Virus record (IMG/VR): IMGVR_UViG_3300025728_000017
Location: 1 to 44,329 of that record
Direction: 5' to 3' (one strand)
DNA from: a virus
DNA: 44,329 nt
A model generated the notes under the pieces. The model worked only from the letters and a program-made list of their open reading frames with translations. It was not told the origin of the DNA and did no database searches. Of the stretch, positions 1 to 44,329 are shown piece after piece. Position 1 is the first letter of the stretch, and the number at the start of each line of letters is the position of its first letter. The position numbers and the translations under genes are program-made.

Positions 1-127
1 GTTGCGCTAAGACGGCTGCGGCAGCACCGACAGTACCAACGGACTGGCTTACCGACTGCGCTTGACTGGCTAAGGCGTCCGCGTTCGTCCCGGCTGCGTT
101 GCCGTTCAGGATCAGCGCGTTGGTGAA
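1..127. repeat. Terminal overlap, left copy (circular assembly)
   Basis: The first 127 bases are identical to bases 44203-44329. The repeat falls inside the tape measure reading frame, and that frame stays open across the join. It therefore looks like an assembler overlap of a circular or circularly permuted molecule, not a biological terminal repeat. The unique genome length is 44,202 bp. Confidence 0.95.
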
Positions 128-739
128 CGCGGTTGTCTCATCGCTACCCTGCTTATAAGCGAGGGCTAGCACAGCGGCTGCCGCTGCGGCCAGGGTGAAA
201 GGGTTTACCAGTCCGAGGACATAGCCGCCCAAAGCGCGGGCCGCAGGACCGATGCCGCCGAACATGTCTTTGAGCTGGCCGCCTTGCTGCAAAAGCACCG
301 TCAGCGGGTTCTGCCCGGCAGCGATAGACGTAGCGATGTCAGTGAATTGAGCGGGGACGCCTCGGAGGTTATTAGCGAGTTGCTTTGCACTTAGACCATT
401 CGCGTCTAATTGCTTACCGTTCTTCGTCAGAACGTTATTAGTAGACTCAACAGCCTTACGGGTTTCGTTCAGCTTGGCGAGGTAAGCGTTGTAGTCGTCG
501 GTTGGCAGCCGGCCGGCATCACGATGCGCTTTGAGCTGCTGCTCCATCTTGTCGAGACGGGAGTACGCAGCAATGGTCGGATCGATCTGCCCGACCAATC
601 GATCAAGTGCATCGCCCTGCTTCTTGGCTTCACGCGTGGCCGAAGCTAAAGCGCGTTCGGCCTGATCCATACCGCGTTCGAAACCGGCGGTGTTCGCTAC
701 CAGGTCAACCGTGAGCTGCCCGAGTGATCCTACCGCCAT
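1..739 (-). CDS. Tail tape measure protein, N-terminal part (continues at 44202)
   Basis: This is the first 246 codons of a gene that crosses the assembly join. The full product is 927 residues (739 down to 1, then 44202 down to 42158). The tape measure sets tail length, is packed in the tail tube and is ejected with the DNA. The ATG at 739 starts MAVGSLGQLTVDL. Residues of about 115-165 carry the prophage tape measure signature (LRGVPAQFTDIATSI, then LLQQGGQLKDMFGG) of the lambda gpH-like family. Hydrophobic, alanine-rich segments follow. The gene starts 2 bases after the stop of the tail chaperone at 742, the usual position for a tape measure. The family call is firm. Confidence 0.93.
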   Translation of the reverse strand, partial: MAVGSLGQLTVDLVANTAGFERGMDQAERALASATREAKKQGDALDRLVGQIDPTIAAYSRLDKMEQQLKAHRDAGRLPTDDYNAYLAKLNETRKAVESTNNVLTKNGKQLDANGLSAKQLANNLRGVPAQFTDIATSIAAGQNPLTVLLQQGGQLKDMFGGIGPAARALGGYVLGLVNPFTLAAAAAAVLALAYKQGSDETTAFTNALILNGNAAGTNADALASQAQSVSQSVGTVGAAAAVLAQ

Positions 740-741
740 AG

Positions 742-1023
742 CTAGGGCTTCCTGGATGCTTGCAACACTCGCAAGAAGTCTTGCGGCGTGGCGTACCTGA
801 GTTCGTCGTCCGATTCCCGGTTAGGGATGAAATCTGCGACCTTTACCTTTTTGTTGCCCATCAGCTGCGCGCCAGTGGTACAGATCAACGCGGCGGCTTG
901 CTCGATGCGTTCGGCGATGTTCAGGCCCCCGTGACGCTGCAAGTACCGAGCCCATTGCCGCGCTTCGACCAGTGACATGTTCTGTTGGGCTTCGGCGATC
1001 GTGCGACCGCCTATGCCGTTCAT
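742..1023 (-). CDS. Tail assembly chaperone, downstream frame (lambda gpT-like part of G-T)
   Basis: The frame gives 93 residues from the ATG at 1023. The opening NGIGGRTIAEAQ and the pattern WARYLQRHGGLNIAERIEQ are typical of the second part of siphovirus tail chaperones, which in lambda is made only as a G-T fusion by -1 ribosomal frameshifting. The same frame is open upstream of the ATG and reads DEPPEDLWFELV into it, a segment common in such fusions. The ATG may therefore never be used as a start. The upstream gene is in the frame that a -1 shift would join to this one. In the family, the fusion binds the tape measure during tail assembly and is absent from the virion. Confidence 0.85.
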   Translation of the reverse strand: MNGIGGRTIAEAQQNMSLVEARQWARYLQRHGGLNIAERIEQAAALICTTGAQLMGNKKVKVADFIPNRESDDELRYATPQDFLRVLQASRKP

Positions 1024-1025
1024 AA

Positions 1026-1406
1026 CTAGTTCGAACCAGAGGTCTTCCGGGGGTTCGTCTTTGCCGATTGCGCTTCGTTAACCGCGGTGATCAGCGCCAG
1101 GAACAGCGTGTCGCAAATCGGGCCGCGATCCGGGGAAGCGGTGCCGAGCACGTCAGCCGTCGTAAAGACCGGAGCGCCATTCTCGTCACAGATCATAGTA
1201 GCGATCCGTGCGGCCAAGTGCTCTTGATTGCCTTCAGCGGCTTTCCAGGTGTTGGTAATCGTGTGGTACGACGCCAAACGCACATAAATAGTAGCTTCCT
1301 GCTCTACGCCTTCGGTGTTGTGCCACTTGATTTCACGCTTCACGAACGGTTCGGCGGCGCTAACGAAAGCGCCGGCTTCCACGAGGTCTTTAAGGTTGAA
1401 GGCCAT
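1026..1406 (-). CDS. Tail assembly chaperone (lambda gpG-like)
   Basis: This is a 126-residue protein between the tail tube gene and the tape measure, the invariant place of the siphovirus tail chaperone. It opens MAFNLKDLVEAGAFV and has a short charged end (KTNPRKTSGSN) that is specific to the unshifted product. The family coats the tape measure before tube polymerisation. The size and position fit lambda gpG (140 residues). Its last codons hold the frameshift signals described at 1047-1065. It starts 4 bases after the tail tube stop, so the two are likely co-translated. Confidence 0.85.
   Translation of the reverse strand: MAFNLKDLVEAGAFVSAAEPFVKREIKWHNTEGVEQEATIYVRLASYHTITNTWKAAEGNQEHLAARIATMICDENGAPVFTTADVLGTASPDRGPICDTLFLALITAVNEAQSAKTNPRKTSGSN
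1047..1065 (-). promoter_or_regulatory. Candidate -1 ribosomal frameshift site (G to G-T)
   Basis: Near the end of the upstream chaperone there are two possible slip points on the minus strand: GGCAAAG (1065-1059) and CCCCCGG (1053-1047). In both, one of the two tRNAs re-pairs well after slipping back one base. Both lie before the zero-frame stop at 1026 and inside the open -1 frame. Neither is a textbook heptamer, so the exact site is open. Confidence 0.55.
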
Positions 1407-1409
1407 TGG

Positions 1410-1892
1410 TTAGCTCGACGACTTAGGAATGAGAACCGGCTCGCCGGAGACTTGGATACCGACGGTCGAAGTGACCATGGTGTTCAGGCCAAAGGTGAAC
1501 GGATAGCTGTTCATGTAGCCTTCGAAGGTCAGCCAGCTACGGGTCGGTGGCAGAACGAATTCATCGTCGCCGTTGCTGTCGGTGCCTACGGTCGGCGCGA
1601 CGGTGCCGTCAGAGAAGCCGATCGCCCACTGCAGGGTGACGCCGGAGGTCTTCAACTGGTGCAGACGGATGTGTGCAGGATCGGCGGGGTCGAACTGCAG
1701 GCCGAAGGTCGCCGCGCCAGGAGTGGCTAGGCCGGCTTCGTAGGTGCGCGACAGGTCGTTCAGGCAGGTCGTTTCGATCTGATCGATCGCGGTGTCGATA
1801 CCGTCGATGGAGGTAATGCAACCCACGTCCAGCAGAGTGCCGGTATCGGGGTCAATCGCATACAGGTCGGTGCCCTGGCTCTTGATGGTCAT
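1410..1892 (-). CDS. Major tail (tube) protein
   Basis: This is 160 residues from the ATG at 1892, which has a GAGG box 8 bases upstream. An upstream in-frame start at 1934 lacks such a box and was rejected. The sequence MTIKSQGTDLYAIDPDTG, with later GEPVLIPKSSS, fits tail tube proteins of the lambda gpV/HK97 gp13 type. These stack as hexameric rings to form the tube. It sits between the tail terminator and the chaperone pair, the standard order. I see no added immunoglobulin-like domain at the C terminus, unlike lambda gpV. As a major virion protein it should be highly expressed, but no separate promoter was recognised. Confidence 0.85.
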   Translation of the reverse strand: MTIKSQGTDLYAIDPDTGTLLDVGCITSIDGIDTAIDQIETTCLNDLSRTYEAGLATPGAATFGLQFDPADPAHIRLHQLKTSGVTLQWAIGFSDGTVAPTVGTDSNGDDEFVLPPTRSWLTFEGYMNSYPFTFGLNTMVTSTVGIQVSGEPVLIPKSSS

Positions 1893-1958
1893 GGGTGAAG
1901 CCTCGTCGGAGTAATGAACGTTCGACGGAAGCATACCACGCCGGTGGGGTTTCGCAAA

Positions 1959-2324
1959 TTAGCGGTTGACGATCCAGTCCATGTCGAAGCTGGTGCGGTA
2001 CAGGAGCGTGTCTTCCTCGCGCGTATCACCTCTATAGCTCGTGATGTAGCTGTCGAGTTCGATCGCGTACCGGATCGCTTTTGCGACAGCGGTTGTCGAC
2101 TGAGTGGTGAGACCGTACACGTCCACTTGCAAACTGGCCTGATCGGCGTCAGGACGGCAGTTCAGCATGTTGAACGGCGCACCGCCGATCCACTGGTAAA
2201 CGACATAGGGTTTGGTGACGTTCTGTGGCGCCTGTCCGAATGGGTATATGCGCGGCGACGTGCCGCCGAGCAAGGATTGCACAGTAGGATCGGCTTTGCA
2301 GACCGTGTAAAAAGGTACGTCCAT
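1959..2324 (-). CDS. Tail terminator / tail completion protein (DUF3168 type)
   Basis: This 121-residue protein begins MDVPFYTVCKADPTVQSLLG and contains GQAPQNVTKPYVVYQW, the pattern of DUF3168 proteins. Members cap the tail tube and link it to the head (the role of lambda gpU). The start codon overlaps the stop of the gp10-like gene by one base (TGATG at 2324), which points to translational coupling. It lies just before the tail tube gene, as expected. Confidence 0.85.
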   Translation of the reverse strand: MDVPFYTVCKADPTVQSLLGGTSPRIYPFGQAPQNVTKPYVVYQWIGGAPFNMLNCRPDADQASLQVDVYGLTTQSTTAVAKAIRYAIELDSYITSYRGDTREEDTLLYRTSFDMDWIVNR

Positions 2325-2767
2325 CAGTTGAGCCCCAATTTGATCAGCTGGAACTTTGCCGAGCTGAGGAATTCTTGAAACACGGCTTGCGTGTTTTCAC
2401 TCAAAGCCCGGCGCATCGGAGCATATGCACGGATATGCACGGTGCCCAGTTCGAGGTACTTCCAGAAGTAGGTATTACCGCCGGCTACGCCTCTTTTCCG
2501 CTTCCGAATACCTACGGAAATCTTTGTCGAACCTGTTTCGTTGAAGAATTTCGTATCCTCAATCAACGCCACGTTCTTGCCGATATCAGGGAACGTCCTA
2601 GGGTCATCGATCCTGTCCCAATTTACCTTAGCCGCCTGAAGCACGATATCCATGGCGTCTTTCGCCGCCGGCACGACTACCTGGCGCTGCAGTTCCTGCG
2701 GCAGCGTTTTGAAAACGCGGCTCAGTTCATCAGCTCCGGTAAGCTTGTAGGTGATCCAGTCGGCCAT
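2324..2767 (-). CDS. HK97 gp10-like tail completion protein
   Basis: I chose the ATG at 2767 (MADWITYKLTGADELSRVFKTLP) because a GAGG box lies 7 bases upstream; the longer frame from 2800 has none. The 147-residue product shows the HK97 gp10/minor capsid pattern: an N-terminal L..LP helix, a basic middle (GIRKRKRG) and then YFWKYLELGTVHIRAYAPMRRAL, where the GT..xPAxPFxRPAL motif of this family normally lies. Family members complete the head-tail joint. It is the first tail gene after the cargo block, and a terminator lies 43 bases upstream, so it must have either read-through or its own promoter. Confidence 0.85.
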   Translation of the reverse strand: MADWITYKLTGADELSRVFKTLPQELQRQVVVPAAKDAMDIVLQAAKVNWDRIDDPRTFPDIGKNVALIEDTKFFNETGSTKISVGIRKRKRGVAGGNTYFWKYLELGTVHIRAYAPMRRALSENTQAVFQEFLSSAKFQLIKLGLN

Positions 2768-2809
2768 GTCGTCGCCCTCGGTTTGAGCGGAGTTTATCAC
2801 AGGCGAGAA

Positions 2810-2834
2810 AAAGCCGCCCTAGTTAGGCGGCTTT
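2810..2834 (-). terminator. Rho-independent terminator after the cargo methyltransferase
   Basis: A perfect 9-bp stem (AAAGCCGCC / GGCGGCTTT) with a 7-base loop is followed, on the minus strand, by a run of T. It lies between the methyltransferase stop (2916) and the gp10-like start (2767). It could work in both directions, but leftward transcription is the only known traffic here. Confidence 0.8.
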
Positions 2835-2915
2835 GGTACAGCACCGAAAGATTTGGGCTTCTTCGATAGGCCTATCGGTTATCACAGGGAACGCGTGGTG
2901 TGCGGAGTAATCCTA

Positions 2916-3536
2916 CTACGCTACGCGCTTGAACGCAAAGGACGTAATTCCTTCCCTGCCCAGTTCGGTTTCGGCGTGGTTCACTTCCATTACTTGGAAG
3001 CCTTGGTCTTCACACCAACGGATCAACCCGGGGATACTGAAGTACCAAAGGTGTTCCGCCGGCTTGAAATGCTTCGACTGCAACGCTTCTTCCGCGCTTT
3101 CGAACGTGGGCAGGGAAACGAAGAACCAATCGTCTACTTGGGCGAGAAGCTTCTCGGGTTCTGGGATGTGTTCCAAGCTGTCCCAACAAGTGACGTGCGA
3201 AACCTTTTCGGAGTACGGGTCTTTGTAGGAGCCGGTCTGCTTCAACCACTCCACCGCTTCGCTACTTACGTCGTAGCCGTCGCCCCACGACTCCTTGACG
3301 TAGCGCCCGCCACCAATACCGATGTCCACACCGAGCGATGCTTTGGTGTACTTCTCGACCAGTTCCAGTCGGGCTTTGGTCAGCAGGCCGCCCATTGGCG
3401 TTTCGTCTAGCTTCTGGTAATGGGCGAAATACTCGCCGCTGTAGGTCATCGGCGGCGCGCTGTGCCAGCCGTAGCCCAGTTCCTCAGACCACCATAGGGA
3501 GGGCTTGATCAGCCCACGCGGTAAGCTTTGCGTCAT
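2916..3536 (-). CDS. Class I SAM-dependent methyltransferase (cargo gene)
   Basis: This is 206 residues from the ATG at 3536, with AGGA 9 bases upstream. Residues of about 68-77 hold the SAM-binding glycine loop (GVDIGIGGGRYV), followed by DVSSEAVEWL and then WDSLEHI, the post-II/motif IV region of Methyltransf_23-type enzymes. The C-terminal part has HLWYFSIPGLIRWCEDQGF. The target is not visible from sequence. It overlaps the glycosyltransferase-like gene upstream by 53 bases, and both sit between terminators in the middle of the morphogenesis genes. Such genes often modify sugars or small molecules, so a role in surface glycan modification is an inference. DNA methylation is less likely because no DPPY or PCQ motif is present. 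Confidence 0.8.
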   Translation of the reverse strand: MTQSLPRGLIKPSLWWSEELGYGWHSAPPMTYSGEYFAHYQKLDETPMGGLLTKARLELVEKYTKASLGVDIGIGGGRYVKESWGDGYDVSSEAVEWLKQTGSYKDPYSEKVSHVTCWDSLEHIPEPEKLLAQVDDWFFVSLPTFESAEEALQSKHFKPAEHLWYFSIPGLIRWCEDQGFQVMEVNHAETELGREGITSFAFKRVA

Positions 3537-4317
3537 AATCCGAGATCCTCTTGTCGCAGTTGTGTTGTTTGAGGCGGCAGCGACAAAAGTTGTCAGGAAC
3601 CGCGAATGTGATATTGCTCTGACCTTTTGGCGTGATCAACTCAGGCGAATTGAAACCGCCTTGGCCGCCACAGATGATCCATGCGGGAACCTTGGCCGCG
3701 AGGGCAGCGGGAACCAGCCAGCCAATACCGCCGATCACCGCCGAGGCGTTGGCGACGAGCGACAGCAATTGTTCAACCGGCAGTTCGCCATGTAGGTACT
3801 CGCGGTCTGCGTAGGGAAGATTTCCGACTAGCCATTCCTTCCCTTCTTCTAGATCGGCTACAAGCACCACTTGATACCCCTTAGCAGCGGCGTGTAGCGC
3901 GGCCTCCCAGATATATTTGGGGTCTGGATTCCTCGTATCCGCTCGCCACTCGCTACGCACTGTAGCGGGGCGCACGACAACGTACTTACCGGTCTCAGGA
4001 GACGGCGGGAGCGGCGGCAGATCGAACGCACCGGGCGAAACGCCAAAGCAGGCTGTCATACCGGGGATAATGCCCTCGGCGCCATAGCGGATCTGTCGGG
4101 TAGGTTGGCGCGTCGGTGGCATCGTCCACGGGTTATGGCGGGCGATGTTCTTCGCCTGGGTGCGCAGGGTGGTTTGCGGGCGGATGAAGTGGACGCCGGG
4201 AATATCCGAATAGATTTCCGGCCAGGGTGTATCGAGGTAAACAGGTTTCGGCAAAGCTTTAATGAAGGCACGTTGATAAATGTTATCTCCGAGTCCTTTC
4301 ATAGAATGAATAATCAT
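3484..4317 (-). CDS. Glycosyltransferase family 9-like protein (cargo gene)
   Basis: The likely start is the ATG at 4317 (MIIHSMKGLGDNIYQRAFI), preceded by GAGG and, just before that, a terminator hairpin. A longer frame to 4386 would run through that hairpin and was rejected. The 277-residue product has an N-terminal G-LGD loop and a C-terminal VIGGIGWLVPAALAAKVPA segment, as in ADP-heptose:LPS heptosyltransferase-like (GT9/GT-B) folds. A late CRCRLKQHNC cysteine-rich stretch is unusual. A role in glycan transfer or as a degenerate relative is plausible, but the substrate is unknown. It forms a block with the methyltransferase and the DUF115-like gene. Confidence 0.7.
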   Translation of the reverse strand: MIIHSMKGLGDNIYQRAFIKALPKPVYLDTPWPEIYSDIPGVHFIRPQTTLRTQAKNIARHNPWTMPPTRQPTRQIRYGAEGIIPGMTACFGVSPGAFDLPPLPPSPETGKYVVVRPATVRSEWRADTRNPDPKYIWEAALHAAAKGYQVVLVADLEEGKEWLVGNLPYADREYLHGELPVEQLLSLVANASAVIGGIGWLVPAALAAKVPAWIICGGQGGFNSPELITPKGQSNITFAVPDNFCRCRLKQHNCDKRISDYDAKLTAWADQALPMVV

Positions 4318-4335
4318 AAAGCCTCGTTCAAAAAG

Positions 4336-4352
4336 AACCCACCGAAGCGGGT
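4336..4352 (-). terminator. Rho-independent terminator upstream of the GT9-like gene
   Basis: On the minus strand the RNA forms ACCCGC-UUCG-GUGGGU (with one G-U pair) followed by UCUUUUU. On the plus strand the same position would be an A-C mismatch, so selection seems to act on leftward RNA. It is a near copy of the terminator at 5329-5344, and both lie a few bases upstream of a ribosome binding site. Confidence 0.7.
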
Positions 4353-4430
4353 CAAGGAGGGCACCGTGGGAAATAGGTTGGTGCAATGAAATCTCGTTGC
4401 CGCTCCATATGGAAGCCGCCTGTCATTCAA

Positions 4431-4530
4431 TTGCACCAGAAGAAAGGCCTAGTGGTTATCCCATGTTTTCGGCCTGCGCCCGAACCAACGGTCGCCCTAC
4501 TTAACGAGCTAAGCCTTTCTTCTGGTGCAA
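4431..4530. repeat. Perfect 18-bp inverted repeat with 64-base spacer
   Basis: The left arm (4431-4448, TTGCACCAGAAGAAAGGC) and right arm (4513-4530) are exact reverse complements. The spacer has a small inner hairpin (TTCGG/CCGAA). In RNA of either strand this would form a very stable long hairpin. There is no T run after it, so it does not look like a terminator. Possible roles are a structured RNA, an RNA processing site or the relic ends of a small insertion. Confidence 0.85.
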
Positions 4531-4642
4531 CTATTCCGCATGTGCGGGCTGCGACGGGCAAACTTCTCTAGACTTGCCATGCTTTCGCGGTCGGTGGCGT
4601 TGGTTGAGCGTTGTAGGGGCCGGTGCTAATCTCCGGCTTGTA

Positions 4643-4706
4643 CGGGTGACTTATCTGACTCGCCGACTGTTCCGCTTTCGCGGTGTTCTGCCTCTGAACT
4701 AACCCG
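4643..4706 (-). pseudogene. tRNA-like remnant (Gly-type D-arm and partial acceptor stem)
   Basis: On the minus strand the text reads CGGGT, then TAGTTCAGAGGCAGAAC, which is a perfect tRNA D-arm (stem GTTC/GAAC with the GG of the loop). It ends GTCACCCG, which pairs with CGGGT as an acceptor stem would. The length (64 bases) is close to that part of a tRNA. However, the anticodon arm is replaced by CCGC-GAAA-GCGG and no T-loop (TTCRA) is present, so it cannot be a working tRNA. Confidence 0.35.
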
Positions 4707-4758
4707 ATGCCCGACTAGGCAGTGGCGCTTTAGCTGCGCATTCCCTACGACCCAAACT

Positions 4759-5310
4759 CTAGTCACTCGCATCACAAGTGTCAACAACCTTTTGCAACTC
4801 TTTTTCCAACATGCCTAACCGGTACGCTGTCAGCGCTGTGTCACGCGAGCAATTGACGACCAGGGCGCGCTGCGCCAACCGGCAATGCTGCTTGTTCCAC
4901 TTCCTGCACAATGCTTCGTCGGGGTTCTTCGTGTCGGTATGGTCGCCGTGCCAGTGCGTACCGCCTTGCACCGTGCAGTCGTAACCAAGAAGCAGGACGC
5001 GTTCTGCGCCTAGCTGAAAGGCCAGTTCGATCGCACGTAACCCACTATTGTACTCCCCATAAGCGGCGTGCAGGTTCAGAGCGTGCTTCGCCGACGCCTG
5101 ACGGGTACACGTCCACCGCTTAGGGCCATCAGGCACTTGGCTAACATTAGCATCCCACCACGCGAGATCACCTGCGTAAAGGTGATCGCACCAAGGGGCT
5201 AGCTGCCAAGAATTGTTCACGGCGATTATAGGAAGGCCGGCAGCGCGTATCATTTCGCAGTCGTGCGCGTTGAGGCTTGGGCCGGAGGCGATGCAGACGA
5301 AGGTATTCAA
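4759..5310 (-). CDS. DUF115/MAF-like protein (cargo gene)
   Basis: This is 183 residues from the ATG at 5310, with a strong AGGAGG box. The N terminus FVCIASGPSLNAHD and the later NSGLRAIELAFQLGAERVLLLGYD match the core of DUF115/motility-accessory-factor-like proteins. These have a nucleotide-sugar-binding Rossmann-type fold and are frequent in phages, where the function is not established. It is much shorter than bacterial MAF proteins and keeps only this core. It is the first gene of the three-gene block after a terminator. A link to surface glycan work is an inference from its neighbours. Confidence 0.7.
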   Translation of the reverse strand: MNTFVCIASGPSLNAHDCEMIRAAGLPIIAVNNSWQLAPWCDHLYAGDLAWWDANVSQVPDGPKRWTCTRQASAKHALNLHAAYGEYNSGLRAIELAFQLGAERVLLLGYDCTVQGGTHWHGDHTDTKNPDEALCRKWNKQHCRLAQRALVVNCSRDTALTAYRLGMLEKELQKVVDTCDASD

Positions 5311-5328
5311 TATTCCTCCTAAAAGAAA

Positions 5329-5344
5329 ACCCGCCGAAGCGGGT
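5329..5344 (-). terminator. Rho-independent terminator after the head genes
   Basis: The RNA of the minus strand has ACCCGC-UUCG-GCGGGU followed by UUUCUUUU. It sits between the head-closure gene (stop 5529) and the ribosome binding site of the DUF115-like gene (start 5310). It separates the head operon from the cargo block. The 184 bases between it and 5529 contain small hairpins but no gene that I can support. Confidence 0.8.
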
Positions 5345-5528
5345 CTCAGATCGTCGGTAGCGGCATCTTAAACGGCTACCCTGCGCGATTGCTCAAGGGG
5401 CTGCGGGCCCTACTGTTGCAAGTGTAGCTGGTCAACTACGCGCGCCATTGCTGGACACCAGCGTCAAGAGCTGCCCGGAGCCATATAGCTTTGCGCATGG
5501 CCGCAACGGGAGAACCGCTGCGCACAGT

Positions 5529-5867
5529 CTACCCTTCATTCACTCCGAGCGATACCGGCGCGCTAACGTAATCGCGTCCGCTTTCCTGATCCGGTAGCCA
5601 AGCGTGAACGTTGTAGATATCGCCGTTGTGCAAAATGCGTTGCTTGGCCTTCAGCCCCGGGCGCTGGCGAATTACGATGCGCGCGATGATTTCAGACTGG
5701 ATCGCCGCAGCAGCCAGGAACTCGCGTCCGCTGGCCGGGGCAATGCGCGCCGGGACGTTCTCGAAGACGGTTACCCAAGCCTCGGTGAACGCTCCTGTTT
5801 CTTCGTCGCGAACCTCGGTCCAGTCTTGGATATCCACCCGATGGCGGTACTGGCCGGCGCGGCTCAT
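5529..5867 (-). CDS. Head closure / head-tail adaptor (HK97 gp7, SPP1 gp16 type)
   Basis: The ATG at 5867 (MSRAGQYRHRVDIQDWTEVRD) overlaps the stop of the previous gene (ATGA), so I chose it over the longer frame. The 112-residue product follows the head-tail joining protein pattern: LxHRVDIQ at the N terminus, VWARIAPxSGREFL-like (VPARIAPASGREFL) near residue 45, and HNGDIYNVHAWLPD near residue 85. The family closes the connector after DNA packaging. It lies next to the gp6-type connector and before the tail genes, as expected. Confidence 0.88.
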   Translation of the reverse strand: MSRAGQYRHRVDIQDWTEVRDEETGAFTEAWVTVFENVPARIAPASGREFLAAAAIQSEIIARIVIRQRPGLKAKQRILHNGDIYNVHAWLPDQESGRDYVSAPVSLGVNEG

Positions 5868-6517
5868 GGGCGTTCCTCGATCACGATGCTGTATACGCCC
5901 GTGCAATCACCGCTTACCGCCGTCATCCTGGCGAGCACAGCGTAGTACGTTCCCGCCAGTCTTCCTTTTTCTGATACGGCTGCGCCCCCTACGCTAGACT
6001 GTTGCGCTGTTGCCCCCGCTGTCCTAACCCGAAGCGGAGTCAATGGCGCCTGCCCGACGCTAGGGGTGAACGTGCCCCCCGACGCGATCTGCGATTGGAA
6101 TGCGTAGGACGCCGCTTCAGTCATAGAGTTTTCAGACGAAGGGGTATGCGCAGTACCGAAAACACCGCCGGCGACACCCTGGGCCGCGGTATATGTGCGG
6201 AGAGTTAGGCCTCCTTGATCGACGGTTAACGTGTGGGCGTGGATAATGAAGTTGGTCGGAATGGTGAACCTGAAAACCAGGGGTGTTCCCGCGATCGGGT
6301 TGGTCGACGCGAATTCGTAGTTAAGGGACCACATGCGTCTGCCGAAAAATCCTGTTTGCCCAACGTCTACCCGTAGGCGCCGGTTCGGGCCTGTTCCGCC
6401 GTCAGTCAGAAGATCGAAAGGAGGATGGGCTATAACGCGCTCGGCCCAAGTGCCGTCCTTCATGTCGACGATGCGTCGGAGAAAGCTTCCGAAGACGCGT
6501 GCGAATTTGTCTGCCAT
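5864..6517 (-). CDS. Virion-associated protein of unknown function (head region)
   Basis: This is 217 residues from the ATG at 6517 (MADKFARVFGSFLRRIVDMKDGTWAER). The ATG two codons earlier is too close to the GAGG box. The segment AERVIAHPPFDLLTDGGTGPNRRLRVD recurs in phage proteins encoded between connector and head-closure genes; the rest is rich in beta-prone T, V, G and A residues. I do not know its function. A decoration or surface role is possible because of the beta-rich composition and position. Confidence 0.7.
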   Translation of the reverse strand: MADKFARVFGSFLRRIVDMKDGTWAERVIAHPPFDLLTDGGTGPNRRLRVDVGQTGFFGRRMWSLNYEFASTNPIAGTPLVFRFTIPTNFIIHAHTLTVDQGGLTLRTYTAAQGVAGGVFGTAHTPSSENSMTEAASYAFQSQIASGGTFTPSVGQAPLTPLRVRTAGATAQQSSVGGAAVSEKGRLAGTYYAVLARMTAVSGDCTGVYSIVIEERP

Positions 6518-6523
6518 GACCAT

Positions 6524-6898
6524 TTACCTCAGTGCGGGATCGCGGAGTGGGTAGAGCAAAGCGGTAACCGGCTTTGGCAGATAGCCTCGGTCAAACGCGC
6601 TGTCCGGGTTCTCGTCTCGGTCTTTGTACAGGAAGCCTACCATCAATAGTACGGCGGCCTGTACAGGATAGCTGACCAGCTTATCGCCGGAGCTATCGAC
6701 GACATAAATCGGATCGCCCGAGCTATCCAAAATAGGATCGTCGTTGCTGTCGCGCTCAACCTCATACGGGCTAGCCGACTTCAGGTAATTTTTCACCGCA
6801 CCCGATGCCGCCTGGACGTAAACCTCGATCAGCGAATCGTCTTCGTTGTGGTCCATGTTCAGGTGCTGCTTCGCCCGAGCGAGCGTTACGTACATCAT
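6524..6898 (-). CDS. Head-tail connector protein (gp6/DnaPackaging type)
   Basis: The protein is 124 residues, starting MMYVTLARAKQHLNMDHNEDDSLIEVYVQAASGAVKNYL. That is the classic start of phage gp6-type connectors (L..AKxHLR.d...DD..I..yi.aA...ie.yl). The helical core is followed by an acidic loop (about 48-75) and a hydrophobic helix QAAVLLMVGFLYKDRDEN. It forms a ring below the portal. Its start overlaps the stop of the preceding gene (ATGATG), which supports coupled translation. Confidence 0.88.
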   Translation of the reverse strand: MMYVTLARAKQHLNMDHNEDDSLIEVYVQAASGAVKNYLKSASPYEVERDSNDDPILDSSGDPIYVVDSSGDKLVSYPVQAAVLLMVGFLYKDRDENPDSAFDRGYLPKPVTALLYPLRDPALR

Positions 6899-7800
6899 AA
6901 CCTGACCCCTTTTGCAGGGTCGAAGGTGCTTGCGTTTTCACGAAGGTCTTTACCGTTACGTCCGGCCTTAACGACCAGGGTCCATGCATCGCTAGAACCC
7001 GGCTTGTCGGTGTTCTCTGCCTTAGTCGACGTCCACTGGCTGCCGGCCCACGTCACGTTGTCGTGAACTTCGTAGGCTTGCTCTTCGCGGTACACACCTT
7101 TGTAAATCTGGATCGGCATCGCGAACTTCTGGACGACTTCGGCGCCGCTCGATTTGGAGAGGGTAACCGAGAACTCACGATCGCCGTCCTGAGTAACCGA
7201 TACCGCCTTCAGCCCTTCCACGATGCATTCCCAACCGCGCATGCCGCTGGTCTGCTCGAAGCTGCGCCACAGGCCGCCGTCATGCTTGGCGTAGGTGTTG
7301 CGCGCGTATGTCTTGGCTTCGTCGATGGCCGGCAAGATTTCCAAGTGTAGCGCGTCGCGGCCATCTTGCGCCTGGCGCACTTGCGGAATTTCGATCAGCC
7401 CGGCAGCTGAACGCGCCAAAGCTTGAAGATCTACCGGATCAGCGTTTTTGCCCGGGATCGGTTCAGGAACGTCGACAAGCTTGGCCGCTTCCGCAGCGAG
7501 CAAAGCGATGTCGATGGTCGGCAACTGGACGAACTCAGCGGCAGCCTTCGCCAACGCTTCCAGATCAACCGGTTCAGCGTCTTTGCCGTCCTTCACTTCC
7601 GGAAGCACAACAAGAGCGGCGGCGGCTTGCGCGATAGCGCCTACGTCGATCGGTTCTGGCTCGACTGGCATCGGCCGATCGGCCAAGCACTTGCGCAGGT
7701 CTGCCAGTTCAAGATTCAGCGGTGCAACAGCCTTCGCCACCGCTGCGGCGATAACCGGCGCGAGGAATTCGGCTTGCGCTTCAAGTTCACGCAGGTTCAT
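6895..7800 (-). CDS. Repeat-containing virion protein with chitin-binding-like C terminus
   Basis: This is a 301-residue product. Residues of about 45-150 consist of imperfect repeats of the form PxDxxALAxAAAxLVxLP-GKxA, each ending near a GKD or GKN. The C-terminal part (about 230-285) reads YKGVYREEQAYEVHDNVTW, then GSQWTSTKAENTDKPG and WTLVVKAGRNGKD. This pattern resembles carbohydrate-binding modules of the chitin-binding type 3/CBM5-12 class. It overlaps the portal gene by 14 bases. Likely a head-surface or head-fibre protein, an inference from domain type and place. The repeats suggest a rod. Confidence 0.65.
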   Translation of the reverse strand: MNLRELEAQAEFLAPVIAAAVAKAVAPLNLELADLRKCLADRPMPVEPEPIDVGAIAQAAAALVVLPEVKDGKDAEPVDLEALAKAAAEFVQLPTIDIALLAAEAAKLVDVPEPIPGKNADPVDLQALARSAAGLIEIPQVRQAQDGRDALHLEILPAIDEAKTYARNTYAKHDGGLWRSFEQTSGMRGWECIVEGLKAVSVTQDGDREFSVTLSKSSGAEVVQKFAMPIQIYKGVYREEQAYEVHDNVTWAGSQWTSTKAENTDKPGSSDAWTLVVKAGRNGKDLRENASTFDPAKGVRL

Positions 7801-9172
7801 TAGCGAGCCTCTTTTCGATCAGCAGAGCGAGCATTTTCGCGCTGTCTTGGATTTGTTCGTCGGTTGGTTCCGCCGGCGCCGCAGGTTCGGCAACTGGCGT
7901 AGCATTCGTACCGGTAGCGAATGGATCCGCTTGCGCGTCGCGCTTCGCCAAAGCTTCCAGGCTGTAATTCTGCTGCTGGAGGTAGACTGTATCGCCGCCG
8001 GTGACTGGAGGCTGATTCAGCTTCGCCATGGCGGCGTTGGGCGTCATGATACCGCCTTTCACTGCCGCGGCCAGGGTCTCTACGAGTTTGCCCATGTCCA
8101 TGCGCAGCAGGCCTTCAATGTCAAGCTCTATGCCGTACTGGACAGGGGAAGTCGGCAGCGACAAACCATCGTCCATGCAGGCTTCGTACTCTTCCGCCAA
8201 CACCTGGATGCAGTCGGAATAATATTTCTGGTTCTCTTGCTCGGCCGTTGTACCGGTAGGAGCGGGGGTCACACCAACTTTAGACGGCGGTACGTGGAAC
8301 GCGGTGCAGATCATTTCTGCCGTGATTTTGAACTGCTCGATCAACTGCGAATCGGTAGCGGACATCTTCATCTGTTGGAACTTCAGATCATCACCCAATA
8401 CAGCGACGCGACCCGAGTTTGCGCCGGTATATTCCGTGTCCCAATGCGACTTCAACCGTTTCGCCGTTTCATCACTGATAGCGCCTGGGGCAGACAAGAT
8501 GCCGCTAGGACGCGCGCCGTTCTCAAAGAACGTAGAGCTATCGCTCTGCATCTTCAACGACTGGCATGCAGCCTGTGCAGCGGCGTACAGCGGGGACACG
8601 CCCACCAGGGGGTGGAACAAGCAGTTCATCCGGTCATGGATGATCTCCGACGCCGGGACGGTAACGCCGTCGCCTACCCGGTTCAGATTGTCGTTGCTCA
8701 ACTGGTAGTAAATCGAGCCATCATCAGCGACCAGGGGGAGCACGCGGCATGGATCAAGGAGATAGATCGACGTGACAACGCCGCGCTGGTCGCGTTTCTT
8801 TAATCCGTAGGTGTTGCCGCTGATCAACTTGGAGGTCTGCCACCACTGTTTGAACTGGATATGGTTCTGGTAGTTGTTCGGCTTTTTCAGCACAGGGCTG
8901 AAAGCGGCACTGGTGGTCTCTTTCCAGATTCCGTTCGGATCGAGCTGCATCAAACGTTGACGCAGCTTACCGATGTCATTCGCGATCAGGGTGATGCAGG
9001 CGTATACCGCGTAGTGCGCCAGGACCGTTTCGTTAGTCCAGGTATCGTTCTTTTGCCAGGCGCCGGAGTACGGCTCTTTGATCATCGGCCACCAACCGCC
9101 CATGCCAGTACCGGGCGGCGGCATCGGCGCGCGCTTGAAGCTCAGGGTCAGTTCTCGGCCGAATAGACGCAT
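7787..9172 (-). CDS. Portal protein (HK97 type)
   Basis: This 461-residue protein has the HK97 portal pattern: NETVLAHYAVYACITLIANDIGKL near residue 47, KPNNYQNHIQFKQWW, GNTYGLKKRD, HPLVGVSPLYAAAQA and AEMICTAFHVPPSKVGV. The C terminus is proline- and alanine-rich. The portal is the dodecameric vertex for DNA packaging and tail attachment. It lies after the capsid gene, not before it as in HK97. It starts 3 bases after the stop of the E3-binding-domain gene. Confidence 0.93.
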   Translation of the reverse strand: MRLFGRELTLSFKRAPMPPPGTGMGGWWPMIKEPYSGAWQKNDTWTNETVLAHYAVYACITLIANDIGKLRQRLMQLDPNGIWKETTSAAFSPVLKKPNNYQNHIQFKQWWQTSKLISGNTYGLKKRDQRGVVTSIYLLDPCRVLPLVADDGSIYYQLSNDNLNRVGDGVTVPASEIIHDRMNCLFHPLVGVSPLYAAAQAACQSLKMQSDSSTFFENGARPSGILSAPGAISDETAKRLKSHWDTEYTGANSGRVAVLGDDLKFQQMKMSATDSQLIEQFKITAEMICTAFHVPPSKVGVTPAPTGTTAEQENQKYYSDCIQVLAEEYEACMDDGLSLPTSPVQYGIELDIEGLLRMDMGKLVETLAAAVKGGIMTPNAAMAKLNQPPVTGGDTVYLQQQNYSLEALAKRDAQADPFATGTNATPVAEPAAPAEPTDEQIQDSAKMLALLIEKRLANEPA

Positions 9173-9174
9173 CG

Positions 9175-9459
9175 TTACACCTGCACAGCGATAAATGCTT
9201 CAACATCGGATTTTTTGATGCGGCCGTCTTTACCGGTGCCGGTAACCTTGGTCAGATCCACATTGTTTTCAGCGGCGAACGCGGCGATCTCTTTGGAAAC
9301 GAGAGGACCGTCTTGCCCCTCATGGGCCTTCGGAGGCGCGGCGGTAAGCATCCGCGTTTCGTAAGTACCGTGGCCCATCTTGCGAAGAGTCTCCGCGTAT
9401 CGCGAAGCCATGAGAACTCGCTTCCCGCCTCTGCTGTAAGTGAATTCGACTTTGCTCAT
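9175..9459 (-). CDS. Small protein with E3-binding (peripheral subunit-binding)-like domain
   Basis: I chose the ATG at 9459 (MSKVEFTYSRGGKRVLMAS), with a GAGG box 9 bases upstream, over a start at 9474. In the 94-residue product the C-terminal 38 residues (SKEIAAFAAENNVDL and KVTGTGKDGRIKKSDVEAFI) match the E3-binding domain of 2-oxoacid dehydrogenase acyltransferases. In those enzymes this small helical domain binds partner subunits. Here it is beside the portal and cannot be metabolic. A head adaptor or decoration role by protein-protein binding is an inference. Confidence 0.75.
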   Translation of the reverse strand: MSKVEFTYSRGGKRVLMASRYAETLRKMGHGTYETRMLTAAPPKAHEGQDGPLVSKEIAAFAAENNVDLTKVTGTGKDGRIKKSDVEAFIAVQV

Positions 9460-9515
9460 GCGAAAAACCCTCAAATTTAGGGTGAGTATACGGGTTTCAG
9501 AAAATTACTCAAAGA

Positions 9516-9535
9516 AAAGGCCCCGAAGGGCCTTT
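9516..9535 (-). terminator. Rho-independent terminator after the HNH endonuclease gene
   Basis: An 8-bp perfect stem (AAAGGCCC/GGGCCTTT) with a CGAA loop (UUCG in leftward RNA) is followed by TTCTTT on the minus strand. It lies 8 bases after the stop of the HNH gene and closes that unit. Confidence 0.85.
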
Positions 9536-9542
9536 CGTCAGA

Positions 9543-10181
9543 TTACACACTGGTTTCGGTTTTAGCCAATTTCTCCAGTACAGCGGCCCAAATCGGGGCA
9601 ACCTCGTCCAAGCCCCATTGGCCTAGACCCATATTTAGACAAGAGAAAATCAACCTAGAGTTTTCAGGAGTGTACCCCTTGCTGCTATCTATTCGATCTA
9701 CCGATGGTGCAAAAGGATTTCTGTCATGCACGCCATCATACTCAGGGCGGAAAGGCAGGCCCGACAACTCGCAATTGTTACCGCGGCTTTTTACCCATTC
9801 TTTGGTGAGACTGAACTCTAAACCTTTTTGCTTCGCGCGGTTACGTGCCCCAATAAGTGCTGACACCTCTCGCTCTTCGCGTTTACGGCGATCGTACTGG
9901 GCTTTACGTTTTAGCTGCAGCTCTCTGGAATTGGCCTCTTTCCACCTGGCAGAAGATGCTTTCCCTAGATCCGGATTCTTTAGGCGTTTTTCTCTATTCG
10001 CGGCCTTGTGGGCTTCGGGATCTTCTGCGTACCTCGCTCGCGCGGCCACGCGATGCTGTTCATTGATCTTTTCTTTGTTGCTGGAATGGTAGGTCTTTTG
10101 GTATTGGCGAAGTTTTTCGCGGTTAGCTTCCCTGTAAGCTCGGAAATACTCACGACGATTTTCGGACGTATCTTCAGACAT
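9543..10181 (-). CDS. Free-standing HNH homing endonuclease-like protein
   Basis: This is 212 residues from the ATG at 10181. Residues of about 1-110 are very rich in K, R, E and A, with repeated arginine- and tyrosine-containing helices, and look like a DNA-binding rod. The C-terminal part has CELSGLPFRPEYDG, then SVDRIDSSKGYTPENSRLI and FSCLNMGLG. SVDRIDxxKGYTPxN is the core of a phage HNH/His-Me finger family. It lies between two terminators, after the capsid gene, so it can be gained or lost without harm to neighbours, typical of a mobile homing gene. The plus strand shows no intron near it. Confidence 0.8.
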   Translation of the reverse strand: MSEDTSENRREYFRAYREANREKLRQYQKTYHSSNKEKINEQHRVAARARYAEDPEAHKAANREKRLKNPDLGKASSARWKEANSRELQLKRKAQYDRRKREEREVSALIGARNRAKQKGLEFSLTKEWVKSRGNNCELSGLPFRPEYDGVHDRNPFAPSVDRIDSSKGYTPENSRLIFSCLNMGLGQWGLDEVAPIWAAVLEKLAKTETSV

Positions 10182-10223
10182 TTTGCAATCACTCCCATGA
10201 TTGGCGCTCCCAGAAATAGAAAA

Positions 10224-10285
10224 AAGTCCGCCACATCGGCCGCTGGGAGACGGCGCTCGGGAGCAACCCCGGGTGTGGCGGACTT
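10224..10285 (-). terminator. Terminator after the capsid gene, with a 38-base loop
   Basis: A perfect 12-bp inverted repeat (AAGTCCGCCACA / TGTGGCGGACTT) encloses 38 bases that hold small inner hairpins. In leftward RNA it is followed directly by six U. It starts 20 bases after the capsid stop, so it should limit transcription beyond the capsid gene. Confidence 0.82.
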
Positions 10286-10305
10286 CAGTTTACAACGGGC
10301 TTAGC

Positions 10306-12297
10306 TTAAGCGCCAGTTCCCCAGTTTACATCGGTCAGGTAAGAAACGGCCGATGCGCGACGGCGCTGCCAGTTGATAAAGCGTTCCGCGAGGAATGCGG
10401 TTGAGTTCGTCTGGAACATCGAGACCATAGTGGTTGGGGTACCCGTGGCGCTCGAATTCGTTGGATTATCAAGCATTTGGAGGGAAGCTTCCCTCGAAGC
10501 GTCGATGGTCACCTGACCATCATCGGCCAGCCAGATATCCGAAGCGTTCAGCAGAACCACCATGCCGCCGCCCGAATCAACAGGCAGGTAATCCGAAACG
10601 ATCACCGGAACGCCCATGAACGTACCGCCGTTCAAGGTCAGGCCAGGGAACTCGGATTGGCCGAGCGGGTTTTGCATCATGCTCAGAGCCAGCGCGGTGG
10701 TCGAGTCCATCAGGTACACGGCGTTACGCGGAGCGTTACGCGCGGCGATGAACGGGGCCCACAGTGCGGCGACGTCGGCGCGGATGTCTTCAGCAGTGTT
10801 GCCGCTGGAAGGAATGCCGGCGATGCCGTTGGTGATCGAAGCAGGAGACACGTTGGCTACAGCAGCCTTGGCCGGGTCAACGAAGTCGATGTCCGCACGC
10901 TCGATTACCGCAGCGGCCAGGCCGTCACGTACGAGGCGTTCCGCCGAAGGATCGCTGAAGCGGATCAGCTCGTTGGTAAGAACCGCGATGGTCGCGATTT
11001 TGTTCCAACGCAGCTCGGTGTCGTTGAAGTCGAACGCGGTCAGCGGCTTCGGCGCGCCTTCACCTACCCAGTACGCCTGGCCGCCAGTGGTCTGTCCCGC
11101 GATGCGAACGTTGAACGGGATACGGTTCAGCGACGGGATGCCGTTGGTGCCGAACTGACCCAGGATGGTGCGAGGACGCAGATACTCGACGAAATCACCG
11201 GCGAAGTTCTGGTACTGGACCAGTGGGGCGGCCCAGGTGGCGTCTAGGGTAGTACCAGCTTCCACGGTGGCTTTCATCAAGCCTTGCATCTTCTGGCCGC
11301 GAGCTTCCAGGTCCAGGGTTTTGATCATGCCTTCGTGCTGCGGGTATTTCGACTTCGCGATTTCCACCGCCATCGCCGGGTTATTCTGCGAGGCCATTTT
11401 GCACATGGCGTAACGGGCGAACAGGATGCCAGGTTCCAGCTTCTCGGTGTTTTTGGCAACGAGCGGCGCGCGGTGGGTCTGATTGGCCACGTCGGTGACT
11501 GGAGCGGCGGCGGCTACGTTAGCCTTTTCCATGACTTCCAGGCGCTTGATATGCACTTCAGCGGCTTTCAGTTCATCGGTGATGGTGTCGAACTCTTCCG
11601 ACTCCGCTTCGTCCAGGGTGCGGCCCTCGGCGGCTTCCATCAGTTCTTTTTGGCGCGCAGACTTCTGCACCATGGTGTCCTTGAAGGACTTGATTTGCTC
11701 TGCAAAATTCATGTCTTGGCCCTCCTGGGGCTTCGGAACGGATTTAGTAACGGTTTTGGTTGCCGAAGCGCCGGCGGGTTTCGCAAGTTTGACGACAGTG
11801 AATTCCTTTTTGCCGGACGCGGCAGGTAATCCAGTATCGAAAGACTTGACGGTGTTAATCGTAGCAGAAGCATTCGCCGGAATAGTCACGGCACTGAGCT
11901 CATAAACTTCTGTTTGCATGTACCGCGTGCCCCAAGTGCCGGCGATATTCTCCGACTCAAGGGACCGGAAACCGATCGACACGGCGCGGACCAGGCCGGC
12001 TTTGATCGATTGCCAGGCCTCTTCGATACGATCCTGAAGTGCGCCGGGTTCTTCGATGCGCGGCAAGGTTGCTGTGAACGGTACGCCCTTCGCCGTCGGC
12101 TTGCCGAACTCGACCAGGCCGATGGGCTTATCGTGTTCGTGCTGCCACAGAAGCGGCAAAGGGTTTTTATAGCGGACCCCGAGCGGCTCTACAACATCGC
12201 CCACGCGATCTACTTCCGGGCTCGTGGCGATGCCGGTGATCGTCCGAGTTTCCTCGCCGACGGCCTTAACCTCAAGAAAACTGTAGGCTCTGTTCAT
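10306..12297 (-). CDS. Prohead protease fused to major capsid protein (HK97 type)
   Basis: This is 663 residues from the ATG at 12297 (CGGAG 8 bases upstream). Residues 1-150 form an HK97-type (S63) prohead protease: LLWQHEHDKPIG near 49-60 gives the catalytic histidine and AVSIGFRS near 105-112 the serine. Residues of about 196-275 are a charged, coiled-coil-like region (the delta or scaffold domain). The rest is the capsid fold, with GTTLDATWAAPL, NRIPFNVRIAGQTTGG and MGVPVIVSDYLP. Fusions of this kind are known in other phages. An internal ATG with a strong ribosome binding site (at 11712) could also give a 468-residue capsid precursor on its own. A terminator follows. Confidence 0.93.
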   Translation of the reverse strand: MNRAYSFLEVKAVGEETRTITGIATSPEVDRVGDVVEPLGVRYKNPLPLLWQHEHDKPIGLVEFGKPTAKGVPFTATLPRIEEPGALQDRIEEAWQSIKAGLVRAVSIGFRSLESENIAGTWGTRYMQTEVYELSAVTIPANASATINTVKSFDTGLPAASGKKEFTVVKLAKPAGASATKTVTKSVPKPQEGQDMNFAEQIKSFKDTMVQKSARQKELMEAAEGRTLDEAESEEFDTITDELKAAEVHIKRLEVMEKANVAAAAPVTDVANQTHRAPLVAKNTEKLEPGILFARYAMCKMASQNNPAMAVEIAKSKYPQHEGMIKTLDLEARGQKMQGLMKATVEAGTTLDATWAAPLVQYQNFAGDFVEYLRPRTILGQFGTNGIPSLNRIPFNVRIAGQTTGGQAYWVGEGAPKPLTAFDFNDTELRWNKIATIAVLTNELIRFSDPSAERLVRDGLAAAVIERADIDFVDPAKAAVANVSPASITNGIAGIPSSGNTAEDIRADVAALWAPFIAARNAPRNAVYLMDSTTALALSMMQNPLGQSEFPGLTLNGGTFMGVPVIVSDYLPVDSGGGMVVLLNASDIWLADDGQVTIDASREASLQMLDNPTNSSATGTPTTMVSMFQTNSTAFLAERFINWQRRRASAVSYLTDVNWGTGA
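11710..11726 (-). promoter_or_regulatory. Strong internal ribosome binding site for separate capsid precursor
   Basis: Inside the fusion frame the minus strand has AGGAGG (11726-11721), 8 bases and then an in-frame ATG (11712-11710) starting MNFAEQIKSFKDTMVQ. This is a full consensus site, better than that of the fusion start. It falls exactly between the protease and the delta/capsid part, so it probably starts a second, shorter product. Confidence 0.7.
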
Positions 12298-12340
12298 GTA
12301 TACAGCTCCGGTAAATTACGCGCATTAAAGCATAGTTTTC

Positions 12341-14011
12341 TTAAAGGAAAAACATTTGGTGCTTGCGGTGCGCTGCTGCCGGGTTCAAGGCCATCAACGA
12401 CACCGCGTTGAACAGCGCCATCACCGGGTCGATCTTTGCCGAGCCTGAAGCCTGTTTCGTGATCAGGATCGAATTTGCCCGAGGCTCTACACGGCAGTTC
12501 GATACGCACCACGACATCAAAGGCTGCTCCGCATGCTTCAGCTTCCCTTCGGCCAGGCGGCGTTCAGTGGTCTTGATAGCGCCGCCGAGTTTCCAACCCT
12601 GGCTAATACCGACAATCTTGTCTTCCGGGATCGACCGCGCGACCAGTTCGTCAAAAATGGCGCCGATGCCCACGGGGTCAACGCCGATCTTGTCGAGTAA
12701 GCCTGAATCGTAAACGCGTTCAACGATGTCGCAGACTTCCGTCACGTCGTCACCGATGTGGGAAACCATTACCAGGTCACCGGCCCGGTCGAAGTCTTCG
12801 AACCTGGCCGCTTCCTGCAGGTTGCGTTTCATCGCCGAAGGGTGTGCCCATCCTTTGCACCACACCAGCCAATCGCCTGTGTCCCTCTCCCGTCCTACCA
12901 GGGACAACCCTAGCAAGTCGTCCAGGCCGCCGCCGTCGATCCCTACGTCGATCACCTCAGCGCGATCTAGCAGAGCGTCGAGGGTTACCGAACGATCCGA
13001 CTGGGCTTGCCAGTAATCGGCGCCCGCCCATCGATCGGTCCGCAGCGCCAGCCCGATTTCGACGTTCAGATACTTGGCTAGAACGTTCAGCAGTTCCGGC
13101 TCGCCCATTTCCCGGGCCTGCTTGATCTTGCGCAGGATGAACTCGACGCTGGTCGAGCGGCCAAGGTTCGGGTTCGTGATGTAGAAGTTTTCCGGATCGA
13201 GGTAAGCCTTTGACTCGATCATCGCTTCCGGGAACTCGTACAGCACCGGAAGGAACTGCGGATCGACGATCTCGCCGTCACGTACCTTGCGGGCATACAG
13301 GAGCTTCGAGCGGAAGACACCGGCCGGCGGCTCATCCGATTGAGTGGTCAGGTACAGCACAAAGCCTTCCGGCCGCGATGCAAGTCCGCCGGTGGCCTCA
13401 AGCAACATTTTCTCAGCGTTCGGATTCTTGCCGAACAAGTGGATCTCATCGACTAGGACAACCGCGGCCTTCTTGCCGCCGACGGTGTTTGTGTCCGCCG
13501 CTACGACTTTGAGGGTCGCGCCGGTTGCCAAGTGTGTGATGGTCCGAAGGTGATCCTGAACCTGCATCATGCTGTCCAATTCCGGATCGTTCTTCACCAT
13601 ATCGCGCGCCGGGGCGAAGGCGTTATCGGCCACCTCCTTGGTCGGCGCGAGGATGATGAACTCGGCCGACATCCTCCAATTCTGGATAAGCACGGTCATC
13701 ATGATCGCCGCGGCCAGTGTCGACTTCATGTTCTTCTTGCTGATGAGCAGGAAGAACTCCTTGATCAGTTGTTCCCCGGTGTCCGAGTTGTACGCACCGA
13801 AGATCGCGCTAGCCAAGTCGTCGGTCCACTGCTCGCACGCTTCGCCAATCGTAGGGCTGCCCGGGGCATCGACGATTCGCAGCAAGTGCAAGACCTGCAG
13901 CGCGGCGGCGGCCGAATCAGGAAATAGCGGGGAGAACGGGATAAGGCTTTCGCCTTTTATGATCCTGTCTTCCCAATCCGGGCACGCGGTAGTCCAAGCA
14001 GGTAGTCCCAT
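12341..14011 (-). CDS. Terminase large subunit
   Basis: This 556-residue packaging motor belongs to the HK97/P27 (Terminase_1) type. An N-terminal ATPase has Walker A SKKNMKST (91-98) and Walker B VVLVDEIH (184-191). A C-terminal nuclease has VIDVGIDGGGLDDLLGL, KIGVDPVGIG and SGSAKIDPVMALFNAV, which supply the metal-binding acidic residues. Walker A departs from the common RKNGKS by having M where the final glycine is usual. The start overlaps the small subunit stop by one base (TAATG). The gap of 43 bases to the capsid fusion has its ribosome binding site only. Confidence 0.95.
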   Translation of the reverse strand: MGLPAWTTACPDWEDRIIKGESLIPFSPLFPDSAAAALQVLHLLRIVDAPGSPTIGEACEQWTDDLASAIFGAYNSDTGEQLIKEFFLLISKKNMKSTLAAAIMMTVLIQNWRMSAEFIILAPTKEVADNAFAPARDMVKNDPELDSMMQVQDHLRTITHLATGATLKVVAADTNTVGGKKAAVVLVDEIHLFGKNPNAEKMLLEATGGLASRPEGFVLYLTTQSDEPPAGVFRSKLLYARKVRDGEIVDPQFLPVLYEFPEAMIESKAYLDPENFYITNPNLGRSTSVEFILRKIKQAREMGEPELLNVLAKYLNVEIGLALRTDRWAGADYWQAQSDRSVTLDALLDRAEVIDVGIDGGGLDDLLGLSLVGRERDTGDWLVWCKGWAHPSAMKRNLQEAARFEDFDRAGDLVMVSHIGDDVTEVCDIVERVYDSGLLDKIGVDPVGIGAIFDELVARSIPEDKIVGISQGWKLGGAIKTTERRLAEGKLKHAEQPLMSWCVSNCRVEPRANSILITKQASGSAKIDPVMALFNAVSLMALNPAAAHRKHQMFFL

Positions 14012-14499
14012 TATTTAACGGCCTTGAGCGCTGCAGGCGCTGCCCGGGCGCCGAACTTGTTGCCCTCGGCAGCGGCATTTGCTGCACCTTCCGCTTTCGT
14101 CGCTTTCTTCCCCTTCTCTCCGATCTTGGCGTGCTGAAACGGCAGCAGCGTTTTCGCAGCTTCCAGGCGGCGACCTAGCGGAATGTTTGGGTTAGCGACC
14201 ACGGCTTCGAGGAATTCCAGTGAATCCTCGGTTTGGGGTAAGCCGATATCCGCTATCTCTTCAGGATCCTTTTCTTCTGATTGGCTGGCTGCTGGGGCGA
14301 GCGATTTGACGGCAAGGGGTGCACCGGGGGTTGAGAACCCGATAGCTTCCAGTGCCGCTACCACCTTGGGGTGTTTACGCATACGTGCGCCGGCATTGCG
14401 GGCAGTGTTCTCGCTTAGTCCCGCGGCGATCGCGGCTTCCTTCGGAGTGGCGCCGCGCACGGTGGCTTCCACGAATTTGCGTTGCGCTTCGTTGAGCAT
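14011..14499 (-). CDS. Terminase small subunit
   Basis: This 162-residue protein has an N-terminal HTH (LNEAQRKFVEATVRGATPKEAAIAAGLSENTAR, split here as about residues 2-34) of the Terminase_2/P27 small-subunit type. A middle helix follows (SLEFLEAVVANPNIPLGRRLEAAKTLLPFQ) and a basic, alanine-rich tail (KGKKATKAEG). It recognises the packaging site on phage DNA and hands it to the large subunit. The ATG at 14499 has GAGG 8 bases upstream. It directly precedes the large subunit. Confidence 0.9.
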   Translation of the reverse strand: MLNEAQRKFVEATVRGATPKEAAIAAGLSENTARNAGARMRKHPKVVAALEAIGFSTPGAPLAVKSLAPAASQSEEKDPEEIADIGLPQTEDSLEFLEAVVANPNIPLGRRLEAAKTLLPFQHAKIGEKGKKATKAEGAANAAAEGNKFGARAAPAALKAVK

Positions 14500-14743
14500 T
14501 TGTTACACCTCGTGTTTCGGTTGTTCAAAGCGTAACACGCGGAACCGAAGGGCTGTAGGACTAAAAAATCTCTAAAAGGGGTCGGCGCGATCAGGGAGAC
14601 GGCAACCCGCAGGATATGCAGATACCCCCCGAGGCCCGAGCTAGAGCCATCGCCGCCTGTAAAACCCGCAGGAATTGCGCGCAAAGAAAAGCCCCCGAAT
14701 GATCGAGGCCTTATGCGTTTTAGTTTTGCTTTGAGTGGTGGGC
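14500..14743 (-). other. Intergenic region upstream of the terminase; candidate packaging site
   Basis: This is 244 bases between the HNH gene and the terminase small subunit. It contains an imperfect terminator (14689-14712) and C/G-rich and A/T-rich tracts (for example a run of six T near 14565 on the minus strand). In cos-type phages with an HNH gene beside the terminase, the packaging site lies here. I see no proof of the site itself, and no gene. Confidence 0.4.
14689..14712 (-). terminator. Probable terminator after the packaging HNH gene
   Basis: Leftward RNA can pair AAGGCCUCG with CGGGGGCUU around a 6-base loop, with one G-G mismatch and one G-U pair, followed by UUCUUU. It is weaker than the others in this genome but rightly placed 32 bases after the HNH stop. 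Confidence 0.55.
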
Positions 14744-15094
14744 CTAACCTTTTCGGTTGGCGCCGATGCCGCCATCTGCTGCCGTCTTGATCCCGTGGCA
14801 CGGCTTGCACAATGGCTGCCAGTTGCCGCTGTCCCAGAACAGCGTCATATCGCCTCGATGATCCTTGATGTGGTCGACCAGGGTTGCTTCAGCGACTCGG
14901 CCTTGTGCCTCGCACATCCGGCAGAGCGGATGCTTAGCCAGGTAGGCAAGGCGGGCACGCTGCCACTTCCCACCATACCCACGCTGTGCTGTGGTCAACC
15001 CTTCGCGCCAAGCGTCCGGGTTCAGCATCCGCACAGCCTGCGTGCTGACCTCCTTGGCGCGAGTGGACTGCATGGTGACGCGTGACTTAGCCAC
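14744..15094 (-). CDS. HNH endonuclease (packaging-associated)
   Basis: About 116 residues. The core reads RGYGGKWQRARLAYLAKHPLC, RMCEAQGR, ATLVDHIKDHRGD, LFWDSGNWQPLC, KPCHGIKTAADGG: the complete HNH motif with two zinc-binding CxxC pairs (C-RM-C and C-KP-C) and catalytic DH. This family sits beside terminase genes in many cos phages and works with the large terminase in end cleavage. I place the start at the GTG (15094); an ATG at 15073 and a GTG at 15103 are alternatives, none with a strong ribosome binding site. It overlaps the end of the upstream gene. Confidence 0.9.
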   Translation of the reverse strand: MAKSRVTMQSTRAKEVSTQAVRMLNPDAWREGLTTAQRGYGGKWQRARLAYLAKHPLCRMCEAQGRVAEATLVDHIKDHRGDMTLFWDSGNWQPLCKPCHGIKTAADGGIGANRKG

Positions 15095-15446
15095 GTGGGC
15101 CACCCGGCAGCAAGGGCTTATCCAGTACCGCGTCTAGGATCGTGCGGCTGTTCAACCCTGTCGGCCTAGCGTTTAGCGCCTGTGGTGCGATCTGAGCCTC
15201 GCTAACCTCGGGCGGCTCTCCTTGCTTGACCAGGGTCTCTAGCGCCACGCATACGCGCTCCAGCAAAGCCGAGGAGCCGTATTCAAGCCGAGCATCAGCC
15301 CCATCCGACAAGACTAGGGGTTCAACGCCCAGCCATTTCGCCGTTGGCTCAATCGCTTGAGTCAGGTACGTGATCTGCTCTTGGCTTAGCGCCTGTGGGT
15401 AGCGCAGTACCAGTAATCCGTTGCTTGAGTTCTTCGAATCGTTCAT
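15087..15446 (-). CDS. Hypothetical protein between primase and HNH genes
   Basis: This is 119 residues from the ATG at 15446. The first nine residues (NDSKNSSN) are linker-like, then come LLVLRYPQALSQEQITYL and TAKWLGVEPLVLSDG, a short alpha/beta unit. I do not recognise the family. It overlaps the upstream 52-residue gene by 98 bases and the HNH gene by up to 8 bases, in a run of overlapping small genes. The ribosome binding site is weak, and coupling to the upstream gene is likely. Confidence 0.6.
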   Translation of the reverse strand: MNDSKNSSNGLLVLRYPQALSQEQITYLTQAIEPTAKWLGVEPLVLSDGADARLEYGSSALLERVCVALETLVKQGEPPEVSEAQIAPQALNARPTGLNSRTILDAVLDKPLLPGGPRG

Positions 15447-15507
15447 TGGCTAAGTCCAATAGTCGTTTGAGTTTTGCCCGTCGCCGGGCGCAGCCTGCGC
15501 ATGGCAT
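15349..15507 (-). CDS. Small basic CxxC protein (52 residues)
   Basis: The product begins MPCAGCARRRAKLKRLLDLA, followed by NERFEELKQRI. The start at 15507 has GGAG 7 bases upstream, a good site. Short phage proteins with an N-terminal CxxC, a basic helix and a second helix are common upstream of lysis or packaging genes, but the function is unknown. It overlaps the next gene by 98 bases in another frame. The clear ribosome binding site and the non-random composition support it as real. Confidence 0.65.
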   Translation of the reverse strand: MPCAGCARRRAKLKRLLDLANERFEELKQRITGTALPTGAKPRADHVPDSSD

Positions 15508-15664
15508 TTCTTTTCTCCGCTGATGTGCGATCAGCGTACCCGAGAACCAGCCACCAGTGAACAGCGGATCGGCCAGGGACCATTAACAGCTAAACGCGCA
15601 ATTTCTACGTGTATCAGTGAATCTGCATTTCTTGCGTCTTTCCTATTGCGTTGCAGAAAAACAG

Positions 15665-15758
15665 GGTTGCACGTTGCATTACTCCTAGACAGAGTAATGC
15701 AATGCAACCTAAACCGAGTTGCAAATAAGCAATTTGCAACCCTATTTGCAATGCAACC
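15665..15758. repeat. TTGCA-box array with two nested hairpins
   Basis: A long hairpin (15665-15709) has arms GGTTGCA and TTGCATTACTC, matched by GAGTAATGCAA and TGCAACC, with only a CG bulge and a 7-base loop. A second perfect 9-bp hairpin (15718-15740, GTTGCAAAT/ATTTGCAAC, 5-base loop) follows. A third partial copy ends at 15758. The element TTGCA or its complement TGCAA recurs about nine times in 94 bases. It lies between the primase-helicase stop and the next gene. Leftward RNA after the first hairpin has five U, so termination is possible. A replication origin or an operator array is also possible. Confidence 0.8.
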
Positions 15759-15762
15759 TTCC

Positions 15763-17730
15763 TCATTCTGCATTTTCTGCGTGTAGAAAAAGTACGCCGT
15801 TTTCCTCAAAAATGGCGCCTTTATCCAAAAGCGTTTCTTTTGCGCGGTTAAAAGCCTGATTCTTGTAGTTCTGTTTCTTGCTAGGATCGAACTGCGCGCA
15901 GAATTCATCATGAACCCTGGACGTTTCGACACCTGCTTTTACGTCTCCCATACCAAGCACATTATGGATGGCATCAAGTAAAGACAGCTCGTTCTTGCCT
16001 GTCTTCTTTTTGCTCTCTTCCGCAACGACTTTCCCGGGGCCTTTGAACTCGACAATACAGCTCGTAATGTCGTCTCCGTCTTCATCCTGCCCGAGCACTA
16101 CGGTGTGCAGGTTGAAGATGTAGCTCAGACCTTCTTGCCCGTCCTTCATCTTGCTAGTGGTGATGCTGCGAGTGTCTTTGCCACGCTCGACCTGAAGTTC
16201 GACATCACACGCCGCTTTGATGCTTGAGTGACCGCGTGATCCTTTTGAAGCATCCTTGCCGCTGTGGTGAACGAGAAGAACCATAGCGCCGCTACGGTGT
16301 GCCAGGCGTTTACACTGGGCGAGTGCCATGCCTACATCTTCGCCGCTGTTCTCATTGGCGCCGGCAGTTACTTGGGCGAAGGTATCCATCACGATCAGAT
16401 CGTAGGGTTCTCGCTCGCATACTTCTTTAATAAGGTCGGTGACCTGAGCTACGTCCATCAGGTTTGGCGTCACGTCGTATATGACGTCCATGCCAATCTT
16501 CTTGATCGCGTGCTGATGGGTATATGCCCTGATCCGTTGGCGGAAGCCGGATACACCTTCAGCCACGACATAGAGGACGCGACCGGCGGTAACGCGATGC
16601 CCGTTCCACGTCTCCAGGCCACGAGAGATTGCCGCGCACATGTCCAGGGTGGCGAAGGATTTGCCTGCACCGGATTCACCGAACAGGACACCCAGCATAG
16701 CTTTTGGGAGGAAACCTTTGACTAACCATTTCAGGGACGATTCTTGCGCCGCGAATTCGTCATCCGCTGTGATGCGGAACTTTCCACCTTTAGGCATCGG
16801 CAAAGCTTCGAATTCGTCAGCACTAGCGGTCTCGAAGCCGGTCTCATCGCCAGCTTCACGAATCATCTGCAGGATGGTCCCCATGGTCGTATAGTCGGCG
16901 CTGGTGTTGATACCGAACGAATTCCACTTCCCCTGGCAATATTCCTGCGAGGTGTACTTCGGGGAGTTCATCGACCATTCGTGCCAGATGTCGAAACCTT
17001 CGCCTTCCGTCTCGTGGTGCACGGCCATGCCGACGTTTCGCCAGTCCTCGTAATGCAGATCGTCAGGCAGCTTATTTAGCAGTTCGGTGATTTGCTCCGG
17101 CGACATGCCGAATGTCGGTTTGCCAGCGCCTACGCATTCAGCCCTGACCCGGGCCGCGCGCTTGAACCTAGTTCCGCAGAACGCCACCACGGCTTCGCTC
17201 ATCTGCGCTACGGTGTTCTCCGCACCTGTCAGCTCGGTCAGCTCGGTAACGTGGCCGGTAAAGGTCACGAAGCCTTTAGCGTGGAACGTCTCGAAGCCGA
17301 ACGAGCCGTCGGCCGGCGTGCTGTCTTTATGGTCCGGCGCTTCCCCGAGCACGAAGGCTCGTATGCCGTTTCCCGAGGGGCTTATCTCGGCGTATGTCCC
17401 TACCGTGAGATCTTCAACCCGTGGATCTATTACCCCGTCCTTGATGCAGTTATCGAAGTCCAGGGCAGTTACACCGAACTCCGGCATCAACGCTAGACCA
17501 ACGCCGGCGAAGTCATGTTTCTCGGCAAAGGCTTTCGCCTCATCAAACGTAACTAGGTTGGCGCGGTCTGCTTCCGAACCGTGGGTACCATTGCGCACTT
17601 TTCCGGAAACGTAATAGGGCATCTTGGAAGGCTTAGGGCTCCCCGGCTTCTGGCGCCAATGCCATACCAGCCACCCTTTTAGATCCCGCAGCGCGTCAGG
17701 CGCCCTCAAGTGCTCAAATTTCTTAGCCAT
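15763..17730 (-). CDS. Primase-helicase (PrimPol-like and RepA-like ATPase)
   Basis: This is 655 residues from the ATG at 17730. The GTG at 17745 seems to be part of its ribosome binding site, so I rejected it. Residues of about 1-165 look like a phage primase-polymerase: GVTALDFDNC (D91, D93) and TYAEISPSGNGIRAFV (112-127). Residues 210-290 match a PriCT-2 type linker (LHYEDWRNVGMAVHHE and W..WS..SPKY). Residues 335-560 are a RecA-like helicase of the RepA type with Walker A GESGAGKS (351-358) and Walker B DLIVMDTF (444-451), then LLVHHSGK. It should prime and unwind at the origin. It is transcribed opposite to the other replication genes, next to the HTH regulator. Confidence 0.9.
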   Translation of the reverse strand: MAKKFEHLRAPDALRDLKGWLVWHWRQKPGSPKPSKMPYYVSGKVRNGTHGSEADRANLVTFDEAKAFAEKHDFAGVGLALMPEFGVTALDFDNCIKDGVIDPRVEDLTVGTYAEISPSGNGIRAFVLGEAPDHKDSTPADGSFGFETFHAKGFVTFTGHVTELTELTGAENTVAQMSEAVVAFCGTRFKRAARVRAECVGAGKPTFGMSPEQITELLNKLPDDLHYEDWRNVGMAVHHETEGEGFDIWHEWSMNSPKYTSQEYCQGKWNSFGINTSADYTTMGTILQMIREAGDETGFETASADEFEALPMPKGGKFRITADDEFAAQESSLKWLVKGFLPKAMLGVLFGESGAGKSFATLDMCAAISRGLETWNGHRVTAGRVLYVVAEGVSGFRQRIRAYTHQHAIKKIGMDVIYDVTPNLMDVAQVTDLIKEVCEREPYDLIVMDTFAQVTAGANENSGEDVGMALAQCKRLAHRSGAMVLLVHHSGKDASKGSRGHSSIKAACDVELQVERGKDTRSITTSKMKDGQEGLSYIFNLHTVVLGQDEDGDDITSCIVEFKGPGKVVAEESKKKTGKNELSLLDAIHNVLGMGDVKAGVETSRVHDEFCAQFDPSKKQNYKNQAFNRAKETLLDKGAIFEENGVLFLHAENAE

Positions 17731-17748
17731 CTTTGCGGCTCCCACAGC

Positions 17749-18063
17749 TTATACATCCGATGGGAAATTAGGCTCTGCCAAGGCGGCTGCGTATTTTGGG
17801 TTCATCAGTTCGGTTCTAGGAATACCGTAAAGCGCTTCGATTTCCGTCACGCGTGTCAGCGGCACATAACCTTGGCTCGACCACTGCTGGACGGCCTGGT
17901 AGGACACACCTACGTCGCGTGCCATTTGGGAGAATCCGCCGGCCTTCACGATGGCATGCAGAATGCCGCTGTACTTTTTAGCCGCCATGACGGCGTTCAG
18001 CAGGCCGCCAGGCGCGCCGGTCTTAATCATTTCGTCGGTCAGTGCTTTGAGTCGCTTGTCCAT
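17749..18063 (-). CDS. HTH transcriptional regulator (Cro/YdaS-like)
   Basis: This 104-residue protein has an HTH at about residues 42-75: GGFSQMARDVGVSYQAVQQW, then VPLTRVTEIEALYGIPRTEL. This is the order of the Cro/YdaS family (a bacterial toxin-antitoxin and prophage regulator family). An extra N-terminal helical segment (1-38) is present. The start overlaps the preceding stop (TGATG). It lies at the divergence of the two arms, so it probably binds the palindromes at 18286-18317 or the early promoters. No integrase is present, so it need not be a lysogeny repressor. Confidence 0.85.
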   Translation of the reverse strand: MDKRLKALTDEMIKTGAPGGLLNAVMAAKKYSGILHAIVKAGGFSQMARDVGVSYQAVQQWSSQGYVPLTRVTEIEALYGIPRTELMNPKYAAALAEPNFPSDV

Positions 18064-18248
18064 CAGATTTTTCCTTCAAGGTCGAATCGGGCTTGGAGCA
18101 TGGCATCCGCCATCTCGTATGAAGATTTCGCTATCTGAGCCATTACATCTTTTTCAGTAGCGTAAAGGTCGCTCTGCGCCCAAACAATTGGACTCAAAGA
18201 CTCCATAGCCGCTATCGCAAAGCGATCACGCAATTCAGTTTCAGACAT
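18063..18248 (-). CDS. Small phage protein of unknown function
   Basis: This is 61 residues from the ATG at 18248 (GAGG 8 bases upstream). The longer frame to 18404 has no ribosome binding site and would cross the promoter region. The pattern LRDRFAIAAMESL with the late YEMADAMLQARFDLEG is common to a family of small phage proteins near replication and regulatory genes; the role is unknown. It is the first gene of the leftward arm. Confidence 0.75.
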   Translation of the reverse strand: MSETELRDRFAIAAMESLSPIVWAQSDLYATEKDVMAQIAKSSYEMADAMLQARFDLEGKI

Positions 18249-18285
18249 TTCTCTTACCTCGTTTGTGGATGGCGCCATCCTACAA

Positions 18286-18317
18286 CACTTGCTCAAGTGC
18301 CTGCAAGCTTGTATAAA
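18286..18317 (+). promoter_or_regulatory. Candidate rightward promoter covered by palindromes
   Basis: TTGCTC (18289-18294), 17 bases, TATAAA (18312-18317) read as a sigma-70-like promoter. The -35 box lies in the palindrome CACTTG-CT-CAAGTG (18286-18299), and CAAGCTTG (18304-18311) is a second palindrome in the spacer. The region is between divergent genes, a likely binding place for the HTH protein. Confidence 0.5.
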
Positions 18318-18367
18318 GTTGCGAAACGGCCCAAGGTGCGTCCGGATTAACGGTAGGAAAATACTAC

Positions 18368-18396
18368 TAGACAACACAAGCAATCGGTTGTACATT
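18368..18396 (+). promoter_or_regulatory. Candidate early promoter, upstream of the lipoprotein gene
   Basis: TAGACA (18368-18373), 17 bases and TACATT (18391-18396). The spacer ACACAAGCAA-TCGGTTG is nearly the same as in the promoter at 25000-25028. ACAAC and GTTGT (18371-18391) form an inverted repeat with an 11-base gap. The lipoprotein start is 30 bases downstream. Confidence 0.55.
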
Positions 18397-18425
18397 TGCT
18401 TCACACCAACACAGGAGCCCCAACC

Positions 18426-18800
18426 ATGAAACGCCTTTTAATCGCCGTTGCCATTTCCTCAACTCTTTCCGGGTGCTCGACCATCATGAACGACCGTATG
18501 ACCGACGTGCAGGTCACGTCTGAGCCAAGTGGTCAGCACTTCAGCATTACCGACGAAGATGGTCAGCGCGTCGCTACAGGCGTCACGCCGGCTAAAGTTA
18601 ACCTGGACGCTGCAGCTGGGTTCTTCGACGGGCAGACCTACCAGGTGGCGTACGACAAAGGGCCGACCGTGGAACTCGACTCGCACGTCACACCATGGTA
18701 CTGGGTCGGCTTTTGTATCAGTGTGGTGTCGGGCCTGATGGTCGACCCAGCTACCGGCGATATGTTTTCACTTCCTGATAACGTGAACGGGACTTATTGA
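18426..18800 (+). CDS. Lipoprotein, first gene of the early arm
   Basis: This is 124 residues from the ATG at 18426 (AGGAG 8 bases upstream). A signal peptide, MKRLLIAVAISSTLSGC, ends in the lipobox LSGC, so the mature protein should be acylated at Cys17. A PEGA-like stretch (VTSEPSGQHFSITDEDGQRV) follows. The C terminus has a hydrophobic PWYWVGFCISVVSGLMVDP, found in bacterial envelope lipoproteins. Made first in infection and sent to the envelope, it could block further phage adsorption or entry (compare the T5 lipoprotein Llp). That is an inference; the family role is not known. Confidence 0.8.
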   Translation: MKRLLIAVAISSTLSGCSTIMNDRMTDVQVTSEPSGQHFSITDEDGQRVATGVTPAKVNLDAAAGFFDGQTYQVAYDKGPTVELDSHVTPWYWVGFCISVVSGLMVDPATGDMFSLPDNVNGTY

Positions 18801-18801
18801 A

Positions 18802-19005
18802 ATGCCAGTCATCGGACAGCGATACGCAGACGAACTTTTGCCTACTGCTGCCAAGCCACATATCCAAAAGCTTGGTTCCGAGTGGTTATGCCAAAGCTTC
18901 TTTCACGGGATACTTGGTCACAAGCACCGCGCCATGGGTTTCGGCCATACGCCGGCCCAAGCTTATGAAACTTGGTCAAAACATTGGGGATTACAGCCAA
19001 AATGA
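18802..19005 (+). CDS. Small hypothetical protein
   Basis: This is 67 residues, MPVIGQRYADELLPTAAK. The C-terminal GFGHTPAQAYETWSKHWG resembles the GxTPxxAYxxW ending of the protein at 20350-20541, so the two may be distant relatives. It starts 1 base after the lipoprotein stop and is joined to the next gene by an ATGA overlap. The function is unknown. Confidence 0.65.
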   Translation: MPVIGQRYADELLPTAAKPHIQKLGSEWLCQSFFHGILGHKHRAMGFGHTPAQAYETWSKHWGLQPK

Positions 19006-19127
19006 AAAAGCGCCCAGCTAAACCCAAGATGCCAAAAGTCAACACCAGCGACTGCGCGAAAGGCCAGATGCATGAGGATGCCGCGCAACGTGTTGTGAAA
19101 ACCATCCCAGGAGGATTTATAGCGTGA
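19002..19127 (+). CDS. Small basic protein (41 residues)
   Basis: MKKRPAKPKMPKVNTSDCAKGQ and then a short helix. The start overlaps the previous stop (ATGA), and the stop overlaps the GTG of the DUF551 gene. It is too short to classify. The AGGAGG needed by the next gene lies in its last codons. It is real mainly by position in the overlapping chain. Confidence 0.5.
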   Translation: MKKRPAKPKMPKVNTSDCAKGQMHEDAAQRVVKTIPGGFIA

Positions 19128-19333
19128 GCCAGTGGATTAAATGTAAAGACCGTTTGCCCGAGATCGGCGTAGACGTGCTGATCCGTATCCCGACTTGCGG
19201 GCGCTGGAATGTAGAAGGCGGCTCCTATCGCGGCGACGGTGTTTGGTACGGCGCCTTCTGTTCTACGCGCGGCGGGGGCAAGTGCTACAAGGTTACTCAA
19301 TGGGCACCCGCGCCACAGGAACCAGAAGCATGA
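19124..19333 (+). CDS. DUF551 family protein
   Basis: This is 69 residues from a GTG start with AGGAGG 9 bases upstream. The pattern WIKCKDRLPEIGVDVLIRI at the N terminus and VTQWAPAPQEPEA at the C terminus is that of DUF551, small phage and prophage proteins of unknown function, often in early operons. It is joined by short overlaps to both neighbours. Confidence 0.8.
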   Translation: MSQWIKCKDRLPEIGVDVLIRIPTCGRWNVEGGSYRGDGVWYGAFCSTRGGGKCYKVTQWAPAPQEPEA

Positions 19334-19488
19334 CCCTCCAATGCCCCAAGTGCGGTAACCCTGACGTGATCCGCATGAGCAGCCTTCGCGTTATCCACTG
19401 CCCGGATTGCCATACCGATTCACCCTGGCCGTTAAAGGACGGCCAGAAGCCTTTGATAAACACCAGTCGAGGAGATCGGAAGAAATGA
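19330..19488 (+). CDS. Small zinc-ribbon protein
   Basis: This is 52 residues from the ATG at 19330. C5-x2-C8 and C25-x2-C28 (QCPKCGN and HCPDCHT) form a likely zinc ribbon of the kind found in small phage nucleic-acid-binding proteins (phage restriction alleviation and similar). The rest is short and basic. Overlaps of 4 bases with both neighbours point to one operon. Confidence 0.65.
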   Translation: MTLQCPKCGNPDVIRMSSLRVIHCPDCHTDSPWPLKDGQKPLINTSRGDRKK

Positions 19489-19679
19489 TTATTTTTGGAT
19501 GGCTTTGCCTTTTGGCAATCGCGCTCTACCTGAGCACTGCAACCCTGGTTATGGCGCGTTTGTCTCTTGGCTTCGCCGGGAAGCTCGGCGGCGAATCAAT
19601 CTTCTTTCTGCTCCTCGCCGTCGGCGCATGGTGGATTGTCTACACCAACTTCCCTTTCGAAGTAGCGCTGAAACCCTAA
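19485..19679 (+). CDS. Small membrane protein
   Basis: This is 64 residues with two hydrophobic segments (about 2-24, IIFGWLCLLAIALYLSTATL; and about 40-54, FFLLLAVGAWWIVYT). GAGGAG lies 11 bases before the ATG. It should sit in the inner membrane. The role is unknown; early membrane proteins of phages often affect host physiology or exclusion. Confidence 0.65.
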   Translation: MIIFGWLCLLAIALYLSTATLVMARLSLGFAGKLGGESIFFLLLAVGAWWIVYTNFPFEVALKP

Positions 19680-19694
19680 CCGTTCGTCGGACCT

Positions 19695-19725
19695 ACAAGC
19701 AATCGCAAGTTTTGTGTTGTATAGT
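19695..19725 (+). promoter_or_regulatory. Candidate promoter/operator sharing the ACAAGCAA element
   Basis: ACAAGCAATCG (19695-19705) matches the spacer of the early promoters at 18368 and 25000. TTTTGTGTTGT (19710-19720) is the reverse complement of their ACAACACAA. TATAGT (19720-19725) is a good -10 box but has no good -35. The gap 19680-19761 holds no gene. Confidence 0.4.
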
Positions 19726-19761
19726 GCAGTCACACAGTAAATGAAATAGGAGAAGGGCAAA

Positions 19762-20037
19762 ATGATCACCATCCACAAACACGGGGTATTCCTCGGCGAC
19801 ACCTTTACCCTCGAACTGCCGGAAGGCGCTACCTTCCTGTCGCTGCAAATGCAGCAAGGCAAACCACAGATGTGGTTCCGGGTTGAGGATTCTCGCCCTC
19901 TGCGTCGTCAGGTTTTCGGTATCTGCGGAACTGGCAACGAAATCCCACCGCAGATTGCTTCTGCGCCTTTTCTTGGCACTTTCCAAATGGACGGCGGGGC
20001 TTTGGTTATCCATGTCTTCGGCGGTATCTACGCATGA
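19762..20037 (+). CDS. DUF7352-like phage protein
   Basis: This 91-residue protein has a good ribosome binding site (TAGGAGAAGGG). The pattern ITIHKHGVFLGDTFTLELPEGATFLSLQMQ, with a late GTFQMDGGALVIHVF, is that of a very common phage family, mostly beta, with no known function (here I split it at about residues 2-31 and 74-88). It has its own upstream region with a possible promoter and starts a new run of overlapping genes. Confidence 0.75.
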   Translation: MITIHKHGVFLGDTFTLELPEGATFLSLQMQQGKPQMWFRVEDSRPLRRQVFGICGTGNEIPPQIASAPFLGTFQMDGGALVIHVFGGIYA

Positions 20038-20204
20038 ACCGCTTCAAACCTGAACAGACCGTCCGCATTAACGACACGCAGAGCGAGTACCACAAGTGCC
20101 TTGCGCGTGTCGTGAAGGTCGGTGTCAAGAGCTACGACGTAACGGTAGGTGCCACCCGCCTGCGCGTCGTCCCCGAACAACTGCTAGGAGTACGCAAGCC
20201 GTGA
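20034..20204 (+). CDS. Small hypothetical protein (56 residues)
   Basis: MNRFKPEQTVRINDTQSEYH and then RVVKVGVKSYDVTVGATRLRVV, a small beta-barrel-like (KOW/SH3-like) pattern. It overlaps the previous gene by 4 bases and holds the ribosome binding site of the next (TAGGAG). The function is unknown. Confidence 0.6.
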   Translation: MNRFKPEQTVRINDTQSEYHKCLARVVKVGVKSYDVTVGATRLRVVPEQLLGVRKP

Positions 20205-20353
20205 AGATCTTCTTTTTAGCATTGGCGGTCTTCATGGCCGGCGCTACTCAGGTACCGACCAGCTTTTCTCAAGAAGCTGACCTTTTCCTTAACTGTCTGA
20301 TCCTGCTCGGCGCCGGCATGGCTGCCTACACAGCCGGGAGTATTTCGCGATGA
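20201..20353 (+). CDS. Small membrane protein (50 residues)
   Basis: It uses a GTG start with TAGGAG 10 bases upstream. Two hydrophobic stretches (KIFFLALAVFMAGA and LNCLILLGAGMAAYTAG) flank a polar middle. It might be an inner-membrane protein or an exported peptide. It overlaps both neighbours by 4 bases. The function is unknown. Confidence 0.6.
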   Translation: MKIFFLALAVFMAGATQVPTSFSQEADLFLNCLILLGAGMAAYTAGSISR

Positions 20354-20541
20354 AACCACGTATCAAGAAAGACACTTGGAAACCAACCGGATTTACTTGC
20401 CGCTCTAAAGAAGCCGGCGGATGGAAAGGCGATTTTACCTTAATCGCCTCAGGCGATACGCCGGAGCAGGCCTACTATAACTGGCGGCAAAAGCGCTCAG
20501 CGGATCCACGCATTGTTGGGGTATCCGGAGAACAACCATGA
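20350..20541 (+). CDS. Small hypothetical protein, GxTPxxAYxxW type
   Basis: This 63-residue protein has FTCRSKEAGGWKGDFTLIAS and then GDTPEQAYYNWRQKR. The second part matches the end of the 18802-19005 protein. It is a small alpha/beta family seen in phage early operons; the role is unknown. It overlaps both neighbours by 4 bases. Confidence 0.6.
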   Translation: MKPRIKKDTWKPTGFTCRSKEAGGWKGDFTLIASGDTPEQAYYNWRQKRSADPRIVGVSGEQP

Positions 20542-20756
20542 TCACCCGCGCACAGGCTGAAGCATTATTGACCCTGGCCGAGTCGCTGGAAGCGTGCGAG
20601 CGTCAGGGGTTGCGGTTGGAAGTACCCGGACGTTCGGAGATAGTTCTGCGTAACGGTTTCTATTCGTACAACGTAGATACCTCGCAGTATTCAGAAATAA
20701 CTGCAGTATCTATCCGACTCGCCGTCAACGCGCTGATCCCAAAGCAGGAGACCTAA
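20538..20756 (+). CDS. Small hypothetical protein (72 residues)
   Basis: MITRAQAEALLTLAESLEAC, then GLRLEVPGRSEIVLRNG and ITAVSIRLAVNALIP. It reads as a compact helix-strand-helix domain. I do not recognise the family. Its end (CAGGAG) holds the ribosome binding site of the next gene, one base after its stop. Confidence 0.55.
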   Translation: MITRAQAEALLTLAESLEACERQGLRLEVPGRSEIVLRNGFYSYNVDTSQYSEITAVSIRLAVNALIPKQET

Positions 20757-20757
20757 C

Positions 20758-20826
20758 ATGGACGACGCCGACTGGATGTTCCTGACCATCGTTCTCTTGA
20801 TGCTTCTCGCGTTCTACTTCTCCTAG
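20758..20826 (+). CDS. Membrane microprotein (22 residues)
   Basis: MDDADWMFLTIVLLMLLAFYFS: an acidic N terminus and one membrane helix. CAGGAG lies 7 bases upstream and the stop overlaps the AGGAGG of the next gene. The spacing within the operon supports it as a real gene. The function is unknown; a single-span phage peptide may act on host membrane proteins. Confidence 0.55.
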   Translation: MDDADWMFLTIVLLMLLAFYFS

Positions 20827-20834
20827 GAGGCGCC

Positions 20835-21017
20835 ATGCTTAAGCCGCCAGTATCTGACTTAACCCCATGGCTGCCAGGCCACTGGATCACGCAAACAGGG
20901 TACGCACTGAACGGAAAAGACATAGACGCAGGTGTGAAAGATAACCAGCGTTGCCGAGATATGCAAATAACGACTTTTATAGTTGATTCCGTGATGCAAG
21001 AGGTGATGCGCAAATGA
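20835..21017 (+). CDS. Small hypothetical protein (60 residues)
   Basis: Starts MLKPPVSDLTPWLPGHWITQ with AGGAGG 6 bases upstream, the best ribosome binding site of this run. It contains CRDMQITTFIVDSVMQEVMRK at the end. No family is recognised. It overlaps the next gene by 4 bases. Confidence 0.55.
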   Translation: MLKPPVSDLTPWLPGHWITQTGYALNGKDIDAGVKDNQRCRDMQITTFIVDSVMQEVMRK

Positions 21018-21190
21018 ACGAAGAACTGGAAGAAAAACGCGTACAAGGCCAAATCAAGTTCGCGGAAGATTTGTTCAAACTGACATACCGCACCGGCGCG
21101 CCGCTGAACAAATCCGAAGCAGCGTGGGTAGCCGCGCAGCTTGAAGAACTCGGATACCGCAAATTCGAAATCGTAGAGGAGGACGTATGA
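21014..21190 (+). CDS. Small acidic helical protein (58 residues)
   Basis: MNEELEEKRVQGQIKFAEDL, then LNKSEAAWVAAQLEELGYR and an acidic end. Two helices are likely. It lies directly before the CsrA-like gene and overlaps it by 4 bases (ATGA), so the pair may be co-translated and could act together; this is inference. Confidence 0.55.
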   Translation: MNEELEEKRVQGQIKFAEDLFKLTYRTGAPLNKSEAAWVAAQLEELGYRKFEIVEEDV

Positions 21191-21501
21191 CCAATCTCGT
21201 ACTGACACGCAAAGCCGGCCAAGCGGTACGGCTGATCATTGACGGCCGAGCTACCTACTGCGACATCTTGGATGTTACAGGCGGCACTTGCCAATTTCGT
21301 TTAACCGACGTCAAGGAAAACGGGGTTCAGACAGAGAACCTACGTGTTCAACGCGTCCGGTTCCGTGACTCCCTGCAAATTGCGGAAGGGATTAGCGTCC
21401 AGGTTGTGGACCTCGCCAAAGGCCATGCAAAGCTCAATTTCACCGCACCGCGGGAAGTACAGATCCTGCGTACCGAACTGATAAAGGAGAAGGAAGAATG
21501 A
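21187..21501 (+). CDS. CsrA/RsmA-like protein with two joined half-units
   Basis: The protein has 104 residues; CsrA has about 61. Its start NLVLTRKAGQAVRL matches CsrA strand 1 (LILTRRVGETLMI), including the L-T-R contact residues. Its end GISVQVVDLAKGHAKLNFTA, then PREVQILRTEL, matches CsrA strands 2-5 and the conserved arginine of its RNA site (VHREE). The roughly 50 residues between also look CsrA-like: ATYCDILDVTGGTCQFRLTD resembles strands 2-3, and RVRFRDSLQIAEG resembles strand 1. It therefore reads as a tandem pseudo-dimer with probably one complete RNA site. CsrA proteins bind GGA in leaders of mRNAs and control translation; a phage copy could take over host Rsm control or regulate phage mRNAs. 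Confidence 0.7.
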   Translation: MTNLVLTRKAGQAVRLIIDGRATYCDILDVTGGTCQFRLTDVKENGVQTENLRVQRVRFRDSLQIAEGISVQVVDLAKGHAKLNFTAPREVQILRTELIKEKEE

Positions 21502-21695
21502 ATTTGCCATGGTGGGCTGTCTATCTACTTAGCTTCGACTTTGCCGTACGTCTTACGCTGTCAGGGATAGCGGCGACGATAGTTTCTACATGCCCAATCT
21601 TCGAGCACTCGAGATGGCAGCGTAGAGCAATCATTAGCTCAGGATTGTTGACAGCCTTTGGTTTCTTCTTAGGTATTTGGTCCGCGCCGCTGTGA
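21498..21695 (+). CDS. Small membrane protein (65 residues)
   Basis: MNLPWWAVYLLSFDFAVRLT has a first membrane segment, and SSGLLTAFGFFLGIWSAPL a second; SRWQRR between them is a positive loop. The gene overlaps the CsrA-like gene upstream and the cysteine-rich gene downstream by 4 bases each. AAGGAGAAGG upstream is a good ribosome binding site. The function is unknown. Confidence 0.6.
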   Translation: MNLPWWAVYLLSFDFAVRLTLSGIAATIVSTCPIFEHSRWQRRAIISSGLLTAFGFFLGIWSAPL

Positions 21696-22006
21696 ACCGC
21701 TTCCCATGCCGCTGCCGGTCTTGCGATGGTCGCAGAACGCTTACGCAGCCACCGGAGTACATGCGCAACAGCTGCAAGTGCAAAGCCTGCCAGGCGGCGC
21801 GCGAGAAGGGGATAGAACCCGTCGTGCATTGCGATTGCGGCGGGACGTATCGGGTTGACTGGTATCGCAAGAAGAAAGAACACAAACAACTGGGGTGCAA
21901 ATGTTCAGGATTCTCCTGGGACAATGGCACCCATCGCAAAGGCAGCGCCAGCCCATCGAACGGGTGGTACTGCCACGACTGGAAAGGAGAAGGACAGCAT
22001 GAGTAA
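21692..22006 (+). CDS. Cysteine-rich (zinc-binding) phage protein
   Basis: It has a GTG start at 21692 and 104 residues, of which 13 are Cys. They come as C-R-C-R-S-C, C-K-C-K-A-C, H-C-D-C-G-G and C-K-C-S-G, plus a C-terminal WYCHDW. The segment YRVDWYRKKKEHKQLGC is typical of a common phage family that binds several zinc ions; no biochemical function is known. It overlaps both neighbours. Confidence 0.7.
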   Translation: MNRFPCRCRSCDGRRTLTQPPEYMRNSCKCKACQAAREKGIEPVVHCDCGGTYRVDWYRKKKEHKQLGCKCSGFSWDNGTHRKGSASPSNGWYCHDWKGEGQHE

Positions 22007-22271
22007 GCACACGAAAGGCCCCTGGTCGAAGAATCGGTATGGTGAACTGAAAGACCCAAACGGAAAAGATATCGGGGTATGGGGCTTTGGGGTTTCCCAT
22101 GTAACGCGATCAGAAGAAGCAGAGGCTAACGCGGTTCTTCTAGAAACGGCTCCCGAGCTGCTAGAAGCACTCGAAATGCTTGTTTTGTTTACCAATCCAA
22201 AACCTTCGAATGCCTCCGCCCTGGCGAATGCGCATCGAGTTATAGATAAAGCTACAAGCAATAGCAATTAA
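21999..22271 (+). CDS. Phage protein of the TKGPW...APELLEAL family
   Basis: The protein is 90 residues. KHTKGPWSKNRYGELKDPNG at the N terminus and EAEANAVLLETAPELLEALE in the middle define a very common small phage/prophage family. No function has been established. The ATG at 21999 has GGAGAAGG upstream. It is the last gene before the promoter at 22277. Confidence 0.75.
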   Translation: MSKHTKGPWSKNRYGELKDPNGKDIGVWGFGVSHVTRSEEAEANAVLLETAPELLEALEMLVLFTNPKPSNASALANAHRVIDKATSNSN

Positions 22272-22276
22272 TCCAC

Positions 22277-22314
22277 TTGACATACCTTGTGCCGCTCTCT
22301 ACCATCTGCGGCAC
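22277..22314 (+). promoter_or_regulatory. Strong sigma-70 promoter with overlapping palindrome
   Basis: TTGACA (22277-22282), exactly 17 bases and TACCAT (22300-22305): the best consensus promoter of the genome. A perfect inverted repeat GTGCCGC/GCGGCAC (22289-22295 and 22308-22314) spans the -10 box, so it could be an operator. It drives the recombination/replication genes from 22341. Confidence 0.7.
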
Positions 22315-22340
22315 ACCTTAACCGAAAAGGAACTTGCAAC

Positions 22341-22787
22341 ATGTCGATCGAAGCCCTGATCCAAGCCCATACCGAAGCGCTGCTCGCGAACACCGAAGCC
22401 GTCAAGCTGCTGACCCTCTCACTGGCCGGGCGTACTCCATCTAAAGCTGAAAAAGTAGAGAAGTTCGACAAGAGCGGTACGACCGGCAAAACCCCGGACA
22501 AAGTAATCGTTGATGAAATCGCAGTAAGCGAAGCTGGTACGACGGTCGTCAACATCGAAGAAGGCATTAACGTAACCGCCGCTGAAGTCCTTCCTTACGA
22601 AACGGCTCGCGCACTGGTTCTCAAACTGGCCGGCGCCGGCAAGCGTGCAGAAATCCCGCAGGTCTTCAAGGCCCACGGCATCGACAACCTGAAAAAGCTC
22701 CTGGACAAAGAAGACGACTTCAGCACCGTGAACGACCAAGCGAAGCTGGAAGCCGTCTACGTCGATCTGCTGAAGCTCGAGGGCTGA
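22341..22787 (+). CDS. Hypothetical replication-region protein
   Basis: This is 148 residues, starting MSIEALIQAHTEALLANTEA. A helical N terminus (1-35), a charged linker (36-95) and a C-terminal helical domain (ETARALVLKLAGAGKRAEIP, then HGIDNLKKLLDKEDDF) are visible. Proteins with this C-terminal pattern are found before DUF2800/DUF2815 genes in phages; the function is unknown. It is the first gene after the strong promoter at 22277. Confidence 0.65.
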   Translation: MSIEALIQAHTEALLANTEAVKLLTLSLAGRTPSKAEKVEKFDKSGTTGKTPDKVIVDEIAVSEAGTTVVNIEEGINVTAAEVLPYETARALVLKLAGAGKRAEIPQVFKAHGIDNLKKLLDKEDDFSTVNDQAKLEAVYVDLLKLEG

Positions 22788-22790
22788 GCC

Positions 22791-24347
22791 ATGGGCGCAC
22801 ACGCACTCTTAAGCCCTAGCGGTATGCCAGCAGCAATTCGTTGCTTGGCTAAGCCGCATCGGGAACGCGGGTTGCCGGACCAGTCCAGCAGCTTTGCTGA
22901 CGAAGGCACCGCAGCGCATTTCCTGATGGAGCAATGCTTGCTGCAAAACGTGGACGCGAAGCACTTTCAAGGTCTGCGCATCCAGGTTAAAGACGGAGTA
23001 ACCGAGTTCCACACCTCCGGCCAATATCCGGTCGGGCTCGACATGATCGGCCCAATGCAGAAAGCTTTGGATTACGTTCGGGCTGTCGCTGATGGCGCGA
23101 CGATCTACACCGAACAGAAACTCAGCATTGCGCACATCACCGGCGAGCATTGGCACAAAGTCACCGACGCTGTCTGCTTTCTTACTGATGTCGGAAACTA
23201 CATCGATTTCGATACTGGCGAGATTTACTCAAAGGATGAAGTAGAACCGGCCACTGGCACCACTGACGTTTGGATCATCACGGGGCGCGTTGCTCACTCG
23301 ATTGATCTCAAGTGGGGCATGGGCGTCAAGGTCTTCGCTAAGGATAACGAACAGCAGGAGATGTACACCGACGCCGGTTTGCAGGAGTTCGACTTCCTAG
23401 GCGAAGTGGAAGAGATCCACCTGCACATCCTGCAGCCTCGGTTGCAGCACTTTGACGAACATGTCATGACTCGTGCCGAGCTCAACGCGCGTATCGAACG
23501 TATTCGTCAAGCGTCCGATCGCATCGCTTTCACGCCTGGCGAAATGCTTCCGGCGACACCAGGGGAGAAGCAGTGCAAATTCTGTAAGCGCGCTGCTACA
23601 TGCAATGAGCGTACCGATCATACCATGGAGCTAATCGTGGGCGAATTCGTGGATCTGGATAAGGGTTTCGTCAAGGTAGAAATGCCGCAGGCTGAAAAGC
23701 TGTTGGCGCAATCGTTCGGCGTCAAGCCGGCGGCGATCACTTGGCATGAACGCTGGATCAGCGACCACGATCCGCGAGATACAACCGACGCGCACTTCAC
23801 CGTCAAGAAGCCAAGCATTCGGCCATCGCTGGAAGCGGCAACCGAAGCGGTAGCCACGGCGGACGATGAGCGTTTGGCGACCCTTATGGACGCTGCCGAC
23901 ATGATCGAAGGTTTTGCCAAAGCGGTACGCGCTGAAGTCGAGCGCCGCCTACTGGCCGGTAAGTTCACCGATGCTCGCTACAAGCTGGTCGAAGGTCGAC
24001 AGGGTGCGCGTAGCTGGACCAGCGAGGAGGAAGCTGAAGCAGCACTGAAAGCGATGCGCTTGAAGGTCGACCAAATGTACGACTTCAAGCTGATCAGCCC
24101 TACAACGGCGGAGAAGGTCTTGAAGGAAGCTAACCCACGCAAGTGGATCAAGCTGCAGCCATTGATTGGCCGTAGCGATGGCAAGCCATCCGTAGCACCG
24201 GCCAGCGATAAGCGTCCTGCTTTAAGCATGGCGATTGCCGAGCAGTTCGAAGAGCTGCCGGCGGAAGTAGAAACTCTGATGAACGCTGAGCTTGAGCATG
24301 CGTCCATTGAATGGCCTGTCGAAGACAACTTCGACGATCTCGTTTAA
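22791..24347 (+). CDS. DUF2800 protein (RecB/Cas4-like PD-(D/E)XK nuclease)
   Basis: This is 518 residues from the ATG at 22791. The N terminus AHALLSPSGMPAAIRCLAKP and SSSFADEGTAAHFLMEQCL are hallmarks of DUF2800. The nuclease core is visible as TTDVWIITGRVAHSIDLKWG, with D...D-LK as catalytic residues near 155-173. C-K-F-C-K-R-A-A-T-C near 263 may be an iron-sulphur or zinc cluster ligand set, as in Cas4/AddB relatives. Together with the DUF2815 protein it probably works in DNA end processing and recombination. Its length is usual for the family. Confidence 0.85.
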   Translation: MGAHALLSPSGMPAAIRCLAKPHRERGLPDQSSSFADEGTAAHFLMEQCLLQNVDAKHFQGLRIQVKDGVTEFHTSGQYPVGLDMIGPMQKALDYVRAVADGATIYTEQKLSIAHITGEHWHKVTDAVCFLTDVGNYIDFDTGEIYSKDEVEPATGTTDVWIITGRVAHSIDLKWGMGVKVFAKDNEQQEMYTDAGLQEFDFLGEVEEIHLHILQPRLQHFDEHVMTRAELNARIERIRQASDRIAFTPGEMLPATPGEKQCKFCKRAATCNERTDHTMELIVGEFVDLDKGFVKVEMPQAEKLLAQSFGVKPAAITWHERWISDHDPRDTTDAHFTVKKPSIRPSLEAATEAVATADDERLATLMDAADMIEGFAKAVRAEVERRLLAGKFTDARYKLVEGRQGARSWTSEEEAEAALKAMRLKVDQMYDFKLISPTTAEKVLKEANPRKWIKLQPLIGRSDGKPSVAPASDKRPALSMAIAEQFEELPAEVETLMNAELEHASIEWPVEDNFDDLV

Positions 24348-24384
24348 CCACTGAAATACCAACGACATATACTGAGGATTTACC

Positions 24385-24933
24385 ATGAAACATACTTTCC
24401 AAAACGCCCGCATTTCGTTCCCGAACATCTTCGAACCAAAGGCTTCTGAAAGCGGTTCGCTGCAGTTCAGCGCGGCTTTCCTGTTCGACCCTGCACACCC
24501 AGGTATCGCTGGCCTCGATGCGGTGATCGACCAGGTTGGTAAAGCTAAGTGGGGCGACAAGTGGGGCGCAGTAAAAAAGGAACTGAAGGCGGGTGACAAG
24601 CTGCTTACCCACAATGGTGACAGCAAAGCTTCCCTGGCCGGCTACGAGGGTAACCTGTACTTCAACGCCTACAACACCGTGCGACCTACCGTCGTGGACC
24701 GCGATCGTAGCCCGTTGGTAGCTGCTGACGGCAAACCGTACTCCGGCTCCTACGTCAACGTGATCATCGACGTGTGGGCACAGGAGAACAAGTACGGGAA
24801 GCGCGTCAACGCCCAGCTACAAGGCATCCAGTTCGTGAAGGACGGGGAAGCGTTCTCCGGTGGCGGCACCTCGGCAGATGCTAGCGACTTCGAAGAGATC
24901 GCAGACGGGGCGGACGCGGACGACCTGGCCTAA
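24385..24933 (+). CDS. DUF2815 protein, likely single-stranded DNA-binding protein
   Basis: The protein has 182 residues. It opens KHTFQNARISFPNIFEPKAS, with the later VDRDRSPLVAADGKPYSGSY and INA-like YVNVIIDVWAQENKYGKRVN, all DUF2815 features. The C-terminal 25 residues are strongly acidic (ASDFEEIADGADADDLA), like the protein-interaction tail of SSBs. DUF2815 proteins have an OB-type fold and pair with DUF2800. A terminator follows 17 bases after the stop. Confidence 0.88.
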   Translation: MKHTFQNARISFPNIFEPKASESGSLQFSAAFLFDPAHPGIAGLDAVIDQVGKAKWGDKWGAVKKELKAGDKLLTHNGDSKASLAGYEGNLYFNAYNTVRPTVVDRDRSPLVAADGKPYSGSYVNVIIDVWAQENKYGKRVNAQLQGIQFVKDGEAFSGGGTSADASDFEEIADGADADDLA

Positions 24934-24950
24934 CCGCTAAAGCAATTCGA

Positions 24951-24976
24951 AAAGCCCGGCTTGCGTCGGGCTTTTT
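24951..24976 (+). terminator. Rho-independent terminator after the DUF2815 gene
   Basis: AAAGCCCG/CGGGCTTT, an 8-bp perfect stem with an 8-base loop, followed by TT(G)TT on the plus strand. It closes the DUF2800-DUF2815 unit; a new promoter follows at 25000. Confidence 0.85.
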
Positions 24977-24999
24977 GTTGACCGCTCGTCGGGATACGC

Positions 25000-25028
25000 A
25001 AGACAACACAAGCAACTCGTTGTACAGT
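25000..25028 (+). promoter_or_regulatory. Candidate early promoter, copy of the one at 18368
   Basis: AAGACA (25000-25005), 17 bases and TACAGT (25023-25028). The spacer starts ACACAAGCAA, as at 18368, and ACAAC-11-GTTGT is again present. It lies just after a terminator and before genes that begin at 25064, so a promoter is required here. Confidence 0.6.
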
Positions 25029-25063
25029 TGACCTATCGAAATCAAACAGTAGGGAGAAGGGGA

Positions 25064-25234
25064 ATGGAACGGGTAGCCGCAGCGGTAGGAATTATCTGGA
25101 TATTTTTAACCATGTACCTAACTTTTCAAGCAGTCAAAGACGGTTACCTGGTGTACTTCGGTATCGTCGCATCATCCGCCGTTGTAGGACTAGCTATTCT
25201 GCTTCAGTTCCTCGTAGGAGTGGCCTTCGGATGA
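25064..25234 (+). CDS. Small membrane protein (56 residues)
   Basis: It starts at the ATG at 25064 with AGGGAGAAGG upstream; a longer frame from 25028 would begin in the promoter. Two membrane helices: VAAAVGIIWIFLTMYLTF and YFGIVASSAVVGLAILLQFL. The loop is KDGY. It overlaps the next gene by 4 bases. The function is unknown. Confidence 0.65.
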   Translation: MERVAAAVGIIWIFLTMYLTFQAVKDGYLVYFGIVASSAVVGLAILLQFLVGVAFG

Positions 25235-25374
25235 ACAACCGTCGCCTTCACAGCGGAATTCAAACTGTCGATATGTCCGCCGGCTACGCACGACGGGTTG
25301 CGCCTTTCTACGTTACCGAGCAGTTCTACATGCTCGGCGACCACGGGTGCTACTGCCCAATTTTCTATCGTTGA
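25231..25374 (+). CDS. Small hypothetical protein (47 residues)
   Basis: MNNRRLHSGIQTVDMSAGYA, then RRVAPFYVTEQFYMLGDHGC. It overlaps the upstream gene (ATGA) and lies in a good operon context. The ribosome binding site is GTAGGAG, 12 bases before the ATG. No family is recognised. Confidence 0.5.
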   Translation: MNNRRLHSGIQTVDMSAGYARRVAPFYVTEQFYMLGDHGCYCPIFYR

Positions 25375-25385
25375 GGAAGTTAAGA

Positions 25386-25598
25386 ATGACCACTTTCGCA
25401 AACAGCACCGTCCCTCAATCCGCCGCGCGCCATGTGCTCGCCCAACTGGTCGACCTGCATGTCCCGGTAAACATTGAGTACCTGCGCGGCAACGTCGTTC
25501 TCAGCGTACCGGCCACGTTTGCCAAGACGCTGGACACGGCCTGCGAGAAGGTTAACCAGGCGATCGCGGACGGCGTTCCGCCAGGGTGCTTCTCATGA
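25386..25598 (+). CDS. Small hypothetical protein (70 residues)
   Basis: MTTFANSTVPQSAARHVLAQ, then VDLHVPVNIEYLRGNVVLSV and a C-terminal helix. It reads as an alpha/beta domain. GAGGAAG lies 8 bases upstream. It overlaps the frameshifted gene downstream by 4 bases. The function is unknown. Confidence 0.6.
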   Translation: MTTFANSTVPQSAARHVLAQLVDLHVPVNIEYLRGNVVLSVPATFAKTLDTACEKVNQAIADGVPPGCFS

Positions 25599-26232
25599 AC
25601 GTTTTCGTATTCAGTGACGATTTCGCCGGGTTTCGTTCGCTGTTCTGCGAAGAGACCGACGTTACGGCGGGAGACGGTGAAAAATTCGTTCGACTGGGGG
25701 ACGTCACGGAGCTGACCCGGGAGCGCGATTTCCTGTTGAAGCAAATGCGAGAAATGGCTCTGGCGCAACCGTTCGCCATGGTCGACTATGTAAAAGGTCC
25801 ACATCAGAGAACACCCGGGCTCGACACCTACAAATGGTTCTGGTGGAACAGCACGGCGCGTCCGATCTATAAGAACGCGTTATGCGACGTAGTGCTGTCG
25901 GACGGGTCTATCCATTTCAATGTCACACCAGATTTCGATTGGAGCGGCTACGGCGATCTTTATGTAGTAATGGCGCGCCACGGTGCAAACCTAGATTGCA
26001 TGGAGCCGGTAGACAGACCCGCATCAGTTGTTTATCCGGCGGACCCCTCGAAGGATACTTCTGAGGCAATCCTTCGTCCTCCCGTAGTTCTGCCGTAGTT
26101 CTGCCAGAGCGTGAAGAAGGCGAACCGTATTGGTCCGGCGAACTCGACGCGGACTTTGATCAGCGCCTTGAGTGGGCCGAGGCAAAGGGCTTCAACCGCG
26201 CAATCGACAAGGTCAAGGAGCTGAATAAATGA
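25595..26232 (+). pseudogene. Phage gene broken by an 11-bp tandem duplication
   Basis: The frame from the ATG at 25595 gives 167 residues and stops at 26098. GTAGTTCTGCC is present twice in direct succession (26084-26094 and 26095-26105). With one copy removed, the frame runs on from RPPVVLP into EREEGEPYWSGELDADFD and ends KVKELNK at 26232: a 208-residue protein. The next gene overlaps that second stop by 4 bases (ATGA), as between intact genes here, which shows that the long form is the ancestral one. No known domain: residues 35-55 are a helix (TRERDFLLKQMREMAL), and the middle is rich in W, Y and F. Whether the break is in the phage, is reversible or is an assembly error is open. Confidence 0.8.
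26084..26105 (+). repeat. Perfect 11-bp tandem duplication
   Basis: GTAGTTCTGCC twice without a gap, with CC before it, so that 24 bases (26082-26105) match in register. It causes a frameshift (11 is not a multiple of 3) and creates the stop TAG at 26096-26098. Confidence 0.97.
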
Positions 26233-26300
26233 TCACCAAATGCGTTCTCTTCTGCCTGATCTTCGTATGGGCGCCTGCCATGTACTGGGTAGCGTCATGA
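26229..26300 (+). CDS. Membrane microprotein (23 residues)
   Basis: MITKCVLFCLIFVWAPAMYW and three more residues: a single membrane helix. The start overlaps the ancestral stop of the broken gene (ATGA) and the end overlaps the next ATG. AAGGAG lies 8 bases upstream. Real by chain position; the function is unknown. Confidence 0.5.
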   Translation: MITKCVLFCLIFVWAPAMYWVAS

Positions 26301-26521
26301 AATCCAAATACGGCCAAGTGTGCGCCAAGCACCCCGAGCTAGCAGGCCGGCGCTACCTGCTTAGCAATAACTGTATTAAGTGCCACAACGAACGATCAAA
26401 GGCGAATCACGCACGGCGTAAGGCGCTACTGGAAGAGCTACTGGAAGCGGCGCACCAAGCCCGGCAGTCGTCGCCAAGGCTGGATAAGGCATTGGAGGCA
26501 TACGGGTATGGCGAGGCCTAA
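26297..26521 (+). CDS. Small zinc-finger-like protein
   Basis: The protein is 74 residues. C9-x2-H12 (VCAKHPEL) and C26-x2-C29 (NCIKCHNE) could bind zinc, followed by a basic helix (RSKANHARRKALLEELLE). It is a common type of small phage protein near DNA replication genes; a nucleic-acid-binding role is inferred. It overlaps its neighbours by 4 and 14 bases. Confidence 0.65.
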   Translation: MKSKYGQVCAKHPELAGRRYLLSNNCIKCHNERSKANHARRKALLEELLEAAHQARQSSPRLDKALEAYGYGEA

Positions 26522-26651
26522 TATCCCACTGGCGGACCTAGCTTTCGCCTACGAGCTGCGCTGTGAAGGCCTCTCGTGGAAGGAAGTAATGCGCCACGTA
26601 TCTTGGGAGCGCACAGCGCTGATCAAGGCAATCGCTCAAAGACTGAATTAA
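26508..26651 (+). CDS. Small HTH-like protein (47 residues)
   Basis: MARPNIPLADLAFAYELRCE, then GLSWKEVMRHVSWERTALIK. The order helix-GLSWK-helix is that of short phage HTH proteins. GGAGG lies 11 bases before the ATG. It overlaps the upstream gene by 14 bases. A DNA-binding regulatory role is plausible but unproven. Confidence 0.6.
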   Translation: MARPNIPLADLAFAYELRCEGLSWKEVMRHVSWERTALIKAIAQRLN

Positions 26652-26661
26652 GGAGACGGAA

Positions 26662-26940
26662 ATGGACGTGCTGAAAAACATATCGGACTCACTGGCGGTA
26701 GAAAAAGGGATGCCGGGCATAGGCGTGGCTATTTGGCCGCGGGGTGAAAAAGTAGGGGAAAACTATCACCTTTGCTCGGTGGGGGAGTTCTTGTCCAAAC
26801 CGGAGAATCAGAAGGGAACTTGGTGCATCGACGGCGGATGGGGCGGCCCGCCCGGACCTATCATTGTCAAGTGGTCGGAGAAGGGCTACTGGATCAACGG
26901 AGGCTTCTGCGGAAGGCTGCTAACAGAAGATCATGTATGA
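26662..26940 (+). CDS. Hypothetical protein before the polymerase gene
   Basis: This is 92 residues from the ATG at 26662 (AAGGAGACGG upstream). The middle and end are rich in glycine and tryptophan (GTWCIDGGWGGPPGPIIV, KGYWINGGFCG). No family recognised. Its last bases overlap the start of the polymerase N-terminal gene (ATGA). Confidence 0.6.
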   Translation: MDVLKNISDSLAVEKGMPGIGVAIWPRGEKVGENYHLCSVGEFLSKPENQKGTWCIDGGWGGPPGPIIVKWSEKGYWINGGFCGRLLTEDHV

Positions 26941-28040
26941 ACCTCGACAAATGCATTTTCCTGGACACGGAAACCTTCTGCGAAACGCCGATCAACAACG
27001 GGACGCACCGTTACGCAGAAGGCGCCGAGATCATCATGTGGCAGTGGGCGGTCGGCGAGGGGCCTGTCGAGATTCGCGACGGGGATGAAGACATCCGCGA
27101 CTTACTCGCTTTGCTTGAGGATGAAAGTTATGAAGTGGTTATCCACAATTCGGCGTTTGATCGGAATGTCATCCGACACGCCACCGGAATCGTTATCCCC
27201 GTCGAACGAGTCTTCGACACCATGGTCTGCGCAATGGCCCATTCACTCCCAGGGAGCCTATCTACTGTTGGAACCATTCTTGGAGTCGCGCAGGACAAAG
27301 CCAAAGACAAGGAAGGTAGAACGTGGATCAGTCTTTTCTGCAAGCCTCAACCGAAGGGGCGCAAGATTCGTCGTGCGACGAAGGTTTCTCATCCGGTAGA
27401 GTGGCAGCGCTTCCGCGACTACGGCGGCCTTGACATTGAGGCGATGCGGGAGATCTACAAGAAGCTCCCGCGCTGGAACTACCGCGGTGCGGAGAAGGAA
27501 TTGTGGCACCTCGACCAGCGTATTAATGAACGCGGCGTGCTGATGGACTTAGACCTGGCGCATGCCGCTATCCGCGCTTCGGATCGTGCTCAGAAGCTAT
27601 TAGGCGCTCGGACGCAGAAGCTGACCGGCTACGTCGACGAGGAGGGTGAACTGACCGGCCAGGGTGTCGCCAGTGCCAACCAGCGCGACAAGATGCTGGA
27701 ACACATCCTGGAGGCTTACGGAGTGGGTTTGCCTGACCTTCAGATCAGCACGCTAGAGCGCCGCATCGACGATCCCGATTTGCCGGTGGAGCTGCGCGAA
27801 CTGCTGGCCGTCAGGCTCCAAGCATCGAAAACCTCGGTCAGCAAGTACAAACGCGTTCTGAACGGGGTAAGCGCCGACGGCAGGCTGCGGGGGCTTCTCG
27901 CGTTCTGTGGCGCGTTGCGCACGGGACGATGGGCGGGTCGCCTATGGCAACCTCAGAATCTTGCCCGTCCTACGATAAAGAACAAAGAAATTGAACAGTG
28001 GATTGAAGCCTTGAAGGCGGATGCCGAGGATTTGGTATGA
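26937..28040 (+). CDS. DNA polymerase A, N-terminal part (3'-5' exonuclease and thumb)
   Basis: The protein has 367 residues. The exonuclease motifs are Exo I FLDTETF (D10, E12), Exo II IHNSAFDRN (D75) and Exo III YGGLDIEAM (Y162, D166). The thumb and the beginning of the palm follow, ending with RTGRWAGRLWQPQNLARP, the R.GR...PNLQ-like template-binding element of T7-like family A enzymes. The frame stops there, before motif A. The rest is in the separate gene at 28823. The stop overlaps the start of the methyltransferase (ATGA). A typical undivided phage enzyme of this type would be around 700 residues; the two parts add up to that. Confidence 0.92.
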   Translation: MNLDKCIFLDTETFCETPINNGTHRYAEGAEIIMWQWAVGEGPVEIRDGDEDIRDLLALLEDESYEVVIHNSAFDRNVIRHATGIVIPVERVFDTMVCAMAHSLPGSLSTVGTILGVAQDKAKDKEGRTWISLFCKPQPKGRKIRRATKVSHPVEWQRFRDYGGLDIEAMREIYKKLPRWNYRGAEKELWHLDQRINERGVLMDLDLAHAAIRASDRAQKLLGARTQKLTGYVDEEGELTGQGVASANQRDKMLEHILEAYGVGLPDLQISTLERRIDDPDLPVELRELLAVRLQASKTSVSKYKRVLNGVSADGRLRGLLAFCGALRTGRWAGRLWQPQNLARPTIKNKEIEQWIEALKADAEDLV

Positions 28041-28801
28041 CGGCCTACTACAACGAATTAGACCCCTACGCAGCACAGTGGCTGCGCAACCTTATTCAAG
28101 CGGGGCACATCGCTCCAGGGATTGTGGATGAACGATCGATTGAAGATGTCCGACCTGCAGACCTCGCCGGTTTCACTCAGTGTCATTTCTTCGCAGGAAT
28201 CGGAGTTTGGTCTCTCGCGCTACGCAGAGCTGGATGGCCAGACGACCGGCCTGTGTGGACCGGCTCCTGTCCTTGCCAACCTTTCAGCAAGGCAGGCAAG
28301 AAACTTGGGTTTGATGACGAGCGGCACCTATGGCCGGACTGGTACTACCTCATCCGAGAGTGCAAACCTATCGAAGTCCTTGCAGAACAAGTTCCTGACG
28401 CTATTAAAAAAGGATGGCTTGATCTCGTTATCGACGACCTGGAAGCTTCGGCCTACGCCGTCGGGGCGATCCGTTTCGGTGCTGACGCGACAGGCGCCGG
28501 CATCGAGAGGCAAAGGATCTACCTTGCTGCCCAGTGTTTCGGCCCGGGAATGGCGCGACCGCAGCCAGGCGAACATCCTGGCATCCCTAGATCGGGGCGA
28601 TGGGGTGGCCAAGAGGATCTGCTCGCTATCGCCGGATCTCCGTTCGTCGCCGGAGGTAGTTGGCCTCAACCCCTGCTTCGCTCGGTGGCTGATGAATCTT
28701 CCTCAACAATGGGACCATTGCATGCCATCGGAAACGCCCTCAATGCTGAAGCGGCAACGTACTTCATCCGGGCGTACATGGGAATCACATGTCCTACCTG
28801 A
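28037..28801 (+). CDS. DNA (cytosine-5) methyltransferase, inserted in polymerase locus
   Basis: The protein is 254 residues. Motif I is FFAGIG (51-56), motif IV SCPCQPFSKAG with catalytic Cys80, motif VI EQV (117-119; ENV in most), motif VIII ERQRIYLA (157-164), and the C-terminal motif X is HAIGNALNAEAATYF. The target recognition region is short. The enzyme probably protects phage DNA against restriction, or acts as an orphan methylase. From 28128 on, the same DNA also codes for another protein in the +1 frame. Its start is coupled to the polymerase N-terminal gene by ATGA. Confidence 0.92.
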   Translation: MTAYYNELDPYAAQWLRNLIQAGHIAPGIVDERSIEDVRPADLAGFTQCHFFAGIGVWSLALRRAGWPDDRPVWTGSCPCQPFSKAGKKLGFDDERHLWPDWYYLIRECKPIEVLAEQVPDAIKKGWLDLVIDDLEASAYAVGAIRFGADATGAGIERQRIYLAAQCFGPGMARPQPGEHPGIPRSGRWGGQEDLLAIAGSPFVAGGSWPQPLLRSVADESSSTMGPLHAIGNALNAEAATYFIRAYMGITCPT

Positions 28802-28826
28802 ATTCCTGTACGGAGACCTCGTATGA
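28128..28826 (+). CDS. Overlapping-frame protein nested in the methyltransferase gene
   Basis: About 232 residues in the frame +1 to the methyltransferase, open across almost all of it. ANLSARQARNLGLMTSGTYG, then TTWKLRPTPSGRSVSVLTRQ, SAREWRDRSQ and LNPCFARWLMNLPQQWDHC with ETPSMLKRQRTSS. These are strongly patterned and match, from memory, a phage protein family encoded beside cytosine methylases. The stop overlaps the start of the polymerase C-terminal gene (ATGA), as expected for a translated gene. I prefer the ATG at 28128 (AGGGA upstream); 28146 (MSDLQTSP) is an alternative. The function is unknown. Confidence 0.75.
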   Translation: MNDRLKMSDLQTSPVSLSVISSQESEFGLSRYAELDGQTTGLCGPAPVLANLSARQARNLGLMTSGTYGRTGTTSSESANLSKSLQNKFLTLLKKDGLISLSTTWKLRPTPSGRSVSVLTRQAPASRGKGSTLLPSVSAREWRDRSQANILASLDRGDGVAKRICSLSPDLRSSPEVVGLNPCFARWLMNLPQQWDHCMPSETPSMLKRQRTSSGRTWESHVLPEFLYGDLV

Positions 28827-29851
28827 CCACCGTTATGGAAGCCTGCAGCAGCGCCACACGCGGCTGTGTGATCGCACCCAAGGGTAAGAAACTGGTCGTA
28901 GCTGACCTTTCCAACATTGAGGGACGTAAACTCGCCTGGCTGGCCGGCGAGGAGTGGAAGCTCCAAGCGTTCCGCGACTTCGATACGGTCATCGGATGGG
29001 ACGACAAAAAGCAGAAACCAATCCGTAAGGGTTTCGACCTTTACATCCTGGCGTATGCGAAGGCGTTCGGCTGCTCGCCGGAAGATGTCGACGATTTCAT
29101 GCGGCAGATCGGCAAGACGATGGAACTCGCGCTGGGTTATGCCGGCGGCGTGGGCGCGTTCATCACGTTCTCACTCGCCTTCAACATCGACTTGGAACTG
29201 ATGGCGAAAAACGCATGGGACGCTATCCCAGAGGCAATGCGGCGAGAAGCGCGCGACTTCATGGAATGGCAATTGAGTAAAGGAAAAAGTCAATACGGAC
29301 TTAGCGATTCCGCGTTCATCGTCTGCGAAGCCTTCAAGCGCCTTTGGCGTGAAGCGCATCCCAACACCGTAACCTACTGGAAGGAACTAGAGAACACCTG
29401 CCGCGACGCGATCAATAATCCAGGACGCACGCTGACCTGCCGCCGACACAAGATCCGCCGCGACGGCGCATGGCTTCGCATCATGCTGCCTTCCGGACGC
29501 TACCTTTGCTATCCCTCGCCGCGCGTCGAAGACGACGGTCAGATCACCTACATGGGGATCAACCAGTATTCGCGGAAGTGGGAACGGCTGCGCACCTACT
29601 CTGGCAAGCTAGCGGAAAACGTGACTCAGGCCAGTGCTCGGGACGTGTTGGCGTATCGCATGCCGGATATCGAGAAAGCCGGTTACGAAATCGTTCTGAC
29701 CGTCCACGACGAGATCATCAGCGAAGCGCCAGACACCGACGAGTACACGCACGAACACCTGGCCGAACTGATGTCCGCAGGTTGCGGCTGGACAGAAGGC
29801 CTACCGCTCGCCGCTGCCGGCTTCGAAGCGTATCGCTACCGGAAAGGTTGA
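28823..29851 (+). CDS. DNA polymerase A, C-terminal part (palm and fingers)
   Basis: The protein has 342 residues. It starts TTVMEACSSATRGCVIAPKG, then motif A VVADLSNIEGR (25-35), motif B RQIGKTMELALGYAGG (94-109, with the conserved R, K and Y), and motif C TVHDEII (about 293-299). All catalytic residues are thus in this part. With the protein at 26937 it makes a complete family A polymerase. Since thumb and exonuclease are in the other chain, the two must bind each other. The start is coupled to the overlapping-frame gene. A promoter-like sequence begins at the stop codon. Confidence 0.92.
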   Translation: MTTVMEACSSATRGCVIAPKGKKLVVADLSNIEGRKLAWLAGEEWKLQAFRDFDTVIGWDDKKQKPIRKGFDLYILAYAKAFGCSPEDVDDFMRQIGKTMELALGYAGGVGAFITFSLAFNIDLELMAKNAWDAIPEAMRREARDFMEWQLSKGKSQYGLSDSAFIVCEAFKRLWREAHPNTVTYWKELENTCRDAINNPGRTLTCRRHKIRRDGAWLRIMLPSGRYLCYPSPRVEDDGQITYMGINQYSRKWERLRTYSGKLAENVTQASARDVLAYRMPDIEKAGYEIVLTVHDEIISEAPDTDEYTHEHLAELMSAGCGWTEGLPLAAAGFEAYRYRKG

Positions 29852-29876
29852 CTACAAGTCGAATCTTGCATAAGCT
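29848..29876 (+). promoter_or_regulatory. Candidate promoter after the polymerase gene
   Basis: TTGACT (29848-29853), exactly 17 bases and TAAGCT (29871-29876). The -35 overlaps the stop codon of the polymerase. The next gene starts 27 bases downstream with a perfect ribosome binding site. AAGCTT is palindromic, as in the 18304 element. Confidence 0.5.
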
Positions 29877-29902
29877 TGCGTACAAATAGAGGAGGATTTG
29901 TT

Positions 29903-30154
29903 ATGGGCAGCAGAGAACAGTTTGACGAATGGTACGCGGATTATGAGGAAAGGCGCGAAGCTAACGGTTGGATGCCTTTGGAGAAACACGTAGTAGCGAG
30001 GATGCGTGAAGCGTGGCTGGCTTCCCGTTCAGCAATAGTTATCGAACTGCCGGAAACCCCGAATCGTGGTATCGGGTACGGACTCTTTGACGCGGGAAAA
30101 GAACAGTGTGCCGCAGCTATCGAAGCTGCAGGGTTGAAGGTGAAGCCATGCTAG
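29903..30154 (+). CDS. Small hypothetical protein (83 residues)
   Basis: It starts MGSREQFDEWYADYEERREA with GAGGAGG 7 bases upstream. The F-x-E-W pattern at the N terminus and the ending with AIEAAGLKVKPC are common in phage accessory proteins, without known function. The first gene of the VRR-NUC/helicase run, with overlap to the next. Confidence 0.6.
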   Translation: MGSREQFDEWYADYEERREANGWMPLEKHVVARMREAWLASRSAIVIELPETPNRGIGYGLFDAGKEQCAAAIEAAGLKVKPC

Positions 30155-30465
30155 AACGCGATATCGAAGCCTACCTCGTCAAGCGCTGCAAAGAGATTGG
30201 CGCACTGGCCGATAAATTCGTCTCGCCCCAGCGTCGTTCGGTCCCTGATCGGCTCATCACGTTCGGCGGGCGAGTGTTGTTCGTTGAGCTGAAAGCGACT
30301 GGCAAAAAGCCTACCGAAGCGCAGGTGCGCGACCACGAGCGTCGCCGTGCCGCGGGTGCTGAAGTGGTTTGGCTGGATAGTAAAGGGGCTGTCGACTCGG
30401 TGATTTTCTCGGTGTATGGGAATTGCCATTTGGACTACGACGACGAATTTAAGGTGATTTGCTGA
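30148..30465 (+). CDS. VRR-NUC domain nuclease
   Basis: This 105-residue protein is a stand-alone VRR-NUC (virus-type replication-repair nuclease). It starts ERDIEAYLVKRCKEIG, has KFVSPQRRSVPDRLITF with the catalytic D, then VLFVELKATGKKPTEAQ (E-x-K) and DHERRRAAGAEVVWL. It is part of the PD-(D/E)XK superfamily; phage members cut Holliday or flap structures. The position, directly before the SNF2 helicase, is usual in phages. Confidence 0.9.
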   Translation: MLERDIEAYLVKRCKEIGALADKFVSPQRRSVPDRLITFGGRVLFVELKATGKKPTEAQVRDHERRRAAGAEVVWLDSKGAVDSVIFSVYGNCHLDYDDEFKVIC

Positions 30466-30749
30466 TGAAAACAGAAATCGAAGTAGCGTATGAAGATGCG
30501 ATCGACGCATCTAACGAACTGGGCTTCGCCTGTATGACTGCCGGTGACGTAATCCGGTATCAAGCCGACGAACTCGTAGAACTACGCGAAGCGTTAGAAG
30601 AACCTTTCCAGCTGGTATTCGAAGGATACAACCGCCCCGGCACTGATTTCGCCTCTGATGCAGCTTGGGCTACTTGGCAGCACGCCCAGTTAACCAAAGC
30701 ATTTAACCTCTTGCAGAAGATCCGTAAAGGGCCGGGCAATGGCAATTGA
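30465..30749 (+). CDS. Hypothetical protein (94 residues)
   Basis: MKTEIEVAYEDAIDASNELG and then ADELVELREALEEPF, mostly helical and acidic, followed by a W-rich end (SDAAWATWQHAQL). The ATG at 30465 overlaps the previous stop by one base. It overlaps the helicase start by 11 bases. No family is recognised. Confidence 0.55.
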   Translation: MKTEIEVAYEDAIDASNELGFACMTAGDVIRYQADELVELREALEEPFQLVFEGYNRPGTDFASDAAWATWQHAQLTKAFNLLQKIRKGPGNGN

Positions 30750-32139
30750 CTTCATCCCTCGCCGTTATCAGGAACTGATCGGCGGCTTCATTGTCGGCAA
30801 TAAGCGTTGCGCTGTCTGGTCTTCGCCCGGTACAGGCAAAACGGGGGCCACGTTGTCCGCGCTCGAAGACCTGACCTTCGTCGAAGACGTGTACCCGGCC
30901 CTAATTGTGGCCCCGCTCCGTGTCGCGCGTACCACCTGGCCGAATGAGGTTCGCAAGTGGAACCACCTCAAACACCTGCGCGTTGTCGTGGTTACCGGCA
31001 CACTGAAGGAGCGCCGCGCCGCGTTACGCATTCCGGCGGACATCTATACGACCAACTTTGAGCAATTACCATGGTTGGTGGAGGAGTTGGGCGACCGCTG
31101 GCACTTCAAGACCGTCGTAGCGGATGAGGCGACCAAGTTGAAAGGGTTCCGCTTGCGGCAGGGCACACAGCGCGCCAAGGCACTGGCACGGGTCGCGCAC
31201 ACGAAGGTCAAGCGCATTATCCTCTTGACCGGTACGCCCAGCCCTAACGGCTTACAGGATCTTTGGGGGCAGATGTGGTTCGTCGATAAGGGGGATCGAC
31301 TTGGCCGAACCTTCGACGCCTTCAAGCAGCGCTGGTTTCACGCTTCGCACACGGGGTTCGGCGTAGAGGCTAACGACAACGCCCAGGCGCAGATGCAGGA
31401 AGCGTTGCGCGACGTGTGCATCACGATCGACGCTGCCGACTGGTTTGACCTTGAAGCGCCGATCATCAACAAAATCATGGTGGAGCTGCCGGCCGCGGTT
31501 CAGGCTATGTACAAGCAGATGGAGAAACAGTTCTTCTTGGAGCTGGAAAGCGGAACGCAGATCGAGGCACTGAATGCCGCGGCCAAGTCAATGAAGCTGA
31601 TGCAGGTGGCAAACGGTGCCATGTACTTGGAAGGTGGCGAAGCATGGGAAGTTGTGCATAACGAGAAGCTGGAAGCGCTCGAGGAAATCGTAGAGGAAGC
31701 GGCGGGTATGCCAATCCTCTGCCTGTACAACTTCAAAAGCGATCTGGCGCGTCTCAAGAAGCGATTTCCGGATGGCATTGACCTGTCGCAGAAAGGGGCG
31801 CTGGAACGAGCTCAGGCAGGCGAAGGGCGCATTTGGTTCGGACATCCGGCCAGTATGGGCCACGGGGTCGATGGGCTCCAGTACCACACGAACATAATGG
31901 TGTTTTTCGGCTACTCGTGGTCGTTGGAAAACTATCTGCAGGCCATCGAACGCATTGGGCCTACCCGCCAGTTGCAAGCCGGGTTCAAGCGCCCCGTGTT
32001 CATGCACATGATCATGGCGAAAGACACGATCGACGAACTGGTACTGGAACGCCTGCACAGCAAACGCGAGGTGCAGGATGTGCTTATGGAAGCTATGAAA
32101 GAACGTGGCTTCAAAACAATTGAAGAGGATGCAGCATGA
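30739..32139 (+). CDS. SNF2-family DEAD/H-box helicase
   Basis: The protein has 466 residues. Motif Q/I: IPRRYQ and SSPGTGKTGA (28-37, Walker A); motif Ia VAPLRVARTTWPNE; motif II ADEATKLKG (128-136, DEAT instead of DEAH); motif III LLTGTPSPNGLQDLWGQ. Later VI-like IERIGPTRQ instead of the usual QAxxRxxRxGQ. This is the short SNF2-like helicase found in many phages beside a VRR-NUC gene; the pair may work in replication-linked recombination or restart. Overlaps with both neighbours support one operon. Confidence 0.9.
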   Translation: MAIDFIPRRYQELIGGFIVGNKRCAVWSSPGTGKTGATLSALEDLTFVEDVYPALIVAPLRVARTTWPNEVRKWNHLKHLRVVVVTGTLKERRAALRIPADIYTTNFEQLPWLVEELGDRWHFKTVVADEATKLKGFRLRQGTQRAKALARVAHTKVKRIILLTGTPSPNGLQDLWGQMWFVDKGDRLGRTFDAFKQRWFHASHTGFGVEANDNAQAQMQEALRDVCITIDAADWFDLEAPIINKIMVELPAAVQAMYKQMEKQFFLELESGTQIEALNAAAKSMKLMQVANGAMYLEGGEAWEVVHNEKLEALEEIVEEAAGMPILCLYNFKSDLARLKKRFPDGIDLSQKGALERAQAGEGRIWFGHPASMGHGVDGLQYHTNIMVFFGYSWSLENYLQAIERIGPTRQLQAGFKRPVFMHMIMAKDTIDELVLERLHSKREVQDVLMEAMKERGFKTIEEDAA

Positions 32140-32540
32140 GTGAATTTCCCGACGACTATTGTGTGCGCCATGGTGGTACAGGCGCGGCGGCTAAATGCCG
32201 AAGCTGCGAAGCTTGGCGCAATTACGATCGCCTGTTACAGCCGACTGACGCTAAACCATTAGCCGAGCAGAAAACCGGCGGCAGCGTCGACTACTACAAA
32301 TGTCACGTCGCTGACCCCATAAGCGGAGGCCTAGCCTACACCGCAGAGAGCATCGACATTATCGAAGCGCTCGGCATGACCTTTGCGGAAGGCGAGGCGT
32401 TTAAAGCGATCTGGCGTACCTGCACTGGCCGCTTGGGCGGTGCGGTAAAGGCTGACAACAAAGCGTTGTACAACGCTGAGAAAGTCGAGTTCTTCGGCGC
32501 TCGCATGGTGCGGGCCGCGAAAAGGAGTGAAGCGGAATGA
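32136..32540 (+). CDS. DUF3310-like protein with N-terminal zinc-knuckle
   Basis: The protein is 134 residues. The N terminus has CVRHGGTGAAAKCRSCEAW, a possible zinc site. The second half VDYYKCHVADPISG, then YTAESIDIIEALGMTFAEG and FKAIWRTC follows the DUF3310 pattern (HY..P.E.IDVIEA...GNAxKYIWR). The function of DUF3310 is unknown. It overlaps the helicase by 4 bases. Confidence 0.65.
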   Translation: MSEFPDDYCVRHGGTGAAAKCRSCEAWRNYDRLLQPTDAKPLAEQKTGGSVDYYKCHVADPISGGLAYTAESIDIIEALGMTFAEGEAFKAIWRTCTGRLGGAVKADNKALYNAEKVEFFGARMVRAAKRSEAE

Positions 32541-32776
32541 GAGAAGAATTTGAAGTTTGGGCCAAGTCGAAATACATGCCATTACGTCGGGATTCATCAG
32601 ACGAATACTGGGTTGAGACTACACAATCAGCTTGGGGAGGATGGAAAGCTTCACGAGAAGCGCTAAAGATTAAATTACCTAGGGTAATTTTCTGGGGCCG
32701 TCTAGAAGTCCTAGAAGGCTACGATCTTGACGAAGTGCAAGAAGCTCTTAAGGCTGCGGGGGTACATTGGGAATGA
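32537..32776 (+). CDS. Small hypothetical protein (79 residues)
   Basis: MREEFEVWAKSKYMPLRRDS, then AWGGWKASREALKI. The F-E-x-W...AWxxWxAS pattern is common in small phage proteins (Ead/Ea22-related). It overlaps both neighbours by 4 bases. No known role. Confidence 0.65.
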   Translation: MREEFEVWAKSKYMPLRRDSSDEYWVETTQSAWGGWKASREALKIKLPRVIFWGRLEVLEGYDLDEVQEALKAAGVHWE

Positions 32777-32919
32777 AAATCCTAGCGATGCTCTACATGC
32801 TAACCGCAAACGGCCCGGTGACAGTGGCCGCGTACTTCACGCAGGACGCCCAGGTTATCTGCCAGGCGACAGCCGCTGCGCAAAATGCAACTGAGGAAGA
32901 GGAGTATTACTGTGAGTAG
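32773..32919 (+). CDS. Small hypothetical protein (48 residues)
   Basis: MKILAMLYMLTANGPVTVAA, then YFTQDAQVICQATAAAQ and an acidic tail ending YYCE. A short, mildly hydrophobic start might be a signal sequence. The ATG overlaps the previous stop, and GGAAGAGGAG inside its end serves the next gene, so the chain of overlaps supports it. Confidence 0.5.
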   Translation: MKILAMLYMLTANGPVTVAAYFTQDAQVICQATAAAQNATEEEEYYCE

Positions 32920-33091
32920 CTTTTTTATCGTGTTCTTTTCTGCATTCGCCTTTTGGGTCGGATATAACTACCCTCGTGACGTAGAGATCGAATCGACGAA
33001 ACCGATTGAGTTCCGGTATGAGGTAACCCCAGAAGCAGCAAAGTATCTTGTACAGAAAGCGTTTGCGGGTTGCCCTACTTCGGCGGACTAG
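32912..33091 (+). CDS. Small membrane protein, last gene of the early arm (59 residues)
   Basis: I place the start at the GTG at 32912 because GAGGAG lies 7 bases upstream; an ATG at 32885 has no such site. VSSFFIVFFSAFAFWVGYNY is a membrane anchor; the rest (about 38 residues) is soluble, facing the periplasm if the N terminus is inside. Its end overlaps the end of the spanin gene of the other arm by 17 bases (convergent). Confidence 0.6.
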   Translation: MSSFFIVFFSAFAFWVGYNYPRDVEIESTKPIEFRYEVTPEAAKYLVQKAFAGCPTSAD

Positions 33092-33539
33092 AACGCTTCT
33101 TCAATTCCGACCGGCAGAACTGCAACTCGGCAAACTGCCGGTCGAGTCCTCTTCGCAAATCCCAATAAGCGCGTCCAGCTTCGGCTGTAAGCTCTGCGGT
33201 TCCGCTGACAACTCCGCCGGGAATGGTTCCATCGGCGCGCACTGCTGGACAACGGGCTTTGACACGCAGCCGCTTAGTGCCATCAGCAACAGCCCGCTCA
33301 AGAGCACTCGTTTCATTCTCTTTACCCGCCTTGTACTCGATGAAGGTTTGTCGAATGGCTTCCGTCTGTGCGCGTGACGCGATTAGCTGTTGGTTCACTG
33401 CGTCTACGTTCGCGCTGATCGCCGTAGCGGTTCCCAGATCGCGTTCCTGTACATCCGTCTCCCAGCGCAACCCCTGGACGTACCACGCGCCGCCAGCGCC
33501 TACCAGAAGCGCCAGCGCGTAGCGGTAAGCTGAAGTCAC
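33075..33539 (-). CDS. Rz-like inner-membrane spanin
   Basis: This is 154 residues from a GTG (33539) that overlaps the endolysin stop (GTGA), with AAGG 7 bases upstream. An N-terminal membrane anchor (YRYALALLVGAGGAWYVQG) is followed by a long helical periplasmic part (TAISANVDAVNQQLIASRAQ, then ENETSALERAVADG). This is the i-spanin layout of lambda Rz: with the outer-membrane lipoprotein nested in it, it fuses inner and outer membranes at lysis. The longer frame to 33812 is antisense to no gene but runs through the endolysin and was rejected. Confidence 0.85.
   Translation of the reverse strand: MTSAYRYALALLVGAGGAWYVQGLRWETDVQERDLGTATAISANVDAVNQQLIASRAQTEAIRQTFIEYKAGKENETSALERAVADGTKRLRVKARCPAVRADGTIPGGVVSGTAELTAEAGRAYWDLRRGLDRQFAELQFCRSELKKRSSPPK
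33101..33316 (-). CDS. Rz1-like outer-membrane spanin lipoprotein (nested in Rz)
   Basis: This is a 71-residue lipoprotein, MKRVLLSGLLLMALSGC, with the lipobox LSGC and mature Cys17. The mature part is rich in P, S and E (CAPMEPFPAELSAEPQ). It lies wholly inside the Rz gene in the -/+1 frame, the classic embedded spanin arrangement. In lambda Rz1 the mature part is also proline-rich. It works as the o-spanin partner of the 33075-33539 product. Confidence 0.85.
   Translation of the reverse strand: MKRVLLSGLLLMALSGCVSKPVVQQCAPMEPFPAELSAEPQSLQPKLDALIGICEEDSTGSLPSCSSAGRN
33109..33143. repeat. Perfect 9-bp inverted repeat near the convergence point
   Basis: GACCGGCAG (33109-33117) and CTGCCGGTC (33135-33143) with a 17-base loop, inside the spanin genes and 18 bases after the end of the early arm. 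There is no T run on either side. It might help to end rightward transcription, but could be chance within coding sequence. Confidence 0.5.
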
Positions 33540-34066
33540 GCTAAGACCTTCAGCGCGTATTGGTAGCGGGCTTTCCTGTCGTCCAGTCCATTCGTGCCGC
33601 CGTTGATCTTTTTCGTCAGATCGGTGAACTGTGCGCCGTCGGCCAAGTTGTTCAGGTTGCGCGTCGTCCAGAACCAAACGGCGGACTTGGCGGCCCACCC
33701 TGGCTGCTCCAGTAGCTCGGGCGTTTTCAGCAATCGATCGTCGCCGAACAGCGCTTGGCTCGCCTTCTGATAGTTCGCACGCCCGGTTACCTGAATCAGC
33801 CCTCTGCCGCAAAACTTTATCCCATCACCTTGTTGAATATTTCCCAAGTCTTTGCGCCCTTCGTATTTAGCGAAGTAGCTCGGACCACCGAGTTCTTTCG
33901 AGTAAACCAAAGAACCGCTCTCGTGGCCGATCTGCGCCAAGAAGGCCGCGATACGCAATCTGGTATTGATCTGTCCGCCGGCCATCGCGGCGGTAAGCGC
34001 GTCGGCCCACTTCTGCGCACGGGCCAAAGGAATATTCATTACGGAAGCGAGAGTAGCGGCGTCCAT
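33536..34066 (-). CDS. Endolysin, GH19 (chitinase-like) family
   Basis: This is 176 residues from the ATG at 34066, coupled to the holin stop (TGATG). The fold is that of GH19 lysozyme-like phage endolysins: RIAAFLAQIGHESGSLVYSK with the catalytic Glu49, then GRGLIQVTGRANYQKAS, then INGGTNGLDDRKARYQYAL. It cuts the glycan strands of peptidoglycan. No signal peptide or SAR segment is visible at the N terminus, so it needs the holin for export. A single-domain enzyme without a wall-binding domain, as usual in Gram-negative phages. Confidence 0.93.
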   Translation of the reverse strand: MDAATLASVMNIPLARAQKWADALTAAMAGGQINTRLRIAAFLAQIGHESGSLVYSKELGGPSYFAKYEGRKDLGNIQQGDGIKFCGRGLIQVTGRANYQKASQALFGDDRLLKTPELLEQPGWAAKSAVWFWTTRNLNNLADGAQFTDLTKKINGGTNGLDDRKARYQYALKVLA

Positions 34067-34371
34067 CACAGGAACCTCGTAATCTTTATCGGGGGTATCA
34101 TCTTGGCGACGTTGCCACCTGCGCGCACCAATAGGCCGAACATGCAGCCGAAAGCGATGATCAATAGCGCGTGAGCCATGGCCGGACCCGCTTTCACGCT
34201 TCCAAGGAAGATCAGGACGGCAAGGCCGACGTTACTAGCCGCCAGGCCAATAGCGAACGCCGAGACGCCCCAGCGTTGTCGGGAATGGTGCTCGTTATAC
34301 AGGAAGATAGTCAGGAAGATGGCGAAATGGATAACGCACTCGACCCAAAGCAGAATGACGTTAAGTTCCAT
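34066..34371 (-). CDS. Holin-like membrane protein, downstream
   Basis: This is 101 residues from the ATG at 34371 (GGGG box upstream); the longer frame to 34452 overlaps the previous gene and has no site. Three membrane segments: NVILLWVECVIHFAIFLTIF, FAIGLAASNVGLAVLIFLG and MAHALLIIAFGCMFGLLV. It lies directly before the endolysin with coupled translation. Three segments fit a class I holin, or the antiholin of the pair. It ends with a basic tail. Confidence 0.75.
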   Translation of the reverse strand: MELNVILLWVECVIHFAIFLTIFLYNEHHSRQRWGVSAFAIGLAASNVGLAVLIFLGSVKAGPAMAHALLIIAFGCMFGLLVRAGGNVAKMIPPIKITRFL

Positions 34372-34744
34372 CGCTATTACCCCGGCTTTTGAAAAACGGA
34401 ATGAGACCGATGATTGTCTTAATCCATTCTGGCACTGGGCCATCTTTCTCAACCATGTATCCTAGGGCGGTAAATACGACGGCGACCATGGCTGAAATTG
34501 CGCCGGCTACCAACATGGCCTTTTCGCTATAAGGCGGCCCTCCCCCATACCAGAAAATCCCGCCGCTATAGCCCATACCCAATGAGAACAGACTTAGCAG
34601 GAAACGTTCCCGTAGCGTTGTAGCTTTTGGTGCCGCCATAAAGAAACAGCACCCTATAGCGGCTCCTGCTGCCGCGAATGGGTGGATGCCGGACATTACT
34701 GCACAGACCCACCACCACGCCCACAGTGTGCATTGTTCCCGCAT
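34361..34744 (-). CDS. Holin-like membrane protein, upstream
   Basis: The protein has 127 residues, ATG at 34744 with GAGGGG 6 bases upstream. Membrane segments: LWAWWWVCAVMSGIHPFAAA, AIGCCFFMAA, LLSLFSLGMGYSGGIFWYGG and LVAGAISAMVAVVFTALGYM. The C terminus is charged (FFKSRGNSDGT). It overlaps the second membrane gene by 11 bases. The gene pair looks like holin and antiholin of the lysis cassette; which is which cannot be said. Confidence 0.7.
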   Translation of the reverse strand: MREQCTLWAWWWVCAVMSGIHPFAAAGAAIGCCFFMAAPKATTLRERFLLSLFSLGMGYSGGIFWYGGGPPYSEKAMLVAGAISAMVAVVFTALGYMVEKDGPVPEWIKTIIGLIPFFKSRGNSDGT

Positions 34745-34788
34745 GGCGTACCCCTCTGAGTTTGCGCAAGTGTATCACGCATGTTTCA

Positions 34789-37494
34789 CTAGGGAGGAGA
34801 CGCGTCGTCGCTCAGGTACATCCTCGGGTCATAGTTCACCGCCTTGACGCTACAGGTCCGCGTGCCGCTCGGCGAAACGTCAGTGATAAGCGCTGGGAAC
34901 GCCCAGGTCGATTCATGTCCAAACTGAATGATCGGCGGCGTGTCGATGTTGCCCGACAAGTCCGGCACGAAGTCCAGGGTTGGAATCGTGAACGTGTAAT
35001 CGTCTACCCGCGTCGCATCATAAGGACCGGAGGCCGAGCCATCCAAACGGCGCACCACGACCTTGTACACGCCGGGTACGGACCAGTCGAGGGGCTGCGA
35101 CGACTCTAGCGTAACTGGTGACCCGGCGGTGTACCCGACAACTTCAGCGGATTGCCCGTACCCCGGCGTAGCTACGCCGAGCGCCACGTAGTCGAAGTAG
35201 GCGCTGTTCAGCGCGTCAAGCTCCGTACGGAAACTGTACTGCCGCTGGCGATAGAGCTGGCCGCGTCGGCGGCGCATACCCCATTGCCACGCTTTTGTGC
35301 GGTTACCGACGCCTTCAAGCTTCAGCTTCTCGACACGCTCCCCGGCGTCTCCGTCAAGGCGGCACTCGACCGTCTCATTCTGCTTTGTAACGTGGTCGTA
35401 ATATTCAACATCCACGCCGTCGAAATCGTCCGGCTGATCCGGCATAGTGAACTCATAGGACAATGGCTCGAGCATGACAGGTGGGTTGTAGACGTGATCG
35501 AAGGAAGGCCCCCGGGGCTCATCACGGACCGGCACCAGTAGGCCGCGATCAATGGTCAGTTCCGAGAAGCCGACAGTCAGCGCGTCCAGTAGGTTCGACT
35601 TGACTGTCTTCGAGTCCATGACGATGCGGTCGTATGTGTCCCCGCGCGGCGTCCAGCGGGTCGACTCAAGCCGATCCAGTTCAACCAAGTCGATATCAGC
35701 GGTGTCAGAGTACCCGACGTTACGGATGATGTGCCCGACCGCTGCGGAGATCTCCCGAGTCGGTTCGGGGTCTTGCCATACGCCGTCACGGAGTACCGGC
35801 AGAATCCGGGTGCAGGCCAGGTTCACCAGGCTTTCGCTTTGCGATGAAATGCGATCACCACCCCGGATGTCGCAGGTCATCACAGTCATACCAGGATAGC
35901 TGCTCGGGGAAGACGTGGCGATCAATCCCTTAAGCCGTAGCCACATCGTAACGTCGTGGACCTCCTCCGGACGTAGACTGCCCTGTGGAATGTTCAGCTT
36001 CTTCATCCGACATTCGGGGCGCATCGAATACGGCAATGCTATTCGATGCGTGTTGCCGATGGCGTCAAGCGAGTTGTTAACCGTGAAGAATGTCGCAGCC
36101 GTCCATGCGCCGCCGATCGCCATGTCGCGGTACTCAAAAGAGTAGTTCGCCTGGATGTAGATGTACTCGCCTTGCGACCCTAGGCCCACAATGCCGCTAG
36201 GGAAGAACATGTCGAACTCGATATCCGTAACTACTTCCCCGTCAGGGCATGCGGGGAACGGGCCGCGGTAACCGCCCTGCAGGTTAGAACTGTCGAGACG
36301 GACTTGCGCCACGTTGGACGAAAGGCTGTCCCATCCCGGCCATGCGTTGTCATCCACGCCGCCGGCAGTCAAGCGCTTAACTTGTAGCGCTTGCGCAGAA
36401 TAGCTCAGGACGCGGAACCGGAAGCCGCGATAAGACATGCCCATTACTACTGACCCGATAACTAAGCCGACGCCCGGGGCGCCACCATCATAATCAAGCT
36501 GCAGCGTTGTCGCCGTGACGGCGCTTACGACGTAAAACCCTTCGTTGTCCCCGATGATCTGGATCTGATCCCCCACGATGAAGTTGAACTGGGCGATAGG
36601 CCCGTTAATTACGTCACGGCCGCCTACGCCAGTGCCGTCGTCAATCGTAAAATTGTAAGGTGCTACCGGGTTGATTATGGTTCCCGCTACCCAATCGGCG
36701 GGGAACGTGCCTGCGCCTACAGGGATGCCTACCACGTCACCGTTAAAAGTGAAGACGGACGCCGTGGCCGATGCGGTTAAATTGGTTTCGACCGTCAGTT
36801 CCAGGCCGGCGGCCCCGGTGTTACTGGCTCCTACTTCCGGCGCCGTGTACCAGAAGAGATGGGCCGGTTCGGATGAGATATCTACGCCAGGGTAGTGGAT
36901 AGTAAAGGAAGCATCAGCGCCCAGGGTTAGAAGCGGGGTCTGCCCAGTCTTAACGTCTTCCAGGTCGATCTGATACGAACCCTGGCCTACGCCCAGGCAC
37001 ATCTCAGTGCGCGGCTCACGAAGACTGGCGAAGTACGCCCGTGGAGGAATCAGGTAATCAGGGAAGCGTTGCGGGTTATATCCGAACAACTCCGGACGCA
37101 CGTCGTTGATCTTAACCTTGTTGCCCTTACTGCTCCCCTGATCCAGTGGGTTGCCGCCAGTGGAGCGCGATGCACTGATGCCGGGGATCTTCGGCGTAAG
37201 CAAGGCGATAGCGGCAGTGGCTGCGAAGATCAGCGCGAAGGTAATCGTGAAGGGGTCGGTGCCTTTCGGCTCCCGGTAGATCTCGATTTTATCTTCCGCC
37301 GAGATTCGGGCTGTCTTCCACTGGCGCGGCAGAAGGCGTTCGCCATTCACGTAGAGGCTGATCGCTAGCTTACCCAAATCTGTATCGCGGGAAATACCAT
37401 GGCGGTACAGCCACTCGGCCATTGTCTGCGGCTTACGTATCTTGTAGGTCTCTTTACCTTCATCCGACAAGCGACTGGCGTAAATCTCGATCAT
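34789..37494 (-). CDS. Tail tip / central tail protein (I-J-like fusion)
   Basis: The protein has 901 residues. Residues 1-75 look like a ubiquitin-like (beta-grasp) domain similar to lambda gpI's N terminus (MIEIYASRLS, then AISLYVNGERLLPRQW). Residues 82-99 are a membrane-like helix (FTITFALIFAATAAIALL). Then there is a PGISASRSTGGNPLDQGSSK linker typical of these proteins, and the large J-like hub (DDFDGVDVEYYDHVTKQNET in the third quarter). J-like proteins form the tail tip and contact the receptor. There is no long fibre-like C terminus, so other proteins probably carry the host range. It is the last tail gene before lysis. Confidence 0.85.
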   Translation of the reverse strand: MIEIYASRLSDEGKETYKIRKPQTMAEWLYRHGISRDTDLGKLAISLYVNGERLLPRQWKTARISAEDKIEIYREPKGTDPFTITFALIFAATAAIALLTPKIPGISASRSTGGNPLDQGSSKGNKVKINDVRPELFGYNPQRFPDYLIPPRAYFASLREPRTEMCLGVGQGSYQIDLEDVKTGQTPLLTLGADASFTIHYPGVDISSEPAHLFWYTAPEVGASNTGAAGLELTVETNLTASATASVFTFNGDVVGIPVGAGTFPADWVAGTIINPVAPYNFTIDDGTGVGGRDVINGPIAQFNFIVGDQIQIIGDNEGFYVVSAVTATTLQLDYDGGAPGVGLVIGSVVMGMSYRGFRFRVLSYSAQALQVKRLTAGGVDDNAWPGWDSLSSNVAQVRLDSSNLQGGYRGPFPACPDGEVVTDIEFDMFFPSGIVGLGSQGEYIYIQANYSFEYRDMAIGGAWTAATFFTVNNSLDAIGNTHRIALPYSMRPECRMKKLNIPQGSLRPEEVHDVTMWLRLKGLIATSSPSSYPGMTVMTCDIRGGDRISSQSESLVNLACTRILPVLRDGVWQDPEPTREISAAVGHIIRNVGYSDTADIDLVELDRLESTRWTPRGDTYDRIVMDSKTVKSNLLDALTVGFSELTIDRGLLVPVRDEPRGPSFDHVYNPPVMLEPLSYEFTMPDQPDDFDGVDVEYYDHVTKQNETVECRLDGDAGERVEKLKLEGVGNRTKAWQWGMRRRRGQLYRQRQYSFRTELDALNSAYFDYVALGVATPGYGQSAEVVGYTAGSPVTLESSQPLDWSVPGVYKVVVRRLDGSASGPYDATRVDDYTFTIPTLDFVPDLSGNIDTPPIIQFGHESTWAFPALITDVSPSGTRTCSVKAVNYDPRMYLSDDASPP

Positions 37495-37886
37495 GGTTTA
37501 TCCCGGTGGAAAGTAACCGTTGAGTGGTCCCGCAGCCAGCGGTGCAGTGGGAGGCAGCGCGGCCCCCTGGCCGGATTGATCTCCAGAATCCGCAGGCCGT
37601 CCGGCGACTCTACCACTAGTGCAACGTGCGTGCAGATGCGTCCGATCATTACAGAAGCGATGGCGCCAGGTTCAGGATCGCACAACTCCATCTGAGAAGA
37701 CTCGGCTTCGTAGGCCCGGGTGAACTCTCGTGGATCTGTGTTGCGCAAGCTGCCGTATTCGGCCAGTAGTCGCTTCCCTAGTTCCGCGTGCCGGACGTGC
37801 CGGACGAGGCCCCAGCAATCGTAAAGGTGCGGCCCCCTGGCGCCGTCTTCATACGTGCAAGAGAGGTATTTATTGATCCAATCCAT
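37491..37886 (-). CDS. NlpC/P60-type tail peptidase (lambda gpK-like)
   Basis: This is 131 residues from the ATG at 37886, coupled to the stop of the previous gene. The catalytic cysteine is in HLYDCWGLVRHVRH (Cys25) and the histidine in CTHVALVVE (near 87). Proteins of this place in siphoviruses (gpK) are part of the tail tip and cut peptide bonds of the cell wall for DNA entry. It lacks the JAB-type domain seen in lambda gpK. It overlaps the tail tip gene by 4 bases. Confidence 0.85.
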   Translation of the reverse strand: MDWINKYLSCTYEDGARGPHLYDCWGLVRHVRHAELGKRLLAEYGSLRNTDPREFTRAYEAESSQMELCDPEPGAIASVMIGRICTHVALVVESPDGLRILEINPARGPRCLPLHRWLRDHSTVTFHRDKP

Positions 37887-38380
37887 CACAGATACCTGAG
37901 TGCTGGCGCGAAGGTCGTAGTGTACAACGCTCGCGGCCAGGCGACGCCGATCATGTTGTAATATCCGGTTTGCAACTGCGCCTCCTGCCCTTGGATGGAG
38001 CCGGAGAGCAACGTTAAGTAGTAAGGCCGTTCCGCTGGGGCAGATAAGTTGGTGTTCAGGTACGTCCGGTAAATAGCGGTGACCCTGGCGTTCGAAGATA
38101 TGGCCGCATCGATCAGACGTGACGCTTCGCCGGTCGTGTTGTCGACGGCGAAGGCCAGGGTTTGGTTCCCTTTGTTGTTCTTCGCGGCCAGGGCGATATC
38201 GATGTTCGCACCGATGAATGTAACAGTGCGGGCGTCTTCAGTAACCGCCGTTACGTCCTCGAAGCCGTTACAGATGAACACCGGTTCGGCCCATGCGTCG
38301 CAGTTGAGCTCAAGCGTCCTGATGATCGCATCAAGACGCCCGTTTGCTCCTGCGTTTACTTCAGCAAGGATTTGGCTCAT
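37886..38380 (-). CDS. DUF1833-like minor tail protein (gpL position)
   Basis: This is 164 residues from the ATG at 38380, which overlaps the tailspike stop (TGATG). LDAIIRTLELNCDAWAEPVF and the later GASNAR-like region (AISSNARVTAIYRTYLNTNL) fit DUF1833 proteins, found just before the NlpC/P60 gene where lambda has gpL. The family probably makes the base of the tail tip. The longer frame to 38419 has no ribosome binding site. Confidence 0.75.
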   Translation of the reverse strand: MSQILAEVNAGANGRLDAIIRTLELNCDAWAEPVFICNGFEDVTAVTEDARTVTFIGANIDIALAAKNNKGNQTLAFAVDNTTGEASRLIDAAISSNARVTAIYRTYLNTNLSAPAERPYYLTLLSGSIQGQEAQLQTGYYNMIGVAWPRALYTTTFAPALRYL

Positions 38381-40416
38381 CAGATGATCATGTCCAATGG
38401 TGTCATCACGACTTGGCAACTAATCATGTTACGCGCGGTCGTTCCGTTGTGCTTGATGTTGAGCTCCCAGTAAGTGCCGGGAGGGCCATACACGTCAGTA
38501 GTGAAATGGATGTTATCGCCATATGGGTTAGCCTTACCATCGAACCCGTAGACCGCGCTCACGCCCTTCCATCGAACCCCGGCCGACGTTTGGATTTGTG
38601 CGGAGATCGCTTTGGCCAAGCTATCTCCGGCGTCGATCACGATGTCAACTTCAACACGCATCTTCGAACAGCCGTTCGGCATGTTGATTCGCGTCGGGTT
38701 GGCCGGAACGAAGGCTCCTGCAACCATGTCGTATTCCGGCGTGGTGCTGAAGGAGACGATGTTGGTTGCGCTGGCGTTGGCCAAACTTTGGTTATTTTTA
38801 ATAACCCGCGTGTTGCGTCCGTTGATCAGGTACGGGTACAGGCCGTCAGGCATGAATGGGCGGAGCGGGGAATAGGCTCGCAGATCCGTAATGATGTTCC
38901 GCGCATCCAGCTTGAAATACTCAGACGCCAATTTGCCCGTCGTACCTTGGAACGCCGAGAAGTAGGCAGTCAAGTCAGTCGACGACAGGTTGCGGATCAG
39001 AGGGCTGCTAACCTGGCCGCTGTAATCGCCGAAGGTCATGCTGTTCGGTACTTGACCTTGGATACCCATGATGCAAGCGTCTGGGTCGTTGCTCGGGCCG
39101 CAGAACGCCAAGCCGCCCGTTACACTAACCTCGGTCTTGTTCCAGGGGAAAGACACGTCCGGTACAGCCAGGTGGTCAACAATCCGCATGCCGCCGAACT
39201 CGCCGCCCCAACGCACGTCCTCGGAGATGAAGCTGCCCCAGTTATCTACCCACCGGATGTTGGCAGGACGGTCAACACCGTAGGTGCCCACCGCCGGGAT
39301 GCCGAAGCCACGATTAATGAACAAGCGGGTTTGCGCACCCGGGTCTGTCGGAGTCGCGCCACGGTTGTTGATCGATGCCGCGCTGGCGTCCAGGTTAGTC
39401 GAGTCAGGCTGTAACCACGGATCGTTGATCACCATGCTGTCGAAGCAGTTGTCGAGGATACGACGGCACGAAATCCAGCGGCAGTTGTTCATAGTGCCGT
39501 TAGTGGACATATGGGTCCATACGCCGCCGGTTGCTTGAGTCTTGACAGCGTAGCTGCTCGACAGGAAGAACTGGCAGTGGTCAACCTGGTACATCGACGA
39601 GTTGATGTTGCCGTTATGCACCCGCAGGTGATGGCGTCCGCCGACGAACTGCATGCCCGACATTCTGAACTGGTAGAAATCTATGTCGAAGATATCGGCG
39701 TCAGGATCGTCCTGTTTGATGATCGCCGAATCCCCGTCGATCTCCAGATAGGGCCCCCAGTTGATGGCCGCGGTAATCCTGTATGTGCCGGTCGGGAAGT
39801 ACGCAATCGGCGATGTGCCGGAGTACGCAGCAGTCAAGGCGCCCGACGTGGTTAATCCTGATTGCGTCTGCGCAATGATGTAATCAGCTAGGGCTTGAAT
39901 CGCCGCTGTATCATCCGCAATACCGTCGCCCACGGCATTAAACGGGGCGTCCTTGACGCTGACGTGCTCCGCCAGTTTTTGGAACAGCGTGCGGTTGCCG
40001 AAGCCAATAATCGTCGTGCCATTCGACGCCGCCAAGGCTTGCCGCAGCGACGCGTCGCCAGTCGATACGAACTTCGGCTGATCGATTACCCAGTTGTTAA
40101 CGGTGGTGTACGGAAGTGCGAGCGCTGGACCAGGGCGCCAGTATTCACCATCCTTCGACATGATCTGGTTAGGGCGCGTAAATGTCAGCTCGCCTACGTC
40201 GTCGTAATCACCGATGAACTCATATCCGCTCGCCAACAGGAAGTTTTCGAAATCTAGTTCGATCCCCGCCCAGGACTTACGGACGTTGCCGAATCGGTCA
40301 ACCCAAGTAACTGGCGTGCCGTTTATCGCGTCGTCCAGGTTGGAGGCGTTGTTGTACAACACCTTGACTTCGGTCGACCCGAGTGGGAACTGCGATGTTG
40401 GGTACGTGTTCGCCAT
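38380..40416 (-). CDS. Tailspike with pectate-lyase-like beta-helix
   Basis: The protein has 678 residues. Residues 1-150 look like a phage tailspike head-binding part (LYNNASNLDDAINGTPVTWVD with RFGNVRKSWAG). At 158-180 comes the start of a pectate-lyase-3-like beta helix, APFNAVGDGIADDTAAIQAL. Repeated strand-turn units rich in N, D and G follow to about 480, then a beta-rich C terminus. Such spikes bind and often degrade surface polysaccharides and decide host range. Inserted between tail tip genes (a fibre cluster lies just upstream), which is not the lambda order. Confidence 0.88.
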   Translation of the reverse strand: MANTYPTSQFPLGSTEVKVLYNNASNLDDAINGTPVTWVDRFGNVRKSWAGIELDFENFLLASGYEFIGDYDDVGELTFTRPNQIMSKDGEYWRPGPALALPYTTVNNWVIDQPKFVSTGDASLRQALAASNGTTIIGFGNRTLFQKLAEHVSVKDAPFNAVGDGIADDTAAIQALADYIIAQTQSGLTTSGALTAAYSGTSPIAYFPTGTYRITAAINWGPYLEIDGDSAIIKQDDPDADIFDIDFYQFRMSGMQFVGGRHHLRVHNGNINSSMYQVDHCQFFLSSSYAVKTQATGGVWTHMSTNGTMNNCRWISCRRILDNCFDSMVINDPWLQPDSTNLDASAASINNRGATPTDPGAQTRLFINRGFGIPAVGTYGVDRPANIRWVDNWGSFISEDVRWGGEFGGMRIVDHLAVPDVSFPWNKTEVSVTGGLAFCGPSNDPDACIMGIQGQVPNSMTFGDYSGQVSSPLIRNLSSTDLTAYFSAFQGTTGKLASEYFKLDARNIITDLRAYSPLRPFMPDGLYPYLINGRNTRVIKNNQSLANASATNIVSFSTTPEYDMVAGAFVPANPTRINMPNGCSKMRVEVDIVIDAGDSLAKAISAQIQTSAGVRWKGVSAVYGFDGKANPYGDNIHFTTDVYGPPGTYWELNIKHNGTTARNMISCQVVMTPLDMII

Positions 40417-40700
40417 TACGCGGCCCCTTCAGTGAATCGGCTTTTCAGCAGAGCATGACATTCCTTTATGAAGTCGATGTCTTCCTGCGGCAACGGTGGC
40501 ATCGGTGGTTCCATCACGGCCAGGTGGTCGTTAACGAAGTCCATCTGCTGCTGCGCATCACCGTCGAGAGGGATCGCAGTACGATGCCAAGCACAAGAAA
40601 GCTCGGCATCGTCTTCCATGAGCAGGAATGCTAGGCGGATCTGCAACAGGCCGGAGCGATGCAACTCGGGTTGGTCAAGCACTGTTTTTCTGTAAATCAT
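40416..40700 (-). CDS. Small protein between fibre and tailspike genes
   Basis: This is 94 residues from the ATG at 40700 (AAGG 8 bases upstream); a GTG at 40709 was rejected. MIYRKTVLDQPELHRSGLLQ and DFIKECHALLKSRF at the end. It is coupled to the tailspike by a TAATG overlap. It might be an assembly chaperone for the fibre or spike, judged from position only; no family is recognised. Confidence 0.55.
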   Translation of the reverse strand: MIYRKTVLDQPELHRSGLLQIRLAFLLMEDDAELSCAWHRTAIPLDGDAQQQMDFVNDHLAVMEPPMPPLPQEDIDFIKECHALLKSRFTEGAA

Positions 40701-40710
40701 CACTGTCACC

Positions 40711-41616
40711 TTAAGCGGATGCGAAGTTGCCGCTGAGAAATATGCTTTTCTGAGTGCCGCTCGCGGCGTTTGCCTGAGTAAGAGTCGCCGTTGTCCCGGC
40801 CGCTACGTTCATCACTTCAAATTGTACGTTGGTCGAAACCACCAGTCCGACAATCTGCGGCGTAGCGACAGCCGACACTACGCCGGTCCAGCGGTTTAAT
40901 GTCACCGCCGGAGCGCCCGCAGCGGGGGCCAACGGTAGCCCGCTAACGCGCAATGTACCGGTTGCCGTGGTGTACGTGAAAGTGGTCGTAGTCACCGTGC
41001 CTTCATACATGAACGCGCGGCCGATCTTTGTGTACCTGCCACTTTGCGAACTGTAGACGACGTTAAGATCCCCCGGGGTTGAGAAGGTAATCCCCATCGT
41101 CCATGTGCCTTCCTCGTAGTCGTCGAGCGTGTTCGGGTCCGCGGACGGCACCTGCGTAGCGGGGAACGCAGCCTGCCCGCCGGTAAGAGTCAGCAGGCCG
41201 GATACCGTCGGGGTAACCAGGGTCAGGGCGTCGGGCAATGTCAGCGTCGGGTTACCGGAAACCCCGTCACCGTTCGATACAGTGACTTTGTTAGCCGTTC
41301 CAGTGAGCGTGCGCGCAGCAGCGGTGCCCGCGCCAGTTCGTGCTAGAAGTCCAGCAGTGGCTACCCCGGCCAGGGCGGTTAAATCTGCGTCATAAGCCTG
41401 GACGTTGGACCCAATGTCCACCCCTAGAGTGGCGCGGGCGTCCGCCGCAGTGGCGGAACCGAGAAAGGTACGAATAAACGTTTGCCACGCGCTGAGAATC
41501 GCCGTGCGAAGTTGCGCGCGGGTTTGCTTGCGACTCTGGACGGCCTGGACGACCAGGTAGAGATCGTCCTCGGTGCCCGCACCGGCAACTGGCTGCTCTG
41601 TTAGTTTTCCAGCCAT
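40711..41616 (-). CDS. Tail fibre-like protein
   Basis: The protein is 301 residues. The N terminus MAGKLTEQPVAGAGTEDDLY and the piece ATLGVDIGSNVQAYDADLTALAG are common in phage tail fibres. The rest is rich in T, G, A and V (repeated beta strands: GTANKVTVSNGDGV, TLTLPDALTLVTPTVSGLLT) and ends with a beta-rich tip. It probably forms a trimeric side fibre. Start codon coupled to the previous gene by TAATG. Confidence 0.8.
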   Translation of the reverse strand: MAGKLTEQPVAGAGTEDDLYLVVQAVQSRKQTRAQLRTAILSAWQTFIRTFLGSATAADARATLGVDIGSNVQAYDADLTALAGVATAGLLARTGAGTAAARTLTGTANKVTVSNGDGVSGNPTLTLPDALTLVTPTVSGLLTLTGGQAAFPATQVPSADPNTLDDYEEGTWTMGITFSTPGDLNVVYSSQSGRYTKIGRAFMYEGTVTTTTFTYTTATGTLRVSGLPLAPAAGAPAVTLNRWTGVVSAVATPQIVGLVVSTNVQFEVMNVAAGTTATLTQANAASGTQKSIFLSGNFASA

Positions 41617-42158
41617 TAGGAGTTCTCCAGATAAAAAGGTGAGCCGTCTTCGAGAAGCATTGGTGTGCCGTCCTCAAGCAGCATTTGAACAACGGAGCCC
41701 TGATCGAACAAAGGCCATTCGCGGTTCATAGCGTAATCGAAAATCTCCGGGTTCAACACAAACGAGGGTAGCAATTCGACCCACCCTGGCGGTAGCAGTG
41801 CTCTGTTACGCAATTCGCACGTAGTTCGGTAGCGCCAAAGGAATTTCCCAGTCAGCTCACCGCCCACGGGGACTTCGGTAAACCGGATCTCATGCTCGTT
41901 ATACCCCATCGGACTCAACAGCGTCATCGTGAACCAGCCGGCGCCTACAACCTGCGCGGCCCACGCTTCGAACAACATGGCCTGTGGTCCGGTCATGATC
42001 CAGCTAAGCGACACCATGGCCGGCGCGTTAGGGAACTCTATCCGCTGGCGAGCACGCCCGCTATCCATCGGCGTACGCCGGATATTATTGACCGGCGTGA
42101 ACCCGTAGTTCTCCCGCAGCGGGCAGGGCAGCCCTTCCGGATAGACTGGAATCGCCAT
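41616..42158 (-). CDS. Minor tail protein after the tape measure
   Basis: This 180-residue protein starts MAIPVYPEGLPCPLRENYGF and has SLSWIMTGPQAMLFEAWAAQ, then GAGWFTMTLLSPMGYNEHE: the pattern of phage minor tail proteins that follow the tape measure (distal tail/gpM position). The C terminus has two direct copies of a MLLEDG(T/S)P element followed by FYLENS, a repeat seen in tail proteins that carry fibre contacts. Its ATG overlaps the tape measure stop (TGATG). Confidence 0.75.
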   Translation of the reverse strand: MAIPVYPEGLPCPLRENYGFTPVNNIRRTPMDSGRARQRIEFPNAPAMVSLSWIMTGPQAMLFEAWAAQVVGAGWFTMTLLSPMGYNEHEIRFTEVPVGGELTGKFLWRYRTTCELRNRALLPPGWVELLPSFVLNPEIFDYAMNREWPLFDQGSVVQMLLEDGTPMLLEDGSPFYLENS

Positions 42159-44329
42159 CAGCGGCCCACCGTCTGTAGTCCGTACTTGCGTTCGAAGGCT
42201 TGCGCGGTTTTACCGTCGCCGAACAGGTCCGCCACAAAAACGTCCAATTGCTCTTCCCCATTTGGGCCCGTGCGAGTTTCTCTCTCGCCAGCGCGATCCG
42301 GATTCTCGATCAAGTTTACCGTAGTGTTGCTCTTCCCGGTTGGCGATTTCATATCGTTTAGCGTTTTGTCCAGCTTAGCGCTGGTCTGTGCCGTGGTCAC
42401 GCGCTCCCCTTTCTGGAGCAGCCAGGTGCCTGTCTGCGGCACAGAATCGATACCGTCGTGCGCCATACCGGCTATGCCTGCGATACTAGCGGACAAGCCG
42501 CCTGCGAAGGCCAGGGCGGATGCCGCAGCGGCTGGTGCGGCGACAGGTCCGACGACGGGGATCGCAGCAGTGGACGAGAACGCGTTCAGGCCAGCAGAGA
42601 TAGCTTGCGCCGCAGCGTACTGGATCAGCATTTTTAAAGCGGTCTGCGCGAAGCTGGCGGCCAGGTCTTTGAAGGACAGTTTCCCTGTTGTCACGAAGTT
42701 ATACAGCGCGTCCGTCAAGCCGCTGAAAGCGCCATCGAAAAGTGTTTGGGTTTGCGCGGCTACGTCCGTCGCTTCCGTCAGGTAATTGTTCCACGATTCA
42801 GAGGCGCCGAGGAAGAACGAACCGGACGCTTCGTCGACCTGATTGTAATAGTCCTGCTGCAGCACCAAACGGGCGGCCAGTGCTTCCTCTAAGATGTCGG
42901 TCTCTTGTTGATACAGGTCTTCGCTGATCTGACCTTTGTTCAGTTGGGCGTTCAGCTTGTCGAGTTCGGACTGGTACTCCTTGCGGATCGCCAAGTCTTC
43001 TTTCAACCGCTCGCGCAGCTTCTCGCCGGAGCCCAGTCCGGCCAGTTGCGAGTCTAGGCCCTCTTGCGCGCTTTGCAGCTTCGATGCTTGGTTCTCTTGG
43101 AACGCGGCCAGCTTGCCGGCTTCCTCTGTCGCCTGCTTACGCGCGGCGACTTCCTGCTCAAGCGCTACGTTGCGTTTGAGCTGGGCGGTGATCAGCGCTT
43201 CGCTTGCCAGGAGCGACTTCTGGTCAGCAGTTTGAATGTCCTTCGACTTGATGTCGGCAATTTCTTGCTGAAACTTCGCTAGAGCTTGCGCCTGGGTGCC
43301 GAGCTTTTCGCTGGTCTCCGATTGGAGCTGAAGTGCGGCGGCCTGCTGACGCAAGCTGTCGAGCATCTTCTGGCCGGCGTCTTCACGAACGGCTTTAACC
43401 TTCGGCGCAGCGGCGGCTTTGTATTGCTCTTCAGCGGCCTTACGCAACTGGGCGATCTGCGCTTCGCTGTACTGAACTCCACGGGCCGCCGCCGCGGCGA
43501 CCTGCTTATCGATTTCTGCGAAACGCTTAGCGAGCTTGTCGGTCTTCGGTGCCGTTTCGTCCAGGGACTTGTTCAAGGCTTCGACGGCGGCTATGCCGCG
43601 TTTGTCCTGTGCGACAACGTTCGCCTGAACAGCGGCGCGCTTGCGGCTCTCTTCCTGTTGCACGAGCAAATCGGTGATCTGTCGTTCTGTAGCTTCGCGC
43701 CGGAAATCATCGCCTGGGGTGGCGCCGAACCCACTGCCCGGGGCGTTGTTGATCGCGTCGGCGTTGGCGATGTCCTGCAGCCGATCGTTCAGGGTTTTGA
43801 GTTTCTGCTCGAGCGTAGACTCACGCCCGATATCAAGGAACGCGTCCCACGCTTCCTTGGCGGCGTTCTTCACCGTCAGCCACGCCGACTCGACGTACCC
43901 GAGGTTGTCGCGTACACGATCGGCACGGGTGGTCAGGGCTTCAGCGTAAGCCTGTTCGGCCAGGTTGGCGGCGCCCTGCGCATCACCTTGACGTTGCAAC
44001 GCTTCGATCTGTGCGTAGGTCGAAGTGGTCAGGTAGTTCAGGGAATCGTTCAGCTCTTTCGAGAACTTGACCGGATCCTTCGCCAGTTTCTCGAAATCCT
44101 TGACGGTCTCTTCAGCCGCTTTGCCGGTCGCCTCCTGCATCTTCAGCGCGGCGATAGCGATGCTGTCGAACGAGGATGCAGGGATCTTCCCGGAGGCCGC
44201 CAGTTGCGCTAAGACGGCTGCGGCAGCACCGACAGTACCAACGGACTGGCTTACCGACTGCGCTTGACTGGCTAAGGCGTCCGCGTTCGTCCCGGCTGCG
44301 TTGCCGTTCAGGATCAGCGCGTTGGTGAA
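42158..44329 (-). CDS. Tail tape measure protein, C-terminal part (begins at 739)
   Basis: This is the end of the 927-residue tape measure protein (see 1-739). The part here holds long coiled coils (EEYKAAAAPK..., then LQAAALQLQSETSEKLG and AKFQQEIADIKS, split), a hydrophobic segment (ALAFAGGLSASIAGIAGMAH) and the C-terminal element GTWLLQKGERVTTAQTSAKL, typical of lambda gpH-like tape measures. At roughly 0.15 nm of tail per residue, a tail of about 140 nm is expected. Bases 44203-44329 repeat 1-127. Confidence 0.93.
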   Translation of the reverse strand, partial: FTNALILNGNAAGTNADALASQAQSVSQSVGTVGAAAAVLAQLAASGKIPASSFDSIAIAALKMQEATGKAAEETVKDFEKLAKDPVKFSKELNDSLNYLTTSTYAQIEALQRQGDAQGAANLAEQAYAEALTTRADRVRDNLGYVESAWLTVKNAAKEAWDAFLDIGRESTLEQKLKTLNDRLQDIANADAINNAPGSGFGATPGDDFRREATERQITDLLVQQEESRKRAAVQANVVAQDKRGIAAVEALNKSLDETAPKTDKLAKRFAEIDKQVAAAAARGVQYSEAQIAQLRKAAEEQYKAAAAPKVKAVREDAGQKMLDSLRQQAAALQLQSETSEKLGTQAQALAKFQQEIADIKSKDIQTADQKSLLASEALITAQLKRNVALEQEVAARKQATEEAGKLAAFQENQASKLQSAQEGLDSQLAGLGSGEKLRERLKEDLAIRKEYQSELDKLNAQLNKGQISEDLYQQETDILEEALAARLVLQQDYYNQVDEASGSFFLGASESWNNYLTEATDVAAQTQTLFDGAFSGLTDALYNFVTTGKLSFKDLAASFAQTALKMLIQYAAAQAISAGLNAFSSTAAIPVVGPVAAPAAAASALAFAGGLSASIAGIAGMAHDGIDSVPQTGTWLLQKGERVTTAQTSAKLDKTLNDMKSPTGKSNTTVNLIENPDRAGERETRTGPNGEEQLDVFVADLFGDGKTAQAFERKYGLQTVGR
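44203..44329. repeat. Terminal overlap, right copy
   Basis: The last 127 bases are identical to bases 1-127. The same codons of the tape measure gene are read in both copies. It should be trimmed for any gene or length count. Confidence 0.95.

Follow-up and report, generated by a model that had tools for sequence, protein, structure and literature searches.

The family A DNA polymerase analysed here belongs to a clade in which, on balance, we favour reading the enzyme as one, two or three polypeptides. By that reading the first joint between chains would be a standing dock at which methyltransferases and HNH nucleases are exchanged, the exonuclease and polymerase halves would have been reassorted across it, the fission would have been reversed at least once, and some members would carry the motif A and motif C aspartates on different chains. 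The window, by which we mean the whole stretch of DNA analysed, is virus record IMGVR_UViG_3300025728_000017, positions 1 to 44,329 (44,329 nucleotides). The features at its polymerase locus are as follows.

26937..28040, + strand: polymerase chain 1 (3′-5′ exonuclease, thumb, RTGR/NLARP palm element; 367 aa), from Pfam/PHROG and alignment with intact polymerases
28024..28040, + strand: first joint, an SD-like GAGG within the EDLV codons and then the ATGA stop/start, from the sequence; the same arrangement occurs at cargo-free joints
28037..28801, + strand: cargo alpha frame, C5 cytosine methyltransferase with motifs I, IV, VI, VIII and X (254 aa), from Pfam, PHROG, and M.HhaI and family alignments
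28122..28826, + strand: cargo beta frame, which overlaps alpha and probably starts at ATG 28128; its last residues, YGDLV, carry the joint sequence; from PHROG and synonymous shuffling
28810..28826, + strand: second side of the joint, an SD-like GGAG, GACCTCGT and the ATGA stop/start of chain 2, from the sequence; common to unrelated cargo types
28823..29851, + strand: polymerase chain 2 (palm and fingers, motifs A, B and C; 342 aa), from Pfam/PHROG and alignment with intact polymerases
Joint: candidate reinitiation sequences GAGGATTTGGTATGA and GGAGACCTCGTATGA

Profile searches matched chain 1 to Pfam DNA_pol_A_exo1 (PF01612, E 3e-6) and chain 2 to DNA_pol_A (PF00476, E 2e-12). Within the PHROG DNA polymerase profile phrog_17, chain 1 covers positions 670-989 and chain 2 positions 994-1232, directly continuing the span of chain 1. 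Coordinates, gene order and profile matches all agree with the original prediction of a family A polymerase in two genes. That prediction had also proposed a comparison with phage polymerases. When this was run, the intact enzymes of Bordetella phage BPP-1, Burkholderia phage BcepC6B and Yersinia phage YeP5 continued through the join, aligning end to end with chain 1 and chain 2 at 54-63% identity by half. The break point reads EDLV | MTTVMEA in the window versus DLLFANVMEL in intact polymerases; since it falls within a continuous alignment, no polymerase sequence was lost. It lies where it had been placed, between the R.GR...NLARP element and motif A, with RTGR/NLARP on chain 1 and motifs A, B and C on chain 2. 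The most likely reading, from these alignments, is that the window encodes a family A replicative polymerase of BPP-1 type as two separately translated chains. The replication genes of the window resemble those of BPP-1, and its structural genes include a tape measure protein; the latter contradicts a podophage identity for the window phage, a candidate that we rejected.

Every catalytic residue of exo I-III and motifs A, B and C can be found in the window, as had been noted from its sequence, and these residues are conserved among split and intact relatives alike. Residues D10, E12, D75, Y162 and D166 of the chain 1 exonuclease, the RTGR arginine R331, motif A and the motif C aspartate are identical in all split members covered. 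The motif alignment is query-anchored, and two of its rows differ at some positions of motifs B and C. Since L108, one of the loci with an intein, does carry RQIGK and VHDE, we take these differences to arise from the way inteins and frame breaks disturb such an alignment. For pairs within the split clade, median dN/dS is about 0.10 for chain 1 and about 0.13 for chain 2, and both chains are under purifying selection. A broken, decaying gene, to which the break itself might point, is thus hard to credit: dN/dS is about 0.1 for both chains clade-wide, the catalytic residues are conserved, and one lineage reads as re-fused in frame. That relative, L220, shares about 74% identity with either chain of the window. 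Its structure model has a pLDDT of 92.8 and a Klenow-like fold, matching the Klenow, phage G20c and phiVC8 polymerases. Its join, at about residues 351-361, is modelled as a coil between helices 339-350 and 362-373, predicted to be a permissive place for a cut. We infer that the separate chains would assemble into an active enzyme, because the join maps to a coil and because phage 25 gp43A/B and Aeh1 NrdA are active as separate chains.

Loci for comparison came from scans of viral contigs and genomes, with further records read from phage genomes, and were counted if both halves were present. The question of which phages carry the split, raised in the original prediction, was addressed across these viral loci: the same split occurs in 35 of the 181 distinct loci (window included), and the remaining 146 read through in frame. 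Three extra viral scans, using three-chain, basal and re-fused queries, yielded a single new split locus, L273, so the split clade looks near saturation in IMG/VR. An assembly or sequencing artefact would be conceivable for a window that is a single metagenomic contig, but 34 further distinct loci, drawn from many metagenomes, have this joint too, and their coding overlaps are exact, which leaves that explanation with a negligible probability. The tree of concatenated halves was built at 108 loci, of which 103 were well covered in both halves and 77 were kept after removal of near copies. Split forms make up one clade (SH-aLRT 100), and those loci of the tree that come from the named-genome collection are all intact. 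The sole intact row inside the clade is L220. In it and in L221 the two genes are joined in frame via a GGP linker, which is absent from all other intact relatives; this reads as re-fusion of the polymerase genes, such that the fission would have been reversed at least once. Parsimony gives two changes of split state on the exonuclease tree and two on the polymerase tree. With the polymerase half alone, intact outgroups fall beside basal split members with modest support. A single fission at the clade base is likely rather than proven, because that half alone separates basal split members from intact outgroups weakly.

The genes at the locus had been described as arranged for coupled translation, and the ATGA overlaps and SD-like motifs at the joints agree with this. 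The accompanying statement that all joints are 4-base ATGA overlaps holds at 26937, 28037 and 28823, but the methyltransferase and the gene that overlaps it are nested over a long stretch (28037-28801 versus 28122-28826). Among cargo loci, ATGA is found at the chain 2 start in 25 of 25 and at the chain 1 end in 17 of 25, and 32 of the 35 split loci have an SD-like motif ahead of the point where chain 2 starts. Intact relatives read DL(V/L)F(D/E)N-VME versus DLV*/M(T/S)xVME in split ones, which are one base shorter overall; this loss gives rise to the ATGA. Unrelated cargo proteins terminate in GDLV, RDLV or ADLV, resembling the EDLV end of chain 1. Most beta relatives located elsewhere are without a DLV tail, and two non-joint copies (L108, L156) keep it. 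The simplest inference is that a copy of the chain 1 end, SD-like GAGG plus ATGA, stands at the distal edge of each cassette; duplication is not proven, because similar letters would also be favoured by selection for a ribosome site, which may have contributed alongside duplication to the DLV tails that the cargo genes have in common.

Two mechanisms that could restore a single polypeptide bear on this joint. Programmed -1 frameshifting at the ATGA would give a fused polymerase in cargo-free members, where chain 2 does lie in the -1 frame relative to chain 1; a second break in some relatives, described below, is likewise a -1 step. However, there is no visible slippery heptamer, two of the empty joints are TGATG (L018) and TAATG (L234), and the mechanism is unworkable across 300-1250 bases of cargo, as in the window. 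We consider it quite improbable. An intein, split intein or group I intron at the joint is more improbable still. Split inteins are known in phage polymerases (PMC6892783), and inteins lie elsewhere in the polymerase half of two relatives (L024, L108). At the joint itself, though, chain 1 runs on for 4 residues after the conserved join, the point where chain 2 begins, and this leaves no room for a splicing domain. For group I introns, the window locus and 11 relatives gave no Rfam match above gathering score, and cargo-free joints have no extra bases. The split is therefore at gene level, as originally proposed, with neither intein nor intron at the joint.

The joint is empty in 10 of 35 split loci. 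In eight of these (L011, L012, L013, L015, L022, L108, L207, L273) the chains meet in a direct ATGA overlap; the other two are the TGATG and TAATG forms. One member per main cargo type was checked by profile and the others were typed by sequence similarity, giving the following contents.

C5 methyltransferase pair: window, L008, L041
N6_N4 methyltransferase: L007, L072, L203, L231
Second N6_N4 methyltransferase type: L010, L219
phrog_757 methyltransferase: L024, L195, L201, L212, L233
HNH with NUMOD4: L014, L017
HNH with AP2: L020, L195, L196, L204, L218
phrog_12600 (unknown function): L016, L026
phrog_839: L019
ORFs of 34 or 40 codons: L210, L213
DUF7220 gene ahead of the cargo: L024, L041

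At L195 the phrog_757 methyltransferase is followed by the HNH gene, and at L201 the phrog_757 methyltransferase is without a listed full-length frame. The polymerase tree (38 rows) has at least 23 changes of cargo state and the exonuclease tree (37 rows) at least 24. L072, whose polymerase half is 96% identical to that of the window, has an N6/N4 methyltransferase at its joint. Judged by these loci, the methyltransferase is a tenant of the joint and the fission is older than its present occupant, because the close relatives L011, L012, L013, L015 and L022 are split without cargo and L072 with other cargo. The original prediction had cast the methyltransferase locus as the splitter of the polymerase gene, a role that close relatives sharing the split, either without cargo or with other cargo, do not bear out. 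A broader form of that idea is that the methyltransferase or an earlier homing endonuclease inserted and caused the split, with cargo-free relatives losing the insert later. Homing endonucleases do split other phage genes (PMC2988022), and several members have an HNH gene with a NUMOD4 or AP2 domain at the joint; the window joint, by Pfam and PHROG profiles, is without a homing endonuclease. Against the C5 pair as the cause are the empty joints and other cargo all round the window in the split-clade tree. Against an ancestral HNH is its absence from basal members (no cargo, phrog_12600, or the 34- and 40-codon ORFs), though turnover is so rapid that this absence counts for little. Taken together, we regard an insertion as the cause as unlikely.

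We instead think it probable that an old gene fission, tolerable via translational coupling, later became a site of cargo and recombination. The fission would most likely have happened once, at the clade base, by a net one-base loss that placed an ATGA beside the SD-like GAGG already present in EDLV. Ribosomes ending chain 1 could then restart on chain 2, and the break would cost little because such restarting is possible at the ATGA. The joint would thereby have become a tolerated insertion point, where methyltransferase and HNH cassettes enter, leave and replace each other, presumably by recombination in the flanking halves and perhaps aided by HNH homing. The methyltransferases may shield phage DNA from host restriction. 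Exonuclease and polymerase halves would also have been reassorted across the joint.

Indeed, the two halves of the window give different groupings. The exonuclease data group it with L195 and L196 (support 100/98); the polymerase data reject this group (p-AU 2e-121) and place the window with L072. The halves appear to have been swapped between lineages, because the polymerase data reject the exonuclease grouping; the AU test of a window and L072 grouping on the exonuclease data is not significant (p 0.09). Exonuclease and polymerase identities correlate with Pearson 0.59 among split and 0.78 among intact loci, two sets that differ in sampling depth.

The second break occurs in seven relatives, six of which (L108, L201, L203, L207, L212, L233) form one polymerase-tree subclade, with L213 separate. 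In these, chain 2 stops shortly ahead of motif C, with the ending MPRIE(A/T)WRP*, and VTVHDE and the C-terminus lie in a different frame. The third frame in L207 and L212 has an ATG within the overlap and a stop codon just upstream in the same frame (L212 read on its near copy L223); in L213, GTG would serve as the start codon. On the L220 model, where it was placed by eye, the break falls near residue 630, after helix 606-631 and before the motif C hairpin. Members with the second break would thus make three chains, with motif A and motif C on different chains. In the L024 and L108 inteins, an HNH frame is nested out of frame in an insertion through which the host frame stays open, much like the hidden out-of-frame HNH of the ShiLan insertion in a phage methylase (PMC11855218); in L024 and L108 this insertion is away from the joint, and it is absent from the window.

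A split family A polymerase with a small gene between its parts is known from Methylophilales phages MEP401/MEP402 (OP830906; PMC10580990). As in the window, the exonuclease and N-terminal polymerase are in one gene and motif A onward in the next, with the same RTGR...NLQN-motif A linker. Unlike the window, the polymerase is distant, the phages are unrelated (Zobellviridae) and a single small unknown ORF lies between the parts; cargo exchange, re-fusion and a third chain are not described for them (PMC10580990). Their split is independent of that in the window clade, because the polymerase is distant and the phage group unrelated. The split gp43 (43A/43B) of Aeromonas phages 25 and 44RR and the split NrdA of Aeh1 are also essential phage enzymes made as two chains, where the joint is occupied by a homing endonuclease or a spacer; their chains co-purify and are active, according to a review (PMC2988022). 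They differ from the window in being a family B polymerase and a ribonucleotide reductase, with seg/mob endonucleases or an untranslated spacer and no methyltransferases. Intact polymerases of BPP-1 type (Bbp42 and relatives) share with the window the family, the domain order and the neighbourhood of ssDNA-binding protein and helicase, but are encoded by one continuous gene with the join DLLF(D/E)NVME. The open-licence literature yielded no report of a cargo-exchanging joint, re-fusion or a third chain for family A. We therefore class the locus alongside known splits: MEP401/402 share the linker break, so that a family A split in the same linker is already known, while the putative cargo-exchange joint, re-fusion and third chain are new aspects. 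The one-, two- and three-chain and re-fused forms offer a natural series for testing how far a polymerase tolerates cuts, and the clade supplies candidate split-polymerase parts. Gene fission can also make an essential gene a cargo site, where careless deletion of the site harms the phage and exchange via the conserved halves is easy. Automatic annotation would label such polymerases truncated or broken.

The methyltransferase pair of the window has its own divided structure. Alpha matches Pfam DNA_methylase (E 6e-13) and phrog_363 (E 3e-66), with the motifs FAGIG, PCQPFS (IV), EQV, RQR and GNAL, of which VI, VIII and X were read by eye. It had been called a complete C5 methyltransferase; motifs I, IV, VI, VIII and X are indeed there, but a motif IX-like segment lies in the overlapping frame. 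This segment, LNPCFARWLMNLPQQW (LNP...RWLM.LP..W), is at the C-terminal end of beta and was likened to motif IX by eye, without a profile match. Beta itself matches phrog_1008 (E 2e-14) and phrog_31772 (E 5e-9) and gave no match against the PDB. Its relatives occur in 49 phage records, a similarity partly due to shared DNA. In synonymous shufflings of alpha at three joint loci, the beta frame was open in 40, 0 and 4 of 2000. Searches at the DNA level in phage and plasmid collections found only Pseudomonas phage LPPA33, 71.8% identical in the methyltransferase region, and none among plasmids; the LPPA33 row in the alpha alignment is its beta frame and is uninformative there. The genes of EcoHK31I also overlap in different frames. 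The large chain of M.EcoHK31I carries most motifs and its small chain motif IX (PMC3404938), a likeness drawn from its description and from the motif IX read by eye in beta. The window methyltransferase is probably a two-chain enzyme in two overlapping frames, and the locus would then hold two enzymes, each in two chains, because beta is kept open, has phage relatives and has a motif IX-like end that matches the M.EcoHK31I division.

The polymerase gene of L207, one of the related loci compared with the window, is naturally broken a second time directly ahead of motif C (4465-5582; MPRIEAWRP* / METVKQF...VTVHDE), and the same second break is found in L108, L201, L203, L212, L233 and L213. The position of this break places motifs A and C on different chains. 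In L220 and L221 (6001-8064 in each), the polymerase is re-fused through a new GGP linker, and these re-fused forms are nested within the split clade.

Chain 2, the palm/fingers part, carries an intein-like insertion in L024 (6001-7905), with Cys as its first residue and a VHN/Cys end; an HNH-like endonuclease frame (6968-7639) is nested inside in a different reading frame. Another intein-like insertion, at a different site, is present in chain 2 of L108 (3956-5767), again with a nested, endonuclease-like frame (4429-5184). The chain 2 frames of L203 and L233, at 615 and 602 aa, are long enough to hold such an insertion.

The C5 methyltransferase pair, an alpha frame with an overlapping beta frame, is also observed outside the joint between the two polymerase genes:

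L156 (on the L013 contig), 6001-7000, C5 methyltransferase pair, beta frame end YGDLV retained
L108, 6001-6934, C5 methyltransferase pair, beta frame end YGDLV retained

Judging by this shared beta terminus, both pairs look as if they had been relocated from the joint. In Burkholderia phage BcepC6B (L003), a C5 methyltransferase gene (814-1845) lies immediately upstream of the intact polymerase; a beta frame is present there too, ending ADLA with ATGA.

The window itself combines replication genes of the BPP-1-like kind with structural genes of the long-tailed-phage kind:

15763-17745, (-) strand, primase/helicase-like protein
42158-44140, (-) strand, tape measure protein
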